The position numbers were made by a program, and so were the translations under genes. Below are positions 1-64,000 of a stretch of 64,000 nt of DNA, one piece after another (within the stretch, counting starts at the first letter, position 1; every line of letters begins with the position of its first letter). Origin of the DNA: Blastopirellula marina DSM 3645 (GTDB taxonomy: Bacteria > Planctomycetota > Planctomycetia > Pirellulales > Pirellulaceae); assembly GCF_000153105.1 (NCBI RefSeq), contig NZ_CH672376.1:1314817-1378816 (forward strand). The letters are read 5' to 3'. Below the pieces are notes generated by a model that made no database searches, was not told where the DNA came from, and worked only from the letters and a program-made list of their open reading frames with translations.

Positions 1-1
1 G

Positions 2-922
2 GCCGCGATCCCCGGCGAATCGACCGGTTCACGTTCTGGGTTTGGATCGCGCTGGTTTGATGAGCAAACCGCTCTGGCGATGGGTGACGAGACGAATCAG
101 GTTCCCCAGCCGCCGGCTCCTCCCCGTTATGACTCGGATCTAACCGAATTTCTCCCGTCCCTCTCCGCCAAAGCGGAACATGTCGAATCGGCGGACGAAC
201 CGCACGAAGTGGGGGATCATTACTCGCGTTTGTCGAGCGGCGATTTCCAAAAACTGCGTCAGAAAGCGGGCTACGGCAGTCAGCCCCATATTGATCCGCC
301 GGCCCAGCGAGTTGAGCAGCCAGTCGTCCATGGCGCTCATCCGGCCGCTTCCGGTTCCGCAGCGCCGGGACCGCTGGACTATGAGTCAGGCGTCGCTCCG
401 TCTGGTTTGAACTACTTCACGCAGCGCGTCGTCGTCGATCCGATCGCGGTCGCTCGCTACATTGGACAAGGTCGCAACCTCTATGCGGTTGTCAATTTGA
501 CGCGTTTGCCAGGTGATGATCGCAGCGCCTTTTATCGCGAAGCGACCTCGCACGGGGCGGTGCCGATTTCTGACAATCAGGTAGTGCTGGATGACCGCAG
601 CGTCACCCAATTTGAAGCGACCATGCGCTCGATCTGGGGACGGGACGCTGTTATCTGTCTGGCGAGCCGCGCGAGCAAGTTTGCGTTTGTCGCTCACGCA
701 CTGCGCGTCGCGGACAAACTAACCTTCCCCAGCGAGTTGCTGGAATCGCTCTATACGAAGTCGTCGCAGGACGCCCAAGAGCTGTTCCAGGAAGTTTCCG
801 CGATTATGCTCGAAGTCGATCGCGGCGCCGGTTGGGCGATCTTTAAGAACGACGCTGAAATTCGAACTTGGCGCACCCTGGGTATGCCGTGTCCGCCGGC
901 GTCTGCCCAACAGAGCCCCTAG
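2..922 (+). CDS. Hypothetical protein, 5' end outside the window
   Basis: The reading frame is open from base 2 with no stop, so an internal ATG at 80 is probably not the true start and the gene begins upstream; 306 residues are visible. The first half (to about residue 140) is rich in Pro, Ala, Ser and Glu and looks disordered. The second half, from a Val-Val-Val-Asp-Pro-Ile stretch onward, has alternating hydrophobic segments and looks like a compact domain of about 150 residues. I do not recognise the family. There is no signal peptide or membrane segment in the visible part. The next gene (marR) is 300 bases away and looks independently transcribed. Confidence 0.6.
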   Translation, partial: AAIPGESTGSRSGFGSRWFDEQTALAMGDETNQVPQPPAPPRYDSDLTEFLPSLSAKAEHVESADEPHEVGDHYSRLSSGDFQKLRQKAGYGSQPHIDPPAQRVEQPVVHGAHPAASGSAAPGPLDYESGVAPSGLNYFTQRVVVDPIAVARYIGQGRNLYAVVNLTRLPGDDRSAFYREATSHGAVPISDNQVVLDDRSVTQFEATMRSIWGRDAVICLASRASKFAFVAHALRVADKLTFPSELLESLYTKSSQDAQELFQEVSAIMLEVDRGAGWAIFKNDAEIRTWRTLGMPCPPASAQQSP

Positions 923-1225
923 CGTCAGTTTGGTCTTGTCGTCTTGCGAGCCGACGCTTTTGTCGCGTCTTGGCGGGATGAGCCTGGGCTTTCGGCGGTG
1001 GCGCACGCAATCTCCCTGGCTTTCCGCATTGAAAAGATGCTCGTGGGGCAGACCGCTTGCGTTATTAATTCTCGGCGCTTCCGTCTCGCGGCGTCCGATT
1101 GTTTTGCAGAATTCGTTTTGTCAGTAGCAATCGCAAAACTCTCTCGGATGCGAAAAAGTCGTTATTAATCTATTGACGATGTATTAGATGACATGTAAAT
1201 TAAGTGGATCGAAAGGAGTTTTGTG
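923..1225. other. Intergenic region carrying the marR promoter
   Basis: About 300 bases with no convincing gene: short open frames here have no ribosome binding site and no recognisable product. The final 55 bases carry the putative promoter and operator of the MarR gene, listed separately. Confidence 0.5.
1173..1201 (+). promoter_or_regulatory. Putative promoter and operator of the MarR gene
   Basis: TTGACG at 1173-1178 and TAAATT at 1196-1201 are separated by 17 bases, a normal sigma-70 layout. An 11-base motif TGACATGTAAA (1189-1199) overlaps the -10 element and recurs with one change (TGATATGTAAA, 1746-1756) just upstream of the pirin gene. A MarR repressor bound here would block its own promoter. 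The match of the two sites is seen directly; the regulatory role is inferred. Confidence 0.5.
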
Positions 1226-1717
1226 ATGTCTGCGAGTCGATTGCAAGAAGAAATCAAAAAGAAAGAGCCGTTTGCTTCGGCAGAGCAAGAAGCGACGCTC
1301 AATCTCTTGCGGACGAGCGACCAACTTCACAACCGGTTCGGACGCTTGTTTCGCAAATACGGACTGACTTCGTCGCAGTATAACGTGCTGCGAATCTTGC
1401 GCGGCGAGGGGAAAGCGTTGCCCAGTTTGGAAATCGCCGAGCGGATGATCCAGGTCGTTCCCGCGATCACGGGACTGATCGACCGTTTAGAGAAGCAGGA
1501 GTTGGTCGAGCGCCGACGGTGCAACGATGATCGCCGGGTCGTCTTTGTAGAAATCACCGAAAAGGGAATGACGCTGCTGAGCGAGATGGACCAACCGGTC
1601 AGCGACACCCACGTCCAATTGATGGGGCATCTCTCGAAGGCGGAATTGCAAGAGCTGAGCCGTCTGTTGGAGAAGGCCCGGATGAGCCTGGCGCCTGGAA
1701 AAGAAAAAGAAGCGTAA
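1226..1717 (+). CDS. MarR family transcriptional regulator
   Basis: This 163-residue protein has the MarR layout: an N-terminal dimerisation helix, then a winged helix-turn-helix. The segment around residues 50-100 (SSQYNVLRILRG, the helices up to AITGLIDRLEKQELVERRR, and the wing NDDRRVVFVEITEKG) is the classic MarR/HTH_20 signature, including the DDRR wing tip. The ATG at 1226 is preferred over the GTG at 1223 because AGGAG lies seven bases before it. MarR proteins are mostly repressors that respond to phenolics or oxidants. It is followed by pirin and DoxX genes, a combination typical of electrophile or redox-stress response, and the shared operator-like motif suggests it controls itself and pirin. 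Confidence 0.9.
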   Translation: MSASRLQEEIKKKEPFASAEQEATLNLLRTSDQLHNRFGRLFRKYGLTSSQYNVLRILRGEGKALPSLEIAERMIQVVPAITGLIDRLEKQELVERRRCNDDRRVVFVEITEKGMTLLSEMDQPVSDTHVQLMGHLSKAELQELSRLLEKARMSLAPGKEKEA

Positions 1718-1745
1718 CCATCGCGTCTTTTTTTCATCAGATAGT

Positions 1746-1756
1746 TGATATGTAAA
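1746..1756 (+). promoter_or_regulatory. Second copy of the MarR-operator-like motif
   Basis: TGATATGTAAA, ten of eleven bases identical to the motif at 1189-1199, lies 30 bases before the pirin start codon. It may be the operator through which the MarR protein controls pirin and doxX, which would then form a separate transcription unit or be tuned separately from marR. Confidence 0.4.
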
Positions 1757-1786
1757 ATAATGTTGTGAATTTAAAAGGAGAGGACG

Positions 1787-2485
1787 ATGATCCGAATTCG
1801 CAAAGCGGAGGACCGCGGGCACTTTGATCATGGCTGGCTCAACACTTTCCATACGTTCTCGTTTGGCGGATACCAAGATCCGTACAACATGAGTTTCCGT
1901 ACGTTGCGTGTGATGAACGAAGACAGGGTCGCCCCTGGTCAAGGTTTTGGGAAGCATCCGCATCGCGACATGGAAATCGTCACCTACGTCTTGTCAGGCG
2001 CGCTGGAACATCAAGACTCGATGGGGAACGGCGAAACGCTTCGCCCCGGCGAGTTTCAACGGATGTCGGCCGGCAAAGGGATCTTGCATAGTGAGTTCAA
2101 TCCTTCATCGGATGAACCGGTGCACCTTTATCAAATCTGGCTCTATCCCGCCGAGAAGGGGATTGAGCCGAGCTACGAACAAAAGAGTTTTCCGGTCGAA
2201 GATCGCCAGAATCGACTGCAACTGGTCGCTTCGCCGGACGCTGCTGACGGTTCGTTGCGAATCCATCAGGATGCACGCATTTACTTGGCCGAACTTGCTT
2301 CCGGCGCGGCGGTGGAACATCCGTTGCCGGACGAGCGACATGCTTGGCTGCAAGTGTTGCGTGGCGCGGTGGAGTTGAACGGCAAGCCGTTAGGGACAAG
2401 CGACGGCGCCGCGATCAGTTTTGAGCCGACGGTCCAGATCACCGCGACGAATGACGCGGAAATCATGTTGTTTGAGATGAACTAA
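1787..2485 (+). CDS. Pirin family protein (bicupin)
   Basis: 232 residues, the usual length of bacterial pirin/YhhW proteins. The N-terminal cupin has the metal-binding run HPHRDMEIVTYVLSG with a further His in EHQDSMG, and the RMSAGKGILHSE segment that follows is typical of pirins. The C-terminal half (about residues 145-232) is the second, degenerate cupin. E. coli YhhW is a quercetin dioxygenase; other pirins are redox sensors, so the substrate cannot be told from sequence. A strong AAAAGGAG lies ten bases before the ATG. It sits between marR and doxX. Confidence 0.93.
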   Translation: MIRIRKAEDRGHFDHGWLNTFHTFSFGGYQDPYNMSFRTLRVMNEDRVAPGQGFGKHPHRDMEIVTYVLSGALEHQDSMGNGETLRPGEFQRMSAGKGILHSEFNPSSDEPVHLYQIWLYPAEKGIEPSYEQKSFPVEDRQNRLQLVASPDAADGSLRIHQDARIYLAELASGAAVEHPLPDERHAWLQVLRGAVELNGKPLGTSDGAAISFEPTVQITATNDAEIMLFEMN

Positions 2486-2544
2486 CCCCTTTTATTGACC
2501 AATTTTCCGTGACGCCAACGGAAACCTATTCAGGAAGAATTTGC

Positions 2545-2988
2545 ATGAACCATCCCATGATCCCGATCGTTTCGATCGCTGGCCGCGTGATGTTGGCCAC
2601 CATTTTTGTGATGAGCGCCGTCGGCAACAAAGTGCCCAACTTTGAAGGCGTCGCCGGCTATATGGCCTCGGTCGGAGTTCCGGCTCCCCACGTGATGTTG
2701 GCAGGCGCCATCCTGTTCTTGATCGTCGGCGGCGCTACGGTTGCGGCCGGCTATTACGCGCGGTTTGGCGCGGGGCTGCTGCTGGTCTTTTTGGTGCTGG
2801 CCACTTACTACTTCCATGACTTTTGGAATCTAGAAGGACAAGAAGCCCAAATGCAGATGATTCAATTCATGAAGAACTTATCGATGGCGGGCGCGATGAT
2901 CTTTGTCATCGCCAATGGTTCCGGCGCCGGCAGTCTCGATGGTTCAGGAACTGCAGACGAAGCGGCCGAAGAGAAAGCAGAATTCTAA
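2545..2988 (+). CDS. DoxX family membrane protein
   Basis: 147 residues with four hydrophobic segments: about 5-25, 48-68, 72-92 and 112-130, matching the small four-helix DoxX/SURF4-like fold. The start with MNHPMIP is chosen because AGGAAG lies seven bases before this ATG; an in-frame codon further up lacks a binding site. DoxX proteins are inner membrane proteins often found with pirin and MarR genes in detoxification of electrophiles or thiol stress; the biochemical role of this one is not known. A strong terminator follows at once, closing the marR-pirin-doxX unit. Confidence 0.88.
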   Translation: MNHPMIPIVSIAGRVMLATIFVMSAVGNKVPNFEGVAGYMASVGVPAPHVMLAGAILFLIVGGATVAAGYYARFGAGLLLVFLVLATYYFHDFWNLEGQEAQMQMIQFMKNLSMAGAMIFVIANGSGAGSLDGSGTADEAAEEKAEF

Positions 2989-3019
2989 ATCGCACTGCGG
3001 CTGGAAGTGAAGAATGGGC

Positions 3020-3052
3020 GGAACGTCGGTCGATCGGCGTTCCCCTTTTTTT
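3020..3052 (+). terminator. Rho-independent terminator after doxX
   Basis: GGAACG at 3020-3025 pairs with CGTTCC at 3038-3043 around a loop that is itself self-complementary, followed by a run of seven T (3046-3052). It ends the plus-strand unit before the convergent BON gene. Confidence 0.75.
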
Positions 3053-3081
3053 GCGCCGCAGCCAAGAGCAACGGGATCGTC

Positions 3082-3306
3082 TTAAGAGAGGCCGACCTCG
3101 ACGGAATTGATTAATTCAATTTCGGGAGATACCGAGCGGGCGACTTCTTGCGCCATCTGTTTTTGATAGAAGTTGTCAACGCGACCCGCTAACACAATGC
3201 GATCGTCGAAGTATTCGACCTGCAATTGGCGAAGCGGAAAAAGTGGACTTGCACCGAGTGCGGTGCGGATGCGCGAGCGCACGTTTTTTACATTTGAGCT
3301 AATCAT
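3082..3306 (-). CDS. Small BON-domain protein
   Basis: About 74 residues from the ATG at 3306, chosen because AAGGAAGA lies eight bases upstream; the frame stays open for 34 more codons but those look non-coding. The pattern (short helix, VEYFDDRIVLAGRV strand, then FYQKQMAQEVARSV helix and an INSVEV strand) is a single BON unit, a fold linked to membrane or phospholipid binding. No signal peptide is visible, unlike OsmY. The gene at 16545-16757 is a clear paralogue sharing KQMAQE at the same place. Single-BON proteins of this size are common in planctomycetes, and their role is unknown. Confidence 0.7.
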   Translation of the reverse strand: MISSNVKNVRSRIRTALGASPLFPLRQLQVEYFDDRIVLAGRVDNFYQKQMAQEVARSVSPEIELINSVEVGLS

Positions 3307-3514
3307 CCGTGGATCTTCCTTGCGACAAGTCTTGGCAAGTGGCGCTGACAAGCGGGTGGGGAGTTTCCGGCGAACGCGAGCGAGGCAAATTTCGTTTTGC
3401 GAGGTCATCCGTGGGGCTTAACGCCGGAATAGTTGTTGTATGATTTCATCGCTATCACCGTCAACCATTTTTTTAGGAATGTTCACGTAATCGCCAATTC
3501 TTCTCGCTAGCATT

Positions 3515-4180
3515 TCATGAACCGACGATTCCACGTTTCTTCAATTGGGCGATCACCAGAGCGGCAAGCTCTTCAGCCGCGGCCGATCCGCCGGCCAACG
3601 TGATCTCGGCATTCAGCGGAGCTTCGTAAGGATCATCGATCCCGGTCATGCCTTTTAACTCTCCAGCCCGCGCCTTCTTGTACAGGCCCTTCGGATCGCG
3701 ACTCTCGCATACATCCAGCGGCGTATCGACAAATACTTCGATGAAGTCGCCCACGGCGCCGCTTGATTCCAGACGTTGTCGGACCAGATCGCGATCTTTG
3801 CGATAAGGACTTACGAACGCCGCCAGCGTGATTAGTCCTGCCTGGCAAAAGAGATCGGCGACCGCTCCGATGCGGCGAATGTTCTCTTCGCGATCGGCCG
3901 GGCCAAAGCCAAGTCCAAACCGAGTCGCGAAGTCAGCGTCATGCGATGTGGCCAGCATCGCGGTGGATGGATTGAGCCCATGGCGCACATTGTCTCCATC
4001 CAATAGAAACGTGTGGGCGCCTTGTTCGTGCAGCTGACGATCGACCAGGTTGGCGATCGTGCTCTTGCCGCAACCGCTGAGCCCGGTGAACCAAACGACG
4101 CATCCACGATGGCCGTTGAGATGTTCTCGATCGGCACGGGTAACCGCATGGTCGTGCCAAGTGACTTCGACTTTTTCCAT
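3515..4180 (-). CDS. cysC: Adenylylsulfate kinase (APS kinase)
   Basis: 221 residues, close to the usual 200. It phosphorylates adenosine 5'-phosphosulfate to PAPS, the sulfate donor for reductive assimilation and for sulfotransferases. The P-loop GLSGCGKST is at residues 33-41; [11 protein letters not shown] and the [10 protein letters not shown] segment are the expected substrate-binding motifs. There are no ATP sulfurylase genes (cysD/cysN) beside it; it lies 22 bases downstream of an acyl-CoA-dehydrogenase-like gene on the same strand and probably shares its mRNA. A stand-alone CysC may serve sulfated polysaccharide or lipid synthesis as well as cysteine synthesis; that is inference. Confidence 0.93.
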
Positions 4181-4202
4181 CTCTCGCTTCTTCCGCTATT
4201 GC

Positions 4203-5282
4203 TTATTCGGCGATGCCGGCCAATTCGCACAAGTTGGCTTGCTGGACAGGTTGGGGGCAACTCCAAACCAAAAAGAACAACGCTTCGCGGCACCAACGGC
4301 CGACCGCATGGCCTGTAACGTAGCCTGCTCCCTTGGCGGCCGACAAGGCGGCTTGCGTCGATCGCAGGGCGATACTGTTGGCGCGACTGCGGAGTTGCTC
4401 GGTGCTGCAGAGCGGCTTTCCTGCTGCTGCAGATAGCAAGTCGGTCTGTAGATCGCTCAATTCCTGAGCAAATGACTCTGCAGGGGCAGAGAGGTCCGGC
4501 CGCTGGGTCGCCTCGTTGCGGATATACGCCGCCGCAGCCGACGCCAGACCGATGGCCAACGTTGATGTTTCTAAACCCCCTGTCTTCGCGCCGACGCCTA
4601 CCTTCATGACGTTCTCAACCGGTCCAGCCAACAAATCTGCAGGGGTAACGCGAACTTGGGAAAACTTGACCATCCCCGTAGCGCTGCCGGTCAGCCCGAC
4701 GAGACTTGCCGGAGTTTCTGCTGAGACGCCGGCCGCATTGCCGGCGACCGCGGCCAACAGTTCGCGTCCATCCGGTAATGTGGCGCCAACGACCAGCGTG
4801 TCTGCATGTACGCCGCCGGTGACCCAAGGGCTGTAACCGTCGAGCAAAAACGAGTCGCCATCGATGCTTGCGCTCAATACCGGTTTGCTGAGATGTCGCC
4901 GGCTGGTGGTTAGATGCGAGATCCCCACCGTGGCGAACGACGCGCCGCTAGCCAAGTCAGGAAGCAGACGTTGCTGGGCCAAAAGGTTCGTCGAGCCCGC
5001 AATTCGTCGACAGGCGCCGGTCCGCTGCGTGATGACAAAGGTGGTGGTCAAACAGGCGGCGCTGAGCTTTAAATATCCCCGCACGACATCGACATCGCTC
5101 CATCCCATTCCGCCCTGTTCGGCCGAGAGAAACCAGCGAAAAACGCCGGCGTCGCCGCAAGCTTGCAATGACTGCGCCGGCCAGGCTTCCTGAGCCGAAA
5201 GCTGATGGAGCTGTTCACAAAGGAGATCGAGTTGCGGATCGTTCGGCTGAGAGATCACGAAATTTCTTTCGAGCGATTTCAA
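4203..5282 (-). CDS. Acyl-CoA dehydrogenase-like flavoprotein
   Basis: 359 residues with the three-part layout of acyl-CoA dehydrogenases: an N-terminal helical domain, a middle beta domain (FATVGISHLTT, then LDGYSPWVTGGVHAD, the usual FAD/substrate loop), and a C-terminal four-helix domain. The middle-domain GYSPWVTGG corresponds to the G-x-K-x-W-I-T-N segment of typical members, so substrate use may differ. The C-terminal catalytic Glu region is not obvious. No ATG is available at the start: TTG at 5282 gives the full frame, while GTG at 5258 is an alternative. It leads the operon with cysC. Substrate unknown; a link to sulfur-containing compounds (desulfurisation-type members exist) would be speculation. 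Confidence 0.75.
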   Translation of the reverse strand: MKSLERNFVISQPNDPQLDLLCEQLHQLSAQEAWPAQSLQACGDAGVFRWFLSAEQGGMGWSDVDVVRGYLKLSAACLTTTFVITQRTGACRRIAGSTNLLAQQRLLPDLASGASFATVGISHLTTSRRHLSKPVLSASIDGDSFLLDGYSPWVTGGVHADTLVVGATLPDGRELLAAVAGNAAGVSAETPASLVGLTGSATGMVKFSQVRVTPADLLAGPVENVMKVGVGAKTGGLETSTLAIGLASAAAAYIRNEATQRPDLSAPAESFAQELSDLQTDLLSAAAGKPLCSTEQLRSRANSIALRSTQAALSAAKGAGYVTGHAVGRWCREALFFLVWSCPQPVQQANLCELAGIAE

Positions 5283-5631
5283 GGAAGAAAATAAAACGAG
5301 GGGAGATGGGCATTCGATTTGCTATCAGCTGTCATCGTACGCATTTCCGCGCGTCGTAGCCAGCGAAGCCCGGCGAGAGCCGATTTCGTGAACGGCGAAG
5401 AATGAAAGCTGCTAGCGGCGTGAGCAATTCCAGAATAGCTAGTTGCTATCGCCAACTTACTGCGATATGTCTAAAGGAGAAAGCGACTGCATGAAGTTAG
5501 CTTCAAGCATTCGGTTCTAGGTTCCGATTCGTAGGAGTGATTGGGGTCGCATCCCCGATAATGAACAGGTACATTTGCCTTAAGTCTCCAGTTCCAAAGC
5601 GTTTCAGGCATTGCCTGCTGAAGGATGGATT
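5283..5631 (+). other. Leader region of the glucan phosphorylase gene
   Basis: About 350 bases without a full gene. It must hold the start signals of both divergent genes. It contains a nine-codon mini-ORF at 5491-5520 (MKLASSIRF) with AGGAG 11 bases before it, and a small hairpin near 5535-5560 in which GGGG pairs with CCCC around TCGCAT. Neither has a proven role; no known riboswitch class is recognised. Confidence 0.35.
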
Positions 5632-7833
5632 ATGAGTCAAGCAGAATTGACGCAAACCGAGTCCGACGCCTTGAAAGGCGTCGTCGCAGAATTATCGGCC
5701 GAGAAGCTTTATGACAAGTGCATCGAACTGGCCAACAATCTGTGGTGGACTTGGCAGCCCGACGTTTTCAACCTCTTTCGCGACCTCGATCCGATTCGTT
5801 GGCGCCAGCTCGATCACAACCCGATCGCGCTGCTGAAAGAGTTTACGCCAGAGCGGCTCGAGCTTCGTGCCGCCGAAATGGTCCTCTACAGCCGCATTAA
5901 CCATGCTTATCGCCGGCTGAAAGAATATCTCTCGACGAAAGATACCTGGTCGGCGACCCACGCCGGCGTTTTGGGATCGCGTCCGGTCGCTTACTTTTCG
6001 GCCGAATTTGGCATCCATGAATCGCTGCCGATTTATTCGGGCGGTTTAGGCGTCCTCTCCGGCGACCATGTGAAAAGTGCTAGCGGTCTGGGCGTTCCGC
6101 TGGTCGCGATCGGCCTGTTTTACGACCAAGGCTATTTCAAGCAGCACTTGGATGTCGACGGCTATCAGCACGAAGAGTACATGGACACCAAGGTTGAGAA
6201 TCTGCCGATGAAGCCGGCGATCTCTCCTGATGGAACTCCGATTACGATCTCGATCGACACGCGCAGCGGCACGCTCAAAGCCAAGCTGTGGAAGATGAAC
6301 GTCGGTCGCGTCAAACTCTTCCTGCTCGATTGCGATGTCGACGGCAACAAGCCGGAAGATCGGGAGTTGACCAGCCGTTTGTACGGCGGTGACGAACGAA
6401 CGCGTATTCGCCAAGAGTTGGTGTTGGGCGTCGGCGGCATGCGAGCGCTCAAGGCGCTCGGCATTACTCCCGGCGTTTACCACCTGAACGAAGGACACAG
6501 CGCCTTCGCTTCGCTCGAAGGAATGCGTGAGCGGATTCAGGAAGACGGTCTGCCATACGAAGACGCAATGCGTGACGTCGCTCGTCAGACCATCTTCACG
6601 ACGCATACGCCGGTTCCGGCGGGGCACGACCGTTTTGACGCCGGTCTGATCGAAGAGCACCTGGGCCCGCTGCGCGACGCCATGGGGATCTCGCACGATC
6701 AGTTGATGGGGTTGGGACGCGTAGAGCCGCAGAACGAAAACGAGACCTTCTGCATGACCGTGGTCGGGCTCAAACTTTCCCGCCGCGCCAATGCGGTCAG
6801 CCAGTTGCATGGACATGTCTCACGACGCATGTGGGCTCATCTGTGGCCGTGGCGCGTGGAAGAAGAGATTCCGATTGGTCACATCACCAACGGCGTGCAT
6901 GTGCCGAGCTGGGTCGCCTGGCAGATGTTGCAGCTTTATGATCGCCATTTCCCGAGCGGTTGGTACAGCCGCATGGGAGAGGCCGATTTCTGGCAAAACA
7001 TCCATAGCGTCGATCCCGGCGAACTATGGGAAACCCACGCGACGCTGAAAAACCTGTTGCTGCAATTTGTTCGCCGCCGCGTTTCGCGACAATGTCGCCG
7101 CCGGGGTGAAAGTGACGAAGCAGTCGAACGAGCGCGCACGCTGCTCGATCCGAACATCCTGACGATCGGATTCGCGCGGCGCTTTGCGACCTACAAACGA
7201 GCCGACTTGTTGCTGGATGATCCGGATCGCTTGGACGAAATCGTCAACTCGACGACCCGTCCGGTCCAGTTTATCTTCTCCGGCAAGGCTCACCCGAAAG
7301 ATGAACCCGGCAAAGCGAAGATCCGCGAGATCTTCAATTTGCGAAACGACGAACGCTTCCGTCATCGAATCGTCTTCGTCGAAGATTACGACATCAACGT
7401 CGGTCGCCATTTGATCCAAGGGGTCGACGTCTGGTTGAACAACCCGCGACGTCCGCTGGAAGCCTCCGGCACGAGCGGTCAGAAGGTCGTGTTGAACGGC
7501 GGCTTGAACTGCTCGATCCTCGACGGTTGGTGGGCCGAAGCGCACGACGGCAACAACGGCTTCGCGATCGGCAACGGACGAACGCACAGTTCGGTCGAAC
7601 GCCAAGACGAACGGGACGGCGAGCAGCTGTATCGCGTGCTAGAAAACGAAGTGGTTCCGCTCTTCTATGACCGCGACGTCGATGGACTGCCGCGTGAGTG
7701 GATCAAGCGCATGATGAACTCGATCGGCACGTTGGCCTGGCGATTTAGCGCTCACCGCATGGTGATGGACTATACGCGTCTCGCCTATGTCCCCGCCGCC
7801 GGCGGCTTGAGCTGCGATATGAGCCAGTTCTAA
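5632..7833 (+). CDS. glgP: Alpha-glucan (glycogen/maltodextrin) phosphorylase
   Basis: 733 residues; releases glucose 1-phosphate from glycogen or maltodextrin. The N-terminal about 120 residues are the extra domain (DUF3417 type) of the shorter bacterial/archaeal GT35 branch, not of the E. coli MalP type. Family signatures seen are AYFSAEFGIHESLPIYSGGLGVLSGD, HLNEGHSAF, TTHTPVPAGHD and the pyridoxal-phosphate region EASGTSGQKVVLNGGLN with its lysine, then ILDGWWAEAHDGNNGFAIG. The ATG at 5632 is preceded by AAGGAT; a TTG seven codons earlier has no such site. It stands alone, with a terminator directly after, so glycogen breakdown here is not in an operon with the synthesis genes. Confidence 0.95.
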   Translation: MSQAELTQTESDALKGVVAELSAEKLYDKCIELANNLWWTWQPDVFNLFRDLDPIRWRQLDHNPIALLKEFTPERLELRAAEMVLYSRINHAYRRLKEYLSTKDTWSATHAGVLGSRPVAYFSAEFGIHESLPIYSGGLGVLSGDHVKSASGLGVPLVAIGLFYDQGYFKQHLDVDGYQHEEYMDTKVENLPMKPAISPDGTPITISIDTRSGTLKAKLWKMNVGRVKLFLLDCDVDGNKPEDRELTSRLYGGDERTRIRQELVLGVGGMRALKALGITPGVYHLNEGHSAFASLEGMRERIQEDGLPYEDAMRDVARQTIFTTHTPVPAGHDRFDAGLIEEHLGPLRDAMGISHDQLMGLGRVEPQNENETFCMTVVGLKLSRRANAVSQLHGHVSRRMWAHLWPWRVEEEIPIGHITNGVHVPSWVAWQMLQLYDRHFPSGWYSRMGEADFWQNIHSVDPGELWETHATLKNLLLQFVRRRVSRQCRRRGESDEAVERARTLLDPNILTIGFARRFATYKRADLLLDDPDRLDEIVNSTTRPVQFIFSGKAHPKDEPGKAKIREIFNLRNDERFRHRIVFVEDYDINVGRHLIQGVDVWLNNPRRPLEASGTSGQKVVLNGGLNCSILDGWWAEAHDGNNGFAIGNGRTHSSVERQDERDGEQLYRVLENEVVPLFYDRDVDGLPREWIKRMMNSIGTLAWRFSAHRMVMDYTRLAYVPAAGGLSCDMSQF

Positions 7834-7868
7834 GCGGTTCGGTCGAGACGTTCAGCAACAACGATTCG

Positions 7869-7906
7869 AGAGGGAAGAAGGCCAAGCTTTCTTCCCTCTT
7901 TTTTTG
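7869..7906 (+). terminator. Rho-independent terminator after glgP
   Basis: An AGAGGGAAGAAG arm (7869-7880) pairs with CTTTCTTCCCTCT (7887-7899), with a short loop GCCAAG and a T run to 7905. Confidence 0.8.
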
Positions 7907-8062
7907 TTCGCACTCGTCCCCTGAGATCTGTTTGCGTCCAGAGAGTGACCATGGCGCGCGAGACTCGCAGAGAAAGCGGTCGAGCACAAAATTGCAGCGA
8001 CCCGCGCAAATGCGACGGAAACGCCGGTTTTCGACGATGCTGTCATCAAGTCCGCGTCCCTT

Positions 8063-10555
8063 TTAATCGTCTGTGCTGCTGTCACCGTTGGCCGGGTGCA
8101 ACCGCTCAAAACTGTTCATTTCGGAACGTCCGCCTGGCGACGAGATCACCGTCTCTTGCTGTTGATCGCTCAATGCGAGGTGGATCTTTTTGAGCAGCGT
8201 CTTCCGGTGGATCGGCTTCGATTGATAGTCGGTGCAACCAACATCCAGGCAGCGCTGCCGATCTTCTTCCATCGCTTGCGCCGTCAATGCGATGATCGGT
8301 ATTTGGCAGCCGAGACCACGCAGCTTTTCGGTCGCAGTATAGCCGTCCATCATCGGCATCTGCATGTCCATCAGAATCACGTCGTAGCGCAGGGCAAGTT
8401 CCTCGGCGATTTCCATTCTCTCCAGGGCTTCGACGCCGTTGGTCGCTAGGGTTACTTTGGCGCCGGCTCGTTCTAAAATGGTGCGGATCAGCAATTGCGC
8501 GTCGCGACTATCTTCGACCAGCAGCACGTTCGCGTCGATCCGCGGGGGCATGTCCTGGGACGGCTGCGAATGGCTCTTTAGGCATTGGTCGATCGACTCG
8601 ACAAACGGGATTCCTTCGATGTCGCCCACAGGCACCGAGAGCGTAAACGCCGACCCTGTGCCGATCGTGCTTTCGACGATCAACGTTCCGCCCAGCAGTT
8701 CGGCCAGACGCCGGCTGATGGGAAGTCCCAGGCCAGCGCCTCCGAACGAGCGCGATGTCGTACTGTCGACTTGAACAAACGGTTCGAAGATATGCTCCAG
8801 CTGATCGCTCGGAATGCCTGGTCCGGTATCCTCGACACGGACTCGCAACATCCGCCGCCCTACGTCTCCAAACGTTGAGGAAAGCTCTAGCGAGATTCCC
8901 CCTTTTTCGGTGAACTTGAGCGCGTTGCCGACCAGGTTTAGCAAGATCTGTCGCAAGCGGAGCGCGTCGGTCTCGATTTCGGCGGGGATCGGAGTTTTGC
9001 AGCGGATCCTGAGGGTCAGCCGGCGCGACGCGGCTCGCTTCTTCAAGATGCCGATAACTTCGTTAGCGATCTGTCCTGGTGAGCAAAGTTCGGTTTGAAT
9101 CTCGGTGCGTCCTGCTTCGATCTTCGAGAGATCGAGGACATCATCGATCAAGCCGAGCAGATGCTCGCCGTTGCGGAGGATGGTGTTAAGCGTTTCGTTT
9201 CGCTCTTCGAGCGAGCCGTAGTCAGGCGACTCGAGCAGGTTTTCGGTAAAGCCCAGAATCGCCGTCATCGGCGTGCGCAGTTCATGACTCATCGTCGCTA
9301 GGAAGCGGCTCTTCGCCAGATTGGCCGACTCGGCGCGGTGTTGGGCGGCTAACAGTTCATCGTGCGACTGGACAATTTTCCACGACATCGCGTTAAATTG
9401 CCGCACGACGTCATTCAGCTCGTCGTGACTTTCGTCGTCTACTTGCAGCCCAAATTCGCCATCGCCGATTCTTTTGGCGGCGTGAGACAAACGCGCGATG
9501 CGTGTGCGCAAGCGATTGCCAACGAGCCAACTAATTCCGAGGGCGATCGACGCTAGCAGTAATGCGACGCCCAAGATGTTCCAGCGCAATCGGGTCAGGG
9601 GAGCCATCAGCGAATCTTCGGCTTGCTCAACGATCGCCTCCCAACCGAGTCCCTGGTATTTTCCAGAGCCGCGGCTTTCGGCGACGATCGATAGGATGCG
9701 CGTTCCGTCCTCGCTCGCGTATTCGTAAATCCGTTGCGTTGGTCCAAACGACGTGTGGGTCAGACCTGCGAGCGGCGAGATCTGATCGAGTGGGGTCCGC
9801 GAACTGTAGGCGGAGTGATAGATAAATTTCTTTTCGGCGTCGATCAACGAAATGCTGAGCACTGAATCTTGTTTGGCGCTTTGATCAATTACATCGACGA
9901 TTTCGTGAATGGAGATCACCGTTTTCAGCACGCCGAGAAAATCGCCCTGGGCGTCATCGATCCGCAAACAAAGGCTAATCGCGTACTCTTGAACGCTTTC
10001 GTCATAGGCGACGCTATCGACGTAGATCCCTTCGTTTTTCGCCGAGCGCCACCAGGTCTCGTCGTTTTGGCGATAGTCGGACGTACGGTTCGTTTCGGCG
10101 ACATTGGCTCCGTAGCGATTCGTAATGAAGACTTCGCCATACTCGGCGGCGCCGTATTCATCATTGAGCAGCGCTACCTGACGCGCCAGTTCTTGCGACA
10201 AGGGGAGCGCGTCAATCTCGGTAGAGAGCTTGGAGACGGCGGGATCGTTCGAGCGCCACTGCTGATCGCGCTCGTCGATTGTCGCCTGAACGTCGGGCAA
10301 CTTGGCGAACTCGGCGTTGGAATCTTGGAGAGCGCGCCGGATCTGCGGCGATTCCGAGTAGGCCCTCCATTGGGCTATCCTCGTGTGCACCATCCGATCG
10401 ATCTCGTCGATCACAGATTGCGCCTGGCCGGCCGACCGGCTAATGATGACGTTGCGGAGAACCTCCGAAGCCTGACGACTAGCGAGATAACCGACTAACA
10501 GCGTACTGATCATCAAGACGATCAGTAACGAATAAAACTTCGTCGTAAGCTTCAT
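8063..10555 (-). CDS. Hybrid sensor histidine kinase / response regulator
   Basis: 830 residues. Order: a membrane helix at about 7-25; a periplasmic sensory region of some 290 residues of the Cache type; a second helix at about 325-345; a HAMP linker (RLRTRIARLSHAAKRIGDGEFG); a HisKA domain with SHELRTPMTAILGF carrying the phospho-His; a HATPase_c domain (LRQILLNLVGNALKFTEKG, DTGPGIP, GGAGLGL); and a receiver domain near the C-terminus (VLLVEDSRDAQLL, the phospho-Asp in DVILMDMQMPMMDG, and the SKP lysine). No Hpt domain or DNA-binding output is attached, so the phosphate must go to an Hpt or regulator encoded elsewhere. The gene is monocistronic. The ligand cannot be predicted. Confidence 0.93.
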   Translation of the reverse strand: MKLTTKFYSLLIVLMISTLLVGYLASRQASEVLRNVIISRSAGQAQSVIDEIDRMVHTRIAQWRAYSESPQIRRALQDSNAEFAKLPDVQATIDERDQQWRSNDPAVSKLSTEIDALPLSQELARQVALLNDEYGAAEYGEVFITNRYGANVAETNRTSDYRQNDETWWRSAKNEGIYVDSVAYDESVQEYAISLCLRIDDAQGDFLGVLKTVISIHEIVDVIDQSAKQDSVLSISLIDAEKKFIYHSAYSSRTPLDQISPLAGLTHTSFGPTQRIYEYASEDGTRILSIVAESRGSGKYQGLGWEAIVEQAEDSLMAPLTRLRWNILGVALLLASIALGISWLVGNRLRTRIARLSHAAKRIGDGEFGLQVDDESHDELNDVVRQFNAMSWKIVQSHDELLAAQHRAESANLAKSRFLATMSHELRTPMTAILGFTENLLESPDYGSLEERNETLNTILRNGEHLLGLIDDVLDLSKIEAGRTEIQTELCSPGQIANEVIGILKKRAASRRLTLRIRCKTPIPAEIETDALRLRQILLNLVGNALKFTEKGGISLELSSTFGDVGRRMLRVRVEDTGPGIPSDQLEHIFEPFVQVDSTTSRSFGGAGLGLPISRRLAELLGGTLIVESTIGTGSAFTLSVPVGDIEGIPFVESIDQCLKSHSQPSQDMPPRIDANVLLVEDSRDAQLLIRTILERAGAKVTLATNGVEALERMEIAEELALRYDVILMDMQMPMMDGYTATEKLRGLGCQIPIIALTAQAMEEDRQRCLDVGCTDYQSKPIHRKTLLKKIHLALSDQQQETVISSPGGRSEMNSFERLHPANGDSSTDD

Positions 10556-10911
10556 ATGCGTTGCCCCTACGCAAAATTAACTCTCAGCGGAAAGGATAGC
10601 TTGTAGTCGATCCGATGTTTGCTGATTTCTGCTGATTACCGAGTTTCATTGACTCGGACGATTTCACCAGTCTGCATTTCTAGAATGAAAGTCTCAGGCC
10701 GAACGCTCTCGCAGGCTTGGTTTATCGCGATGCTCTGACTTTTGGGAACTACGGAATCGTCGAAATTTCTCGTTACTGCGTCGTGGTTGATATGGACAGT
10801 TTGCACGGATTGTGACGTCGACCCGTTCTCGTCTGGCCGGCGTTGCAGTGATATACTGTGGCCCATTCCTAGAGTCCCTACCGGCAATCTCCCAACCGAG
10901 GCTTGTGCGCG
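10556..10911. other. Divergent intergenic region
   Basis: 356 bases between the minus-strand sensor kinase and the plus-strand deoxyhypusine-synthase-like gene. TATACT at 10852-10857 is a possible -10 element for the latter, but no good -35 sits 17 bases before it. A small minus-strand open frame is listed separately. Confidence 0.4.
10636..10866 (-). CDS. Possible small hypothetical protein (76 aa)
   Basis: An open frame starting at the ATG at 10866, with AGGG about ten bases before it. The C-terminal part (PETFILEMQTGEIVRVNE) has a plausible strand-turn-strand pattern. The product is not recognised and the frame overlaps the presumed promoter of the divergent gene, so it may be chance. Confidence 0.3.
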   Translation of the reverse strand: MGHSISLQRRPDENGSTSQSVQTVHINHDAVTRNFDDSVVPKSQSIAINQACESVRPETFILEMQTGEIVRVNETR

Positions 10912-11874
10912 ATGTCGATTACCCAGTTCATGGAACGCCACTACCGTCATTTTAACGCTCGAGAAATGCTCGATGCGGCGAAATCCTATAAATCTTTCGT
11001 CGAAAACGGCGGGAAGATGATGGTGACTTTGGCCGGCGCAATGAGCACCGCCGAGCTAGGCGTTTCGTTGGCCGAAATGATCCGCCAAGGCAAGGTTCAC
11101 GCGATCAGCTGCACCGCCGCCAATCTGGAAGAAGACGTCTTCAATTTGGTGGCTCACAATGAGTACAAGCTGGCCACCAACTATCGCGACCTTTCGCCCG
11201 AGGCGGAACGCGATCTACGTGACGCAGGATTCAATCGCGTGACGGATACCTGCATCCCGGAGACGGTCGTTCGGCATCTCGAGCGTCTGCTGACCGAACT
11301 CTGGATCGAAGCGGGCGAAAAGGGAGAGCAGCATTCGCCGGTCGACTATTTTCGGATGCTCTTTGACGCGAACGCGCTGGAGCCGTACTACCAAATTCCG
11401 GTCGAAGACTCCTGGTTGAAAGCGGCGTTTGACGCCAAGATCCCGGTCTACGTTCCCGGTTACGAAGATTCGACCATGGGGAACATCTTTGCGGCCCGCG
11501 TGATCGAAGGAAAAGTGAAGTCGCACAACGTGCTGAAGCCCGGCACCGCTCAGATGCAAGAGTTGGTTGAGTGGTACCTGGCCAATCAGAAAGATCACCC
11601 GATCGGCTTTTATCAAATCGGGGGCGGCATCGCCGGCGACTTCGCGATTTGCGCCGTCCCGTTGATCATTCAAGATCTTGAGTTGGATGTCAGCTACTGG
11701 AGCTACTTCTGTCAGATATCGGATTCGACCACGTCGTTCGGTTCGTATAGCGGCGCGGTGCCGAACGAAAAGATCACGTGGAACAAAATCGATGTCGAAA
11801 CCGACAAGTTCATGATCAACTCCGACGCGTCGATCGTCGCGCCGTTGATGTTCGCTTACGTGCTGGGGCAATAG
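10912..11874 (+). CDS. Deoxyhypusine synthase-like protein (DHS family)
   Basis: 320 residues, within the length range of the NAD-dependent spermidine aminobutyl transferase family. GKMMVTLAGAMSTAELGVSLAEMIRQGKVHAISCTAANLEED is the family's NAD/substrate region, and the C-terminal WNKIDVETDKFMINSDASIVAPL lines up with the human DHS segment that holds the active-site lysine (W-G-K-I), so that Lys is retained. Bacteria lack eIF5A hypusination; bacterial members of this family have been linked to homospermidine synthesis from putrescine/spermidine. Polyamine metabolism is therefore the best guess. The gene stands alone. The ATG at 10912 is chosen over an in-frame TTG at 10903. Confidence 0.85.
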   Translation: MSITQFMERHYRHFNAREMLDAAKSYKSFVENGGKMMVTLAGAMSTAELGVSLAEMIRQGKVHAISCTAANLEEDVFNLVAHNEYKLATNYRDLSPEAERDLRDAGFNRVTDTCIPETVVRHLERLLTELWIEAGEKGEQHSPVDYFRMLFDANALEPYYQIPVEDSWLKAAFDAKIPVYVPGYEDSTMGNIFAARVIEGKVKSHNVLKPGTAQMQELVEWYLANQKDHPIGFYQIGGGIAGDFAICAVPLIIQDLELDVSYWSYFCQISDSTTSFGSYSGAVPNEKITWNKIDVETDKFMINSDASIVAPLMFAYVLGQ

Positions 11875-11911
11875 CGCCGCAGCACGTTTCTCGATTCCAG
11901 CAGCAAGGCGG

Positions 11912-13534
11912 CTAACTAATCAGCATCGCCGCCTTGCTGAGGCGCTGCATCGCTTTCGCGACGGCCTCAGTGGCGATTTTCTCTAGCATTTCTCCATTCG
12001 GAGCCGGCATCGGTTCGCCATCTTTGCGCATCGTCAGCTTGCCGTTGTGCAGCATATCTTTCAGGCCGTTACGAATCTCGTGATGCGTTTTCTCGCCGTC
12101 GATCATCGTGACGATATGGCGCGTCAGGTCGTCCAGCTTAATGATCTCGTGCCGCGCGTTCGTCAAGCGATCGACGCTCGCCGCTTGTAACCGAGCGACT
12201 CCCGAGGTTTTCGGTTTAACCGAAATCTCTCTCGTGAATCGATTGGGAGTGTACGACAGTTCGACCACGCCGCCGACCGCTAGGTGAATCATGTTGTTCG
12301 CCATCGCGCGACGTAATTGCGACATCTCGACGTTGCCCAGTTCTTCCGCTTTGGTTTGCACGCGAGCGAGCAGATCGTCAAACGAAACGGCGAGCGGGAA
12401 TTGATCTCCCAGATATTCGATCGCGGTGATCATCAACGGATCCGAAGTGTTCAGACCCTGATTGGTCTGCAAATTACGGAACGACACCGTGTTTTCAGGA
12501 AAGTTTTTGGCCGGATCCTTCTCGATCATTCGCATCGGCGAATTGATCCAGGAGCCGTTCAGCGTATTCTCGTTCAGCGCCCGATCAAGCTTGGTTCCCT
12601 TCGCACAAAGAATCGTTTGGCGGAACATCCGATTGCGGACGAAGTCAGCGTATTGCTCGCGCTGGATGATATCGGGCGCGACGCGCTCGAGCGTTTGCGC
12701 CACATCTTTGGCGAAGTTGCCGGTCCACATCGTCGCGATATGCGATTCGGCCAGATATTGCAGATTGTGCTTGTTGGCCTGCTCGATAAATTGGTGGAAA
12801 TAGAACTGATAGTTGTTCATTTCCAGATGATCGTGGTACAGATAATTGTCGGTCTGATTCTTCAACAGATTCAGTTCGGAGTGAATCATTTTGCCATACG
12901 CGCCGGTCTCTGCCGAAACGCTGCTCGCGAGAAATTCCAACAGCGCTCGAGCCTGCTGGATCTTCTTCGTCGGGTCCGACAGGTTACGAACGTGATAGCT
13001 CATCATGTCACGGATCGCGCCGCGGAGACGCCAGCCCGGCAGCGTGTTGTAGCTGACCAACGCGACCCCTTGCGGGTTCAAATGGTCGCGGCAGACGGCA
13101 AGAATCTTGTCTTGCGCGTCAGGCGGAACCCAAGAGAAAACGCCGTGGCAAATGATATAGTCAAACTTCCCTAACGACTGGTCGACATCCATCACGTCGA
13201 GATGCTTCAGCTCGATATTCGTCAGCCCTAGCTTCTCGACGCTCGACAGCGCCGATTCGATTTGCCGCTGCGACAAATCGATGCCGACAAATTGACTCTC
13301 GGGGAGAGTCTCGGCCATCGGAATAATGTTGCCGCCGCCGGCGCAGCCGATCTCCAGCACGCGACACTGGGTGATTTCGGCAGGAGACATGCCAAACATG
13401 CGGCTGATCGCGTGCAGTCGCTCGGGGTGCGTCTGTCGAAAGGGATGGCTTGGATAGGGAACGATGTCGTAGCTGTATTTCGAAGCGTCGAGACTTTCGT
13501 TGCTTTCGTTCGACTGCATGTTTTCGGCCGTCAT
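11912..13534 (-). CDS. Methyltransferase with regulatory domain
   Basis: About 540 residues. The N-terminal third is a class I SAM-dependent methyltransferase: VLEIGCAGGGN is motif I, followed by FVGIDLSQRQI and an FDYIICHGVFSWV motif. The middle and C-terminal portion, rich in helices, corresponds to the methyltransferase regulatory domain that follows such catalytic domains in many planctomycetes and proteobacteria. Substrate is unknown. The ATG at 13534 is preferred; an upstream in-frame TTG at 13552 lacks a binding site. A single gene, convergent with the DHS-like gene, with only 37 bases between the stops. Confidence 0.85.
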   Translation of the reverse strand: MTAENMQSNESNESLDASKYSYDIVPYPSHPFRQTHPERLHAISRMFGMSPAEITQCRVLEIGCAGGGNIIPMAETLPESQFVGIDLSQRQIESALSSVEKLGLTNIELKHLDVMDVDQSLGKFDYIICHGVFSWVPPDAQDKILAVCRDHLNPQGVALVSYNTLPGWRLRGAIRDMMSYHVRNLSDPTKKIQQARALLEFLASSVSAETGAYGKMIHSELNLLKNQTDNYLYHDHLEMNNYQFYFHQFIEQANKHNLQYLAESHIATMWTGNFAKDVAQTLERVAPDIIQREQYADFVRNRMFRQTILCAKGTKLDRALNENTLNGSWINSPMRMIEKDPAKNFPENTVSFRNLQTNQGLNTSDPLMITAIEYLGDQFPLAVSFDDLLARVQTKAEELGNVEMSQLRRAMANNMIHLAVGGVVELSYTPNRFTREISVKPKTSGVARLQAASVDRLTNARHEIIKLDDLTRHIVTMIDGEKTHHEIRNGLKDMLHNGKLTMRKDGEPMPAPNGEMLEKIATEAVAKAMQRLSKAAMLIS

Positions 13535-13707
13535 CAGTACGATGGACTCCAAGAGATAGCGAGAGAAATGGGGGGGCGATAGGTCCCTCCATTTTCTCGT
13601 GCAGCCCCTGGGATGTCTGCGGAAAACCGTCCAAATCAGACAGGTTCATCATGATCAAATCATGAAATAGGCGAATTGCGCCGATTGTAACGACTGGCGA
13701 TACCGAC

Positions 13708-14217
13708 TTATCCGTTCAATCGCCAAATTGCGAAATTCAGACAAGCCGCGTAGCTGACCCAAAGAAGATAAGGGACCAGCAACAAGGCGCCTCCCAGCGA
13801 TAGTCGTGCAAAGCAATAAATGGTCACGCCAATCATCAGCCAGAGCAACACGATGTCGATCAGCCCCAGCAACGGGCTTTCTAAACCAAAGAAAAGCGGA
13901 GACCAGATCGCGTTCAGGATCAACTGAATCCCAAACAAAAGGAGCGCCGGCCATACCGCCGACCAAGGCCGCCGCCGCCAAACGAGCCAAGCGGCGACCC
14001 CCATCATTACATACAGCGTGGTCCAGACCGGCCCAAAGATCCAACTGGGCGGAGTCCAACTTGGTTTGTCGATGCCGGCGTACCAGGTCGGGATTTGCGG
14101 CGTGGTAAACAGGGCTCCGACGATACCGACCGCAACGCATAGCGCCACGGCGGCAAGCAGCACCCAGATCTGAACCAGTGTGGATCGTGAAGCAGCGGAA
14201 TCGAGGGAGTCAGTCAA
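13708..14217 (-). CDS. TspO/MBR family membrane protein
   Basis: 169 residues with five membrane segments, the TspO fold. The signature IPTWYAGIDKPSWTPPSWIFGPVWTTLYVMMGVAAWLVW at about 45-82 is almost family consensus, including the Trp/Pro-rich loop of the tetrapyrrole/cholesterol-binding protein. Roles in other bacteria are porphyrin handling and regulation under oxygen or stress. The next gene upstream on the same strand is the AsmA-like gene at 14250, 32 bases away, so co-transcription is possible. Confidence 0.92.
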   Translation of the reverse strand: MTDSLDSAASRSTLVQIWVLLAAVALCVAVGIVGALFTTPQIPTWYAGIDKPSWTPPSWIFGPVWTTLYVMMGVAAWLVWRRRPWSAVWPALLLFGIQLILNAIWSPLFFGLESPLLGLIDIVLLWLMIGVTIYCFARLSLGGALLLVPYLLWVSYAACLNFAIWRLNG

Positions 14218-14249
14218 GTTGCTTATCGCCTTTGGGAAGCAGCGGTCTT

Positions 14250-15671
14250 TTAAAGATCGAGCGGTCGGCCAGGGGATTCTGGCCGAGGAGGCGGCGGCTC
14301 CTCTTCCATCGCTTCATCCTGCAGCGGAACCGTTTCGATCACGCCGCCGAGTCCTTGTCGCAGGCGATCGAAGAGCCCGCCTAGCGGTCGCTGCAAATCG
14401 GCAGGTTCCATCGGCAAGGGTTGCTGTTTTCGCAAGCGATCGAGCGTCTCGCTGGGGGCCCCTTTTCGCATCTTCTGCAGCATGCCTGACGCGGCGCTCA
14501 GGACTTGATCAACCGGGATCGCGCCCCCGTCGCTGGCGCCCAGAAACGTTTGGGCCAACTGATTGAACGTATCGTCGAGTCCCACTTGCGGCTGTTGCAG
14601 CGTACCGGTGATCCGCAGCCGAATCGTTTTTCCTTGCAGCGATTGCAGCAGCGGCAGCGTCTCGTCGATAGAGTCGCCCACGGGGATGGGAATGACGCAG
14701 AGGATGTCGAGGGTGTCATCGAGTCCGACCCAGCCGCTGGTCCGCACGCGGCAATTGGGGAAACCAAGCTCAAGCCCTTCGTGATAGACGCGGCCGTCGG
14801 CCAGCTTGAACTTCACCTTGCAGTTGCTGGCGATCTGAACCGACGGCGCCATTTGCAGCGCATCGGTAATCGATTTCAGGATCGGGCCGCTGACCAGGGA
14901 GGCCTCGTGGATTTCTAAGGAACCGCGCCCTGTGCCTTGTTGCGGATTTTCGAGCGGAAACTCCCACGCTTCAAATCGGAGCGACGCTTCGCCGTGGATG
15001 TTGGTCACGCCGTGCATGATCGGAACTGCGTACTTGAGCAGGTCGTCGCACATTTCTTCGGTCAGCTGGAAGTGGTCCATCGCTTGAATGTGATCCAAGC
15101 GGAGCAAGGGCCCTTGCTGGGAAGTCGCCGGCGTCAGTTTGCCGGACAACTCGAAATGCTCGATCTTCCAAGCAGCGCCGCCGGGACGCTGCGCCGAGAG
15201 GGTTGCGTCCCGAATGTTGACCGAGATCTGACGGTTGAGCGCCTCGGTCAGTTTCTCAGGATCCAGCGGCGTCGGTTCGTCCGCGATCGAATCAATCAGG
15301 CTATCCTCTGGCTTCTGAATCACGAAGTGCAGATCAGGCTGGATGATTTCGAGATTTCCCAACTGACGCGGATTGGCGATCAACTGCCAGAAGTAAACGT
15401 CATTGCTCATCTGCGGTACGGAGACGTTAAATTTTCCCTCGCGCTGCCGAATCTGCAGCCCTTCGATCTGCGTGATCGCCAACCAGCCGAACGAAACGCG
15501 GTCGACAAAGACTTCGACTTCGGTCGCCGCCAACACGGCGCTCAGGCCCCCTTGGGTCAGCGGACGATACGAGGCCAACGTCGGTAAGAACGCGATAAAC
15601 AGCAGCAGCGCCGCAAGAGCGCTGAAAACCCACCAGCGCCGGCGGCGTTTTTTCAAAGGAGCTGCGGTCAT
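14250..15671 (-). CDS. AsmA-like membrane-anchored protein
   Basis: About 473 residues. A basic cluster (KKRRRRWW) precedes one membrane helix (about 14-34), then a long periplasmic region of beta-type repeats with motifs such as VDRVSFGWLAITQIEGLQIRQREGKFNVSVPQ, LEIIQPDLHF and a C-terminal RITGTLQQPQVGLDD; this resembles the AsmA/YdbH bridge-type proteins involved in outer membrane lipid transport or assembly. Family assignment is by pattern only. The C-terminus is Pro/Glu-rich. The ATG at 15671 has AAGG ten bases before it; an in-frame TTG at 15701 does not. Confidence 0.6.
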   Translation of the reverse strand: MTAAPLKKRRRRWWVFSALAALLLFIAFLPTLASYRPLTQGGLSAVLAATEVEVFVDRVSFGWLAITQIEGLQIRQREGKFNVSVPQMSNDVYFWQLIANPRQLGNLEIIQPDLHFVIQKPEDSLIDSIADEPTPLDPEKLTEALNRQISVNIRDATLSAQRPGGAAWKIEHFELSGKLTPATSQQGPLLRLDHIQAMDHFQLTEEMCDDLLKYAVPIMHGVTNIHGEASLRFEAWEFPLENPQQGTGRGSLEIHEASLVSGPILKSITDALQMAPSVQIASNCKVKFKLADGRVYHEGLELGFPNCRVRTSGWVGLDDTLDILCVIPIPVGDSIDETLPLLQSLQGKTIRLRITGTLQQPQVGLDDTFNQLAQTFLGASDGGAIPVDQVLSAASGMLQKMRKGAPSETLDRLRKQQPLPMEPADLQRPLGGLFDRLRQGLGGVIETVPLQDEAMEEEPPPPRPESPGRPLDL

Positions 15672-15773
15672 CGGCGTCGACCTTCGAACCAGGGAAAGCA
15701 AGCGTAAAGCGGTGCTATTTTAACGGCAAATCGGTCGATTGCGAAAACTTTAACGGCCCTAAACCGCCAAGTA

Positions 15774-15806
15774 TAAAAAAAGAGCGGCCCCAGGGGCCGC
15801 TCTTTC
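15774..15806 (-). terminator. Rho-independent terminator after thiol peroxidase gene
   Basis: AGAGCGGCCCC at 15781-15791 and GGGGCCGCTCT at 15793-15803 form a strong GC-rich stem; read on the minus strand it is followed by seven T (15774-15780 on the plus strand are A). Confidence 0.8.
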
Positions 15807-15832
15807 GCTGCATTATCAATGCCGGACGACGC

Positions 15833-16357
15833 CTACGCCATACATTTGTCGAGCGCAGCGATCGCGGCGTCGTAGTTGGGTTCTTGCGTCGCTTCCGGGA
15901 CCACTTCGGCATAGGTGACGTTGCCGGCGGCGTCGATTACGAAGGCGCCGCGAGCCAAGAGCATCAGCTCTTCGATCAACATGCCCCAGTTGTTGCCAAA
16001 ACTGCGAGTTTGGTAGTCCGAGGCTTTTTGGATGCTTTCGATCCCTTCGGCGCCGCAGAAGCGATTTAGCGCGAACGGCAAGTCGAGACTGACCGTCAGG
16101 GCGTTGATCTTATCGCCGTAGCTGCCCAACTTTTCGTTGAACTTGCGCGTCTGCGTGGCGCAAACGCTGGTGTCGACCGAAGGGATAACGCTCAGAATGG
16201 TCGGCTTCCCTTTGACGTCGGCCAGCGTGATCGCCGTCAGACCTTCGGGACCAAAGCTGTGCAGCGTGAAGTCGGGAGCCGGCTTGCCGACTTCGACCGC
16301 TTCGCCGGCCAAGGTCATCGGATTTCCTTTGAACGTGATAGCGCCGTGTCGCGACAT
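15833..16357 (-). CDS. tpx: Thiol peroxidase (Tpx, atypical 2-Cys peroxiredoxin)
   Basis: 174 residues from the ATG at 16357, which has AGGAGA about eight bases before it; upstream frame is non-coding. It reduces hydrogen peroxide and alkyl peroxides with thioredoxin. The peroxidatic Cys is at about residue 66 in SVDTSVCATQT and the resolving Cys at about 101 in LNRFCGAEG, a spacing matching E. coli Tpx. The C-terminal GAFVIDAAGNVTYAEVV is also typical. The gene is a single unit ended by a strong terminator. Confidence 0.95.
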   Translation of the reverse strand: MSRHGAITFKGNPMTLAGEAVEVGKPAPDFTLHSFGPEGLTAITLADVKGKPTILSVIPSVDTSVCATQTRKFNEKLGSYGDKINALTVSLDLPFALNRFCGAEGIESIQKASDYQTRSFGNNWGMLIEELMLLARGAFVIDAAGNVTYAEVVPEATQEPNYDAAIAALDKCMA

Positions 16358-16484
16358 GGGAGATTCTCCTGAGCGGAATATGCGTGCGAGGGGGTTCAAT
16401 GCTGCTCGCATTGTCACGCACTCTCGTTCACGGAAAAAGGGGGCGCACGTGCCGAGCGGTGAAACTTCTTGGGACAAGAAATGC

Positions 16485-16520
16485 AGAAGCCCGCGGGTGG
16501 AGACCACGGGCTGGTGCAAG
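16485..16520. repeat. GC-rich hairpin between tpx and the BON gene
   Basis: AGCCCGCGG and CCACGGGCT pair with one mismatch around a loop of about seven bases. There is no good T run on either strand, so it may be a weak terminator of the BON gene or a small REP-like palindrome. Confidence 0.4.
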
Positions 16521-16544
16521 TCGTAGGTAGCGCGAGATTGGGCG

Positions 16545-16757
16545 TTAGGCCCAGTTCACTTCGAGCTGGTTCTCGATCTGATCGACCCCTGCCTGACGAA
16601 GGGCCTCTTGAGCCATCTGCTTATGGAAAAAGGAGGCGACGCTTCCTTTCAGCACAATGCGGTCTTGCTCTTGTTCAAAGCGGAGCGTGCGTCCGGCGAA
16701 ATGGGGATTGCTGGCGAGGGCGCGCTCGACGTTGGCGGAATAATCAGCTTGGTTCAT
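16545..16757 (-). CDS. Small BON-domain protein
   Basis: 70 residues, one BON unit: an N-terminal helix (YSANVERALASNPHF), two strands around LRFEQEQDRIVLKGSVASFF, the KQMAQEALRQAG helix and a final strand IENQLEVNWA. It is a paralogue of the gene at 3082-3306, sharing the KQMAQE segment. No signal peptide. Role unknown. Confidence 0.75.
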   Translation of the reverse strand: MNQADYSANVERALASNPHFAGRTLRFEQEQDRIVLKGSVASFFHKQMAQEALRQAGVDQIENQLEVNWA

Positions 16758-16950
16758 GGAGTTGCTCTAACTGGGATAAGCGGGGGAAGAACGTCACGGT
16801 GGGGCTGACCAGTTATAGCTATCGACCTGCTAGCGGAGCGAATTGAGCCCGGTATCCGCGATCGAAGGCCAATTTTTGCGAAGCGGCGCCGATCATGACG
16901 ATGGCGCCGCCTACGGCGGCAATTCTTGGGGGGAAAGAGATAGGGGATGG

Positions 16951-17385
16951 TTATCCTGGCGGTGGAATCCGCTTGGAGGCCTTCGCTGCAATTTGAATCG
17001 CAAGGGCCTTTTGATCTTCTTTCTTCTCCGGAAAACCCAAGATGTTGGCATGATTCGGATTCGTTGGTGACGCTGGCGGCAGAATCGGATCGGGAGAAAC
17101 CGTCAGTGGACCGATGCGACAATGGATCGCTGTTACGTCAGATCTTCCACAAAGAGCCGCCGATTCTCGCTCAGAGACGACATCGCGGCCAACTTGCCAA
17201 AGATCAATCGGCCCCGGCTGATCATGCCGTGTGACGGAAAGTTCTACGTGACGATACGGAATGAAGAGATCCGGTTTGACCGTTTCGTCACTCGAACGAA
17301 ATTGACTGCGCTGCGTGATGAATCGAGCGAGTAATTCTTCATCGGCAACTTCATCGTCCATTAGCGCAAGACTCGTCGAATCCAA
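16951..17385 (-). CDS. Hypothetical protein, third gene of overlapping cassette
   Basis: 144 residues, soluble, no signal peptide. It begins with an acidic ADEELLARFITQRSQFRSSD segment, then KPDLFIPYRHVELSVTRH, then a VGRDVVSERESAALCGRSDV region, and ends with NPNHANILGFPEKKEDQKALAIQIAAKA, a Lys/Ala-rich helix. I do not recognise a named domain. Its start overlaps the end of the preceding gene by 25 bases, so the two are almost certainly translated from one mRNA. It is the last gene of the three-gene cassette. Confidence 0.65.
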   Translation of the reverse strand: MDSTSLALMDDEVADEELLARFITQRSQFRSSDETVKPDLFIPYRHVELSVTRHDQPGPIDLWQVGRDVVSERESAALCGRSDVTAIHCRIGPLTVSPDPILPPASPTNPNHANILGFPEKKEDQKALAIQIAAKASKRIPPPG

Positions 17386-17822
17386 TAGAGGATGGTTTCT
17401 GGGACCTCGCGGTCAAATCGGCAGGTGCCACGCGGGTCTTCGTTTCCTAATATCGCGGCGTAGTAAAGCGAGCTATTTTCATCGATGCTCACCGAAAGAA
17501 GTTGCCGTGGGTTCTGATACCATTCCAGCGTGATGTGCCCGTCTGGTTCGGATCCGATCGAGGGCAGGGGCCAGCCGAGTGGTAACGCCTCGAGCAGGGC
17601 TACGGCGTTTCGCACGGTTGTCTCGGAAACAGAAGTCGCGCCATAACCGTCCCAGTTCGGCGTACGGCAGTTGTTCCAGACGCTCAGCAGCTCACGGATG
17701 GCGGGATCGATCGAAAAGGTCGCCAATTGGTTCATGTGTCGACGCGCTGACACTCGCTCCGCCTTGATTGCTTTGGCGGCGTCGCTGAAGCCGGATTCAA
17801 AATTTCCGCTCGAAGCGATCAT
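17361..17822 (-). CDS. Hypothetical protein, second gene of overlapping cassette
   Basis: 153 residues, soluble. The middle holds an NWDGYGATSVSETTVRNAVALLEAL helix region and GWPLPSIGSEPDGHITLEWY followed by LLSVSIDENSSLYYAAILG, a strand-rich small domain. No catalytic motif is visible to me. Its ATG overlaps the stop codon of the TIGR04255-type gene in an ATGA of four bases, and its end overlaps the next gene by 25 bases, so all three are translationally coupled. An alternative internal start at MNQLATF lies about 28 residues in. Confidence 0.65.
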   Translation of the reverse strand: MIASSGNFESGFSDAAKAIKAERVSARRHMNQLATFSIDPAIRELLSVWNNCRTPNWDGYGATSVSETTVRNAVALLEALPLGWPLPSIGSEPDGHITLEWYQNPRQLLSVSIDENSSLYYAAILGNEDPRGTCRFDREVPETILYWIRRVLR

Positions 17823-18589
17823 CTGGTTCCAAATCTCACTTCTGGATTTCTAATACAACCAAAGAAGACGGCATTCTTTATGTAGCGCATTTCAGCCAAA
17901 CGCAAATGAATTTGTTTCATCTCATTCGGAATGGATTGCGTTGCCTGAACGTCGATATCGACGAGAAGAAACTGTTGCGTTGTTTGGGGTGTGGTTTGCA
18001 TCGTGATCGATAAATCGACACGAAATGGATTCTGCGGCAATATCGCAGATTCGCGATGGAAGAAGTTTTCTTGAGACAACCCAATTTCGATCAAGGGATG
18101 GGAGACGTTCTTTATCAACTCCTCGATCCGCTCGCCGGAAGTTACCTCAATTTGCGATGTAAACCTTAGGCCCAGAGTATCGAGCGATTGAGGCGCCAGA
18201 ATATCGGAATAGGCTTGCCAGAAACGCATCCCTTCCGTAAGAAACATATCCCATCCAGGATAAGGTTTTAGCTGGCTGAATGTCGCTCCCTCTGACTGAA
18301 AAAGACCGACGCGACCATCCTCTGTAAGGGATAGGAGCAGGCGAAACTGATCGGGCGAATCGGACGGCGGTTTCTTCAGATCGATCGAGATTGGATCATT
18401 GGGGGGAGGAAAATAAGTGCTCGAAACATAGCCTGGAAATTTCGACATAAGCTCGCCTGCAATGGAAGCAGGGCTGGTCGTTTGCGTGGTTTCCCCATTC
18501 CAATAGATGGCCGCCTCCACGATCGGCGGTTTCGCCAGCGTCGGAAACTTCTTATCGAGATCAATCTGGAATTTCGCTGGCGTGCCCAT
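17819..18589 (-). CDS. TIGR04255 family-like protein, first gene of cassette
   Basis: 256 residues. The N-terminal pattern, a short lead then LAKPPIVEAAIYWNGE, plus the RFLLSLTEDGRVGLFQSEGATFSQLKPYPGWDMFLTEGMRFWQAYSDIL segment and the C-terminal LVDIDVQ...LRLAEMRYIKNAVFFGCI, fits the sporadically distributed TIGR04255 family, whose function is not known. Base composition differs from neighbours: 25 of 60 bases are G or C in 17881-17940 against 37 of 60 in 18901-18960 inside alaS. This and the sporadic family distribution point to horizontal acquisition. Family assignment is from memory of the motif. Confidence 0.6.
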   Translation of the reverse strand: MGTPAKFQIDLDKKFPTLAKPPIVEAAIYWNGETTQTTSPASIAGELMSKFPGYVSSTYFPPPNDPISIDLKKPPSDSPDQFRLLLSLTEDGRVGLFQSEGATFSQLKPYPGWDMFLTEGMRFWQAYSDILAPQSLDTLGLRFTSQIEVTSGERIEELIKNVSHPLIEIGLSQENFFHRESAILPQNPFRVDLSITMQTTPQTTQQFLLVDIDVQATQSIPNEMKQIHLRLAEMRYIKNAVFFGCIRNPEVRFGTR

Positions 18590-18656
18590 GTTTTCTCAAT
18601 CAAGGAAACCGGTCGTCCAATCTTGCTCTCGGAATTTCCCCCGAGGGAATTATAGG

Positions 18657-21470
<2,814 letters not shown>

Positions 21471-21808
21471 GGCGAAATTAGGCCGGGCCAGTAGGAGTCA
21501 AATAGTGCTGTTTAAAGGGGTTATGATAAGGCCTCCGCGGCAAATCGGCTAGGCGCCGCGGTGGTCAGCGCCGCCGTAAAGAATAGGACCCCACCGCGCG
21601 GAAAAGGTTTGCGACCCACAAAAAAAAGAGGCTTCCGGGTGATGCAAACCGGAAGCCTCTTTGGTCACGGACGTCGGATGGAGCCCGCCGACGCCCAAAC
21701 GGAGGAAGTCTCGTCACTCAACTCAAGCAGTCTCTTGGGGTTGCGTAGCGGCTGCGGAGATTCAGCCGCACGCAGTGGAGATTTAGCCGTACTCGAGAGA
21801 AGAGAAGC
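21471..21808. other. Intergenic region between alaS start and recA end
   Basis: About 340 bases that contain the recA terminator (21620-21660) and, towards 21471-21600, presumably the alaS promoter on the minus strand; no clear -10/-35 pair stands out. No gene seen. Confidence 0.4.
21620..21660 (-). terminator. Rho-independent terminator after recA
   Basis: AGAGGCTTCCGG at 21627-21638 is perfectly complementary to CCGGAAGCCTCT at 21649-21660 with a ten-base loop. Eight A on the plus strand at 21620-21627 give the T run on the minus strand. Confidence 0.85.
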
Positions 21809-22987
21809 TTATAGCTCTTCTTCTGGTTCAAACTCTTCGTCTTCAGCCCCTTGCTTGACCGGTGCGGCGTCAAACAGCTTTTCGCCGCCGTGGCCGGCCT
21901 CAATGAGCACTTTTTGCTTCAGTTCTTCGGTCATCGCGGGGTTTTCCATCAAAAAGGCGCGGGCCTTTTCTTTTCCCTGACCCAGTTGGATGTCGCCGTA
22001 CCGGAACCAGGCTCCGCTGCGAGCGACGATTTTCGCCTCGATGGCTAGATCGAGGATGTCTCCTTCGTAGCTGATCCCGTTGGAGTGCATCATGTCGAAC
22101 TCGGCGATGCGGAACGGCGGAGCAACCTTGTTTTTCACGATCTTGCAGCGAACGCGTTGGCCGACCACGTCTTCGCCATCCTTCAGTTGCCCGATGCGGC
22201 GAACATCGACGCGGCACGAGCAGTAAAATTTCAACGCACGTCCGCCGGGGGTCGTTTCGGGGCTACCGAACATCACGCCCACTTTTTCGCGGATCTGGTT
22301 GATAAAGATCACAATCGTCTTCGATTTGGAGATCACGCCGGTCAATTTACGCATCGCTTGGCTCATCAGCCGAGCCTGCAAACCGACATGGGAGGCGCCG
22401 ATTTCGCCGTTCAATTCCGCTTTCGGGACGAGTGCGGCGACCGAGTCGACCACGATCACGTCAACCGCGTTTGATTTGACCAGCATCTCGGTAATCTGCA
22501 GTCCTTCTTCACCGCTCGAAGGCTGACTGACCAGCAGCGTTTCGAGCTCGACTCCCAGCTTTTTCGCCCAGCTGGGGTCTAATGCATGTTCGGCGTCGAC
22601 GAAGGCGGCGATCCCCCCCATCGCTTGGGCCTGAGCGATCACATGCAGGGCCAGCGTCGTCTTACCGCTTGATTCGGGGCCGAAGATCTCGATGACGCGT
22701 CCGCGGGGTAGTCCCTTCCCGCCGAGCGCCAGGTCGAGCGAAATCGATCCGGTCGGGATTCCTTCGATCACAGCGTGATTCGATCCCAGGGGCATGATCG
22801 CCCCTTCGCCAAACGATTTTTCAATTTGCTGGAGCGTCGTTTTTAGAACGGCGTTTCCAGACAGCATGCCGGCGACATCTTTGTGTTCCGCTTTGGGCGA
22901 CTTGTCGCTACCGGCGTTTTTTTTGCTGCTTTTCGCGGTCTCTTTTTTCGCCATTCGACTGTTCTTTGAAGCAGTTGCGGTGACCAT
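21809..22987 (-). CDS. recA: Recombinase RecA
   Basis: 392 residues from the ATG at 22987, chosen because AAAGGAG lies nine bases before it; the frame stays open upstream but that part is promoter. It forms filaments on single-stranded DNA for homologous recombination and triggers LexA self-cleavage. Walker A GPESSGKT is at about 103-110; [37 protein letters not shown], and [27 protein letters not shown] (L2 loop region) are canonical. There is a Lys-rich N-terminal extension of about 40 residues compared with E. coli RecA; MAKKETAK at residue 12 is an alternative start. The acidic C-terminus [11 protein letters not shown] matches the usual regulatory tail. The upstream LexA box suggests SOS control. 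Confidence 0.97.
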
Positions 22988-23295
22988 TTTCCGGGCTCCT
23001 TTATGGTAAATGTCCTGTCCGCTGGCAAGCATCCCCCGTTTTGCATCAACTAAACGGATGGACAGTGTACGCCTGTGTACTGTACATGTCAACAGTAACT
23101 TGCCGGCGACTAAAGAGAAGTATCGGGGCGCCCTGGGACACGGTTGGTCACCGGCCGGTGGGAATTCCCAAAATTTTTTCGCGGCGGCAAGAAAGCTACT
23201 CGCAGCAGACGGTGACCAAGGCCAACTTTGGCGAAGCAAAACGACTTGTGTCAAGAATTGGCGAGATAGGCGAGTTGGGCCATTTTGATCGAGGA
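22988..23295. other. Intergenic region upstream of recA
   Basis: About 310 bases. Apart from the recA promoter and LexA box it contains no feature I can support; open frames crossing it are extensions of recA or noise. Confidence 0.4.
23064..23097 (-). promoter_or_regulatory. recA promoter with LexA (SOS) box
   Basis: On the minus strand TTGACA (plus 23087-23092) and TACACT (plus 23064-23069) are 17 bases apart, a good sigma-70 promoter ending about 75 bases before the recA ATG. The plus-strand sequence at 23080-23095 is CTGTACATGTCAACAG, an exact CTGT-N8-ACAG LexA consensus of the E. coli type, with the flanking TA on both sides also matching. The -35 hexamer lies inside the box, so a bound LexA would exclude RNA polymerase. 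Confidence 0.8.
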
Positions 23296-23910
23296 CTAAT
23301 ACTGCGGTCTCACTAGTAATTCCAAAGCGGAATTTTCCACGGGCTCACCATTGCCGAGGAGAGACACAACGTCAACGTCCAGGCGATCATCTAGAAGAAT
23401 GTCACCAGCCACTTCTGCGAAATAGCATCTGGCCGTTACCTTGCCTTCGCTCAGCGATCGCACAAAGCGAATATCATAATTAAATCTCTTCACGTCCCCA
23501 GACGCCGAAACTGCCTCGACGACGCCTCGATGGAGAATGATGCGTCCCCCTAGTTCGCGTCCGATTCGCTCCTCGCTAAAGTCCGTCGTTAAATCGTTAA
23601 ACGAAGGTGATAGCGCCCCTTGCATGATTCTAAAAGCTTGGATGTACGTATCGAACACCGCATAGTGCATTGGCTCCCCCGTCAATTGATCTATCTCATC
23701 GAGCGAAGAGGATGGAACTGGTATCGATGCCGAACGGCGTAGACGTTTCGGTTTCGCGATCTGCGAATTGGGATTGTCATTTTCACAACCAACAACGACC
23801 AGAAGCAGACACGAAACGACGGTAAAGGCCCAGATTTTCGTCACAATTCCCAGCAAAACTTCGTTCAGTGGAAAGTCGTGATCACGCGAATAGCGAGGAA
23901 GTTGATTCAT
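23296..23910 (-). CDS. Putative lipoprotein of unknown function
   Basis: About 204 residues. A hydrophobic segment ends in LLLVVVGC, a plausible lipobox with the lipid-bearing Cys followed by END, so the mature protein of about 160 residues would be anchored in the membrane. A GTG at 23844 would give a signal peptide of ideal length (about 20 residues) and may be the true start; the ATG at 23910 gives a longer N-terminus. The mature part has a helix, then [22 protein letters not shown] and a strand-rich region ending in LELLVRPQY. Not recognised. It lies 60 bases downstream of the ExbB-like gene. Confidence 0.6.
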
Positions 23911-23970
23911 GGACGCCCTACGTTCCACCACGGCGAAACCGATTGACGCAGTATCCGTGCGATTCGACTA

Positions 23971-24855
23971 CTACGAAGCGATCTCTTCCGCCGCAGTTTC
24001 TTCCGCTTCATCCAAATGGTGCTGATGAATCCGCGTTTTGCCTTCGTACTGCTCGATCGCCGGCAGCAGGCCGAAGAGCCGTTCGTCGATCTGGTGGAAG
24101 AGACTGATGATGCGGCTCTCGAAGTATTGGGCCAAGATCGCCGCCGGAATCGCGACGACCAGTCCGCCCAGGGTGGTGACCAGCGCGACATAGATTCCTT
24201 CGGCCAATTGATTGGCGCGGTTGCCGCCGATTTCTAGCTGGGTCGTTTTGTAGAACGCCCAGATAATCCCCCAGACCGTACCCAAGAGGCCCATCAGCGG
24301 CGTCACGCCGGCGGCCAGCGTCAGCCAACGCACGTTGCTATAGAGACGGTCAGCTTCTCGTTCGCTCGCTTCGTTGACGGCATGCACGACTTCGGCCTGC
24401 GGACGGCCGACGCGAGCCAGCATCGACTCGACGATGTTGGCCATCGCCGACGGATACTTCTTGCAAAGCCGATAAGCGTCGCGCGGTTGAAAACCGTCGG
24501 GCGCAAATTGCATTTGTTCGAGTCCCTCGACCAGCTCGGCCGGGATGATTCGTCCGCGGCGCAGCGCGATGGCTCGTTCAAACGCGAGGGTGACGACCAA
24601 GAGCGACATCAAGCCGATCGGGATCATCATCTGACCCCCTTTTAGGATCAGCGCGACCAGGTGCAATTGATTGTCGTCTCCCAGCAGCTTGTCTTCCAGC
24701 AACGCGCCTGATTCATTCGCGACCGGCGCCGCTTCTTCAGCTTCGGCGGCGTCATTCTCTTGTGCCCATGCGGCGACCACGCCCAGTCCAGCGGTCAGCA
24801 GGAAGGTGAATAGGAGCAGCGCGACAAAGCGCTGGGTCAACGAGAATCGTGTCAT
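23971..24855 (-). CDS. MotA/TolQ/ExbB proton channel family protein
   Basis: 294 residues. A signal-like N-terminus (LLLFTFLLTAGLGVVAAWAQE) precedes a Glu/Ala-rich linker; three further membrane segments follow, at about 77-97, 172-195 and 215-240. TLAAGVTPLMGLLGTVWGIIWAF and ALVTTLGGLVVAIPAAILA are the ExbB signature regions. ExbB subunits form proton channels that work with ExbD; here no ExbD follows. The gene begins 12 bases after the giant TPR gene ends, so the two share an operon, an arrangement resembling TPR plus Tol/Exb sets in other Gram-negative bacteria. Confidence 0.88.
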   Translation of the reverse strand: MTRFSLTQRFVALLLFTFLLTAGLGVVAAWAQENDAAEAEEAAPVANESGALLEDKLLGDDNQLHLVALILKGGQMMIPIGLMSLLVVTLAFERAIALRRGRIIPAELVEGLEQMQFAPDGFQPRDAYRLCKKYPSAMANIVESMLARVGRPQAEVVHAVNEASEREADRLYSNVRWLTLAAGVTPLMGLLGTVWGIIWAFYKTTQLEIGGNRANQLAEGIYVALVTTLGGLVVAIPAAILAQYFESRIISLFHQIDERLFGLLPAIEQYEGKTRIHQHHLDEAEETAAEEIAS

Positions 24856-24867
24856 GGGAACCTGCGT

Positions 24868-27800
24868 TTACAGTTTGTTAATCGCTTCGAGACGGCTGGC
24901 GGCCAGTTTGGCTTCCGCTGCTTGCGGATAGTCCGAGACTACCAGGCCGTAATATTTTTTCGCTTCGGAGACGTAGCGGACTTTTGGTGCGCCGATCGCA
25001 TCACGGATGCGGACTTCGTTGCAACGTCCCAGTTCGTAGGCCGCTTTGGCTTGCCATGGTTTCACCTCGTCCAGCGACTTGGCGCCGCCGAAACCCAGGA
25101 CAACCCGTTTGAATTGCCCTTCGGCCGCTTCGTAGTCTTTCTTCTCAAAGTACAACTCGCCCAGCATGAACCGCGCTCGAGCGCCCGTTTTACCAGGCGA
25201 CAGGTCGGCGGCGGCCAAAAATCGCTGGATCGCTTCGTCGGTCTTCTTTTGATTGTAATTGGCCCAGCCCAGTTCGTACTGGGCTTCGGCCGCGACCGGC
25301 GAATCGGGCGATTGGGTCAACAATTCGTTCATCCAGCGGATCGATTCGTCCCACTTTTTCAGTTGGGCTGCCGATTGACCGGCGTGCAGTCGCCAAAGGT
25401 CGCGCATGTCGTTGCTGGATAGGCGATCGGATTTGACTTGCCCGTAGGCGGAGAGCGCATCGGCGAATTGATCCTTTTTGTAGAGACACTCTCCCCGCAT
25501 GAAACTAGCGTCGGCCGCAAGTGGGCCGTTTGGATATTTGCTGGTCTGAACGGCGAACGCATCAGACGCCGCGGCGTAATCGCGTTGTTGATACTGAGCC
25601 CAGCCCAGTTTGTAAGCCGACTTTTCGCCGACATCATCCGCTTGGGCGGCCGCGAGAGCCGCCGCGTACGCTTTTTGTGCGGCGGCGTAATCTTGACGAT
25701 CGTAGGCCGCTTCGCCGACGTGATAGTTGGCTTCGGCCGCGAGCGAGCTTTGCGGATGGGTCGCCGCTAGGCTGGCGAACGCTTCGGTCGCTTTGGCAGG
25801 CTCGCCGGAGGCTTTCAGCGACCAGGCCAGTTCGTACAGCACTTTGTCATCGTTTCGATACTTGGGAAATTCTTTCTTTAAAGCGGCGAACTGGGCGGCG
25901 GCGCCGGCTTGATCGTTAGCGCCAACCAGACACAGCCCTTTCAGATACAGTGCGTCGGCTTTGTCGGCCGCTTGGGGCGATTTTTTCAGGTAAGCGTCGA
26001 CGTCGGACGCGGCGCCGGCAAAGTCGTTAGACAAACGTCGCGCGACGGCGCGGGCATGCAACGACTGCGGCGCGAGTTGGTGGTCGTTATGTTTGGTGAG
26101 CAATTGGGAAAACGCGTCGCGCGCTTCTTTCCCTTGCTGCTGTTGAATGTGCGACCAGCCAAGTCCGTACAGCGCGTGCGGCGCGAGCGAGGAGCTGGCA
26201 AACTTGTCGACCACGGTTTGGTACTCCGCCGCCGCTTTGGCGAAGTCGCCGGCGGCATAGTAGTACTCACCCAGTCGATAGGCGGCATGGTCGGCCAGCG
26301 GCGAGTTGGGAAGTTGCTTCTGCATCTTTCTGACGGTGGCGATCGCCGCCGTGTCGTCCCCTTGCTCGTGTTGAGCACGAGAAAGGAGCAGCAGCGTTTC
26401 ATCGGCTTGACGCCAGTCGGCTTTGGCGGCCAGTGAAGCGATCAAGCTTTGTTGAGCGGCCGGAAACTGATCGAGCGCAAACTGGCTAGAGCCCAGCAAA
26501 AAGAAGGCTTCCGCTTTCAATGCGGGATCGGTCAACGTCCCGGCGATTGGCGAGAGAAACGCGATTTCGTCTTGGTGCTTGTTTTGCAGCAGCAGCGCCA
26601 GCGCCAGACGCATGCGCCACTTCGACTTTTCGGGGCGTTTGTCGCCGGCGGCGATCAGTTCGCGAAACATCTTTTCGGCGTCGGCGTACTTCTTTTCCTG
26701 TAAAGCGCCTTCAGCGGCGACGTACTTCGCGTCGAGCAGCAGTTCGTGCTGAGGGAATTGATTGACAAAAGTCTTCGCCAAGCGGGCCGCCGCCGCGTGA
26801 TCTTGCGTTTCGAGTGCGGCGAACGCGCCGTTGTACAGCGCTTGCGGCGCTTGGGGATCTTTCGGATGCTGCGTGACGATCTGCTGGTAAAGCCGGACCG
26901 ATTCGCCGCGACGCTGCGGTTGATCGTACAACGCGTCGGCCTGATCGATCAGCAGCGGAACCAACTGCAGACTTCCCTGGGCGGCGGCGACTTTCGCGGC
27001 GGCCAGCTTCTCGGCGTCCTGCGGCTTGCCGGTCTTCAGGTAAACGCGGCATAGCCAATGCGCCGCTTCCAGACCGGTATCGCCGCTCAGTTTCGATGCG
27101 GCGGCGAGCCACTTGGCGGCGGCGGTCCAGTCGCCGGCACGATAGTAGCAGCGCCCGGCCAGCATCATCGATTCGTCGTGGTATTTCGACTTCGGATAGT
27201 CGGCGGCAATTTGGGCGTAGATCGCGCCGGCGTCGGCGAGCTTCTCTTGCTTCAAGCGAGCGAAAGCCAGTCGGTAAAGCGCATGATCAATCAGCGGGAA
27301 CTGGGGATCGGCCGTGACCGTCGTCAGCATCTGTTCGGCTTTGGCGAAATCGTTTTGGTTCAGAACCGTTTCGGCCTGGCGCATCCGAACTTCGGCCGCT
27401 AGATCATGATCAGGAAAAGCGGCGAGAAACTTGCTGTAGACGTCGGCCGCTTCAGTCGGTTTGTTCAACTCTTCGAGGGTCACCCCCCAAGCGTATGCGC
27501 CATCGGCGCGATAGGGGCTTTGGGTGAACTGTTCGACTAGCGCTTTGTAGGGGCCGAGCGAACGATCTTTTTGGTCGCTGAGATAAAAGGATTCGCCGGC
27601 GAAGTAGAGGGCCTGATCGGCGTTCTTCCCTTGGGGGTACTCTTTATAAAGCTGCTCGAACGTCTTGGCTGCGCTGTCAAACATCTTGGGACTGCCTGAC
27701 TTGGCCCAGCTGTAATAGGTCGAGCCGAGATTCAGCAGCGCATCTTCGCGGAGTTCCGACTTGGGGTTGTTTTTCAAAATCGCGTAAAAGTTGCCGGCGG

Positions 27801-28065
27801 CGTCGGCGTACTTGTCGAGCTTTAACTGGCAGACCGCCAAGTTGTTGCGAGCCTTCTCGGCCAACGGATCATCGCCGTGACGCTTGAGGAACTTGCTCCA
27901 CTCTTCGGCGGCTAGCCCGTATTCTTCCGCCTTTTGAAAAGCGACTGCATCCGAATAGATGATCGCAGCCGCGGGGGGAGTCTCTTGCCCCCAAACGATG
28001 CAGACGGAAAGCAGGAGCGAGAGCAGCGAACCGGCAAGCGGCAGAGTCAAATTGCGAATCGACAT
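24868..28065 (-). CDS. Large periplasmic tetratricopeptide repeat protein
   Basis: 1065 residues with a signal peptide (MSIRNLTLPLAGSLLSLLLSVCIVWGQ, cleavage before E or shortly after). The rest is a continuous array of TPR-type helical pairs, about 25 of them, with recurring A-x-Y-x-L-G/A-W and P-x-S-x-L-A-x-x-A patterns (for example ADGAYAWGVTLEELNKPTEAADVYSKFLAAFPDHDLAAEV). Such proteins are scaffolds in the periplasm, here probably with the ExbB channel protein encoded next. The gene is divergent from the epimerase gene with 221 bases between. Confidence 0.85.
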   Translation of the reverse strand: MSIRNLTLPLAGSLLSLLLSVCIVWGQETPPAAAIIYSDAVAFQKAEEYGLAAEEWSKFLKRHGDDPLAEKARNNLAVCQLKLDKYADAAGNFYAILKNNPKSELREDALLNLGSTYYSWAKSGSPKMFDSAAKTFEQLYKEYPQGKNADQALYFAGESFYLSDQKDRSLGPYKALVEQFTQSPYRADGAYAWGVTLEELNKPTEAADVYSKFLAAFPDHDLAAEVRMRQAETVLNQNDFAKAEQMLTTVTADPQFPLIDHALYRLAFARLKQEKLADAGAIYAQIAADYPKSKYHDESMMLAGRCYYRAGDWTAAAKWLAAASKLSGDTGLEAAHWLCRVYLKTGKPQDAEKLAAAKVAAAQGSLQLVPLLIDQADALYDQPQRRGESVRLYQQIVTQHPKDPQAPQALYNGAFAALETQDHAAAARLAKTFVNQFPQHELLLDAKYVAAEGALQEKKYADAEKMFRELIAAGDKRPEKSKWRMRLALALLLQNKHQDEIAFLSPIAGTLTDPALKAEAFFLLGSSQFALDQFPAAQQSLIASLAAKADWRQADETLLLLSRAQHEQGDDTAAIATVRKMQKQLPNSPLADHAAYRLGEYYYAAGDFAKAAAEYQTVVDKFASSSLAPHALYGLGWSHIQQQQGKEARDAFSQLLTKHNDHQLAPQSLHARAVARRLSNDFAGAASDVDAYLKKSPQAADKADALYLKGLCLVGANDQAGAAAQFAALKKEFPKYRNDDKVLYELAWSLKASGEPAKATEAFASLAATHPQSSLAAEANYHVGEAAYDRQDYAAAQKAYAAALAAAQADDVGEKSAYKLGWAQYQQRDYAAASDAFAVQTSKYPNGPLAADASFMRGECLYKKDQFADALSAYGQVKSDRLSSNDMRDLWRLHAGQSAAQLKKWDESIRWMNELLTQSPDSPVAAEAQYELGWANYNQKKTDEAIQRFLAAADLSPGKTGARARFMLGELYFEKKDYEAAEGQFKRVVLGFGGAKSLDEVKPWQAKAAYELGRCNEVRIRDAIGAPKVRYVSEAKKYYGLVVSDYPQAAEAKLAASRLEAINKL

Positions 28066-28286
28066 TATCAGGCGCGTTGGGGGTGGAAAGCGGGACGGGT
28101 TAATTGGACGCCGTAGCGGGACGATCTGCTATTTACGTTCTATTATTCCCGATGGCGCCGATTATGCCAGTAGAAAACAGCAGCAAGCCGGTTCTGAACT
28201 GGGGCTTAGGTTGTGGCTCGCTAGCGGTCGATTTAGGATAAACCGCTGCAGCGGAAGGTTACGCTCTCCTTTCTTCGGTGTTTTGA

Positions 28287-29288
28287 ATGACGCATGCGCT
28301 TGTGACCGGCGGCGCCGGGTTTATCGGATCTCATCTCTGTGAAGCGCTCTTGGCGCTCGGACGGACGGTGACCGCGATCGACGACGAGTCGACCGGTAGT
28401 CGCCAAAATCTGTCGCACGTGATTGATCACGAGAACTTTCGCTTCGTTTCAGGAACGGTCTCGGATCGCGAACTGATCAAAAGCTTATTGGTTCAGGCCG
28501 ATGAAGTCTATCATCTGGCAGCGGCGGTCGGCGTGGCGCTGATTCAAGAAGAGCCGATCCAGACGATCGAACGGAACATCTATCCGACCGAATTGCTGCT
28601 GGCCGAGATCGCCGCGCAGCGCGAAGCGGGCCGCGATATCAGGATGTTTTTGGCCAGCACCAGCGAAGTCTACGGCAAGAACCCGAAAGCGACCTGGACC
28701 GAAGAAGACGATCTGGTCTTTGGTTCGACGACGCGACCACGTTGGTCGTATGGCGCTTCCAAGGCGATTGACGAGTTTCTGGCCCTCGCTTATTGGCGGC
28801 AACGTCAGACGCCGACGGTGATCGGCCGCTTCTTTAACGTGGTCGGTCCGCGTCAGACCGGCGCCTATGGAATGGTGTTGCCGCGGTTTATCGAAGCGGC
28901 GTTGTCCGGCAAAGGCCCGACGGTGCACTCCGATGGTGGGCAGATTCGTTGTTTCGCCCATGTGAACGATGTGGTCGACGCCGTGATTCAGCTGATGGGA
29001 ACGTCGTCCGCGGCCGGACAGGTCTACAACATCGGCAGCGATCGTCCGGTGACGATCCTGGAATTGGCCCAAATGGTCACCGCGGCGATTGACCCCACGC
29101 TGATCCCTTCGTTTCAGTCGTATGAAGATGCGTTCAACAGCAGCTTTGAAGATGTGATCCGCCGCGTGCCTGACTTGACCAAGTTGCGCTCGGCGATCGA
29201 CTATCGCCCAAAGTTCGACCTGGAAGGGATCATCGCCGATGTCATCGTCGCGAAAAAAGCGGAACTAACGTCGCGCGAGTCTCAGTGA
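28287..29288 (+). CDS. NAD-dependent epimerase/dehydratase (UDP-glucuronate decarboxylase-like)
   Basis: 333 residues, extended SDR fold. GGAGFIGSHLCEALL is the NAD-binding glycine motif near the N-terminus, AIDDESTGSRQNL follows, LAAAVGV and ASTSEVYGKNPKATWTEEDD mark the sugar-nucleotide region, and YGASKA holds the catalytic Tyr and Lys. RFFNVVGPRQTGAYGMVLPRFI and the INQ-like IGSDRPVTILELA are typical of UDP-glucuronate decarboxylase or dTDP-glucose dehydratase relatives; the exact sugar is not certain. It overlaps the start of the next gene by one base (TGATG). Confidence 0.88.
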   Translation: MTHALVTGGAGFIGSHLCEALLALGRTVTAIDDESTGSRQNLSHVIDHENFRFVSGTVSDRELIKSLLVQADEVYHLAAAVGVALIQEEPIQTIERNIYPTELLLAEIAAQREAGRDIRMFLASTSEVYGKNPKATWTEEDDLVFGSTTRPRWSYGASKAIDEFLALAYWRQRQTPTVIGRFFNVVGPRQTGAYGMVLPRFIEAALSGKGPTVHSDGGQIRCFAHVNDVVDAVIQLMGTSSAAGQVYNIGSDRPVTILELAQMVTAAIDPTLIPSFQSYEDAFNSSFEDVIRRVPDLTKLRSAIDYRPKFDLEGIIADVIVAKKAELTSRESQ

Positions 29289-29728
29289 TGTGGGAAAAGC
29301 AACCCAACGACGATCGCTTTGATTTGCAGTTTGCAGCCGGGACGCCGCTCTACGATGCGGTGGCCGAATTGGCCGAGAAACTTCAGCGCCCGTTGACTGC
29401 GATGGAGGAGCTGACGATGGGAGAGATCTTCGCTTTGGCGAAACAACAGTACGGCGATCAGCTCCCCGAATTTTGGGTACGCTGGGCCGACTGGAATGAG
29501 CCTGGGCACAGCAGGCTGCAAAAGAGAAGAAAGAGGCAAGTGATGAACCGCCGAAGTATCCACGGAAAGTGGCGACAATGGAAAGGCTCGCTTCGCCAGG
29601 CTCTCGGTCGCTTGACCGGTAGCCGGCGACGACAATTTCATGGCGCGCGAGAGCGCTGGACCGGTAAAGCGGAAGAGACGTTCGGTCGAGCGCAAGAGAA
29701 GATGCAACGCTGGCTAGGGCGAAAGTGA
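29288..29728 (+). CDS. Hypothetical protein with C-terminal CsbD-like segment
   Basis: 146 residues, translationally coupled to the epimerase by TGATG. The first 75 residues (acidic, with LYDAVAELAEKLQRP and MGEIFALAKQQYGDQLPEFW) are unknown. From about 88 on, HGKWRQWKGSLRQALGRLTG and WTGKAEETFGRAQEKMQRWLG repeat the CsbD motif, a small stress-protein fold, but the segment is unusually Arg-rich. A second start at 29543 with GAGG before it could make the CsbD part as a separate protein. Confidence 0.6.
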   Translation: MWEKQPNDDRFDLQFAAGTPLYDAVAELAEKLQRPLTAMEELTMGEIFALAKQQYGDQLPEFWVRWADWNEPGHSRLQKRRKRQVMNRRSIHGKWRQWKGSLRQALGRLTGSRRRQFHGARERWTGKAEETFGRAQEKMQRWLGRK

Positions 29729-29824
29729 GGTCGGAGACGTTACTTCGCCTTGGTCGGTTTTTCGAATGTGTTCGATCCATGGAACACGCGCAATTCTTCG
29801 TCGCCCACAACTCTTCGTAGTCCG

Positions 29825-29902
29825 ATGCGCGAGCGAGGGAAATGCGGTCGTCTGCTTCAAATCGTATCTAAAACGCCGAGCGACTTTTCCTCGCTCGCGC
29901 AT
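29825..29902. repeat. 14-bp inverted repeat between convergent genes
   Basis: ATGCGCGAGCGAGG at 29825-29838 is perfectly repeated in inverse at 29889-29902, with 50 bases between. It lies between the converging CsbD-like and waaF genes, so it may act as a bidirectional terminator or be another small palindromic repeat element. Confidence 0.5.
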
Positions 29903-29917
29903 TGGGCTAAGCGGAAG

Positions 29918-30970
29918 TCACGCCGCCGCGCGACGCGCTTCGCCCAATTGATTCAACACCGCTTGATAAACGCGGGCGACTGACAGCTTCTGCATGCAGT
30001 CGTGATGCCCCAAGGGACAAACGCGCCGGACGCATGGTCCGCAATCGACCGGGTGCGTCAGCATCGTCTCGACCGGATTGTAGCTGTTTCCCCAACGCGG
30101 ATCGGTCGGGCCAAACAGGGCGACCGTCGGCGTGGCGAACGCCGCGGCAAAGTGTTTCGGGCCGCTGTCGGTGGTGACCAACACATCGGCGCGAGCGACG
30201 GCCGCTTTCGACAAGCCGATGTTCAGCGTTTCGTCCGCCATACTGCAAGCGTTGGGATGATCGATCGCCTGCTCGATTTTGGCGACCGTTTCGCGCTCTT
30301 GCGGTCCGCAAATCAGCAGCACCGCGACGCTGGGATCTTTCAGCAGCTGTTCGGCCAACGCGATGAAATGCTCCGGCGGCCAATGCTTGGCCGCGCCGTA
30401 AGCGCCGCCGGTATTGAAGACGACGACTCGCTTGCCGACAAAGTCAAACTTGCGCCAGATCTTATCGATGCGTTGCTCTTCTGCGGTCGAGGTCGCTAGC
30501 AGCGGTTGTTTGTTGGTGCTGCCGTAGCCGGCGTAGTCGGCCAATTCCAAGTAGTAGTCGACCGCCGAGATCGGCGCGTATTTGCCGTTGGGCAGTTTCG
30601 GCGGCGCCAGGCGATGCGTCAGCAGCGGGCTGCGCCAACTGCGAGCGTAGCCGAAGCGACGTTTGGCGCCGGCGAAATAAACCAGCGCCGCCGTCCGCAA
30701 CGAATTGGTGAACAGAATCGCCTGATCAAACTTTTCCCGCCGCAGTTGTTGAGCGACTCCCCAGAAGCGGCGACGTCGATCGGACGTTTTTTTGCTGCAA
30801 TAGACGCTGCGATCCAGTAGGTTGGTCCCGCGCAGCACATCTTTGACATACGGCTGCATCACGCCGACGATTTCGTCGCCGGGTTGCGATTGGGCGCGGA
30901 TTGCTCGCAGGGCCGGCGTCGCCATCACGACATCGCCAATCCAGTTCGGCAGCACGACGACGGTTTTCAT
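29918..30970 (-). CDS. waaF: Glycosyltransferase family 9, heptosyltransferase II-like
   Basis: About 350 residues from the ATG at 30970; another ATG two codons earlier is also possible. VVVLPNWIGDVVMATPALRAIR is the GT9 N-terminal motif; FNTGGAYGAAKHWPPEHFIALAEQL and VTTDSGPKHFAAAFATPTVALFGPTDPRWGNSYNP are the nucleotide-sugar binding motifs of WaaF. It probably adds ADP-heptose to the lipopolysaccharide core on the cytoplasmic side. It follows hldE, which makes the donor, with about 30 bases between, so both are one operon. Confidence 0.88.
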   Translation of the reverse strand: MKTVVVLPNWIGDVVMATPALRAIRAQSQPGDEIVGVMQPYVKDVLRGTNLLDRSVYCSKKTSDRRRRFWGVAQQLRREKFDQAILFTNSLRTAALVYFAGAKRRFGYARSWRSPLLTHRLAPPKLPNGKYAPISAVDYYLELADYAGYGSTNKQPLLATSTAEEQRIDKIWRKFDFVGKRVVVFNTGGAYGAAKHWPPEHFIALAEQLLKDPSVAVLLICGPQERETVAKIEQAIDHPNACSMADETLNIGLSKAAVARADVLVTTDSGPKHFAAAFATPTVALFGPTDPRWGNSYNPVETMLTHPVDCGPCVRRVCPLGHHDCMQKLSVARVYQAVLNQLGEARRAAA

Positions 30971-31001
30971 CGGCATTCTCTCGAAAGGAGGAACTCGGGC
31001 G

Positions 31002-32504
31002 TCACGCGGCCTGACGACGCGGCGGTTGTGCTTCGGTGACGCGACGAATGATGTCGGTCGTCGAATGGCCGTCAACCAGGTTGATCAGCCGCACTTCGCC
31101 TCCGTAGGAGGTGACAAAGTCATAGCCCACAATCGATTCCGCCTTGTAGTCGCCCCCTTTGGCTAACACATGGGGACGAATTGCCTGAATTAGTTCGAGC
31201 GGCGTCTCTTGGTCAAAGACCGCCACATAGTCGACGCACGAGAGAGCCGCCAACATCGCGGCGCGTTCCACTTGGTTAATGACGGGGCGCTCGGGACCTT
31301 TCAGCCGCGCGACGCTCGTGTCGCTGTTGAGCCCCACGACCAGAATGTCTCCCATCCGCGACGCTTCGTTCAAATTGCTGACGTGCCCATAGTGGAGCAG
31401 GTCGAAGCAGCCGTTGGTGAACACAATTCGCTGACCGCGACGACGCAACTCATCCGCTTGTCGCGCCAGTTGTTCTAGCGACATGATCTTGCGCACGCCG
31501 GGCTGATGATGCGAAGTCAGTTCGGCTTCGATCTCGTCGAGCGGGATGACCGCGACGCCGATCTTTTCGACTTCCAGCCCAGCCGCGACGTTCGCCAAGC
31601 GAACCGCCTCGGCGCGGGTTAAGCCAGATCCGATCGCGGCGCCCAGCATCGCCAGCACCATGTCTCCGGCGCCGGTAATGTCGTAAACGCTGCGGGCCTC
31701 GGTCGGGAAGAGCGTCGCCGCGCCTCCTTTTTCGACCAGCGCCATCCCGTCGCTATCAAGGGTGACGATCACCGCTTCCAACTGCAAAGCGGCGCACAAC
31801 TCTTGGCCGGCGAGCGCCGCTTCGTCAGGCGTGCGAATTTTTCGGCCCGTGCACGATTCGGTCTCGATCCGGTTGGCTTTGATCAGATCGGCCCCGCGAT
31901 AGCGGCCGAAGTCGCGACCTTTCATCGGGTCGACCAACACCGGCACGCCGCGCTCATTGGCGCAGCGAATCAGCGTTTGCAAGATCGCCGGCGTACAAAC
32001 CCCTTTGGCGTAGTCCGAGATCAGCACGATGTCGCAGTCGTCCAATCGATTGACGACGCCGTACAGCAAGCGTTCTTCGATGTCGCCGCTAACCGCGTCG
32101 GTCGTCTCATGATCGACACGCAAGATTTGGCTGGGATGGCGCGCTCCGGCGCGACCGACGAACCGTTCTTTCAGCGTGGTCGGACGTGATGCGTCGGTCA
32201 GGCAGAGCGATGCGTCGACGCCGGTTTTTTCCAACAAGTCGATCAAATCGCAGCCAGCAGCGTCCGAACCGACGACGCCAGCGGCGATCACTTCGCACTC
32301 AAGCCCGCGCAGCATATTGCAGACGTTGGCCGCTCCGCCGAGACGCAGCTCGTGGCTATCGGCGCGCAGCACGATCACCGGCGACTCTTGGCTGACGCGC
32401 TCGGCGTCGCCATAGGTGTAGCGATCGAGAATCAGGTCCCCCAGGACCAACACTTTGGGGCGCCCAAGCCGCTGAAATGCGGCCAACAGGGACTCATTAT
32501 TCAT
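31002..32504 (-). CDS. hldE: Bifunctional heptose-7-phosphate kinase / heptose-1-phosphate adenylyltransferase
   Basis: 500 residues. The N-terminal about 330 residues are a PfkB/ribokinase-type kinase (VLVLGDLILDRYTYGDAERVSQESPVIVL at the start and the DITGAGDMVLAMLG catalytic segment with its Asp). The C-terminal about 150 residues are the cytidylyltransferase-like domain, VFTNGCFDLLHYGHVSNL. Together they make ADP-D-glycero-beta-D-manno-heptose precursor, the donor for WaaF encoded downstream. The ATG at 32504 has AGGA about eight bases before it and is preferred over the longer start at 32528. The presence of hldE, waaF and lpxK in the window implies a lipopolysaccharide-bearing outer membrane. 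Confidence 0.95.
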   Translation of the reverse strand: MNNESLLAAFQRLGRPKVLVLGDLILDRYTYGDAERVSQESPVIVLRADSHELRLGGAANVCNMLRGLECEVIAAGVVGSDAAGCDLIDLLEKTGVDASLCLTDASRPTTLKERFVGRAGARHPSQILRVDHETTDAVSGDIEERLLYGVVNRLDDCDIVLISDYAKGVCTPAILQTLIRCANERGVPVLVDPMKGRDFGRYRGADLIKANRIETESCTGRKIRTPDEAALAGQELCAALQLEAVIVTLDSDGMALVEKGGAATLFPTEARSVYDITGAGDMVLAMLGAAIGSGLTRAEAVRLANVAAGLEVEKIGVAVIPLDEIEAELTSHHQPGVRKIMSLEQLARQADELRRRGQRIVFTNGCFDLLHYGHVSNLNEASRMGDILVVGLNSDTSVARLKGPERPVINQVERAAMLAALSCVDYVAVFDQETPLELIQAIRPHVLAKGGDYKAESIVGYDFVTSYGGEVRLINLVDGHSTTDIIRRVTEAQPPRRQAA

Positions 32505-32885
<381 letters not shown>

Positions 32886-32900
32886 CGATCAAGACAGTCG

Positions 32901-33398
32901 CTACATCTGCACGAACTAGTCGGGCCGCCCAGCGATAAAATTGTCTCTTGACGAAGCGCACGCACCCAGCGTCAACTACAAAAATCGTAGGGTGGGTGAA
33001 GCAAAACCGCGCTCGATTTCACCATCACCAATCGACATGATCGGTTTGCGCAACCCACCAGAACCTGCTTGAGAACCGATCATCAGTGGGTTGCGCAAGC
33101 GGTGATGTGGTTCGAGTTTGGGGGGCGGAAATCGCTTGCTCCACCCACCCTACATCTGCACGAACTAGTCGGGCCGCCCAGCGATAAAATTGTCCCTTGA
33201 CAAAGCGCACGCACCCAGCGTCAACTACAAAAATCGTAGGGTGGGTGCAGCAAAACCGCGCTCGATTTCACCATCGCCAACCAGCACGACCGGTTTGCGT
33301 AACCCACCAGAACCTGCTCGAAAACCGATCATCGGTGGGTTGCGCAAGCGGTGATGTGGTTTGAGTTTGGGGGCCGGAAATCGCTTGCTCCACCCACC
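32901..33398. repeat. Two tandem copies of a 249-bp unit
   Basis: Unit 1 is 32901-33149 and unit 2 is 33150-33398; both begin CTACATCTGCACGAACTAGT and differ at only scattered positions. A partial, diverged third copy starts at 33399 and fades near 33460. Each unit joins an about 86-bp flank to an about 163-bp palindromic element. The flank is related to the sequence just before the AAA ATPase gene, so the array probably arose by tandem duplication of that flank with the element. Confidence 0.9.
32987..33153. repeat. Nested palindromic element (first of two copies)
   Basis: Outer arms: GTAGGGTGGGTGAAGCAA (32987-33004) and its inverse at 33136-33153 match at 17 of 18 positions. Inner arms: TTGCGCAACCCAC (33046-33058) and GTGGGTTGCGCAA (33086-33098), a perfect 13-base match. 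The same element occurs 249 bases further on. It has no coding capacity and resembles a MITE or long REP-type element. Confidence 0.8.
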
Positions 33399-33530
33399 CT
33401 ACGTCGCGCGCAAATTGTCTCTTGACGAAGCGCACGGAACTGGGGTCGACTACCCAAACGGTCGGTCTTGCGGCGCCTTTGGCGCTGCGCGGTTTTGACG
33501 TTTCGACTTTTCGTGGGGAGGCAATTTGTG
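33399..33530. other. Diverged third repeat copy and leader of the AAA ATPase gene
   Basis: Sequence to about 33460 resembles the flank part of the 249-bp unit (TTGTCTCTTGACGAAGCGCACG is shared). The last bases hold a GGGGAGG ribosome binding site nine bases before the ATG at 33531. Confidence 0.5.
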
Positions 33531-35108
33531 ATGACACTCAACCAACTTCGTCGGCTGATCGCCCGTTTGTGCGCTGACCCCACGACGCGAAGCGTCGACC
33601 TTCAGACGCGTAATCTAACGCGCGGCGAAATCGCCGAAGCGCGGTGGCTCGCCGTGGTGTTGATGCGGTCTGATCTCTTTTCGACTTGCCCGCTGCGGCC
33701 TGAACATTTTCAACATCAGACGCACTTTGACATCTTCCGCGCGATGCTGCAAATGCAATCGCGACGGATCCGCTGCAACGATCTTCCAGAGCTCCTCGCG
33801 CGGCTCGACGTCGCAGGATATCCCGAAGAAAGTGCGCTCGAAATGCTGAGCGAAGTCTTGCATTGCCGCGGCCAAATCAAAAATTTTGAGGACTATACGG
33901 CGACGCTCGAAAAGCGTTTTCAGGCGCATCAGGCGGCCGAGTTGACGCTGCCCAATAGCGAACTCGTCCGGCTCGATACGGCCGGCGGCGCCAGTCCGTT
34001 TCAAACGTTGACCACCGCCGAGTTGATCGCCCAGCAAGAACCGCTGCAGTGGTTGGCGCCGGGGATATTCGTGCAAAACGAACCGGCGGTGATCGTCGGG
34101 CCGAGCAAAAGCATGAAGTCCTCGATCGCCGTCGATCTGTGCGCGGCGCTGGCGAGCGGGGGTTCGTTCTTGGGGCAGTTCACCGCTGATCGTCCGTTTC
34201 GCGTCGGCTATGTCAGCCGTCATGACGAGCGGCAAGCGCTGAGCGATCTTGCCGGACGGTGGAGCGAAGCGGGCGGCGTTGATTCGAGCAAGTTGCCGAA
34301 TCTGATTTGGTCGCTGTTGGTCGCCGACGCGGCCGATCCGGCGCACTTGGATCAGCTGCGCGACTGGATCCGTGGTAATGAACTCGAAGTGGTTGTGATC
34401 GATGCGGTGCGGCTGACATCGACCGGCAAGCAGTCGCAGGCAAAGCAGCTGTGCGACCTGGTCGGCTGCTGCAAAGCGGCCGGCGCGACGCCGATCTTAT
34501 GTTGTCAGTCGCGCAAAGCGATCCCGCGCGGCGCGACCTTGGCGACCGACGTCGCGACGAGTCTCGATTTCGCGCGGCAGTGGATGCTGCTGCAGCGCCG
34601 CGAAACATATTCGCCCGGCAGCGGTCAGCATCGGTTACGTCTCACCTACGGCGGCTGCGCCGGCCAAGGAGGCGAATGGGGCGTCGATATCGACGAGGGA
34701 AAATTAGAAGATCCGCAAGGGAGAAGTTGGCAAATCACGCTGCGCGATGTCGAGTCGATCGAAGTCGAAGCGGCGGCCAACGCCGCGGCCGCCCACGACC
34801 AACGATTGCAAACCAAAATTCACGCGACGCTGACCCACGTCGAAGCGACGCAAGCCACCAAATCGCGGATCCGCGAACAATGCGGCATCAACGGAAGTCG
34901 CTTCGCGGCCGCCTGGGATCGCTTGCTTGCGCTGGGAAAAATTAAACCGATGGAGTCCTCCGAGCGAAAAACGGAACGCGCTCCGATCTATCGGTGGATC
35001 GACCGCTCGAGCCCGCCAGAAAAAAACGAAGCGGTCCGGTCCGCTCCCGACGTAGATATCGGGCGTAGGGTCCGCTGTGCGGATCAAGAGAAGTGCGTAA
35101 GCGTGTGA
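33531..35108 (+). CDS. DnaB/RepA-like AAA ATPase (RecA fold)
   Basis: 525 residues from the ATG at 33531, with GGGGAGG before it. Residues about 35-135 resemble the DnaB N-terminal domain (LRPEHFQHQTHFDIFRAML, then LPELLARLDVAG and a FEDYTATLEKRFQ helix). Residues about 170-390 are a RecA-like core: the P-loop GPSKSMKSS at 190-198 has Met in place of the usual Gly before Lys, VVVIDAVRL is Walker B, and ILCCQSRKAI follows. Such AAA_25 proteins act as replication helicases in mobile elements. The C-terminal tail is Ser/Arg-rich and is read from a palindromic repeat, which suggests the original stop was lost. Neighbours (IS110 remnant and repeats) support a mobile-element origin. Confidence 0.75.
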   Translation: MTLNQLRRLIARLCADPTTRSVDLQTRNLTRGEIAEARWLAVVLMRSDLFSTCPLRPEHFQHQTHFDIFRAMLQMQSRRIRCNDLPELLARLDVAGYPEESALEMLSEVLHCRGQIKNFEDYTATLEKRFQAHQAAELTLPNSELVRLDTAGGASPFQTLTTAELIAQQEPLQWLAPGIFVQNEPAVIVGPSKSMKSSIAVDLCAALASGGSFLGQFTADRPFRVGYVSRHDERQALSDLAGRWSEAGGVDSSKLPNLIWSLLVADAADPAHLDQLRDWIRGNELEVVVIDAVRLTSTGKQSQAKQLCDLVGCCKAAGATPILCCQSRKAIPRGATLATDVATSLDFARQWMLLQRRETYSPGSGQHRLRLTYGGCAGQGGEWGVDIDEGKLEDPQGRSWQITLRDVESIEVEAAANAAAAHDQRLQTKIHATLTHVEATQATKSRIREQCGINGSRFAAAWDRLLALGKIKPMESSERKTERAPIYRWIDRSSPPEKNEAVRSAPDVDIGRRVRCADQEKCVSV

Positions 35109-35148
35109 GCGTTTTTGCAGGGCTGATGGACCGCACAGCGGACCCTAC
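35065..35148. repeat. 18-bp perfect inverted repeat over the end of the AAA gene
   Basis: GTAGGGTCCGCTGTGCGG at 35065-35082 recurs in inverse at 35131-35148, with 48 bases between. The AAA gene stop codon (35106-35108) lies in the loop. The arms start with GTAGGG like the 249-bp unit element and the REP elements near the RAYT gene, so it looks like another member of this palindromic repeat class. Confidence 0.75.
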
Positions 35149-35175
35149 TAACTACTTACCGAACTGGCGGAACCC

Positions 35176-35243
35176 GTGGGTTGCGCAAGCGGCGATGGTG
35201 TTGAAAATGGGGGGGCTGGAATCGCTTGCTTCACCCACGCTAC
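35176..35243. repeat. Solo half-copy of the nested palindromic element
   Basis: This 68-base stretch (starting GTGGGTTGCGCAAGCGG and ending CACCCACGCTAC) has the same length and nearly the same sequence as 33086-33153, the right half of the element in the tandem array. It shows the element exists outside the array. Confidence 0.7.
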
Positions 35244-35345
35244 GGCGGATGAGAGCGTTGTGGGGTGGTGAAAAAAAAAGCGGGGCGGTCCGGTCCGATG
35301 GGGGCGAATGCCGGAGGTCGCCCGCTTTGCTTTCGGCTTTTCTTC

Positions 35346-36077
35346 TCAGCCGCCGGTGACCTTGGTCATCAACCAGCGGTTGAGATCTTCAAACATGTCG
35401 GTCGTCAGTTCGTCACCGCACAAGTATTGGTGCAGGTCGATCTTCATGCCGGCGGTATGGACCAGTCGCAGGTCTTCGCAGAGTTGCGTCTCGGGATAGC
35501 GACTGCTGTTTTGGAGATGAATCATCAACATCGGCAGCGAACGAGCATCGCTCAAGCGGGACAACGGCGAGCAACCTTGGGGGAAGCCGCCGCCGATCGA
35601 AGCGGCGCCGGCGAACATCTCGGGATTACGGAGCGCCAGCCGCAAGGCCATCGCTCCACCGCCGAGATAGCCGGCCAAAAAGATTCGCTGCGGGTGAATG
35701 TTGTAACGTTTCTCGGCGACGCGGACCGTTTGCAGGACGCGGGCGGCCGCGACATCGATATCGCGTTGCTTTTGATCCCAGCGAAAGGTCATGCCGGGGG
35801 TTGAGCCGTCATGCCGTGGAGCTCGGGGAGCGGCGGCGACATAGTTTCGCGTGCTGGTCAACGGCATCACACGGCGTAATTGCCGTTCGTTATCACCGGG
35901 ACCATGTAACCACACGACGAGCGGATAGGCGTATCCAGGCTCGTAGTTTTGAGGAGTAAAAAATTCGACGGCAGTGCGGCGGGACTGCAGCCGATCAATC
36001 TTGAACTCGAGAATTTGTTGCGCCGCTTGCGTGGTGGCTCCAGGAAGTGGAGCCGGAAGTACGTCTTGGCGTTTCAT
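35346..36077 (-). CDS. Esterase-fold protein lacking catalytic residues
   Basis: 243 residues, alpha/beta-hydrolase of the phospholipase/carboxylesterase type: YPLVVWLHGPGDNERQL is the oxyanion region, RIFLAGYLGGGAMALRLAL is the nucleophile elbow, and the C-terminus ends DLNRWLM. The nucleophile Ser of G-x-S-x-G is replaced by Leu at residue 138 (GYLGG), and the expected His in the G-H pair before the last helix is Asp at 222 (CGDELTTD). Both changes suggest a non-catalytic protein, perhaps a binding or regulatory one. No signal peptide. Confidence 0.75.
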   Translation of the reverse strand: MKRQDVLPAPLPGATTQAAQQILEFKIDRLQSRRTAVEFFTPQNYEPGYAYPLVVWLHGPGDNERQLRRVMPLTSTRNYVAAAPRAPRHDGSTPGMTFRWDQKQRDIDVAAARVLQTVRVAEKRYNIHPQRIFLAGYLGGGAMALRLALRNPEMFAGAASIGGGFPQGCSPLSRLSDARSLPMLMIHLQNSSRYPETQLCEDLRLVHTAGMKIDLHQYLCGDELTTDMFEDLNRWLMTKVTGG

Positions 36078-36264
36078 AAGTATTTGGCGCCGGGCCGTTG
36101 GGTCTTCGCGGGGGACTGGAGTGGGAGAATAATAACTCTCGGGAGATAACGCAATTGCAGCTACGTCGTCTCCCTTTCGACCCCTTTATCCTGCGGCGCG
36201 TCAACTGCGCCGCCGTGGTCGAATCGTTGTCCGTCCTCGCAACGGTCGATATTTTTAGCAGCAA

Positions 36265-36287
36265 AGCGAGAAACAATCAATCTCGCT
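36265..36287 (-). terminator. Possible terminator after malate dehydrogenase
   Basis: AGCGAGA (36265-36271) and TCTCGCT (36281-36287) form a seven-base stem 20 bases after the mdh stop on the minus strand; the T tract is short and interrupted. Confidence 0.3.
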
Positions 36288-36306
36288 AGCGGCGAATAAT
36301 ATTCCT

Positions 36307-38740
<2,434 letters not shown>

Positions 38741-38831
38741 CGGACCCGTTTACGGTGGTGAGTCGCTGTGGTACTCTTCACCGTTTTAACACACAGTTTT
38801 CGGCATCTTTTAGCGCAATAGGGTGTGAATA

Positions 38832-39932
38832 ATGGCATACGAAGTGACGCTCATCACCGGCGATGGTACCGGTCCCGAACTGGCCGAAGCCGCGCGCAAG
38901 TGCGTGGACGCGACCGGAGTCAAGATCAACTGGGATGAGCAAGAAGCTGGCGTCGACATCATGGAGAAGGTCGGCACTCCGCTCCCTCAGTCGGTCATGG
39001 ATAGCGTTCGTCGCACGCGTTGTGCGCTGAAAGCGCCGATCACGACGCCGGTCGGCACCGGTTTTCGCAGCATCAATGTCCATCTGCGACAAGAGCTGGG
39101 ATTGTTCGCCTGCATTCGCCCTTGCAAGTATTACCCCGGCGTCCGCAGCTACTTCAGTGAATTGAACGTCGACATCGTCATCGTCCGTGAAAACACGGAA
39201 GACCTGTACGCCGGCGTCGAATTTGAAGCAGGCAAGCCCGAGACGTCGCAGCTGATTGAGTACATCAACGGCCTGCCGTCGGACAAGAAGATCAAGACCG
39301 GCGGTGATGAAACCGGCGTTTCGATCAAACCGATCAGCGTCAGCGGCACGCAGCGAATCGTCCGTTGTGCGTTTGACTACGCCCAAAAGAATGGTCGCAA
39401 AAAAGTGACGGCCGTTCACAAAGCGAACATCATGAAGTACTCGGACGGTCTTTATCTAAAGACCGCGACCGAAGTCGCCAAAGAATATCCGGACATCGAG
39501 TTCGAAGAGCGCATCGTCGACAATATGTGCATGCAGTTGGTGCAAAAGCCGGAACTGTATGACGTCATCGTGTTGCCGAATTTGTATGGCGATATTCTCA
39601 GCGACCTGGGCGCCGGCATCGTCGGCGGTTTGGGCGTCGCACCGGGCGCCAACCTCGGCCCCGAAGGCGCCGTGTTCGAAGCGACCCACGGTTCGGCCCC
39701 GAAATACAAAGGGCAGAACAAGGTCAACCCGGTCGCGTTGATCCTCTCCGGCATGTTGATGTTGCGTCACCTGGGCGAAATCGACGCCGCCGAACGTTTG
39801 GAGAAAGCGGTCGCCGACGTAATCGCCGAAGGCAAGCACGTCACGTACGACCTGAAGCCGAACCGCGACGATCCGACCGCCGTCGGCACGCAAGAGATGG
39901 CCGCCGCGATCTGCGCCAAGTTGGGCGGCTAG
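38832..39932 (+). CDS. Isocitrate dehydrogenase (NAD type, homodimeric IDH/IMDH family)
   Basis: 366 residues of the isocitrate/isopropylmalate dehydrogenase family. [16 protein letters not shown] is the N-terminal motif; [47 protein letters not shown] is the isocitrate-type substrate region (the Ser/Asn and Arg pattern differs from isopropylmalate enzymes), and [30 protein letters not shown] is the metal-binding site. [14 protein letters not shown] is the coenzyme region. It resembles mitochondrial or NAD-linked IDH more than E. coli Icd. Lies near mdh, so two TCA enzymes are close but not co-transcribed. Confidence 0.9.
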
Positions 39933-39962
39933 TCGCATCGTTCCCAGGAGCGTTCATCCGCC

Positions 39963-39993
39963 AGAGGCCGTCTCCGCAGAGACGGCCTCTTTG
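39963..39993 (+). terminator. Rho-independent terminator after isocitrate dehydrogenase
   Basis: AGAGGCCGTCTC (39963-39974) and GAGACGGCCTCT (39979-39990) form a perfect 12-base stem with a four-base loop CGCA, followed by TTGT. Confidence 0.75.
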
Positions 39994-40010
39994 TGCGGTT
40001 CGCCTCTAGT

Positions 40011-40038
40011 GTAGGGTGCGTCGAGACGCACCTCTTTC
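40011..40038 (+). repeat. REP-type hairpin upstream of RAYT gene
   Basis: GTAGGGTGCGTCGAGACGCACCTCTTTC: GGTGCGTC pairs with GACGCACC around GA. It lies 19 bases before the RAYT start codon and recurs twice downstream of that gene. Confidence 0.85.
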
Positions 40039-40056
40039 GATAGCGAGCAAGAGAGA

Positions 40057-40605
40057 ATGAGCAAGTACCGAAGATGGCGCGAAGGCTCAATCTACTTCTT
40101 CACCATCGTGACCCATGAGCGGCGGCCAATTTTGACGACCGATCTTGGGCGAGAATGCCTAAGAACGGCCTTCAAAGAGGTCCGGAAAAAGTTTCCCTTT
40201 GAGATGGTCGCTATTGTCTTGATGCCGGAACACCTTCACGCGATTTGGCGACTACCGCGAGGAGACTCCGACTACTCGACCCGCTGGCGAAGAATCAAAG
40301 GGCAGTTTTCACGGAATTGGATCGCCAGCGGCGGCCACATCGAAGAACCGTCGCTGAGCCGAAAAGTGCGGCAGGAGCAAAGCCTCTGGCAGCGCCGGTT
40401 CTTTGAGCACATGTGCCGCGATGCGGCCGACTTGAAGCGTTGTCTTGACTACGTGCATGTGAATCCAGTGAAGCACAAGTTGGCGTCGCGTGTTCGTGAT
40501 TGGCGGTGGTCTTCGTTTCATCGCTATGTACGACTCGGTGAGTATGATCTTGATTGGGGAAGCAGCGACGCTTGGTATGGCGATGAGTTTTCGCGCTTCG
40601 AGTAG
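40057..40605 (+). CDS. REP-associated tyrosine transposase (RAYT)
   Basis: 182 residues, Y1 transposase (HUH) fold. [14 protein letters not shown] supplies the H-x-H metal site (His 59 and 61), and [11 protein letters not shown] supplies the catalytic Tyr (132) with its NP motif; [16 protein letters not shown] and WSSFHRY are also typical of the Y1_Tnp/RAYT group. These are domesticated single-copy enzymes that cut and join REP hairpins. Three hairpins of the same sequence lie at both ends of the gene, the usual RAYT arrangement. Start ATG at 40057 has GAGAGA before it. Confidence 0.9.
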
Positions 40606-40638
40606 CGTTCATGGAGAAGCAGGGCGGGTTAGCGCTTC

Positions 40639-40702
40639 AGGTGCGTCTCGACGCACCCTACCCGATATCGCGACGGAGGGTGCTTCGAGACGCACCTCTT
40701 TC
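40639..40702. repeat. Two REP-type hairpins in inverse orientation downstream of RAYT
   Basis: 40639-40661 is the reverse complement form of the upstream REP (AGGTGCGTCTCGACGCACCCTAC). After a short AT-containing spacer, 40675-40702 reads in the forward sense (GGAGGGTGCTTCGAGACGCACCTCTTTC) with one or two changes in the stem. Pairs of inverted REPs with a short spacer are the BIME arrangement. Confidence 0.8.
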
Positions 40703-40739
40703 AGTCATGATTCATTACAGACAGGAAAAGGCGTTCACT

Positions 40740-41810
40740 TTGCTAACGGCCGAAGATTTTAAAGATTACGCCAGCGGGCGGCGGAAAGGTTTGGGCGGGT
40801 TCGTCATGCGCAGCATGATGTTGGCCGCGTCCAAGCTGTACGGCGTCGGCGTGCGCTATCGCAATCGGCAATATGATCGCGGGGCAAAACCGAGCGAAGA
40901 AGTCGGCGTGCCGGTTATCAGCATCGGCAATCTCACGCTGGGCGGAACCGGCAAAACGCCAACCGCCGCTTGGCTGGCGCGTTGGTTTCGCCGACACGAC
41001 ATTCGGGTCACGCTCATCAGTCGCGGGTATGGCGCCGAGCAAGGCGAGCTGAACGACGAAGCTCGGGAGCTGGACGATCTGCTTCCTGATGTGCCGCACC
41101 TGCAAAACCCTGACCGCGTCTCGGCGGCCAAGGTGGCCGTGGAAGAACTTGCCGCGCAAGTCTTGTTGTTGGACGACGCCTTCCAGCATCGGCGGATTGC
41201 TCGCAGTCTTGATATCGTACTGCTCGATGCGACCGAGCCCTTTGGCTACGGCTATCTCTTTCCGCGCGGCATGCTGCGTGAACCGCTCGCAGGGCTCGCT
41301 CGCGCCGATGTGTTGGCGCTGACTAGGGCCGACGCGGTCTCGGCGGAAGAGCGGCAGAAGATTCATAACCAGGCTCGGCAATACAACAGCCAGGCGATCT
41401 GGATCGAAATGACGCATCGTCCGGCCCATTTACGCAACGCCGACGGCGAAACCTTTACGCTGGATCAGCTGCAAGGCAAGCGGGTTGCGGCGTTTTGCGG
41501 GATCGGCAATCCAGCCGGTTTTCGCCACACGATCAGCAGTTGCGGCGCTAATTTGGTCGAGTTGAAGCCGTTCCCCGATCACTATATCTACAAGGCGCCC
41601 GATATCGAGGCGCTGGCGGATTGGGTCGCGAAGCAGCGGGTCGACTTTGTGCTGTGCACCCACAAAGACCTGGTCAAAGTGGGCGTCAATCAACTGGGCG
41701 AAACGCCGCTGGCCGCGATCGTGATCGAAGCGGAGATCACCGTGGGCCAAGCCGAACTGGAAGAACAGCTGAACAAGCTGGTCGCCCAGGTCCCGCCCGA
41801 TGCGTTTTAG
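40740..41810 (+). CDS. lpxK: Tetraacyldisaccharide 4'-kinase (lipid A synthesis)
   Basis: About 356 residues; phosphorylates the lipid A disaccharide precursor at the inner membrane. The P-loop ISIGNLTLGGTGKTP and RVTLISRGYG, VLLLDDAFQHRRIARSLDIVLLD and FPRGMLREPLAGLARADVL are LpxK signatures; FCGIGNPAGFRHTI is the C-terminal part. Start is uncertain: TTG at 40740 has AGGAAAAGG ten bases before it and begins the conserved LTAEDFKDYASGRRKG; ATG at 40707 lies just after a REP hairpin with no binding site. The upstream frame back to 40611 is REP sequence and not coding. Stop codon directly abuts that of the next, convergent gene. Confidence 0.92.
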   Translation: MLTAEDFKDYASGRRKGLGGFVMRSMMLAASKLYGVGVRYRNRQYDRGAKPSEEVGVPVISIGNLTLGGTGKTPTAAWLARWFRRHDIRVTLISRGYGAEQGELNDEARELDDLLPDVPHLQNPDRVSAAKVAVEELAAQVLLLDDAFQHRRIARSLDIVLLDATEPFGYGYLFPRGMLREPLAGLARADVLALTRADAVSAEERQKIHNQARQYNSQAIWIEMTHRPAHLRNADGETFTLDQLQGKRVAAFCGIGNPAGFRHTISSCGANLVELKPFPDHYIYKAPDIEALADWVAKQRVDFVLCTHKDLVKVGVNQLGETPLAAIVIEAEITVGQAELEEQLNKLVAQVPPDAF

Positions 41811-42476
41811 TTAATAGGTTTCGCCGGAATGCGTGCGCGGCGTTTCGGAAGTGAGGTGAAAGATGGAGTTGGCCGAGATCAATCTGGTTTTGCCGCCGCG
41901 GCGACGAACCAGCGTGATGCCGCAGTTGTCATGATGAATATGGCCAACATGGTCGAGCGGCAGTTCTAGCAGGTGGGCGATCATCGACCGGATCACCACA
42001 TTGTGGGCCACGACGGCCACATGCTGCTGAACGTGCGTGTCGAGGATTTGCTCCAATTGCGGTACGACCCGCGCCTGGACCTGGGTCAGGTTCTCTCCTT
42101 CGGGATAACCATGCTCGGCTGGGCTCGTGTGATGCAGTTGGTAGCCTGTGGGATCGTTCGCTTCGATCCAACCCCAGTCTTTCCCTTCCCAGCGGCCGAC
42201 GTCGACTTCCTTGAGTAAGTCGGTCGGTTGGATGGTCAAAGAGCGGCCGGCGGCGATTTTCTCGGCGGTTTGCATCGCTCTCAGCAGGGGACTGCTATAG
42301 ATCGCTGCTAGCGGAGTTTTGGCGAGAAAGGCGGCGGTCTCCTCGGCTTGCCGCAGCCCGATGTCGACGAGCGGGCCGTTGATGCCGCAACCTTGCAGCA
42401 CCGGCGGACGGCTGATGTTGTTGGCGGTGGCGCCATGCCGGATCAGATACATCCAGGTCGTAATTTTGGTGGACAT
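41811..42476 (-). CDS. Histidine phosphatase family protein
   Basis: 221 residues, phosphoglycerate-mutase-like fold. LIRHGATANN holds the catalytic RHG near residue 13; YSSPLLRAMQTAEKIA and EVDVGRWEGKDW follow, and VAVVAHNVVIRSMIAHLL holds the second His. Substrate could be a phosphosugar or alpha-ribazole phosphate; the sequence does not decide. The stop codon adjoins the lpxK stop with no gap. Confidence 0.88.
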   Translation of the reverse strand: MSTKITTWMYLIRHGATANNISRPPVLQGCGINGPLVDIGLRQAEETAAFLAKTPLAAIYSSPLLRAMQTAEKIAAGRSLTIQPTDLLKEVDVGRWEGKDWGWIEANDPTGYQLHHTSPAEHGYPEGENLTQVQARVVPQLEQILDTHVQQHVAVVAHNVVIRSMIAHLLELPLDHVGHIHHDNCGITLVRRRGGKTRLISANSIFHLTSETPRTHSGETY

Positions 42477-42604
42477 CGGCGGCGATCGATCGTCGTTGGA
42501 AGGAAATAGAGTGCTGGCGCCGCCATCCTACTTTTTTGTTCCGCTAGCGTCGAGAACCGGCGTTCGGCGAAGTTTCGCCAACTGAGGGGGGCGAGAGAAA
42601 CGTA

Positions 42605-42634
42605 TTGACGCCGAGCGACGAGTTTGGGTATTTA
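42605..42634 (+). promoter_or_regulatory. Possible promoter of the flagellar regulator operon
   Basis: TTGACG at 42605-42610 and TATTTA at 42629-42634, 18 bases apart, lie about 105 bases before the TPR gene that leads the motility-linked operon. The -10 match is moderate. Confidence 0.35.
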
Positions 42635-42738
42635 TGCCTACCGCAAGAAGTGCGAACCTGCGCTTCCTGCTGCGCCAAGACGAAGAGAAGGGGAGCCTAC
42701 CGCTCCACTTCTAGCATCGGCACGGAAGCCGAAGCCGC

Positions 42739-45267
42739 TTGAGCCAAAATAAGAAAAAGCAAATTCCGCAACCGATGGCCGACGAAGTCAAGGAAGATAT
42801 CGCCCCGGAAGCTGAGGTCGCCCCGAAAAAGGGTTGGCTCAGTATGCGGCTGCGCTTGGTGATTGTCGGCGTCTTGCTCTCTTGCGTCCTGGGCGGCGTG
42901 GCCTACGTCTTGACCCCTCAGGCTTCCAGTCGTCGAGAAACGATCTATACGGCGCTCGAAAAGCTGGAAGAAGGAGACTACGGCGACGCTCGACGAATCG
43001 CTGAGTCGTATGTCGGCAACTATCAACTGCCGGAGCCCGAGCAAGCGATTCCGCCGTATGTGCTCGGTTCGATCGCCTACCATGACTCGGACCAGTTTTG
43101 GAGCGATCAAGACAAGCAGCGGATCTTCATGATCGCCGCTCGCTACTTGCGACAGTCGTCGGATTTGGGTTACCCCGAAGGGTATGCGACCGAAGGAAAC
43201 TACATGCTCGGCCGCAGTCTGGTCTTGAGCAAGCAGTACGGCAAAAGTATTCCGGTGCTGCTGAAAACCTATGAAGCGGCGCCCCAATATCGTCGTGAAA
43301 TCGAAGACATGCTGGCCAGCGCCTACCTGGCCGACGCCGCTTCCAGCGATCAACAGCTGAGCGACGCGTTGACATGGGCTGACAAGTATTTGGAAGTCAA
43401 GCTGCTCTCTCCGCAGCAGCGCGACGCCGCGATGTTGCGACGAGCGAAGATTTTGCTGCGGCTCCATCGCCTAGACGATGCAGTCGCCGCGATCACAGAA
43501 ATCGCCAAAACCTCGCCGGTCTACATTGATTCGCTCATCGTGCTGGGCGAAGTCGATCTGGCTCGCGCGAAAATTGATGGTCCTGATCGCGAAAAAGAAT
43601 TGAGCGCCGCGATCGATCTGCTGCGGCAAGCGGCGGACAACCAGCTGGTCGGCACCGATTCGACCCGCGCTTCCTCTTATTTGTTAGCGGTGGCGCTGGA
43701 TGAAGCAGGGGAGAAGCAAGCCGCATTGAGTCAGGCGTCACGGACTCGCAAGATCTATTTCCGTACGCCGGAAGGGATCGCAGCCGGCGTATTGGAAGGA
43801 CGCTTGTTGCGAGATGCTGGTCGCTACGCCGAGTCGGTCGACGTCTATCGTCGCACGCTGCAAGACGCCGCATTGGAGCCGGAGTTTCGCAATCCCTATT
43901 TAACCATCGAACAACTGCGGATCGGCGTGACTGCCGCGATCGAGCAGTTTTTGGAAAAGAAGCAATTTCAAAACGCGGTCGAAATCGCGCAAGCGTTGAC
44001 GCCGCCGTTCCCGCATGATCAGTCGCTGCAGACCGAAGGAGATATCCTGGTCCGCTGGGGCGAGACGATCCTCGAGCAGGCGAAAGTCGCCAAGCTCGCC
44101 GAAGCGGATCTCCTCCGCAAAGAAGCGCGAGAGCGATTTCGCAGCGCTGGTCGCATCTACGAACGTCTGGCCGCCGAACGCTTTTCGTCCCGCAGCTACA
44201 CCGAAGAACTATGGAAAAGCGCCGACGCCTATATCGACGGTCAAGACTACACTAAAGCGATCGACATGTTGGACATGTATAGCCAGTACGAAGAGCGATC
44301 GCGGCAGCCCCGGGCTTTGGTCGCAAAATCCCGGGCATTGATCTCCCTCGATCGAGCGGACGATGCGCTCGATTTGATTCATGAATGTCTCGACTTTTAT
44401 CCACGCGATCCGGTCATCTACGACGCTCGGTTGCTCGCTTCCGAGGCTTACCTAGAAATGGGTGACGTGACGTTGGCGGAAGAAATGTTGCAAGCCAATC
44501 TCAATGACGGCCGCTTAGAGCCGCAGTCGACCGAATGGCAAAACTCGCTCTTTGCGCTCGGCCGCGTCTTGCATCTAGAAGGAGAGATGTTTGAAGCGCA
44601 GGCCCGCGTCAAAGGCATCTTAGAAGACTCGGCCGCAGTACCGCGGGAAGCGTTTGAGCTGCTGGAGAAAAGCAACAGCTCGTATTCGATGGCGATCAAA
44701 AACTTGAAGATGGCCGTGCGGCGGTATCCCGACGATCCGCAGACGGTGATGGCGCGCTATCTGGCGGCCGAATGCCATCGTCGTTCGTCGATGCTGCCGC
44801 GCAAACGATTTCGGCTGGTCGACATCGAGACGCAGCGCGTTCGCTTTGACAAAGAAGTGAAAGACAACCTGGAAGCGGCGCTGGAGATCTACGCGTCGCT
44901 GGTCGACGAGCTGACCGAAGAGTTTGAAACCCGCGGAGAGCTCCACCCGGTGAATGCCGATATTTTGCGTAACAGCTACTTCGCCCAGGGCGCCGCCTAC
45001 TTCGATTTGCAGCAATTTCCCGAAGCGATCGACGCCTATTCGACCGCGTCCAATCGCTATCAAAACGATCCGATCGCGTTGGAGGCTTTTTCGCAAATCG
45101 CCAATTGCTATCGCTTGATGAATCAGCCGATCGAAGCGAAAGGAACGCTCGAACAAGCCAAGATCGTGCTCGATCGATTGCCGGAGGATGCCGACTACGG
45201 CGAAACGTCGCATGATTCGGCCAATGACTGGCGCAACTTTATTGATTGGCTCATTTCCACCCTTTAA
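42739..45267 (+). CDS. Membrane-anchored tetratricopeptide repeat protein
   Basis: 842 residues. A short polar N-terminus precedes one membrane helix (RLVIVGVLLSCVLGGVAYVL, about 37-57); the rest is a helical TPR-type solenoid (for example LGRSLVLSKQYGKSIPVLLKTYEAAPQYR and YFDLQQFPEAIDAYSTASNRYQNDPIALEAF). The start is TTG at 42739 with GGAAG before it; an ATG 12 codons later has no clear binding site. It leads the operon of the FlgN-like protein and the two-component system, only 16 bases before the next gene, so it may have a motility-related role, but nothing in it shows that. Confidence 0.75.
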   Translation: MSQNKKKQIPQPMADEVKEDIAPEAEVAPKKGWLSMRLRLVIVGVLLSCVLGGVAYVLTPQASSRRETIYTALEKLEEGDYGDARRIAESYVGNYQLPEPEQAIPPYVLGSIAYHDSDQFWSDQDKQRIFMIAARYLRQSSDLGYPEGYATEGNYMLGRSLVLSKQYGKSIPVLLKTYEAAPQYRREIEDMLASAYLADAASSDQQLSDALTWADKYLEVKLLSPQQRDAAMLRRAKILLRLHRLDDAVAAITEIAKTSPVYIDSLIVLGEVDLARAKIDGPDREKELSAAIDLLRQAADNQLVGTDSTRASSYLLAVALDEAGEKQAALSQASRTRKIYFRTPEGIAAGVLEGRLLRDAGRYAESVDVYRRTLQDAALEPEFRNPYLTIEQLRIGVTAAIEQFLEKKQFQNAVEIAQALTPPFPHDQSLQTEGDILVRWGETILEQAKVAKLAEADLLRKEARERFRSAGRIYERLAAERFSSRSYTEELWKSADAYIDGQDYTKAIDMLDMYSQYEERSRQPRALVAKSRALISLDRADDALDLIHECLDFYPRDPVIYDARLLASEAYLEMGDVTLAEEMLQANLNDGRLEPQSTEWQNSLFALGRVLHLEGEMFEAQARVKGILEDSAAVPREAFELLEKSNSSYSMAIKNLKMAVRRYPDDPQTVMARYLAAECHRRSSMLPRKRFRLVDIETQRVRFDKEVKDNLEAALEIYASLVDELTEEFETRGELHPVNADILRNSYFAQGAAYFDLQQFPEAIDAYSTASNRYQNDPIALEAFSQIANCYRLMNQPIEAKGTLEQAKIVLDRLPEDADYGETSHDSANDWRNFIDWLISTL

Positions 45268-45283
45268 GAGAATCGTCACCGCT

Positions 45284-45739
45284 ATGCACGCTTACGCCGA
45301 AACCGACCAACTTTCGCAACTGATCGGGCACAAGCACGATCTGTTGTCAAAGTTGCAGTTGTTGTCGCGACGCCAGTTGCAGTTGTCGGGGCATAGTGAC
45401 CATATCTCGGATTTGATGCGCGTGGTCGCCGCGAAGCAGACGTTGATTGAGATGCTGCTGGACGTCGATCGACGTCTTGACCCGCATCGTCAATGCGAAC
45501 CAGAGCAACGCCAATGGCGATCACCCCTGGATCGGCATCGCTGCAGTCAGGCGACGCGTGAATGCCAGGCGATGTTAGATGAGCTGAAGCAGATGGAAAC
45601 CGAGGCGGAAGGGCGCGTTCGCGCCAATCGAGACGAGATCTCGCGTAGTTTGCAAACGACCCAAGGTTCGACCGCAGCGCTTGACGGATACGCGTCAACG
45701 TCTGGGTCGGTTCACCGCATTGACTTAACGGCAGGTTAA
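45284..45739 (+). CDS. Small coiled-coil protein, possibly FlgN-like
   Basis: 151 residues from the ATG at 45284. The first 65 residues form a helix with a heptad-like run (YAETDQLSQLIGHKHDLLSKLQLLSRRQLQLSG), and another helix (ECQAMLDELKQMETEAEGRVRANRDEISRSLQ) lies in the second half. This is the shape of FlgN-type export chaperones, and it lies between a TPR gene and flagellar regulators, but no specific FlgN signature is visible. Only two bases separate its stop from the kinase gene start. Confidence 0.5.
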   Translation: MHAYAETDQLSQLIGHKHDLLSKLQLLSRRQLQLSGHSDHISDLMRVVAAKQTLIEMLLDVDRRLDPHRQCEPEQRQWRSPLDRHRCSQATRECQAMLDELKQMETEAEGRVRANRDEISRSLQTTQGSTAALDGYASTSGSVHRIDLTAG

Positions 45740-45741
45740 AC

Positions 45742-46635
45742 ATGTCATTGCCCGCACGCAATCATCGATTGCCCGAAACGGAAGTCGCCGATCAGGTGAT
45801 GGCCGATGCTTTCGCCTCTGACGGTGCGATTGACGTCGACCGTCTGCTCTCGGCCTGGGATACCGCAACGACGCGTTTGCAGGAAACGCACGAGGCGCTC
45901 CGCCGAGAAGTGGCTCGTCTGTCCGATGAGCTGGAAATCAAAAACCGTGAGTTGGCCCGCAAGAATCGTCTGGCCGACTTGGGTCAGATGGCGTCGCACG
46001 TCGCGCACGAAGTGCGTAACAGTTTGATGCCGCTGACGATGTACGTCAGTATGCTGAAGCGTCAGTCGGACTTCGGTCCCAGCAGCGCAGCGATCGGCAA
46101 GAAGATCGAAAACGGGCTGACGGCGCTCGATTCGACCGTCAACGACCTGCTTCATTTCACGTCGGATCGGCAGCCGCAGTGGAGTCGCTTCCCGTTGGCT
46201 CCCTTGTTAGACGAAATCTGCGAAACGCTGGCTCCGCAGTGTGAAGCGCAAGAAGTGAAGTTCGCGATCGATGTCGATCCAATGCTAACGGTACGTGCCG
46301 ATCGGGGAATGGTTCGGCGCGCCGTCTTAAATTTGGCGCTCAACTCGCTGGATGTCATGAACGAAGGGGGCCGCTTGTTGCTGACCGCTTGTTGCGGACG
46401 ATCAGGCGTTGAAATCGAATGCGCCGACTCGGGACCCGGCTTTCGGCCGGAGATCGCAATTCGCGCCTTCGATCCCTTCTTCACCACCAAAAATACCGGC
46501 ACCGGACTTGGCCTGGCGATTGTCCAACGAGTCGCGGAAGCCCACGGCGGTCAAGCGATCGCGATGAATTGTCCTGAAGGAGGCGCCGCCGTAACGCTGG
46601 TGCTTCCGCAACCCCGTAAGGAGGCCGCCGCGTGA
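45742..46635 (+). CDS. Sensor histidine kinase (FlrB/NtrB-like)
   Basis: 297 residues, no membrane segment, so it is cytosolic. A coiled coil (residues about 35-75, LQETHEALRREVARLSDELEIKNRELARKNRL) precedes a HisKA domain with MASHVAHEVRNSLMPL carrying the phospho-His, then HATPase_c with RRAVLNLALNSLDVMNEGGRL, DSGPGF and GTGLGLAIVQRV. The lack of a sensory domain and the flagellar neighbourhood recall FlrB, which senses an assembly checkpoint. It overlaps the regulator gene by four bases (GTGA). Confidence 0.88.
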   Translation: MSLPARNHRLPETEVADQVMADAFASDGAIDVDRLLSAWDTATTRLQETHEALRREVARLSDELEIKNRELARKNRLADLGQMASHVAHEVRNSLMPLTMYVSMLKRQSDFGPSSAAIGKKIENGLTALDSTVNDLLHFTSDRQPQWSRFPLAPLLDEICETLAPQCEAQEVKFAIDVDPMLTVRADRGMVRRAVLNLALNSLDVMNEGGRLLLTACCGRSGVEIECADSGPGFRPEIAIRAFDPFFTTKNTGTGLGLAIVQRVAEAHGGQAIAMNCPEGGAAVTLVLPQPRKEAAA

Positions 46636-48032
46636 GCATCGTCGAATCCCCTGTCGCAACCGGAAACGTGCTGGTCGTTGATGACAACGCTCGCGCTCGC
46701 CAGTCGATCGTTGACGTCCTTGAGATGTTGGGGCATCGCGGCGCCGCTTGCTCCAGCGCTCACGAAGCGCTCAAGCGGATGGAGACGATCGACTATGACG
46801 CCGTCGTCACCGATCTGCAGATGCCCGGTATGGACGGCTTAGAGCTAGTGCGGCAAATTCGTCGTCGTGACGCGCATATCCCGATCGTCATGGTCACGGC
46901 GCACGGCAGCGTGTCGACGGCGGTCGAAGCGATGCGATTTGGCGCAGCCGACTATTTAGAAAAGCCGCTCAACGCGGATCGCTTGGAAGCGGTCGTCAAT
47001 CGAGTGCTGGAGAGCGCCGCCAGTGGTGATCGCGCCACGGTCGCGACCCCCGGCGAAACCAATCAGGTCGCCATGATCGGCGAAAGCCGCGCGATGCAGC
47101 AAGTGCGACAGCAGATCGCCCAGGTAGCGCCGACCGACGAAACCGTGTTGATCATCGGCGAAAGCGGCGTCGGCAAAGAACTGATCGCACGCACCATTCA
47201 TGAATCAAGTCGCCGCGCCGGTCGAGCCCTGATCAGCTTGAACTGCCCCGTTTTGTCAGCCCATCTGATGGAAAGCGAATTGTTCGGGCACACCCGCGGC
47301 GCGTTCACCAGCGCTGACTCGGCCCGCGTAGGACGATTTGAACTGGCCGAACAAGGGACGATTTTGCTGGACGAAATCAGCGAAATCGATTTGTCGCTGC
47401 AAGCCAAGTTGCTGCGAGTGTTGCAGGAACGGTGCTACGAACGGGTCGGTTCGAGCGAAACCTTAGAGACCGACGTGCGCGTTTTGGCGACTTCCAACCG
47501 CGACTTGCCGGGCGAAGTGACCGCCGGACGTTTTCGTCGCGACCTTTATTATCGCTTGGCCGTCGTGCCGATCGAACTACCGCCGCTGCGTCAGCGCCGT
47601 GATGACATTCCGCTGCTGGTCGACTACTTTTTGCAGCAAACGGCCGCCCGATTAGAGAAGCCGGTCTTTGACATGCGTGCCGAAGCGCTCGATCTGCTCA
47701 TGCGTCATGATTGGCCCGGCAACGTTCGCGAACTTGAAAATATCGTGACACGCGCCTGCGTGCTCGCGATCGACGGTCAGATATCGGCGGACGACTTTAG
47801 CAGCTGGCTCAGTTGCGAAGCGCGGGAAGAAACCGGCGACTCGCAAGATGCGCCGGTCGGCGTCAAGCTGGACGAAATGGAACGCCGCTTGATCTCGGCG
47901 ACGCTGGAACATTACGACGGTCATCGCGAGAAGACCGCCGCGGCGCTCGGCATTAGCCCGCGGACGCTATCGAACAAATTGCGCAGTTATGGACTGGCTC
48001 CGCGTGCAAAAACATTCGCGCGGGCGATTTAA
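46632..48032 (+). CDS. Sigma-54-dependent response regulator (FlrC/NtrC-like)
   Basis: 466 residues, GTG start in the GTGA overlap with the kinase stop. Receiver domain: VLVVDDNAR, phospho-Asp about 61 in TDLQMPGMDG, and the KP lysine at 111. AAA+ domain: Walker A GESGVGKE (176-183), sigma-54 contact loop GAFTSA at 223-228 (the usual sequence is GAFTGA), Walker B ILLDEI, and the WPGNVREL arginine region. C-terminal Fis-type helix-turn-helix HREKTAAALGISPRTLSNKLRSYGL. It is the likely activator of the sigma-54 promoter that lies 130 bases after it and drives flgB and onward. Name FlrC-like is by arrangement and architecture, not proof. Confidence 0.92.
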   Translation: MSIVESPVATGNVLVVDDNARARQSIVDVLEMLGHRGAACSSAHEALKRMETIDYDAVVTDLQMPGMDGLELVRQIRRRDAHIPIVMVTAHGSVSTAVEAMRFGAADYLEKPLNADRLEAVVNRVLESAASGDRATVATPGETNQVAMIGESRAMQQVRQQIAQVAPTDETVLIIGESGVGKELIARTIHESSRRAGRALISLNCPVLSAHLMESELFGHTRGAFTSADSARVGRFELAEQGTILLDEISEIDLSLQAKLLRVLQERCYERVGSSETLETDVRVLATSNRDLPGEVTAGRFRRDLYYRLAVVPIELPPLRQRRDDIPLLVDYFLQQTAARLEKPVFDMRAEALDLLMRHDWPGNVRELENIVTRACVLAIDGQISADDFSSWLSCEAREETGDSQDAPVGVKLDEMERRLISATLEHYDGHREKTAAALGISPRTLSNKLRSYGLAPRAKTFARAI

Positions 48033-48170
48033 GGAACCCAGGCCATGAGTAAGTCGATCGGCAAAAATTTCCGAACGCCAGCAGCACGATTTTCTGCTGC
48101 GACGAAGCGGAATGCGACGCGTCTCGCGCGACATCGCATGCAAATTGCCGAGCTTACCGCAGTGAACTTA

Positions 48171-48184
48171 AGGTACGCGTTTTG
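48171..48184 (+). promoter_or_regulatory. Sigma-54 promoter of the flagellar operon
   Basis: The core GG-N10-GC is GG at 48171-48172 and GC at 48183-48184; in full, AGGTACG-CGTT-TTGCA agrees with the consensus TGGCACG-N4-TTGCA at ten of the twelve fixed positions. It is 34 bases before the flgB start codon. This fits the sigma-54-dependent regulator encoded just upstream. Confidence 0.8.
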
Positions 48185-48217
48185 CATGATTCCCCTTCGC
48201 CTGGAAGGAGGCGAGCG

Positions 48218-48631
48218 ATGAGCGGTTCGATTTTCAACGCCAGCACGATTCCGATGCTCGAGCAAGTTTTAAACTTCTCGCAGTCTCGACACAATCTGCT
48301 AGCGGGGAACATCGCGAACCTGGATACGCCTGGATATAAAGTGCGCGACTTGAATGTGGACAAGTTCCAGATGAAGTTGCGTGAGGCGATCGAGGAGAAG
48401 AACAAACCGAACGAGCCGCTCTCGCCGGGACTGGTTTCGACGCGTGAGTCGGATCCCATGCGAAGCGTGAGAGATTCATTGCCTGGCATTTTGTTTCATG
48501 ACGAAAGCAACGTCGGCATCGAACAACAAGTCATGGAAATATCGAAAAACCAAATCATGCACAACATGGCGATCTCGTTGATGGAACAGCAGATGCGGTT
48601 GTTACAGACTGCAATTAGCGAACGCGTCTAA
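48218..48631 (+). CDS. flgB: Flagellar basal-body rod protein FlgB
   Basis: 137 residues from the ATG at 48218, which has AAGGAGG before it. N-terminal pattern LEQVLNFSQSRHNLLAGNIANLDTPGYKVRDL is the rod-protein signature, and the C-terminal helix (QQVMEISKNQIMHNMAISLMEQQMRLLQTAI) completes the coiled-coil of proximal rod proteins. FlgB joins the MS ring to the rod. First gene of the large flagellar operon; flgC follows 14 bases on. Confidence 0.95.
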   Translation: MSGSIFNASTIPMLEQVLNFSQSRHNLLAGNIANLDTPGYKVRDLNVDKFQMKLREAIEEKNKPNEPLSPGLVSTRESDPMRSVRDSLPGILFHDESNVGIEQQVMEISKNQIMHNMAISLMEQQMRLLQTAISERV

Positions 48632-48645
48632 CCAGGAGAGTCAAG

Positions 48646-49068
48646 ATGAACGGCGCTCTCGATATTAGCTCTAGTGCGATGGTTGCGCAGCGTATCCGCT
48701 TGAATGCGGTTACCAGCAACATTGCGAATATGTCGTCGCTACGAGACGAAAGCGGAGACATCGCTCCTTACCGAGCGCGACATGTGATTTTTCAGACCGA
48801 CAACGCGATCCGCGCTCAAGGGGGCGCCGCCGGCGTGAAGGTCTCGTCGATTGAAGAGGAGCAGGTCGAACCGATTTATCGGTATCAACCGACGCATCCG
48901 CTAGCGATTACGGAAGGAAAATACAAAGGCTACGTGGCTCACCCCCGGGTCAACATGGTCGAACAGATGGTCGACGCGCTCGAAGCTTCTCGCGCTTACG
49001 AGGCGAATATCGGCGTCGTCGAGATCTCGAAGAATCTCGCCGCCCAGTCGCTTCGGATTTTGGCGTAA
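48646..49068 (+). CDS. flgC: Flagellar basal-body rod protein FlgC
   Basis: 140 residues. MNGALDISSSAMVAQRIRLNAVTSNIANMSSLRDESGDIAPYRARHVIF is the FlgC N-terminus; the C-terminus (VAHPRVNMVEQMVDALEASRAYEANIGVVEISKNLAAQSLRIL) is the rod-type helix. Proximal rod, exported by the flagellar secretion system. AGGAGA precedes the start by about seven bases. Confidence 0.95.
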   Translation: MNGALDISSSAMVAQRIRLNAVTSNIANMSSLRDESGDIAPYRARHVIFQTDNAIRAQGGAAGVKVSSIEEEQVEPIYRYQPTHPLAITEGKYKGYVAHPRVNMVEQMVDALEASRAYEANIGVVEISKNLAAQSLRILA

Positions 49069-49088
49069 AGCGGAGGAGATAACAGCCC

Positions 49089-49388
49089 ATGAAACCGATT
49101 CACAACATCTCGCCGCAGACGATCTTGCCGAGTCATTTGACTCGACCAGCCGGAACGTCCCCGTCGCACGAGTCGTTCACCAACCTGTTTATGGAAGGCT
49201 TCTCACGCGTCAACGAGATGCAGCAGCAAGCCAACCGCGCCGTAGAGCAGTTGCAGACCGGCGGCGAAGTCAATCCGTCCGAAGTGCTGATCGCCGTCCA
49301 AAAAGCGGACGTCGAATTTAAGCTGATGATGCAGGTTCGCAACAAGATGTTGCAAGCCTACCAAGAGATCAAAGACATTCGCATTTAG
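49089..49388 (+). CDS. fliE: Flagellar hook-basal body complex protein FliE
   Basis: 99 residues, usual size. FTNLFMEGFSRVNEMQQQANRAVEQLQTGGEVNPSEVLIAVQKADVEFKLMMQVRNKMLQAYQEIKDIRI is the FliE domain that links the MS ring with the rod. GGAGAT before the ATG; lies 20 bases after flgC. Confidence 0.95.
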   Translation: MKPIHNISPQTILPSHLTRPAGTSPSHESFTNLFMEGFSRVNEMQQQANRAVEQLQTGGEVNPSEVLIAVQKADVEFKLMMQVRNKMLQAYQEIKDIRI

Positions 49389-49428
49389 CGCCAAGACGTT
49401 CCCACACCAGAGTGAATGAGGTCCATGG

Positions 49429-51069
49429 ATGGACTTTTTGAATAAAGCTTTCGAGCAAATCAAAGACCTGTTTTTCTCGATGACGCCGGGCTCGCGCATC
49501 ATCGCGGGTTTGTTGATTGTCGTGATCGTCGCTAGCTTCGCGTTCCTGTTTCAGGGAGGGATGTTTGAGCATGATGCGGCGTTGTTAGCAGGCGCAGCGG
49601 TCGATCCCGCCGATCAAAAAGCGGTGTTGGCGGCGTTCGCTGGGGAAGGACTAGACGACTACCGAATTGAAGGGAGTCAGATCTACATTCCCCGCGCTAA
49701 GCGAGCCGAATACGTCGCGGCGATGGTGAAGCACAATGCGATCCCGCCCGAGTTTCATGAAAGCATGGAAGACGCGGTCGACAACGCGAATCCGTTCGAG
49801 TCGGAACAACATCGCTCGGATCGTCAGAAAATCGCGAAAGAAAAGGATCTAGCCTTGGTTCTGCGCAAGATGCGCGGGATCGAGTTCGCTTCGGTTCATT
49901 ACGACGTCGAAGACAAGGGAGGATTTCCCCGCCGCAAGGTCTATACCGCATCGGTCGTCGTTCGTCCGCTGGGCTCCGAAGAAATCGATCAAGCGCTCGT
50001 GCGCAGCATTCGGAACTATGTCGCTTACTCGATCGCCGGGCTCAGCTCCGAGCATGTTTCGGTCACCGACTTGAACTCGCGTCGCACCTATTCGGGCGAT
50101 ACTGAAAACCCGGCCGAAGACGCCTATGCGGCCCGCAAGCAGTTTTTTGAAAACTCTTGGCAAGACAAGATCGCCGCGGCGCTCAACTACATCGACGGCG
50201 TGAACGTCACGGTCAACGTTGAGCTCGATCCGAAGATGAATCAACGGGAAGAGCGCTTGGAACATGGGGCTCGCCCGATCGCGCTGTTAACTTCGGCCCA
50301 AAAGCGAACCGAATCGAGCAAGGTTCCTAAAGAAGGGGGCCGCCCTGGATTGGCGGCTCAAGCGCCCAACCAACAAGCGGAGCTGACCACGGCGCCGGCT
50401 CGCGAGTCTTCGATGGAAGAAAGCAGCGAAGAGACCGCGTCGGTCACCGACAAGACGCTGATGCTGAGCGAAACCGCATCGCTGACGCCGCAGCAGGTTC
50501 GCGTTGTCGTGACGGTTCCGCAAGACTACTACGCGGGCATCTGGAACAAGCAAAACCCTCCGGCGCTCGGAGCCCAACCGACGACGCCGGACGCCGGCGT
50601 CTTGAAGAAGATCGAAGAAGAAGTCAAGAAGTCGATCGAATCGCAAGTGGTGACGTTGCTGCCTCCTCAGCCGCCGGGAGACGATCCCTATCCGCAAGTG
50701 CATGTGACGTCGGTCACGCGTACCGACCAGCCGACGCTGGCCGAACCGGCGCTGGCCGATACGGCGATCCTGTGGTTGGGCGCCAATTGGCAAACCGTCG
50801 CGATGATCGGCGTCGGCTTGTTCGCCTTGCTGATGCTTCGCAGCATGGTTCGCAGTCAGCCGGATGAGCCGAAAATTGATAATAGCATCCGCCTGGCGAC
50901 CCCTCCCCAAGAAGAAGAGGAGGACGACGCCGGCGACATGTCAGGCATGCTGAAGAAACGCTTCACCAAGAATAGCCCGAATCTCAAGGACGAACTGATC
51001 GAGATGGTCCGGGAAGACCCAGATACCGCCGCCGGGATATTGAAAAACTGGATCGGCGCCGCAAGTTAA
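49429..51069 (+). CDS. fliF: Flagellar MS-ring protein FliF
   Basis: 546 residues. An N-terminal membrane helix (IIAGLLIVVIVASFAFLF, residues about 24-41), then the ring-building motif regions (YRIEGSQIYIPRAKRAEYVAAMV; VRSIRNYVAYSIAGLSSEHVSVTDLNSR), a long variable loop rich in Gln/Ala/Glu (about 285-345), and a second membrane helix (about 455-472). The C-terminus, ending KRFTKNSPNLKDELIEMVREDPDTAAGILKNWIG, is the FliG-binding tail. It forms the basal ring and the seat of the export gate. Confidence 0.95.
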   Translation: MDFLNKAFEQIKDLFFSMTPGSRIIAGLLIVVIVASFAFLFQGGMFEHDAALLAGAAVDPADQKAVLAAFAGEGLDDYRIEGSQIYIPRAKRAEYVAAMVKHNAIPPEFHESMEDAVDNANPFESEQHRSDRQKIAKEKDLALVLRKMRGIEFASVHYDVEDKGGFPRRKVYTASVVVRPLGSEEIDQALVRSIRNYVAYSIAGLSSEHVSVTDLNSRRTYSGDTENPAEDAYAARKQFFENSWQDKIAAALNYIDGVNVTVNVELDPKMNQREERLEHGARPIALLTSAQKRTESSKVPKEGGRPGLAAQAPNQQAELTTAPARESSMEESSEETASVTDKTLMLSETASLTPQQVRVVVTVPQDYYAGIWNKQNPPALGAQPTTPDAGVLKKIEEEVKKSIESQVVTLLPPQPPGDDPYPQVHVTSVTRTDQPTLAEPALADTAILWLGANWQTVAMIGVGLFALLMLRSMVRSQPDEPKIDNSIRLATPPQEEEEDDAGDMSGMLKKRFTKNSPNLKDELIEMVREDPDTAAGILKNWIGAAS

Positions 51070-51089
51070 GCGACTAAGGGGGAAACGAC

Positions 51090-52271
51090 ATGACGAACAA
51101 AATTGATCAGCAGATGATTCGCAAAGCGGCGATCGTCGTCGCGGAATTGGATCCCGACGCGGCCGACGCGTTGCTAGACGGCTTTCCAGAAGAAATCGCG
51201 CAACAGGTTCGTTACGAATCGATGATGGTCGACGACGTTCCTGTCGAAGAACGTCGCGCCGTTCTGACCGAATTCATGCAACGCCGCAGCGGTGCAACCG
51301 CCGCCAAACCGGAAGCGCACGACGAACTCATGCTGAGTTCGACCGTTCGCCAGACTGCGTCACGAGCGCCAGCCAAAGCCTACGACGCGAAACCGACCGC
51401 TCCGGTGCCGCCGCCGTTTCATTTTCTGAACGACGCTCCGCCCGAAATGCTGGCGCCGTTCTTTGAACAAGAGAGTCCGCAGGTAATCGCCGTCGTTCTG
51501 TCGCATCTCGAGCCGGCCCGGGCTTCCGCGATCTTGCGTGAGTTGCCGATCGACATGCAAGCGACCGTGATTCAACGCCTGGTCGATTTGGGGCACACCG
51601 ATGCGGAAGTGCTGCAAGACATCGAATCGCGCCTGCAATCGATTGTGCAGGATCAGCTGCAAGCGATGTCGCATCGCCGTATCGGCTTGTCCGCCGCCAA
51701 AGCGATTTTGGCCGCTTCGGACGAAGCCAGTTCGGCCGAAGTGCTGAAAGCGTTGAAGACGCGCAGCGCGGCGATGGCGCTCCGGCTAGGTGCAGAGGAA
51801 CGAACTGCCGCTACTACCAAGGAAGTGACGCCAGAGCCGTTGGACGCCGTGTATGGAGATCATTCGCCGATCCAACCGCAGCGCGTTTCGGCCGACATTG
51901 CCGCGGCGGACGGAGTTGTCAAAAAGTTGGCGCCGAAGCCGCCTGCCGCCAAGATTGAACCGCCTATCGAGCCGAGCTTGCCGTTGGCGGATTTCGTGAA
52001 GTTTGATGACGTGCTGTTAGGACGCGTGCTGTCCGAAGCCGAGCCGCAGACCGTACTGTTGGCGCTGGCTGGCGCATCCAACGCCGTGGCGCAGCGCTTT
52101 TATCGGGGCCTGTCAAAACGGGAGATCCATGATTTGCAGCGCCGCATTCGTGATTTGCAGCCGGTGCTGATTCGCGATATTGACGCCGCGCAAAAGCGAT
52201 TGGGAACGATCGCCGCGCGGGTGCTCTCGCAAGTTCAGCAAGGTGGTTCTCGTTTGTCGGCGTCAGCCTAA
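51090..52271 (+). CDS. fliG: Flagellar motor switch protein FliG
   Basis: 393 residues, longer than the usual 330-340 because of two Pro/Ala-rich linkers (about 70-105 and 235-290). N-terminal FliF-binding part (RKAAIVVAELDPDAADALLDGFPEEIAQQVRYE), middle ARM-like part (EQESPQVIAVVLSHLEPARASAILRELPIDMQATVIQRL) and the C-terminal torque domain (FVKFDDVLLGRVLSEAEPQTVLLALAGASNAVAQRFYRGLSKREIHDLQRRI). It transmits torque from MotA to the rotor and carries the switch. FliM, its usual partner, is not found in this window. Confidence 0.93.
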   Translation: MTNKIDQQMIRKAAIVVAELDPDAADALLDGFPEEIAQQVRYESMMVDDVPVEERRAVLTEFMQRRSGATAAKPEAHDELMLSSTVRQTASRAPAKAYDAKPTAPVPPPFHFLNDAPPEMLAPFFEQESPQVIAVVLSHLEPARASAILRELPIDMQATVIQRLVDLGHTDAEVLQDIESRLQSIVQDQLQAMSHRRIGLSAAKAILAASDEASSAEVLKALKTRSAAMALRLGAEERTAATTKEVTPEPLDAVYGDHSPIQPQRVSADIAAADGVVKKLAPKPPAAKIEPPIEPSLPLADFVKFDDVLLGRVLSEAEPQTVLLALAGASNAVAQRFYRGLSKREIHDLQRRIRDLQPVLIRDIDAAQKRLGTIAARVLSQVQQGGSRLSASA

Positions 52272-52282
52272 GAAGGAGCTTC

Positions 52283-52942
52283 ATGAGCGTTATCAAAGCG
52301 GAACAACTGCTACGCGAAGACCACGATTTTTCGGCGGTCGCCTTCAATTTTGAAGATGTCACCGACCGCGCGCAAGGCGAACTGGCCAAGATCAAGCAAT
52401 ATGCGGCCAAACTGATTCAAGAGGCCCAGCAAGAAGCGGCGAAAATTCGCCAGCAAGCCGCCGCCGCCGGACAAGGGGACGCGACGCAAAAGGCGCAGCA
52501 AACGCTGAAAACGCAAGTCGACCAACAAGCGGCGACCGTCGTGCCGGCGCTGCAGCAAATTGTGAAAGAACTGTCGGAAGCGAAGCAGGTGTTTTTGAAG
52601 GAGTGGGAAGACGCCGCTTTGCATGTCGCCTGTTCGATCGCTGAAAAGATCATCCGCCGCGAAGTCGCGGCGCGACCAGAGATCGGCGTCGAGATGATTC
52701 GCGAAACCATCAAGCTGGCGAGCGGTTGCAGCGAAATCGTCGTGCACATGAACCCTGCTGATATTGATGCGATGGATCAAGGAGCTTCCAACTCGGCTAA
52801 CGTCCTTCGCAGGCTCTCCCCTTCGCAGATCGTGCCGGATCCGGCGCTATCGCGAGGAAGTTGCCGAGTCGAAACGCAATTTGGCGAGATCGACGGTCAG
52901 ATCGAAACGCAGTTGCAGCGGATCGAGGAGCAGCTGAAATAA
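52283..52942 (+). CDS. fliH: Flagellar assembly protein FliH
   Basis: 219 residues. The N-terminal about 100 residues form a Gln/Ala-rich helical stalk (AKLIQEAQQEAAKIRQQAAAAGQ), and the C-terminal part (VACSIAEKIIRREVAARPEIGVEMIRETIKLASG and the following IVVHMNPADIDAM) is the V-ATPase-E/FliH domain. It holds the ATPase FliI, whose gene follows after three bases, at the export gate. Confidence 0.9.
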   Translation: MSVIKAEQLLREDHDFSAVAFNFEDVTDRAQGELAKIKQYAAKLIQEAQQEAAKIRQQAAAAGQGDATQKAQQTLKTQVDQQAATVVPALQQIVKELSEAKQVFLKEWEDAALHVACSIAEKIIRREVAARPEIGVEMIRETIKLASGCSEIVVHMNPADIDAMDQGASNSANVLRRLSPSQIVPDPALSRGSCRVETQFGEIDGQIETQLQRIEEQLK

Positions 52943-52945
52943 GAT

Positions 52946-54316
52946 ATGGAACGCATTTGCAGTCAACTTGATCAACTGATGTCGCATGACCTGGTCGGCG
53001 GCGTGGTGGAGACGATCGGAACGACGATCGCCGTCGGCGGCTTTCCGGCGCCGGTCGGATCGGTGGTCGAGATTCAACGTCAGTCAGGCAAACCGCTGGC
53101 CGGCGAAGTGGTCGGCTTCCGAGGCGAGTTAACGTTGGTCTTTCCTTTAGAGCAATTGAGCGGCGTCCGGCAAGGGAGCAGCGTCCGACTGATTCGCACG
53201 ATGCGTTCGATTCCGGTCGGCGACTCGCTCTTGGGGCGAATCGTTGACGCGCATGGCAATTGTATTGACGGCTTTCCCCACCCGGCGCTGACGATGCGGT
53301 CTCCCATGGACCAAGATCCTCCGATCGCGACCAGTCGGCCGCGAATTCACGAAACCTTTTCGACCGGCGTGCGCGCTATCGACGGCATGTTGACATGCGG
53401 CGACGGGCAACGCATCGGCATCTTCGCCGGGTCCGGCGTCGGCAAAAGCGTGACGCTCGGCATGATGGCGAAATACGCTTCGTCCGAGGTCAATGTCATC
53501 GCGCTGATCGGCGAGCGGGGACGTGAAGTCAACGACTTTATCGAACGCGACCTGGGCCCCGAGGGGATGGCGCGTAGCGTGGTCATTGTCGCAACCAGCG
53601 ATCAGCCTGCCATCATGCGCGTGCAGGCGGCGATGGCTGCGACCAGCATCGCCGAGTACTTTCGGGAGTCAGGGCGGCGCGTGCTGTTCATGATGGATTC
53701 GGTGACGCGTTTCGCGATGGCGCAGCGCGAGATTGGTCTCGCCGCTGGCGAACCGCCGACGACCAAAGGCTATACGCCGTCGGTTTTCGCAATGCTCCCG
53801 AAACTAGTCGAACGAACCGGGCGCAGCGCCCAGGGAAGCATCACCGCGTTCTATACGGTGTTGGTCGAAGGGGACGACACTAACGAACCGGTCAGCGACG
53901 CCGTGCGAGGCCTATTGGATGGTCACGTTATCCTGTCTCGCGCGATCGCGGCGAAGGGGCACTATCCGGCGATTGATATCCTGGCCAGCATCAGTCGTTT
54001 GATGAATGATCTGGTAAGCGAAGAAACGCGGCGTGCGGCGCAAACGATTCGAGAGTTGATGTCGACCTACCGCGAGAACGAAGACCTGATCAACATCGGC
54101 GCCTATCGCCAAGGTACGAATCCTCAGATTGATCTGGCGATTCGGATGCGAAGCGAGATTGACACTTTTCTCCGTCAAGCGATGGAGGAGAAATCATCTG
54201 TCGCCGCCGCTCAGCAGCAGCTTTTGCAATTGGCCGCGAAGTGCGGAGCCCGGCCGATACCGAATGCGGCCGCGCTGGCGAAAGCGAAGCGACAGACCCA
54301 GCAAGCCGGCGCCTAA
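52946..54316 (+). CDS. fliI: Flagellum-specific export ATPase FliI
   Basis: 456 residues, close to E. coli 457. Walker A GIFAGSGVGKSVTLGMM, ALIGERGREVNDFIERDLG, MMDSVTRFAMAQREIGLAAGEPPTTKGYTPSVFAMLPKLVERTGR and IDILASISRLMNDLVSEE are the F1-like ATPase motifs of FliI. It energises substrate unfolding and export at the basal body. No SD-like site of note before the ATG, three bases after the fliH stop, so it is probably translated by coupling. Confidence 0.96.
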   Translation: MERICSQLDQLMSHDLVGGVVETIGTTIAVGGFPAPVGSVVEIQRQSGKPLAGEVVGFRGELTLVFPLEQLSGVRQGSSVRLIRTMRSIPVGDSLLGRIVDAHGNCIDGFPHPALTMRSPMDQDPPIATSRPRIHETFSTGVRAIDGMLTCGDGQRIGIFAGSGVGKSVTLGMMAKYASSEVNVIALIGERGREVNDFIERDLGPEGMARSVVIVATSDQPAIMRVQAAMAATSIAEYFRESGRRVLFMMDSVTRFAMAQREIGLAAGEPPTTKGYTPSVFAMLPKLVERTGRSAQGSITAFYTVLVEGDDTNEPVSDAVRGLLDGHVILSRAIAAKGHYPAIDILASISRLMNDLVSEETRRAAQTIRELMSTYRENEDLINIGAYRQGTNPQIDLAIRMRSEIDTFLRQAMEEKSSVAAAQQQLLQLAAKCGARPIPNAAALAKAKRQTQQAGA

Positions 54317-54336
54317 GGATGAACGAGAGATAACCG

Positions 54337-54786
54337 ATGGCAAGTTTTCACTTTCGACTCGCGACCTACTTAAAACTGAAAATCGCTGCGCGCGATCAGC
54401 GTCAATCCGAGTTGATGGAAGTGCTGTCGATCCAGGAGCAGTTGACGCGTGAAATGCAGGAAACGGCCGATTTGTTAGAGACGACGATCGCCGAGGCGCG
54501 CGAAGGCTGTTCGGTCGGACGCATGAATGTCGACAGCTTGATCGTCGCTCAGCGTGAATTAAATCACTTGCGTTCACTGATCGCCCACAAGCAAAGTTTG
54601 CAGCGGAAGTTGAATCCCCATATCGAACAACGACGCAACGCGTTGTTGGAAGCGGAAAAAGAAGTTCGTTCGCTCGAAAAGTTGCGCGAGCGCCAAGAGC
54701 AGCGTTTTCAGACCGAACAAGAGCGTCTGGATAGTTTGGAACTTGACGAAATCGGGCTGATCGCCTTCGCCCGGAAGGGACGGTAA
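54337..54786 (+). CDS. fliJ: Flagellar export protein FliJ
   Basis: 149 residues, a single long coiled coil: FRLATYLKLKIAARDQRQSELMEVLSIQEQLTREMQETADLLETTIAEAREG and KEVRSLEKLRERQEQRFQTEQERLDSLELDEIGLIAFARK. This is the size and shape of FliJ, the escort chaperone that couples FliI to the gate. Called mainly by position after fliI and by the coiled-coil pattern. Confidence 0.85.
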   Translation: MASFHFRLATYLKLKIAARDQRQSELMEVLSIQEQLTREMQETADLLETTIAEAREGCSVGRMNVDSLIVAQRELNHLRSLIAHKQSLQRKLNPHIEQRRNALLEAEKEVRSLEKLRERQEQRFQTEQERLDSLELDEIGLIAFARKGR

Positions 54787-54789
54787 CCG

Positions 54790-55488
54790 ATGGCCGCATT
54801 GAAACTGGCAGCGAGTTCGTTCGCGTATCTTTGCGTCGCTACGGTGTTGGCCGCGGCGATCGGAGCCGGCGTATTGATCGCGACCAATCGCGTCGACAGC
54901 AGCAAAGCGTATTCGATTTTGGCGATTGTTTACGGCATTGATGAAGACAAGATCCGCGAGCAATTGGATGAAGAGTCGAAACCCGCAGAAGATAACGAAG
55001 AGCCAGACATGCAGGCGGTGATCGACGCTCGAGCGCGCCGCCACTTGGCGCTCGATTTTCGGATCCAGGCGCTGGATACCGGTATTGAGAATATTCGCGG
55101 CATGCAAGCCAATCTCGCGGAAGAACGCCGGCGTTACGATCAATTGAAGACCTCGTTTGACGATCGTTTGAAGAAGCTGGAAGAAGGGGTTCGCGATGAT
55201 GCGATCGTCGAATTGCAGCGAACGATGGAAGCGATCGACGCACGCCAGGCGAAAGAACAGATGATGATCATGTTGGAGCGGGACGACAACTCGATGCAGG
55301 ACGTCGTGACCATTCTGAAGGGAATGCCCAACGACAAACGAAAAAAGATCATCGCCGAATTTCGCTCGGAGGAAGAAAAGCAGAAGTTGGCCGACATCTT
55401 GAATCAGATTCGCTTGGGCGTCCCCGAGGCGTCGCTGATCAAAGGGGCGCGGGATCAACTAGACCAGTTTCAGCCAGAAGAAACGTAG
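54790..55488 (+). CDS. MotE-like protein
   Basis: 232 residues. An N-terminal membrane helix (LAASSFAYLCVATVLAAAIGAGVLI, about 6-30), an acidic linker, a long coiled coil (about 90-180) and a C-terminal MgtE-N-like helical end (SMQDVVTILKGMPNDKRKKIIAEFRSEEEKQKLADILNQIRLG). This fits MotE, a periplasm-facing chaperone for flagellar motor proteins described in Sinorhizobium, and similar genes between fliJ and fliK in other phyla. It lies three bases after fliJ. Confidence 0.7.
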   Translation: MAALKLAASSFAYLCVATVLAAAIGAGVLIATNRVDSSKAYSILAIVYGIDEDKIREQLDEESKPAEDNEEPDMQAVIDARARRHLALDFRIQALDTGIENIRGMQANLAEERRRYDQLKTSFDDRLKKLEEGVRDDAIVELQRTMEAIDARQAKEQMMIMLERDDNSMQDVVTILKGMPNDKRKKIIAEFRSEEEKQKLADILNQIRLGVPEASLIKGARDQLDQFQPEET

Positions 55489-55500
55489 GGAGACAGGGCC

Positions 55501-57147
55501 ATGGAAACGCGAGATGCTCAGAGCGTGCAAGCGCCGACGCTGTCATTGCCGCCGCGGACGATCGGCGTCGCGGGAACCGCCCCCGTCGATGCGTTGGCGT
55601 TCATTAATCTGATTCAGCAAAACACGGCGGCGATCACCAAATCGCCGGGCGCGCAAGCGTCGACTCCGGCCGGGTCTTCCGCAACGGATCGTCCGGCGTC
55701 GCAAGATCGAGACGACGTATCGAGCGAAAGCGACGATTCGTCCGCCGTCAGTTCGACAGATGATACGGACCAAGCGGTCGATGAGTCGTCCGATTCCAGC
55801 GGCGACTTTTCGCAACAAGCGATTCTGGACGCTGCCGACAACGACTCGAGCGAGGATGCCGCCGAGGACGAAGATCTGATCGTCGGCGACGCCAAAGCTG
55901 TCGCTCCGATCGAAGACGCCGCCGACAAAAAGTCGGACGATGCCGAAACGGCGGACCAGGTCGACGCGACGGAATTATCGACCAGCGAATCGCTGACAGA
56001 ATTAGCCGGCGACGCATCGCAGGACGAAGCGTCCGCTGTCGACGTCAACGAGGAGCAAGAAGACGCGCTTGCCGACTTCCACCAACAGCTTGCCGATGCT
56101 GCCGCCGAGGAATCTTCGACCGCCGCCGATTCGGATGCGATCGAAGAGGTGGCGACGCAAGAGAAACAGAAAGCCGACGCGGAGCCGGAACTGACCGAAT
56201 CGGAAGCGGGGACCAAGCTGATCCAAGAGATCACTGCCGAAGAGCAGCAGCAAGAGCAGAACCCCGAGGATGCGGACGAGAGCGAGAAGATTCGCCAGGC
56301 CCAAGAAGCCGCTGCAGCCGCCTTAGAACAAGAGCCTGTCGCAGATGGACCATCGGCGGCGGAGCAGTTTGCCGAAGATCGCCGTGAAGCGAGTCAGCGC
56401 CTCAGCAAAGAGACCGAAGTCCATCAGGAGGCAGATGCAGCCGCTGGAGTCGATCCGCTGGCCGAAGTCGAGACGACGCCCGCTGCGCAGCCGGTAACGA
56501 CGCCGACGCCGGGAACGCATGCGGCGATCGCGGCCGCCGAGATCGCCGCGCCTCCCACCGCAAGTGCAGCTCCGCAAGCCGCGGCGACAAGCGGTGGAGA
56601 ATCGTCGAGCGTCTCGGAACCTGGTTTGGGGACGGCGATCCAACGCGGATTGCAGCGAGGATTGCTGCAGAACGCAAAGTCGTCCGGCGATGCTCCGGCA
56701 ATCGATACGGCGAAACAAATCCAACTGATCCAACGGGTCTCTCAAGCGGTTCGCAACGCGCAAACGCATGGCGGTCCGATCAAATTGCGTCTGAGCCCGC
56801 CCGAGCTAGGATCGCTCCGCGTCGAACTGCAGGTCGACGAAGGGGGAATGAAAGCGAAATTGGAAGCGGAGAGCGAAGCGGTGCGGAAAGTGCTGCTCGA
56901 CAACTTGCCGCAGCTGCGCGATCGCTTGGCGGAATTGAACCTGCGCGTCGATTCGTTTGATGTTTCGGTCGGTCAAAACGGAAACCCGCAAGACGCAGGC
57001 GGAGCGCCGGCGGATCAACAACAGAATTCATCCAATCAGCAATCGTCCAGCGGCGAACGAAGTTCGGAAAGAGCGGAAACTCCCAGCGTGGAAGCGACTT
57101 CGACGTCGATCATGACGAGCGACGGACAACTCAACGTGATTGCCTAA
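55501..57147 (+). CDS. fliK: Flagellar hook-length control protein FliK
   Basis: 548 residues. The first about 380 residues are low-complexity, strongly acidic (Asp, Glu, Ser, Ala), as in a molecular ruler. The C-terminal Flg_hook domain (about 415-480) is clear: GGPIKLRLSPPELGSLRVELQVDEGGMKAKLEAESEAVRKVLLDNLPQLRDRLAELNLRVDSFDVSVG. It senses hook length and switches export to late substrates. AGGGAGA before the ATG. Confidence 0.93.
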   Translation: METRDAQSVQAPTLSLPPRTIGVAGTAPVDALAFINLIQQNTAAITKSPGAQASTPAGSSATDRPASQDRDDVSSESDDSSAVSSTDDTDQAVDESSDSSGDFSQQAILDAADNDSSEDAAEDEDLIVGDAKAVAPIEDAADKKSDDAETADQVDATELSTSESLTELAGDASQDEASAVDVNEEQEDALADFHQQLADAAAEESSTAADSDAIEEVATQEKQKADAEPELTESEAGTKLIQEITAEEQQQEQNPEDADESEKIRQAQEAAAAALEQEPVADGPSAAEQFAEDRREASQRLSKETEVHQEADAAAGVDPLAEVETTPAAQPVTTPTPGTHAAIAAAEIAAPPTASAAPQAAATSGGESSSVSEPGLGTAIQRGLQRGLLQNAKSSGDAPAIDTAKQIQLIQRVSQAVRNAQTHGGPIKLRLSPPELGSLRVELQVDEGGMKAKLEAESEAVRKVLLDNLPQLRDRLAELNLRVDSFDVSVGQNGNPQDAGGAPADQQQNSSNQQSSSGERSSERAETPSVEATSTSIMTSDGQLNVIA

Positions 57148-57253
57148 CGGAGCGGTGACAACTTGAAAATCGCATGCGTCGTGGGGCGCTGCGCTATACG
57201 TATCGAATCGCGATGACGTACGACAAAACAGACTCATTTATTTGGAGCGTTCT

Positions 57254-57847
57254 ATGTCAAGTGTAGGCGGCACTGGGTCGACAAACAGTAGTAGCGGCGC
57301 AGGGGCCAAGCAAGGCAACAGCTTGCAAGACCTCGACATGGATCAGTTCCTGAAACTCATGATCGCTGAGTTGCAGAATCAGGATCCGATGGAGCCGATG
57401 AAGAACTCGGAGATGCTGGAGCAGATCGGGCAGATCCGCAACATCACGGCGACCGAACAATTGTCGACGACGCTGACGAACGTCTTGGATGGACAAAATA
57501 TTTTGTCGGCCACCACGTTGATCGGCGGACAAGTTCAAGCCCTCACCGACCAAGGAGATGTGGTGTTTGGCGTGGTGACCGGCGCCCAGATCACTCCGAA
57601 TGACGACGGCGTGCGAGAGGTGTTTTTGAAAGTCATGACCGACGACGGAATCGCGACGGTCAAACTAGACGACATCTTCACCGTGCTTCCCTCTTCAGCC
57701 GGACAGGCTCCGCCGGAAGAAGGTGATGAAACGGACGGCACGGATGGCGCCGACGGAACGGACGCCAACACCGGCGGCTCGGACGATACGAGCGGTTCGG
57801 ATGAGTCCGGCGACGCCGGTGAAGACGACACGAGCGTAGCTGCGTAA
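57254..57847 (+). CDS. flgD: Flagellar hook assembly protein FlgD (hook capping)
   Basis: 197 residues from the ATG at 57254 with TTGGAGCG before it. LQDLDMDQFLKLMIAELQNQDPMEPMKNSEMLEQIGQIRNITATEQLS is the FlgD signature; a middle domain LIGGQVQALTDQGDVVFGVVTGAQIT follows. The C-terminal 45 residues are a Gly/Asp/Thr-rich acidic tail with repeats of D-G-T/A-D. Needed to polymerise FlgE. 106 bases separate it from fliK, with no promoter I could mark. Confidence 0.93.
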   Translation: MSSVGGTGSTNSSSGAGAKQGNSLQDLDMDQFLKLMIAELQNQDPMEPMKNSEMLEQIGQIRNITATEQLSTTLTNVLDGQNILSATTLIGGQVQALTDQGDVVFGVVTGAQITPNDDGVREVFLKVMTDDGIATVKLDDIFTVLPSSAGQAPPEEGDETDGTDGADGTDANTGGSDDTSGSDESGDAGEDDTSVAA

Positions 57848-57940
57848 CGAATTGGACGGATGATTTGGATTCCGGTGCGACGAGCGCGCGGCCGCCGCAA
57901 GATTATACAGACAGAAATCTACTTACGGAGAAGTTGAGCA

Positions 57941-60769
57941 ATGGGTCTAGCATCGGCCATGACGACTGCGTTAACAGGCATGACGGCCGCCGAAACGCAG
58001 ATTGACGTGCTGGGCAATAACCTGGCGAATTCGCAAACGGTCGGTTTTAAGGCTTCCGATGCGTTGTTCGCCAATCAGTTTTTGCAAACGCGCGGACTAG
58101 GTTCTAAACCGAGCGAAACGGACGGCGGTACTAACCCGCGGCAAGTCGGTCTCGGCGTGATGGTCGCTGAGATTACCCCCAACTTCACCCAAGGTACGAT
58201 CGAGGTGAGCTCGAACCCGTCGGACCTGGCGATCCAAGGGGACGGCTTCTTTATCGTACAAGGGAACAACGGCGAACGGCTTTACACCCGCAACGGCATT
58301 TTCAAAACCAACTCGAACAACGAGTTGGTGACGATCGGCGGCGAACGCGTTCTCGGCTTCGGGATCGACGAGAACTTCAACATTCAAGAGACGCAGCTGG
58401 TGCCGCTGACGATTCCGCTGGGCGCCGCGGCTGTCGCCAAAGCGACCGAAAACGTCTATCTCGAAGGTACGCTGCCGGCGACCGGCGATCTCGCGACGGT
58501 CGCGCAGGTGATTGAAAGCGCGATTCTCGGCAACAGCGCCATCCCGCGTCCTGATGTCAGCGGAGCCTCGGCGATTGTCGCGGAGACGCCGGATGACAGT
58601 TCGTCGACGACCGACAGCGTCTCGACGCCGGGGATCGGGTCGGTCGTTCAGGGACAAACCGAAGGCGCCGGTTCGGTTCCGGATGGAACGTTCGACTATC
58701 GCTTTACGTTTTCTGACGCCGCCCTGGCGAATGAAACCCAAGCATCGGCCAATATCACGGTCAACGTGGCCGACTTGGGGGACGCGATTGCGAACAACAA
58801 TACGGTCACCTTTGCCGGCGCGCCGCAAAGCTCCAGTCACTCGCAAGTCAACATGTACCGCAGTAACGACGGCGGCGCGACCTATTTTTTGGTCAGCTCG
58901 ACCGCGATGGGCGCCGCGGTTGAGGATGTGGCGGCGGCGCCGACGGCGACGCAATTATCAGCGGCCAACATCAACGGAACTGGCTCTGGCGGCGTATTGG
59001 GGGGCGGCGATGTTTATGAATATCGGTTCGCCTTTGTCGATGCCGACGGAAATGAGACGGTCGCGTCGGATGGTCAGCAGATCACCGTCGATGGCGCTCC
59101 GGCTGACGGAAATGGTTACTCGGTCGTCCTCGACAACATTCCGACCAGCGCCGATTATACGGACGTGAGGATCTATCGTACGGCCGCTGGAGGCAGCGAT
59201 TTTTACGAGCTCGATACGATCAGCATGGCGGCGGCCGCGAGTCCCTATATTGATGACGGAAGCGTGCCGTTGACGACCAATGAGCTGAACGAAGATACGA
59301 TCAACGGCAACTATTCTTATCTGGTGACCTTTGGTCGCGCCGGGCAGCAAGAGAGCCGACCTTCGTTGGTCCTTGGACCGCAAAACGTCATCAATGGTCG
59401 TATCAATCTAACCGACCTGCCGCTGCCGGGAGGCGGGACTCCTCCCTATGACACAGTGAACGTCTATCGTAACTTGTCCACCGATTCGGCGTCATACTAT
59501 TTGGTTACCGAATTGGGCGCCGGCGAGGATTTTGTCGATGATCGATCGGACGCAGAGATCTCGGATCTTACCAATTCGGCCAATCGCCGGATTGACTTGG
59601 ATGGACCAAAAGTTGACTCCAACACGTTGTTGGTCGATGTCGTCAAACGCGACGGTTTGAACTTTGAGAGCATGTTCTCCGAAGGGACGCTGACTTTTAA
59701 AGGCTCCAAAGGGGATCGTACGCTCAATGAAAAGACGTTTACCGTCACCGATACGACGATCGTCCAGGATCTGATCGAGTTTCTCGAAGCGTCCCTTGGT
59801 ATTCAGCCCTCGGTCAACGGCAACTCGAACCCAATTCCTGGTTCAGAAAATAACATTGCCGATGAGACCGGCGATCTGTCTCAAGGGATTTACATCACGA
59901 CCGAAGGCCGGATTCGCGTCGTTTCTAACAACGGCGTCGACAACGGCGTGGATATTGGGCTGTCGTCCTTCCAATTGGACAACGGTTCAGGCGTCGTTCA
60001 GAATCCGAACTTGAACTTTGGCGTGATTCAAGAAGCTGTGGGTGAAAGCGCCGTGGCCGACGTGATTGTGTATGACTCGTTAGGCGTGCCGATGAACGTC
60101 CGCGTGACGACGGTGCTGGAAAGCCGCAACGGCACGAATACCGTCTACCGTTGGTTCGCCGATTCGCCGGATAACGACGGCGATACGATCGGCGACGAGT
60201 CGGAAGCGGCGAAGATTTCTGTCGGCACCGGGCTGATCTATTTCGATGGTGACGGCAACTATATTGGCTCTGACAACAACACGGTAACGATCAACCGACG
60301 CAACATTCCGTCGGAATCGCCGCTTGAGTTCGACCTTAACTTCGATCAGCTGTCAGGCCTGGCGGCCGATAAGGCGACCTTGAATGCGTCGCGGCAAGAT
60401 GGTTCCGGCACCGGTAAGCTGAACAGCTTCATCATCAGCGAAGACGGAATCATCCGCGGGGTCTTCTCCAGCGGCGTCGATCGCGATCTGGGGATGATTC
60501 AGTTGGCTCGTTTCGCGAATCCCAGCGGTTTAGAGCAACGCGGTAACAATCTATTCGCCGCCGGCGTGAACTCGGGGCTGCCGGTTCAAGGGGACGCCGG
60601 TGAAGAGGGGATCGGCAGCATCATCGCTGGCGCCGTCGAATTGTCGAATACCGACATCGGCGGAAACCTGATCGACTTGATTCTGGCTTCTACCCAGTAC
60701 CGCGGCAGTTCGCGAATCATTACAACCGCGCAGCAATTGTTCGACGAATTGCTGAATATCCGCCGATAG
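57941..60769 (+). CDS. flgE: Flagellar hook protein FlgE, enlarged with three internal repeats
   Basis: 942 residues, more than twice E. coli FlgE (402). The N-terminus MGLASAMTTALTGMTAAETQIDVLGNNLANSQTVGFKASDALFANQF is the rod/hook signature, followed by the FlgE motif SNPSDLAIQGDGFFIVQGNNGERLYTRNGIF, and the C-terminus (RGSSRIITTAQQLFDELLNI) the hook-type helix. Between about residues 250 and 550 lie three about 100-residue repeats, each with a Y-x-F/V-x-F opening and a V-x-x-YR strand (VNMYRSNDGGATYFLV, VRIYRTAAGGSDFYEL, VNVYRNLSTDSASYYLV). They lie in the outer domain, so probably project from the hook surface. Confidence 0.93.
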   Translation: MGLASAMTTALTGMTAAETQIDVLGNNLANSQTVGFKASDALFANQFLQTRGLGSKPSETDGGTNPRQVGLGVMVAEITPNFTQGTIEVSSNPSDLAIQGDGFFIVQGNNGERLYTRNGIFKTNSNNELVTIGGERVLGFGIDENFNIQETQLVPLTIPLGAAAVAKATENVYLEGTLPATGDLATVAQVIESAILGNSAIPRPDVSGASAIVAETPDDSSSTTDSVSTPGIGSVVQGQTEGAGSVPDGTFDYRFTFSDAALANETQASANITVNVADLGDAIANNNTVTFAGAPQSSSHSQVNMYRSNDGGATYFLVSSTAMGAAVEDVAAAPTATQLSAANINGTGSGGVLGGGDVYEYRFAFVDADGNETVASDGQQITVDGAPADGNGYSVVLDNIPTSADYTDVRIYRTAAGGSDFYELDTISMAAAASPYIDDGSVPLTTNELNEDTINGNYSYLVTFGRAGQQESRPSLVLGPQNVINGRINLTDLPLPGGGTPPYDTVNVYRNLSTDSASYYLVTELGAGEDFVDDRSDAEISDLTNSANRRIDLDGPKVDSNTLLVDVVKRDGLNFESMFSEGTLTFKGSKGDRTLNEKTFTVTDTTIVQDLIEFLEASLGIQPSVNGNSNPIPGSENNIADETGDLSQGIYITTEGRIRVVSNNGVDNGVDIGLSSFQLDNGSGVVQNPNLNFGVIQEAVGESAVADVIVYDSLGVPMNVRVTTVLESRNGTNTVYRWFADSPDNDGDTIGDESEAAKISVGTGLIYFDGDGNYIGSDNNTVTINRRNIPSESPLEFDLNFDQLSGLAADKATLNASRQDGSGTGKLNSFIISEDGIIRGVFSSGVDRDLGMIQLARFANPSGLEQRGNNLFAAGVNSGLPVQGDAGEEGIGSIIAGAVELSNTDIGGNLIDLILASTQYRGSSRIITTAQQLFDELLNIRR

Positions 60770-60812
60770 TCGGGATATTCCGATTGTGCCGATAGGCGAC
60801 CTTCGATATTTT

Positions 60813-60853
60813 TAGGCCCCCGCCCGTACCTTTGCGAGCGTGGGCCTATTTTA
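60813..60853 (+). terminator. Terminator after flgE
   Basis: TAGGCCC at 60813-60819 pairs with GGGCCTA at 60842-60848, with two further GC pairs inside and TTTTATT after it. It ends or weakens the operon before flbD, so motA/motB/fliL/fliN may need their own promoter or read-through. Confidence 0.6.
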
Positions 60854-60866
60854 TTAGGTACCTCGA

Positions 60867-61076
60867 ATGATCAAGCTGACGAGATTGGGGGGGCATCCGT
60901 TCGTGCTGAATGCGGAATTGATTCAGTATGTGGAAGCCAATCCAGACACATTTATCACATTAACTACCGGCGATCGTATGGTTGTCGCAGAGTCGCTGGA
61001 TGATGTGCTAGCACGCGCGGTCCGGTACCAACAAGCGAAATTTCTGGCTCCTGCGGGACCAGTGACACCTGCCTAA
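60867..61076 (+). CDS. flbD: Flagellar protein FlbD
   Basis: 69 residues, the family's normal size. IKLTRLGGHPFVLNAELIQYVEANPDTFITLTTGDRMVVAESLDDVLARAVRYQQ is the FlbD domain, including the LTTGDR motif. FlbD is usually found next to motA/motB; its function is poorly defined. In Caulobacter the name FlbD denotes an unrelated regulator, so the family name here refers to the small protein. Confidence 0.85.
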   Translation: MIKLTRLGGHPFVLNAELIQYVEANPDTFITLTTGDRMVVAESLDDVLARAVRYQQAKFLAPAGPVTPA

Positions 61077-61104
61077 ACGGCATAACGTGGGCAAAGCGTA
61101 GTTT

Positions 61105-61881
61105 ATGGACATCGCGTCGGTAATAGGGCTAATCGCCGCATTTGGGTTGATTCTCACCGCGATTCTGATTGCGCCTGGATCCTCGTTGGCGGCGTTTATT
61201 GATGCTCCGTCGTTGCTGGTCGTCTGCGGCGGCGCTGTTGCAGCTTGCATGATGGCGTTCCCGCTCAAATCTATCGTCGGCTCGCCGATGGCGCTGAAGG
61301 TTTGTTTTCTGAACAAACCGACCGACGTCGTCGCATTGATCAAAGAAATCGTCAGCCTGGCGGAAACAGCGCGGCGTGACGGTCTGTTGGCGCTGGAAGG
61401 CCGCATCGCCGAAATCAGCAATCCCTTTATTATTGTGGGGATTCAAATGGCGGTTGACGGCGCGCGCCCTGACGTCATCGAAGATCTCTTACGAACCGAA
61501 ATCGACGCCGTCGCGACGCGGCATCGCGATACGAAAGCAATTTACGACCAGATGGGGCGTTTCGCGCCGGCTTACGGCATGATCGGCACGCTGCTTGGCC
61601 TGATTATCATGTTGGGCAATATGAGCGATCCATCCTCGATCGGCTCTGGTATGGCGGTGGCTTTGTTGACCACGCTCTACGGGGCGATCGTTTCGAACTG
61701 CGTCTTTTTGCCGTTCGCAGAAAAGCTTTCGTTTTTGAACAAGCAAGAGTTGCTGACGATGGAAATCATCGTGCGCGGCATCATGGCGATTCAGTCGGGC
61801 GAGAACCCGCGCGTGATCGAACAAAAGCTGCGCACCTTCCTGCCGCCGGCCGCACGTAAGAAATCGGAAGAGGCCAAATAA
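61105..61881 (+). CDS. motA: Flagellar motor stator protein MotA
   Basis: 258 residues with four membrane helices: about 5-25, 31-50, 150-170, 180-200. The proline-containing segment FAPAYGMIGTLLGLIIMLGNMSDPSSIGSGMAVALLTTLYGAIVSN is the MotA/PomA signature. It forms the ion channel with MotB and drives FliG. Its stop overlaps the motB start (TAATG). Confidence 0.95.
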   Translation: MDIASVIGLIAAFGLILTAILIAPGSSLAAFIDAPSLLVVCGGAVAACMMAFPLKSIVGSPMALKVCFLNKPTDVVALIKEIVSLAETARRDGLLALEGRIAEISNPFIIVGIQMAVDGARPDVIEDLLRTEIDAVATRHRDTKAIYDQMGRFAPAYGMIGTLLGLIIMLGNMSDPSSIGSGMAVALLTTLYGAIVSNCVFLPFAEKLSFLNKQELLTMEIIVRGIMAIQSGENPRVIEQKLRTFLPPAARKKSEEAK

Positions 61882-62654
61882 TGGGCGATGACGACGACGC
61901 CGTAGGCATCCCCGAATGGGTCGTAACCTTTGGCGATATGATGTCGCTGCTGTTGACCTTCTTCATCATGTTGGTCTCGATGAGCGAGATCAAAAAGGAA
62001 GAACACTTTCAAGCTCTGGTCGAATCCTTTCGCCGCCAGTTTGGCCATGACGACTCGATGAATAGCGTCGTCGCCGGCACCGCGCAGCCGCGCAACTCTC
62101 ATTTGTCGAACTTAGCGACCATGGGACGCGCCAAGCGTTTCAGCACGCAGGAAGGGGGCGACAAAGTAAAAGCACCCGTCGGCGACAGCCCGCAAGTGCG
62201 GATCATCCGCCCTGGCTCCAGCACGGCGGTCGGGACGGTGATTTACTTTCCCGGCGAGTCGGCCAAGCTGACCGACGAAATGAAGCGAGATCTGCAGGTC
62301 CAAGCTCAAGAGTTCGGCGGCAAGCCGCAGAAGATCGAGATTCGTGGACATGCGGCTCCCAAGCCTTTGGCGCCGGGCGCTCCGTTTGTGGATCACTATG
62401 ACCTGGGCTACGAACGTTGCCGGGCTGTGATGAATTTTCTGGTTTCGCTGGGAATAGATCCGCGGCGAATACGGATTTCAACGGCTGGAAAGAACGAACC
62501 GATTCATATAGGCACCGATCCGTTAAAATCGAAACAAAACCCCCGAGTCGAAGTGTTTTTGCTCGACGAAGTGGTGGATGACCTGGTTGGATCCGGCGCC
62601 GAGCAGTCGCAGCGGATCACCAACGGCGGACCGACAGGGGATACGAAGCCCTAG
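61881..62654 (+). CDS. motB: Flagellar motor stator protein MotB
   Basis: 257 residues. PEWVVTFGDMMSLLLTFFIMLVSMSE is the MotB membrane helix with the ion-carrying Asp. The C-terminal half is OmpA-like, binding peptidoglycan: KIEIRGHAAPKPLAPGAPFVDHYDLGYERCRAVMNFLVSLGIDPRRIRISTAGKNEP. Together with MotA it forms the stator. Whether H+ or Na+ is used is not decided by the sequence. Confidence 0.95.
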   Translation: MGDDDDAVGIPEWVVTFGDMMSLLLTFFIMLVSMSEIKKEEHFQALVESFRRQFGHDDSMNSVVAGTAQPRNSHLSNLATMGRAKRFSTQEGGDKVKAPVGDSPQVRIIRPGSSTAVGTVIYFPGESAKLTDEMKRDLQVQAQEFGGKPQKIEIRGHAAPKPLAPGAPFVDHYDLGYERCRAVMNFLVSLGIDPRRIRISTAGKNEPIHIGTDPLKSKQNPRVEVFLLDEVVDDLVGSGAEQSQRITNGGPTGDTKP

Positions 62655-62675
62655 CGCAAAACGCATGCTAGGCTT

Positions 62676-62702
62676 GGGTTGAAGAGAGAGTTTTTTCAAC
62701 CC
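62676..62702 (+). other. Hairpin between motB and fliL
   Basis: GGGTTGAA (62676-62683) and TTCAACCC (62695-62702) form an eight-base stem with an 11-base loop. It is not followed by a T run, so it could be an mRNA-processing or attenuation signal rather than a terminator. Confidence 0.35.
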
Positions 62703-62725
62703 CTTAGTCACAGAGTTCGGCGGTT

Positions 62726-63262
62726 ATGGCTGAATCAACGCCCAATAGCTCCGGTGGGCCTTCGCTGATGACCAAGCTCAAAATATTGGGCGCGGTATTG
62801 GCGCTCGTTGGCTTGGAATGCATGCTCGCTTACTTCGTTATTCCCTCGCCGGAAGATGTGATTGAAGCGGCGGAAATGCGAGCGCGACAGCACACGGCTA
62901 CCGAGCCGGATGTGGAAGATCTAACGGCGGTTTCCGATAAAGCGACCGTTGAAGTGGATCTGAAAAACTTTGGCATCACCGCGTATCAGCCGTTGGCCAA
63001 TACGACGCTCCGGATCGACTTTCACCTGTACGCGATGGTGAACGCCGAGAATCAAGGAGAATTTGAGACGCTGATCGCGCAGAACGAACATCGCTTTCGC
63101 GAGCAAGTGCTCGTCACGCTTCGTAGTTCCGAAGTCAGCGACCTGACCGATCCAGGTTTGGGCTTGCTTAAGCGCAAGATTTTAGAGAAAACGAATCGCA
63201 TTCTGGGGAAACCCCTCGTTAAGTCAGTCATTTTCAGCGACTACTCCTTTATCGAGCAGTAG
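62726..63262 (+). CDS. fliL: Flagellar basal body-associated protein FliL
   Basis: 178 residues. One membrane helix (LKILGAVLALVGLECMLAYFVI, about 17-38) precedes a periplasmic domain (VEVDLKNFGITAYQPLANTTLRIDFHLYAMV, with FREQVLVTLRSSEVSDLTDPGLGLLKRKILEKTNRIL) that matches FliL. It supports the stator. The ATG has only a weak binding site; 71 bases separate it from motB. Confidence 0.9.
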   Translation: MAESTPNSSGGPSLMTKLKILGAVLALVGLECMLAYFVIPSPEDVIEAAEMRARQHTATEPDVEDLTAVSDKATVEVDLKNFGITAYQPLANTTLRIDFHLYAMVNAENQGEFETLIAQNEHRFREQVLVTLRSSEVSDLTDPGLGLLKRKILEKTNRILGKPLVKSVIFSDYSFIEQ

Positions 63263-63292
63263 CGAACTGAAAGCATTTCGGAACGGATTCCG

Positions 63293-63931
63293 ATGAGCGA
63301 CGATCAAATTGGGCAGGACGAAATCGAAGAGCTGTTGCGCCAAGCGTCAACCGGCAAGCTCGAAGCGTCCGGCGAAACGAAACCTGCAGCGGCCGAAGTC
63401 GAGTCGCTGGGTCAGAACGAGATCGAGGCGCTGCTCGCCGGCGCCGGAGGAGGCGGATCCGCCGCTTCCAGTTCGACCGCGCGGCCTGCACATGCCGCAG
63501 CGACCGCCGCTCCGGCAGCGTCGCGCGATACGAGCGATAGCGGCATGGATCCGAATGACATTGAATTTCTGCTGAATCAAGCCCAAGCGGCGCTCGCTTC
63601 GCTTGACTCGCCTGCCGAGATGGCGTCGGACGCCCAGTTATTTCAACTCCGCGATTTCGGCGGCGCTCCGGCTAGCACCAACAAAACCACGATCGACCTG
63701 GTCCGCGACGTCGAGCTGGACGTCAAGATCGAGTTGGGTCGCACCAATATGTATCTGGAAGACGTCCTGAAGATGAACAAGGGCTCGGTCGTCTCGCTCG
63801 ACAAGCTGGCCGGCGATCCTGTCGATATCTACGTCAACGGGCGAATGATCGCACGCGGCGAAGTGCTGGTCCTGAACGACAACTTTTGCGTTCGCATCGC
63901 CGAATTGATCGTCGGGGATGGAATCGAATAA
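63293..63931 (+). CDS. fliN: Flagellar motor switch protein FliN with FliM-type N-terminal motifs
   Basis: 212 residues. The C-terminal domain (about 134-212, TTIDLVRDVELDVKIELGRTNMYLEDVLKMNKGSVVSLDKLAGDPVDIYVNGRMIARGEVLVLNDNFCVRIAELI) is the FliN/SpoA C-ring fold. The N-terminal 115 residues are unusual: three EIDALL-type motifs are seen, IGQDEIEELL (6-15), LGQNEIEALL (39-48) and MDPNDIEFLL (85-94), separated by Ala/Ser/Gly-rich linkers. The same motif is the CheY-P-binding site of FliM and of Thermotoga FliY. No fliM gene lies between fliL and fliN, its common position. Confidence 0.9.
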   Translation: MSDDQIGQDEIEELLRQASTGKLEASGETKPAAAEVESLGQNEIEALLAGAGGGGSAASSSTARPAHAAATAAPAASRDTSDSGMDPNDIEFLLNQAQAALASLDSPAEMASDAQLFQLRDFGGAPASTNKTTIDLVRDVELDVKIELGRTNMYLEDVLKMNKGSVVSLDKLAGDPVDIYVNGRMIARGEVLVLNDNFCVRIAELIVGDGIE

Positions 63932-64000
63932 GCACAGCGGTTGGATCGAGCAAAAGCTGACTCGATCGAGATGCGAACGCTAGCAGCCGGAGAAAACGAG

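Follow-up and report, generated by a model that had tools for sequence, protein, structure and literature searches.

The 64,000-nucleotide stretch of the Blastopirellula marina DSM 3645 genome that we analyzed (hereafter, the window) includes part of a flagellar gene cluster in which motA, motB, and fliL lie 5' of fliN, and fliP, fliQ, fliR, and flhB lie 3' of it, beyond the window end (Table 1). A profile search identified the fliN product, a 212-residue C-ring protein with a long N-terminal tail, as FliN (TIGR02480, 105.3 bits vs a cut-off of 84.05), and solved FliN structures (1o6a, 1yab, and 8umd) were matched in comparisons by sequence and by the fold predicted in the first model. A Pfam scan of this protein found FliMN_C as the sole domain, with no CheC domain and no match to the FliM middle domain (PF02154). 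Since fliL directly precedes fliN, the locus corresponds to the usual fliL-fliM-fliN slot without fliM. Further upstream, a 942-residue ORF located just before flbD resembles a gene for a flagellar hook-type protein, and its product seems longer than is usual for that type. Outside the window, the genome encodes a 309-residue protein with a C-terminal SPOA domain (FliMN_C, 65.4 bits), which scores below the FliN cut-off and lies away from the known flagellar genes; many Pirellulales genomes have three TIGR02480 matches, and the third is perhaps a relative of this protein.

Table 1. Features of the fliN locus and related genes discussed in the text (window coordinates unless a contig or locus is given)
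Feature	Position	Strand	Evidence or remark
motA	61105..61881	+	MotA_ExbB
motB	61881..62654	+	MotB_plug and OmpA
fliL, immediately upstream of fliN	62726..63262	+	PF03748, 25.8 bits (cut-off 24.6)
fliN	63293..63931	+	ORF, TIGR02480, PF01052
EIDALL-type motif 1, IGQDEIEELL, aa 6-15	63308..63337	+	11.7 bits; predicted helix 8-19
EIDALL-type motif 2, LGQNEIEALL, aa 39-48	63407..63436	+	22.3 bits; predicted helix 41-50 or 41-49
Third helix, MDPNDIEFLLNQAQAALASLDSP, aa 85-107	63545..63613	+	Lineage-specific; fixed distance before the FliN domain
FliN C-terminal SPOA domain, aa 136-206	63698..63910	+	PF01052 (FliMN_C), E 1.5e-23
Hook-type protein-like ORF	57941..60769	+
309-residue SPOA protein (outside the window)	contig C1, L297:7621-8547	+	FliMN_C
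CheC-like protein	L350:10875-11501	+	Adjoins cheD and cheA

The original prediction for this locus was that the FliN tail holds three copies of the EIDALL-type motif, the short segment with which FliM binds phosphorylated CheY (CheY-P). We scored the tail with a matrix derived from FliM N-termini alone, using a threshold of 9 bits, at which 0.76% of the regions in shuffled FliN tails give a match. Two of the copies (aa 6-15 and 39-48) stood up to this analysis, and the supposed third, MDPNDIEFLLNQAQAAL, fell below the threshold and proved to be part of a helix held at a fixed position. In 20,000 shuffles of the N-terminal region of the window FliN, two matches of at least 9 bits were obtained in 1 shuffle and one match in 287. 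Motif 2 tops the scores among the window ORFs by ~10 bits. The score of motif 1 is unremarkable on its own, given that four unrelated window ORFs reach 11.1-12.2 bits; this motif is supported by the conservation of its key residues, with Q8, E12, L14, and L15 each kept in no fewer than 90% of 36 aligned FliN. In addition, both motifs are identical in all four compared genomes of the genus, while the linkers differ.

The comparative sample was limited to Planctomycetota, in which FliN was compared in 178 of 211 genomes above the FliN cut-off, including 35 of 38 from Pirellulales. We also examined 80 named loci, i.e., the best 80 of 498, a set that is weighted to near relatives. Their titles refer mostly to Pirellulales or Planctomycetota, with one Nealsonbacteria MAG and one Planctomicrobium among them, and the nearest is a Blastopirellula MAG; species may overlap between the named and sampled sets. 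Across these relatives, the third helix takes the form D-I-E-x-LL-x-QAE-x-A-I-x-S and lies mostly 48-53 residues from the end of the scanned region. This pattern was found in 75 of the 80 named loci and in 29 of the 35 sampled FliN of Pirellulales, and a pattern search found it in none of the 143 sampled FliN from outside the order (fliM lies apart from fliN in 74 of these and next to it in 50, and the other 19 lack a FliM match). D89, L93, A97, A100, and S103 are invariant in the 36 aligned FliN, and the helix also occurs in 6 named loci and 2 sampled Pirellulales FliN where no array motif reaches the threshold. We therefore rejected MDPNDIEFLLNQAQAAL as an EIDALL copy, since it is sub-threshold and aligns with this longer helix in relatives. 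The constancy of the third helix and its position ahead of the FliN domain suggest that it belongs to that domain or its contacts.

Two AlphaFold models gave much the same picture of the tail. The model built with 53 aligned FliN places helices at residues 8-19, 41-50, and 87-104 (mean pLDDT 70.1, pTM 0.34), and that built with 36 FliN (that of the window and 35 from the named loci) places them at 8-19, 41-49, and 87-105 (mean pLDDT 69.3, pTM 0.36). In both, the tail linkers have pLDDT values below ~55, with the SPOA fold lying C-terminal to them. The tail is thus predicted to consist of separate helices on low-confidence linkers; these models address its shape and not its partners.

With regard to fliM, its reported absence was borne out for the neighborhood only, where fliL adjoins fliN. 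The genome (6.66 Mb in three contigs, 99.59% complete) encodes one FliM, on a contig (C1) other than that of fliN, and we therefore rejected the loss of fliM from the genome. This FliM, of 376 residues, exceeds the cut-off of the FliM equivalog (TIGR01397, 300.3 bits vs 219.6), starts with MGNDNVLSQAEVESLL, and carries the canonical N-terminal motif VLSQAEVESLL; the gene adjoining fliM presumably encodes a gamma-glutamyl phosphate reductase-like protein. The N-terminal motif pattern was matched by all 31 FliM analyzed from the class, i.e., the 30 best-scoring ones and that of the window genome. Two findings together had been named as counting against the original prediction, namely a normal FliM with its own N-terminal motif elsewhere and a lack of CheY binding to FliN, and the former is what the genome holds.

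The separation of the two genes is general in the order. Counting fliM as apart from fliN when the two are on different contigs or separated by over 5 kb, we found this arrangement in all 35 Pirellulales genomes whose FliN sequences were compared: fliM lies on another contig in 28 and on the same contig in 7, where the nearest is 481 kb distant. Likewise, fliM is missing from the DNA around fliN in each of the 80 named loci (in 71, this DNA reaches 1500 bases or more beyond the upstream end of the fliN frame), and 73 have a fliL match there. This gene order is therefore a property of Pirellulales and not peculiar to the window genome. The 7 Pirellulales genomes without a FliN motif also have fliM apart, and since the displacement is constant and the array variable, the former is by itself no predictor of the latter; there is consequently no support for the idea that the FliN array arose because fliM was displaced. 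In other Planctomycetota (L188, L181, L238, L214, and others), fliM and fliN are neighbors, and FliM is often divergent. The N-terminal motif pattern was unmatched in 27 of 46 FliM of this fliM-adjacent type, with a near match in at least one (L018). A second kind of C-ring, with fliM adjacent to fliN, may exist in Planctomycetota.

A motif count in other Planctomycetota had been proposed as a check on the original prediction, and it revealed that arrays are widespread in Pirellulales. With the third helix left out, 10, 19, 34, and 17 of the 80 named loci have zero, one, two, and three motifs, respectively, and zero, one, and two motifs occur in 7, 6, and 22 of the 35 sampled genomes. In these third-helix-excluded counts, the last 58 residues were cut from loci lacking that helix, so motif counts outside the order come from whole-tail scoring. 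Counted over the whole tail, at least one FliN motif is present in 28 of the 35 Pirellulales genomes (where the third helix is possibly included) vs 31 of the 74 other genomes with fliM apart, and two motifs were found in 5 of those 74. No FliN motif was detected in the 50 genomes with fliM adjacent, and 2 of the 19 genomes without a FliM match have at least one. The resulting contrast, 59 of 109 FliN with fliM apart vs 0 of 50 with fliM adjacent, is confounded because FliN of the adjacent type have short tails (median of 43 aa vs 77 aa in fliM-apart FliN outside Pirellulales) and come from other lineages. Copy number is labile, with the copy class (0, 1, 2 or more) changing 25 times on the best FliN-domain tree of the 109 genomes. 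The start of each FliN was taken as the first ATG of its frame, so motifs are lost in some loci; L128, for instance, has four motifs by pattern in the open frame and two above the threshold after trimming.

Chemotaxis genes are present in the window genome, which has two CheA matches, eight CheW matches, a CheY-like protein, a CheC-like protein, and CheD. The CheC-like protein, encoded in the chemotaxis cluster, scores 66.6 bits against NF041093, below the cut-off of 250, and may be the CheY-P phosphatase of the system, FliN being without a CheC domain. Within Pirellulales, FliN motifs occur in 24 of 28 genomes with CheW vs 4 of 7 without it, and the mean number of motifs is 1.71 vs 0.71 (1.61 vs 0.71 without the third helix), a difference with a rank test p of 0.0046 that is uncorrected for kinship. 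The difference is weaker when the 109 genomes with fliM apart are taken together, a motif being present in 48 of 81 with CheW vs 11 of 28 without it (Fisher p 0.08). When kinship was taken into account, only 6 supported independent pairs were available, and the array differed in ~0.6 of these pairs on average, so the presence of CheW as a predictor of the array is suggestive and was not upheld. Individual genomes depart from the trend in both directions: four from Pirellulales (G383, G395, G419, and G427) have CheW yet no FliN motif, and G413, from the same class, has two strong FliN motifs and no CheA or CheW match.

We also examined FliM in 21 genomes that have no CheW match, 11 from the class and 10 selected from the phylum. 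In 18 of them the FliM motif scores at least 16.9 bits; it is degenerate in G439, and no motif was found in G375 and G274. Many of these genomes are incomplete MAGs, which makes the absence of CheW less sure. Retention of the FliM motif in these 18 genomes argues that it has a use independent of the CheA-CheW array, and a second partner seems to be required in any case. Seven Pirellulales genomes (G319, G458, G439, G375, G348, G407, and G455) have a FliM above 200 bits and no CheA or CheW match; these genomes apparently lack a classical chemosensory array although they have flagellar genes.

According to excerpts of two papers, CheY-P is the ligand of the EIDALL segment in FliM and FliY, where the segment serves as a first-step tether (PMC9126983, PMC7355467), and the current view for Thermotoga and E. 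coli is that the tether hands CheY over to another site, located on FliM or FliN (excerpts of PMC7355467 and PMC11087270). Judged from the sequences, it fits best that FliN shares docking with FliM in a multivalent manner. We lean toward reading the FliN tail as a flexible multivalent docking arm whose partner is most likely CheY-P, with FlhG as a possible second or alternative partner. What we infer here, namely binding by the tail, its partner, the stoichiometry in this organism, and the effect on the motor, would run as follows. The FliN tail bears two predicted helices of the type that FliM uses to capture its regulators, and FliM, which is normal and has its gene at another site, keeps its own. 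Since the C-ring of other bacteria has about three FliN per FliM (excerpts of PMC7355467), several FliN-tail docking helices per FliM helix would be arranged on the lower C-ring rim. The tails could then raise the local concentration of a partner that is also bound by the FliM N-terminus, and this partner, most likely CheY-P, would subsequently act on the FliM/FliN core; FlhG might occupy the tail in addition or instead. In a bolder extension, which we consider rather doubtful, the Pirellulales C-ring would carry most of its regulator-docking helices on FliN (two copies on about three FliN per FliM would make six FliN helices per FliM helix), forming an antenna that is tuned by the gain and loss of copies and serves regulators with and without a CheA-CheW array.

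FlhG, an ATPase of the MinD type, determines flagellar number and is believed to let FliM/FliN into the growing C-ring. In the window genome, flhF and an flhG-like gene lie between flhA and a sigma factor gene, and the product of the flhG-like gene contains an N-terminal DQAxxLR, which we assume to be typical of FlhG, although its identification relies on neighborhood and weak MinD-type matches. If the FliN motifs dock FlhG rather than CheY, multiple copies might hold FlhG on new FliN. FlhF exceeds its cut-off in 45 of 57 Pirellulales genomes, and where CheW is absent the FliM motif is mostly kept and FliN motifs persist in part, as would suit a ligand of this kind; against it, FliN motif number tends to be lower in just those genomes. 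In Shewanella, FlhG reportedly interacts with FliM/FliN by way of the FliM N-terminus, and in Bacillus with FliY, a homologue of FliN (excerpts of PMC11236974 and PMC12826062, respectively), but the FlhG of monotrichous flagellates is said to bind FliM and not FliN (excerpts of PMC12826062). By analogy with these systems, FlhG is the best-documented candidate that we found for a second partner of the motif; as the partner in place of CheY, we consider it possible but unlikely.

The repeats could also be part of a loosely constrained disordered tail, with helices that serve packing or FliH contact or that have no regulatory role. The lability of copy number among the 109 genomes, the lack of any motif in 7 of the 35 sampled Pirellulales genomes, and the low confidence of the tail outside its helices are all in keeping with this explanation. 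Nevertheless, letters of the FliM type recur and stay fixed while the linkers change, and chance matches at 9 bits are rare, which leads us to regard it as improbable, and more so than the docking of FlhG. Least probable by far is the proposal, made in the original prediction, that FliN took over signal reception because fliM had gone. It drew on a fliN without a neighboring fliM, an arrangement that the DNA of the 80 named loci repeats, but it is refuted as stated by the full FliM with a canonical motif in the same genome and by the displacement of fliM throughout the 35 Pirellulales genomes, including those with no FliN motif.

On the reading that we prefer, a docking arm shared with FliM, docking sites seem to have been added to the motor and not exchanged. 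If the tails bind CheY-P, these motors would form a natural series with zero to three extra docking sites per FliN, in which the relation of tether number and placement to the sensitivity of the flagellar switch could be addressed directly, and it would become possible to ask whether the signal can enter mainly through FliN. Flagellar genomes that lack CheA and CheW and keep the FliM motif, and partly the FliN motif, would be well suited to finding other partners of the motif. We consider the interest of the finding to be moderate, and greater if binding is true.

The closest known counterpart is the EIDALL segment of FliM, the CheY-P docking helix, with which the window FliN motifs have a 10-residue pattern in common. 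In each case, a C-ring protein has an N-terminal tail in which a flexible linker bears a short predicted helix; unlike the FliM segment, the window motif is on FliN and is present in two copies (up to three above the threshold in relatives). FliY of Bacillus and Thermotoga combines an SPOA domain, a CheC phosphatase domain, and an N-terminal EIDAL (in part from excerpts of PMC12826062 and PMC9126983). The window FliN shares with it the FliN-type SPOA domain and an N-terminal EIDAL-type motif, and scores 109.4 bits against the FliY model NF005995 over aa 99-206 (short of the cut-off of 218), but it has more than one motif and no CheC domain, the CheC-like gene being separate in the chemotaxis cluster. 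That the window FliN derived from FliY by loss of the CheC domain is offered purely as an idea. No title dedicated to the planctomycete C-ring was found in the literature searched, and planctomycete motors seem little studied; likewise, we found no report of repeated EIDAL motifs in FliN in the open-licence PMC papers covered by the search. A comparison of 12 species found full or degenerate EIDAL sporadically in FliN, according to excerpts of that study (PMC6946799), whereas here the motif is repeated, widespread in Pirellulales, and accompanied by a lineage-specific third helix. A single EIDAL motif in FliN is already known, and what appears to be new here is its multiplication.
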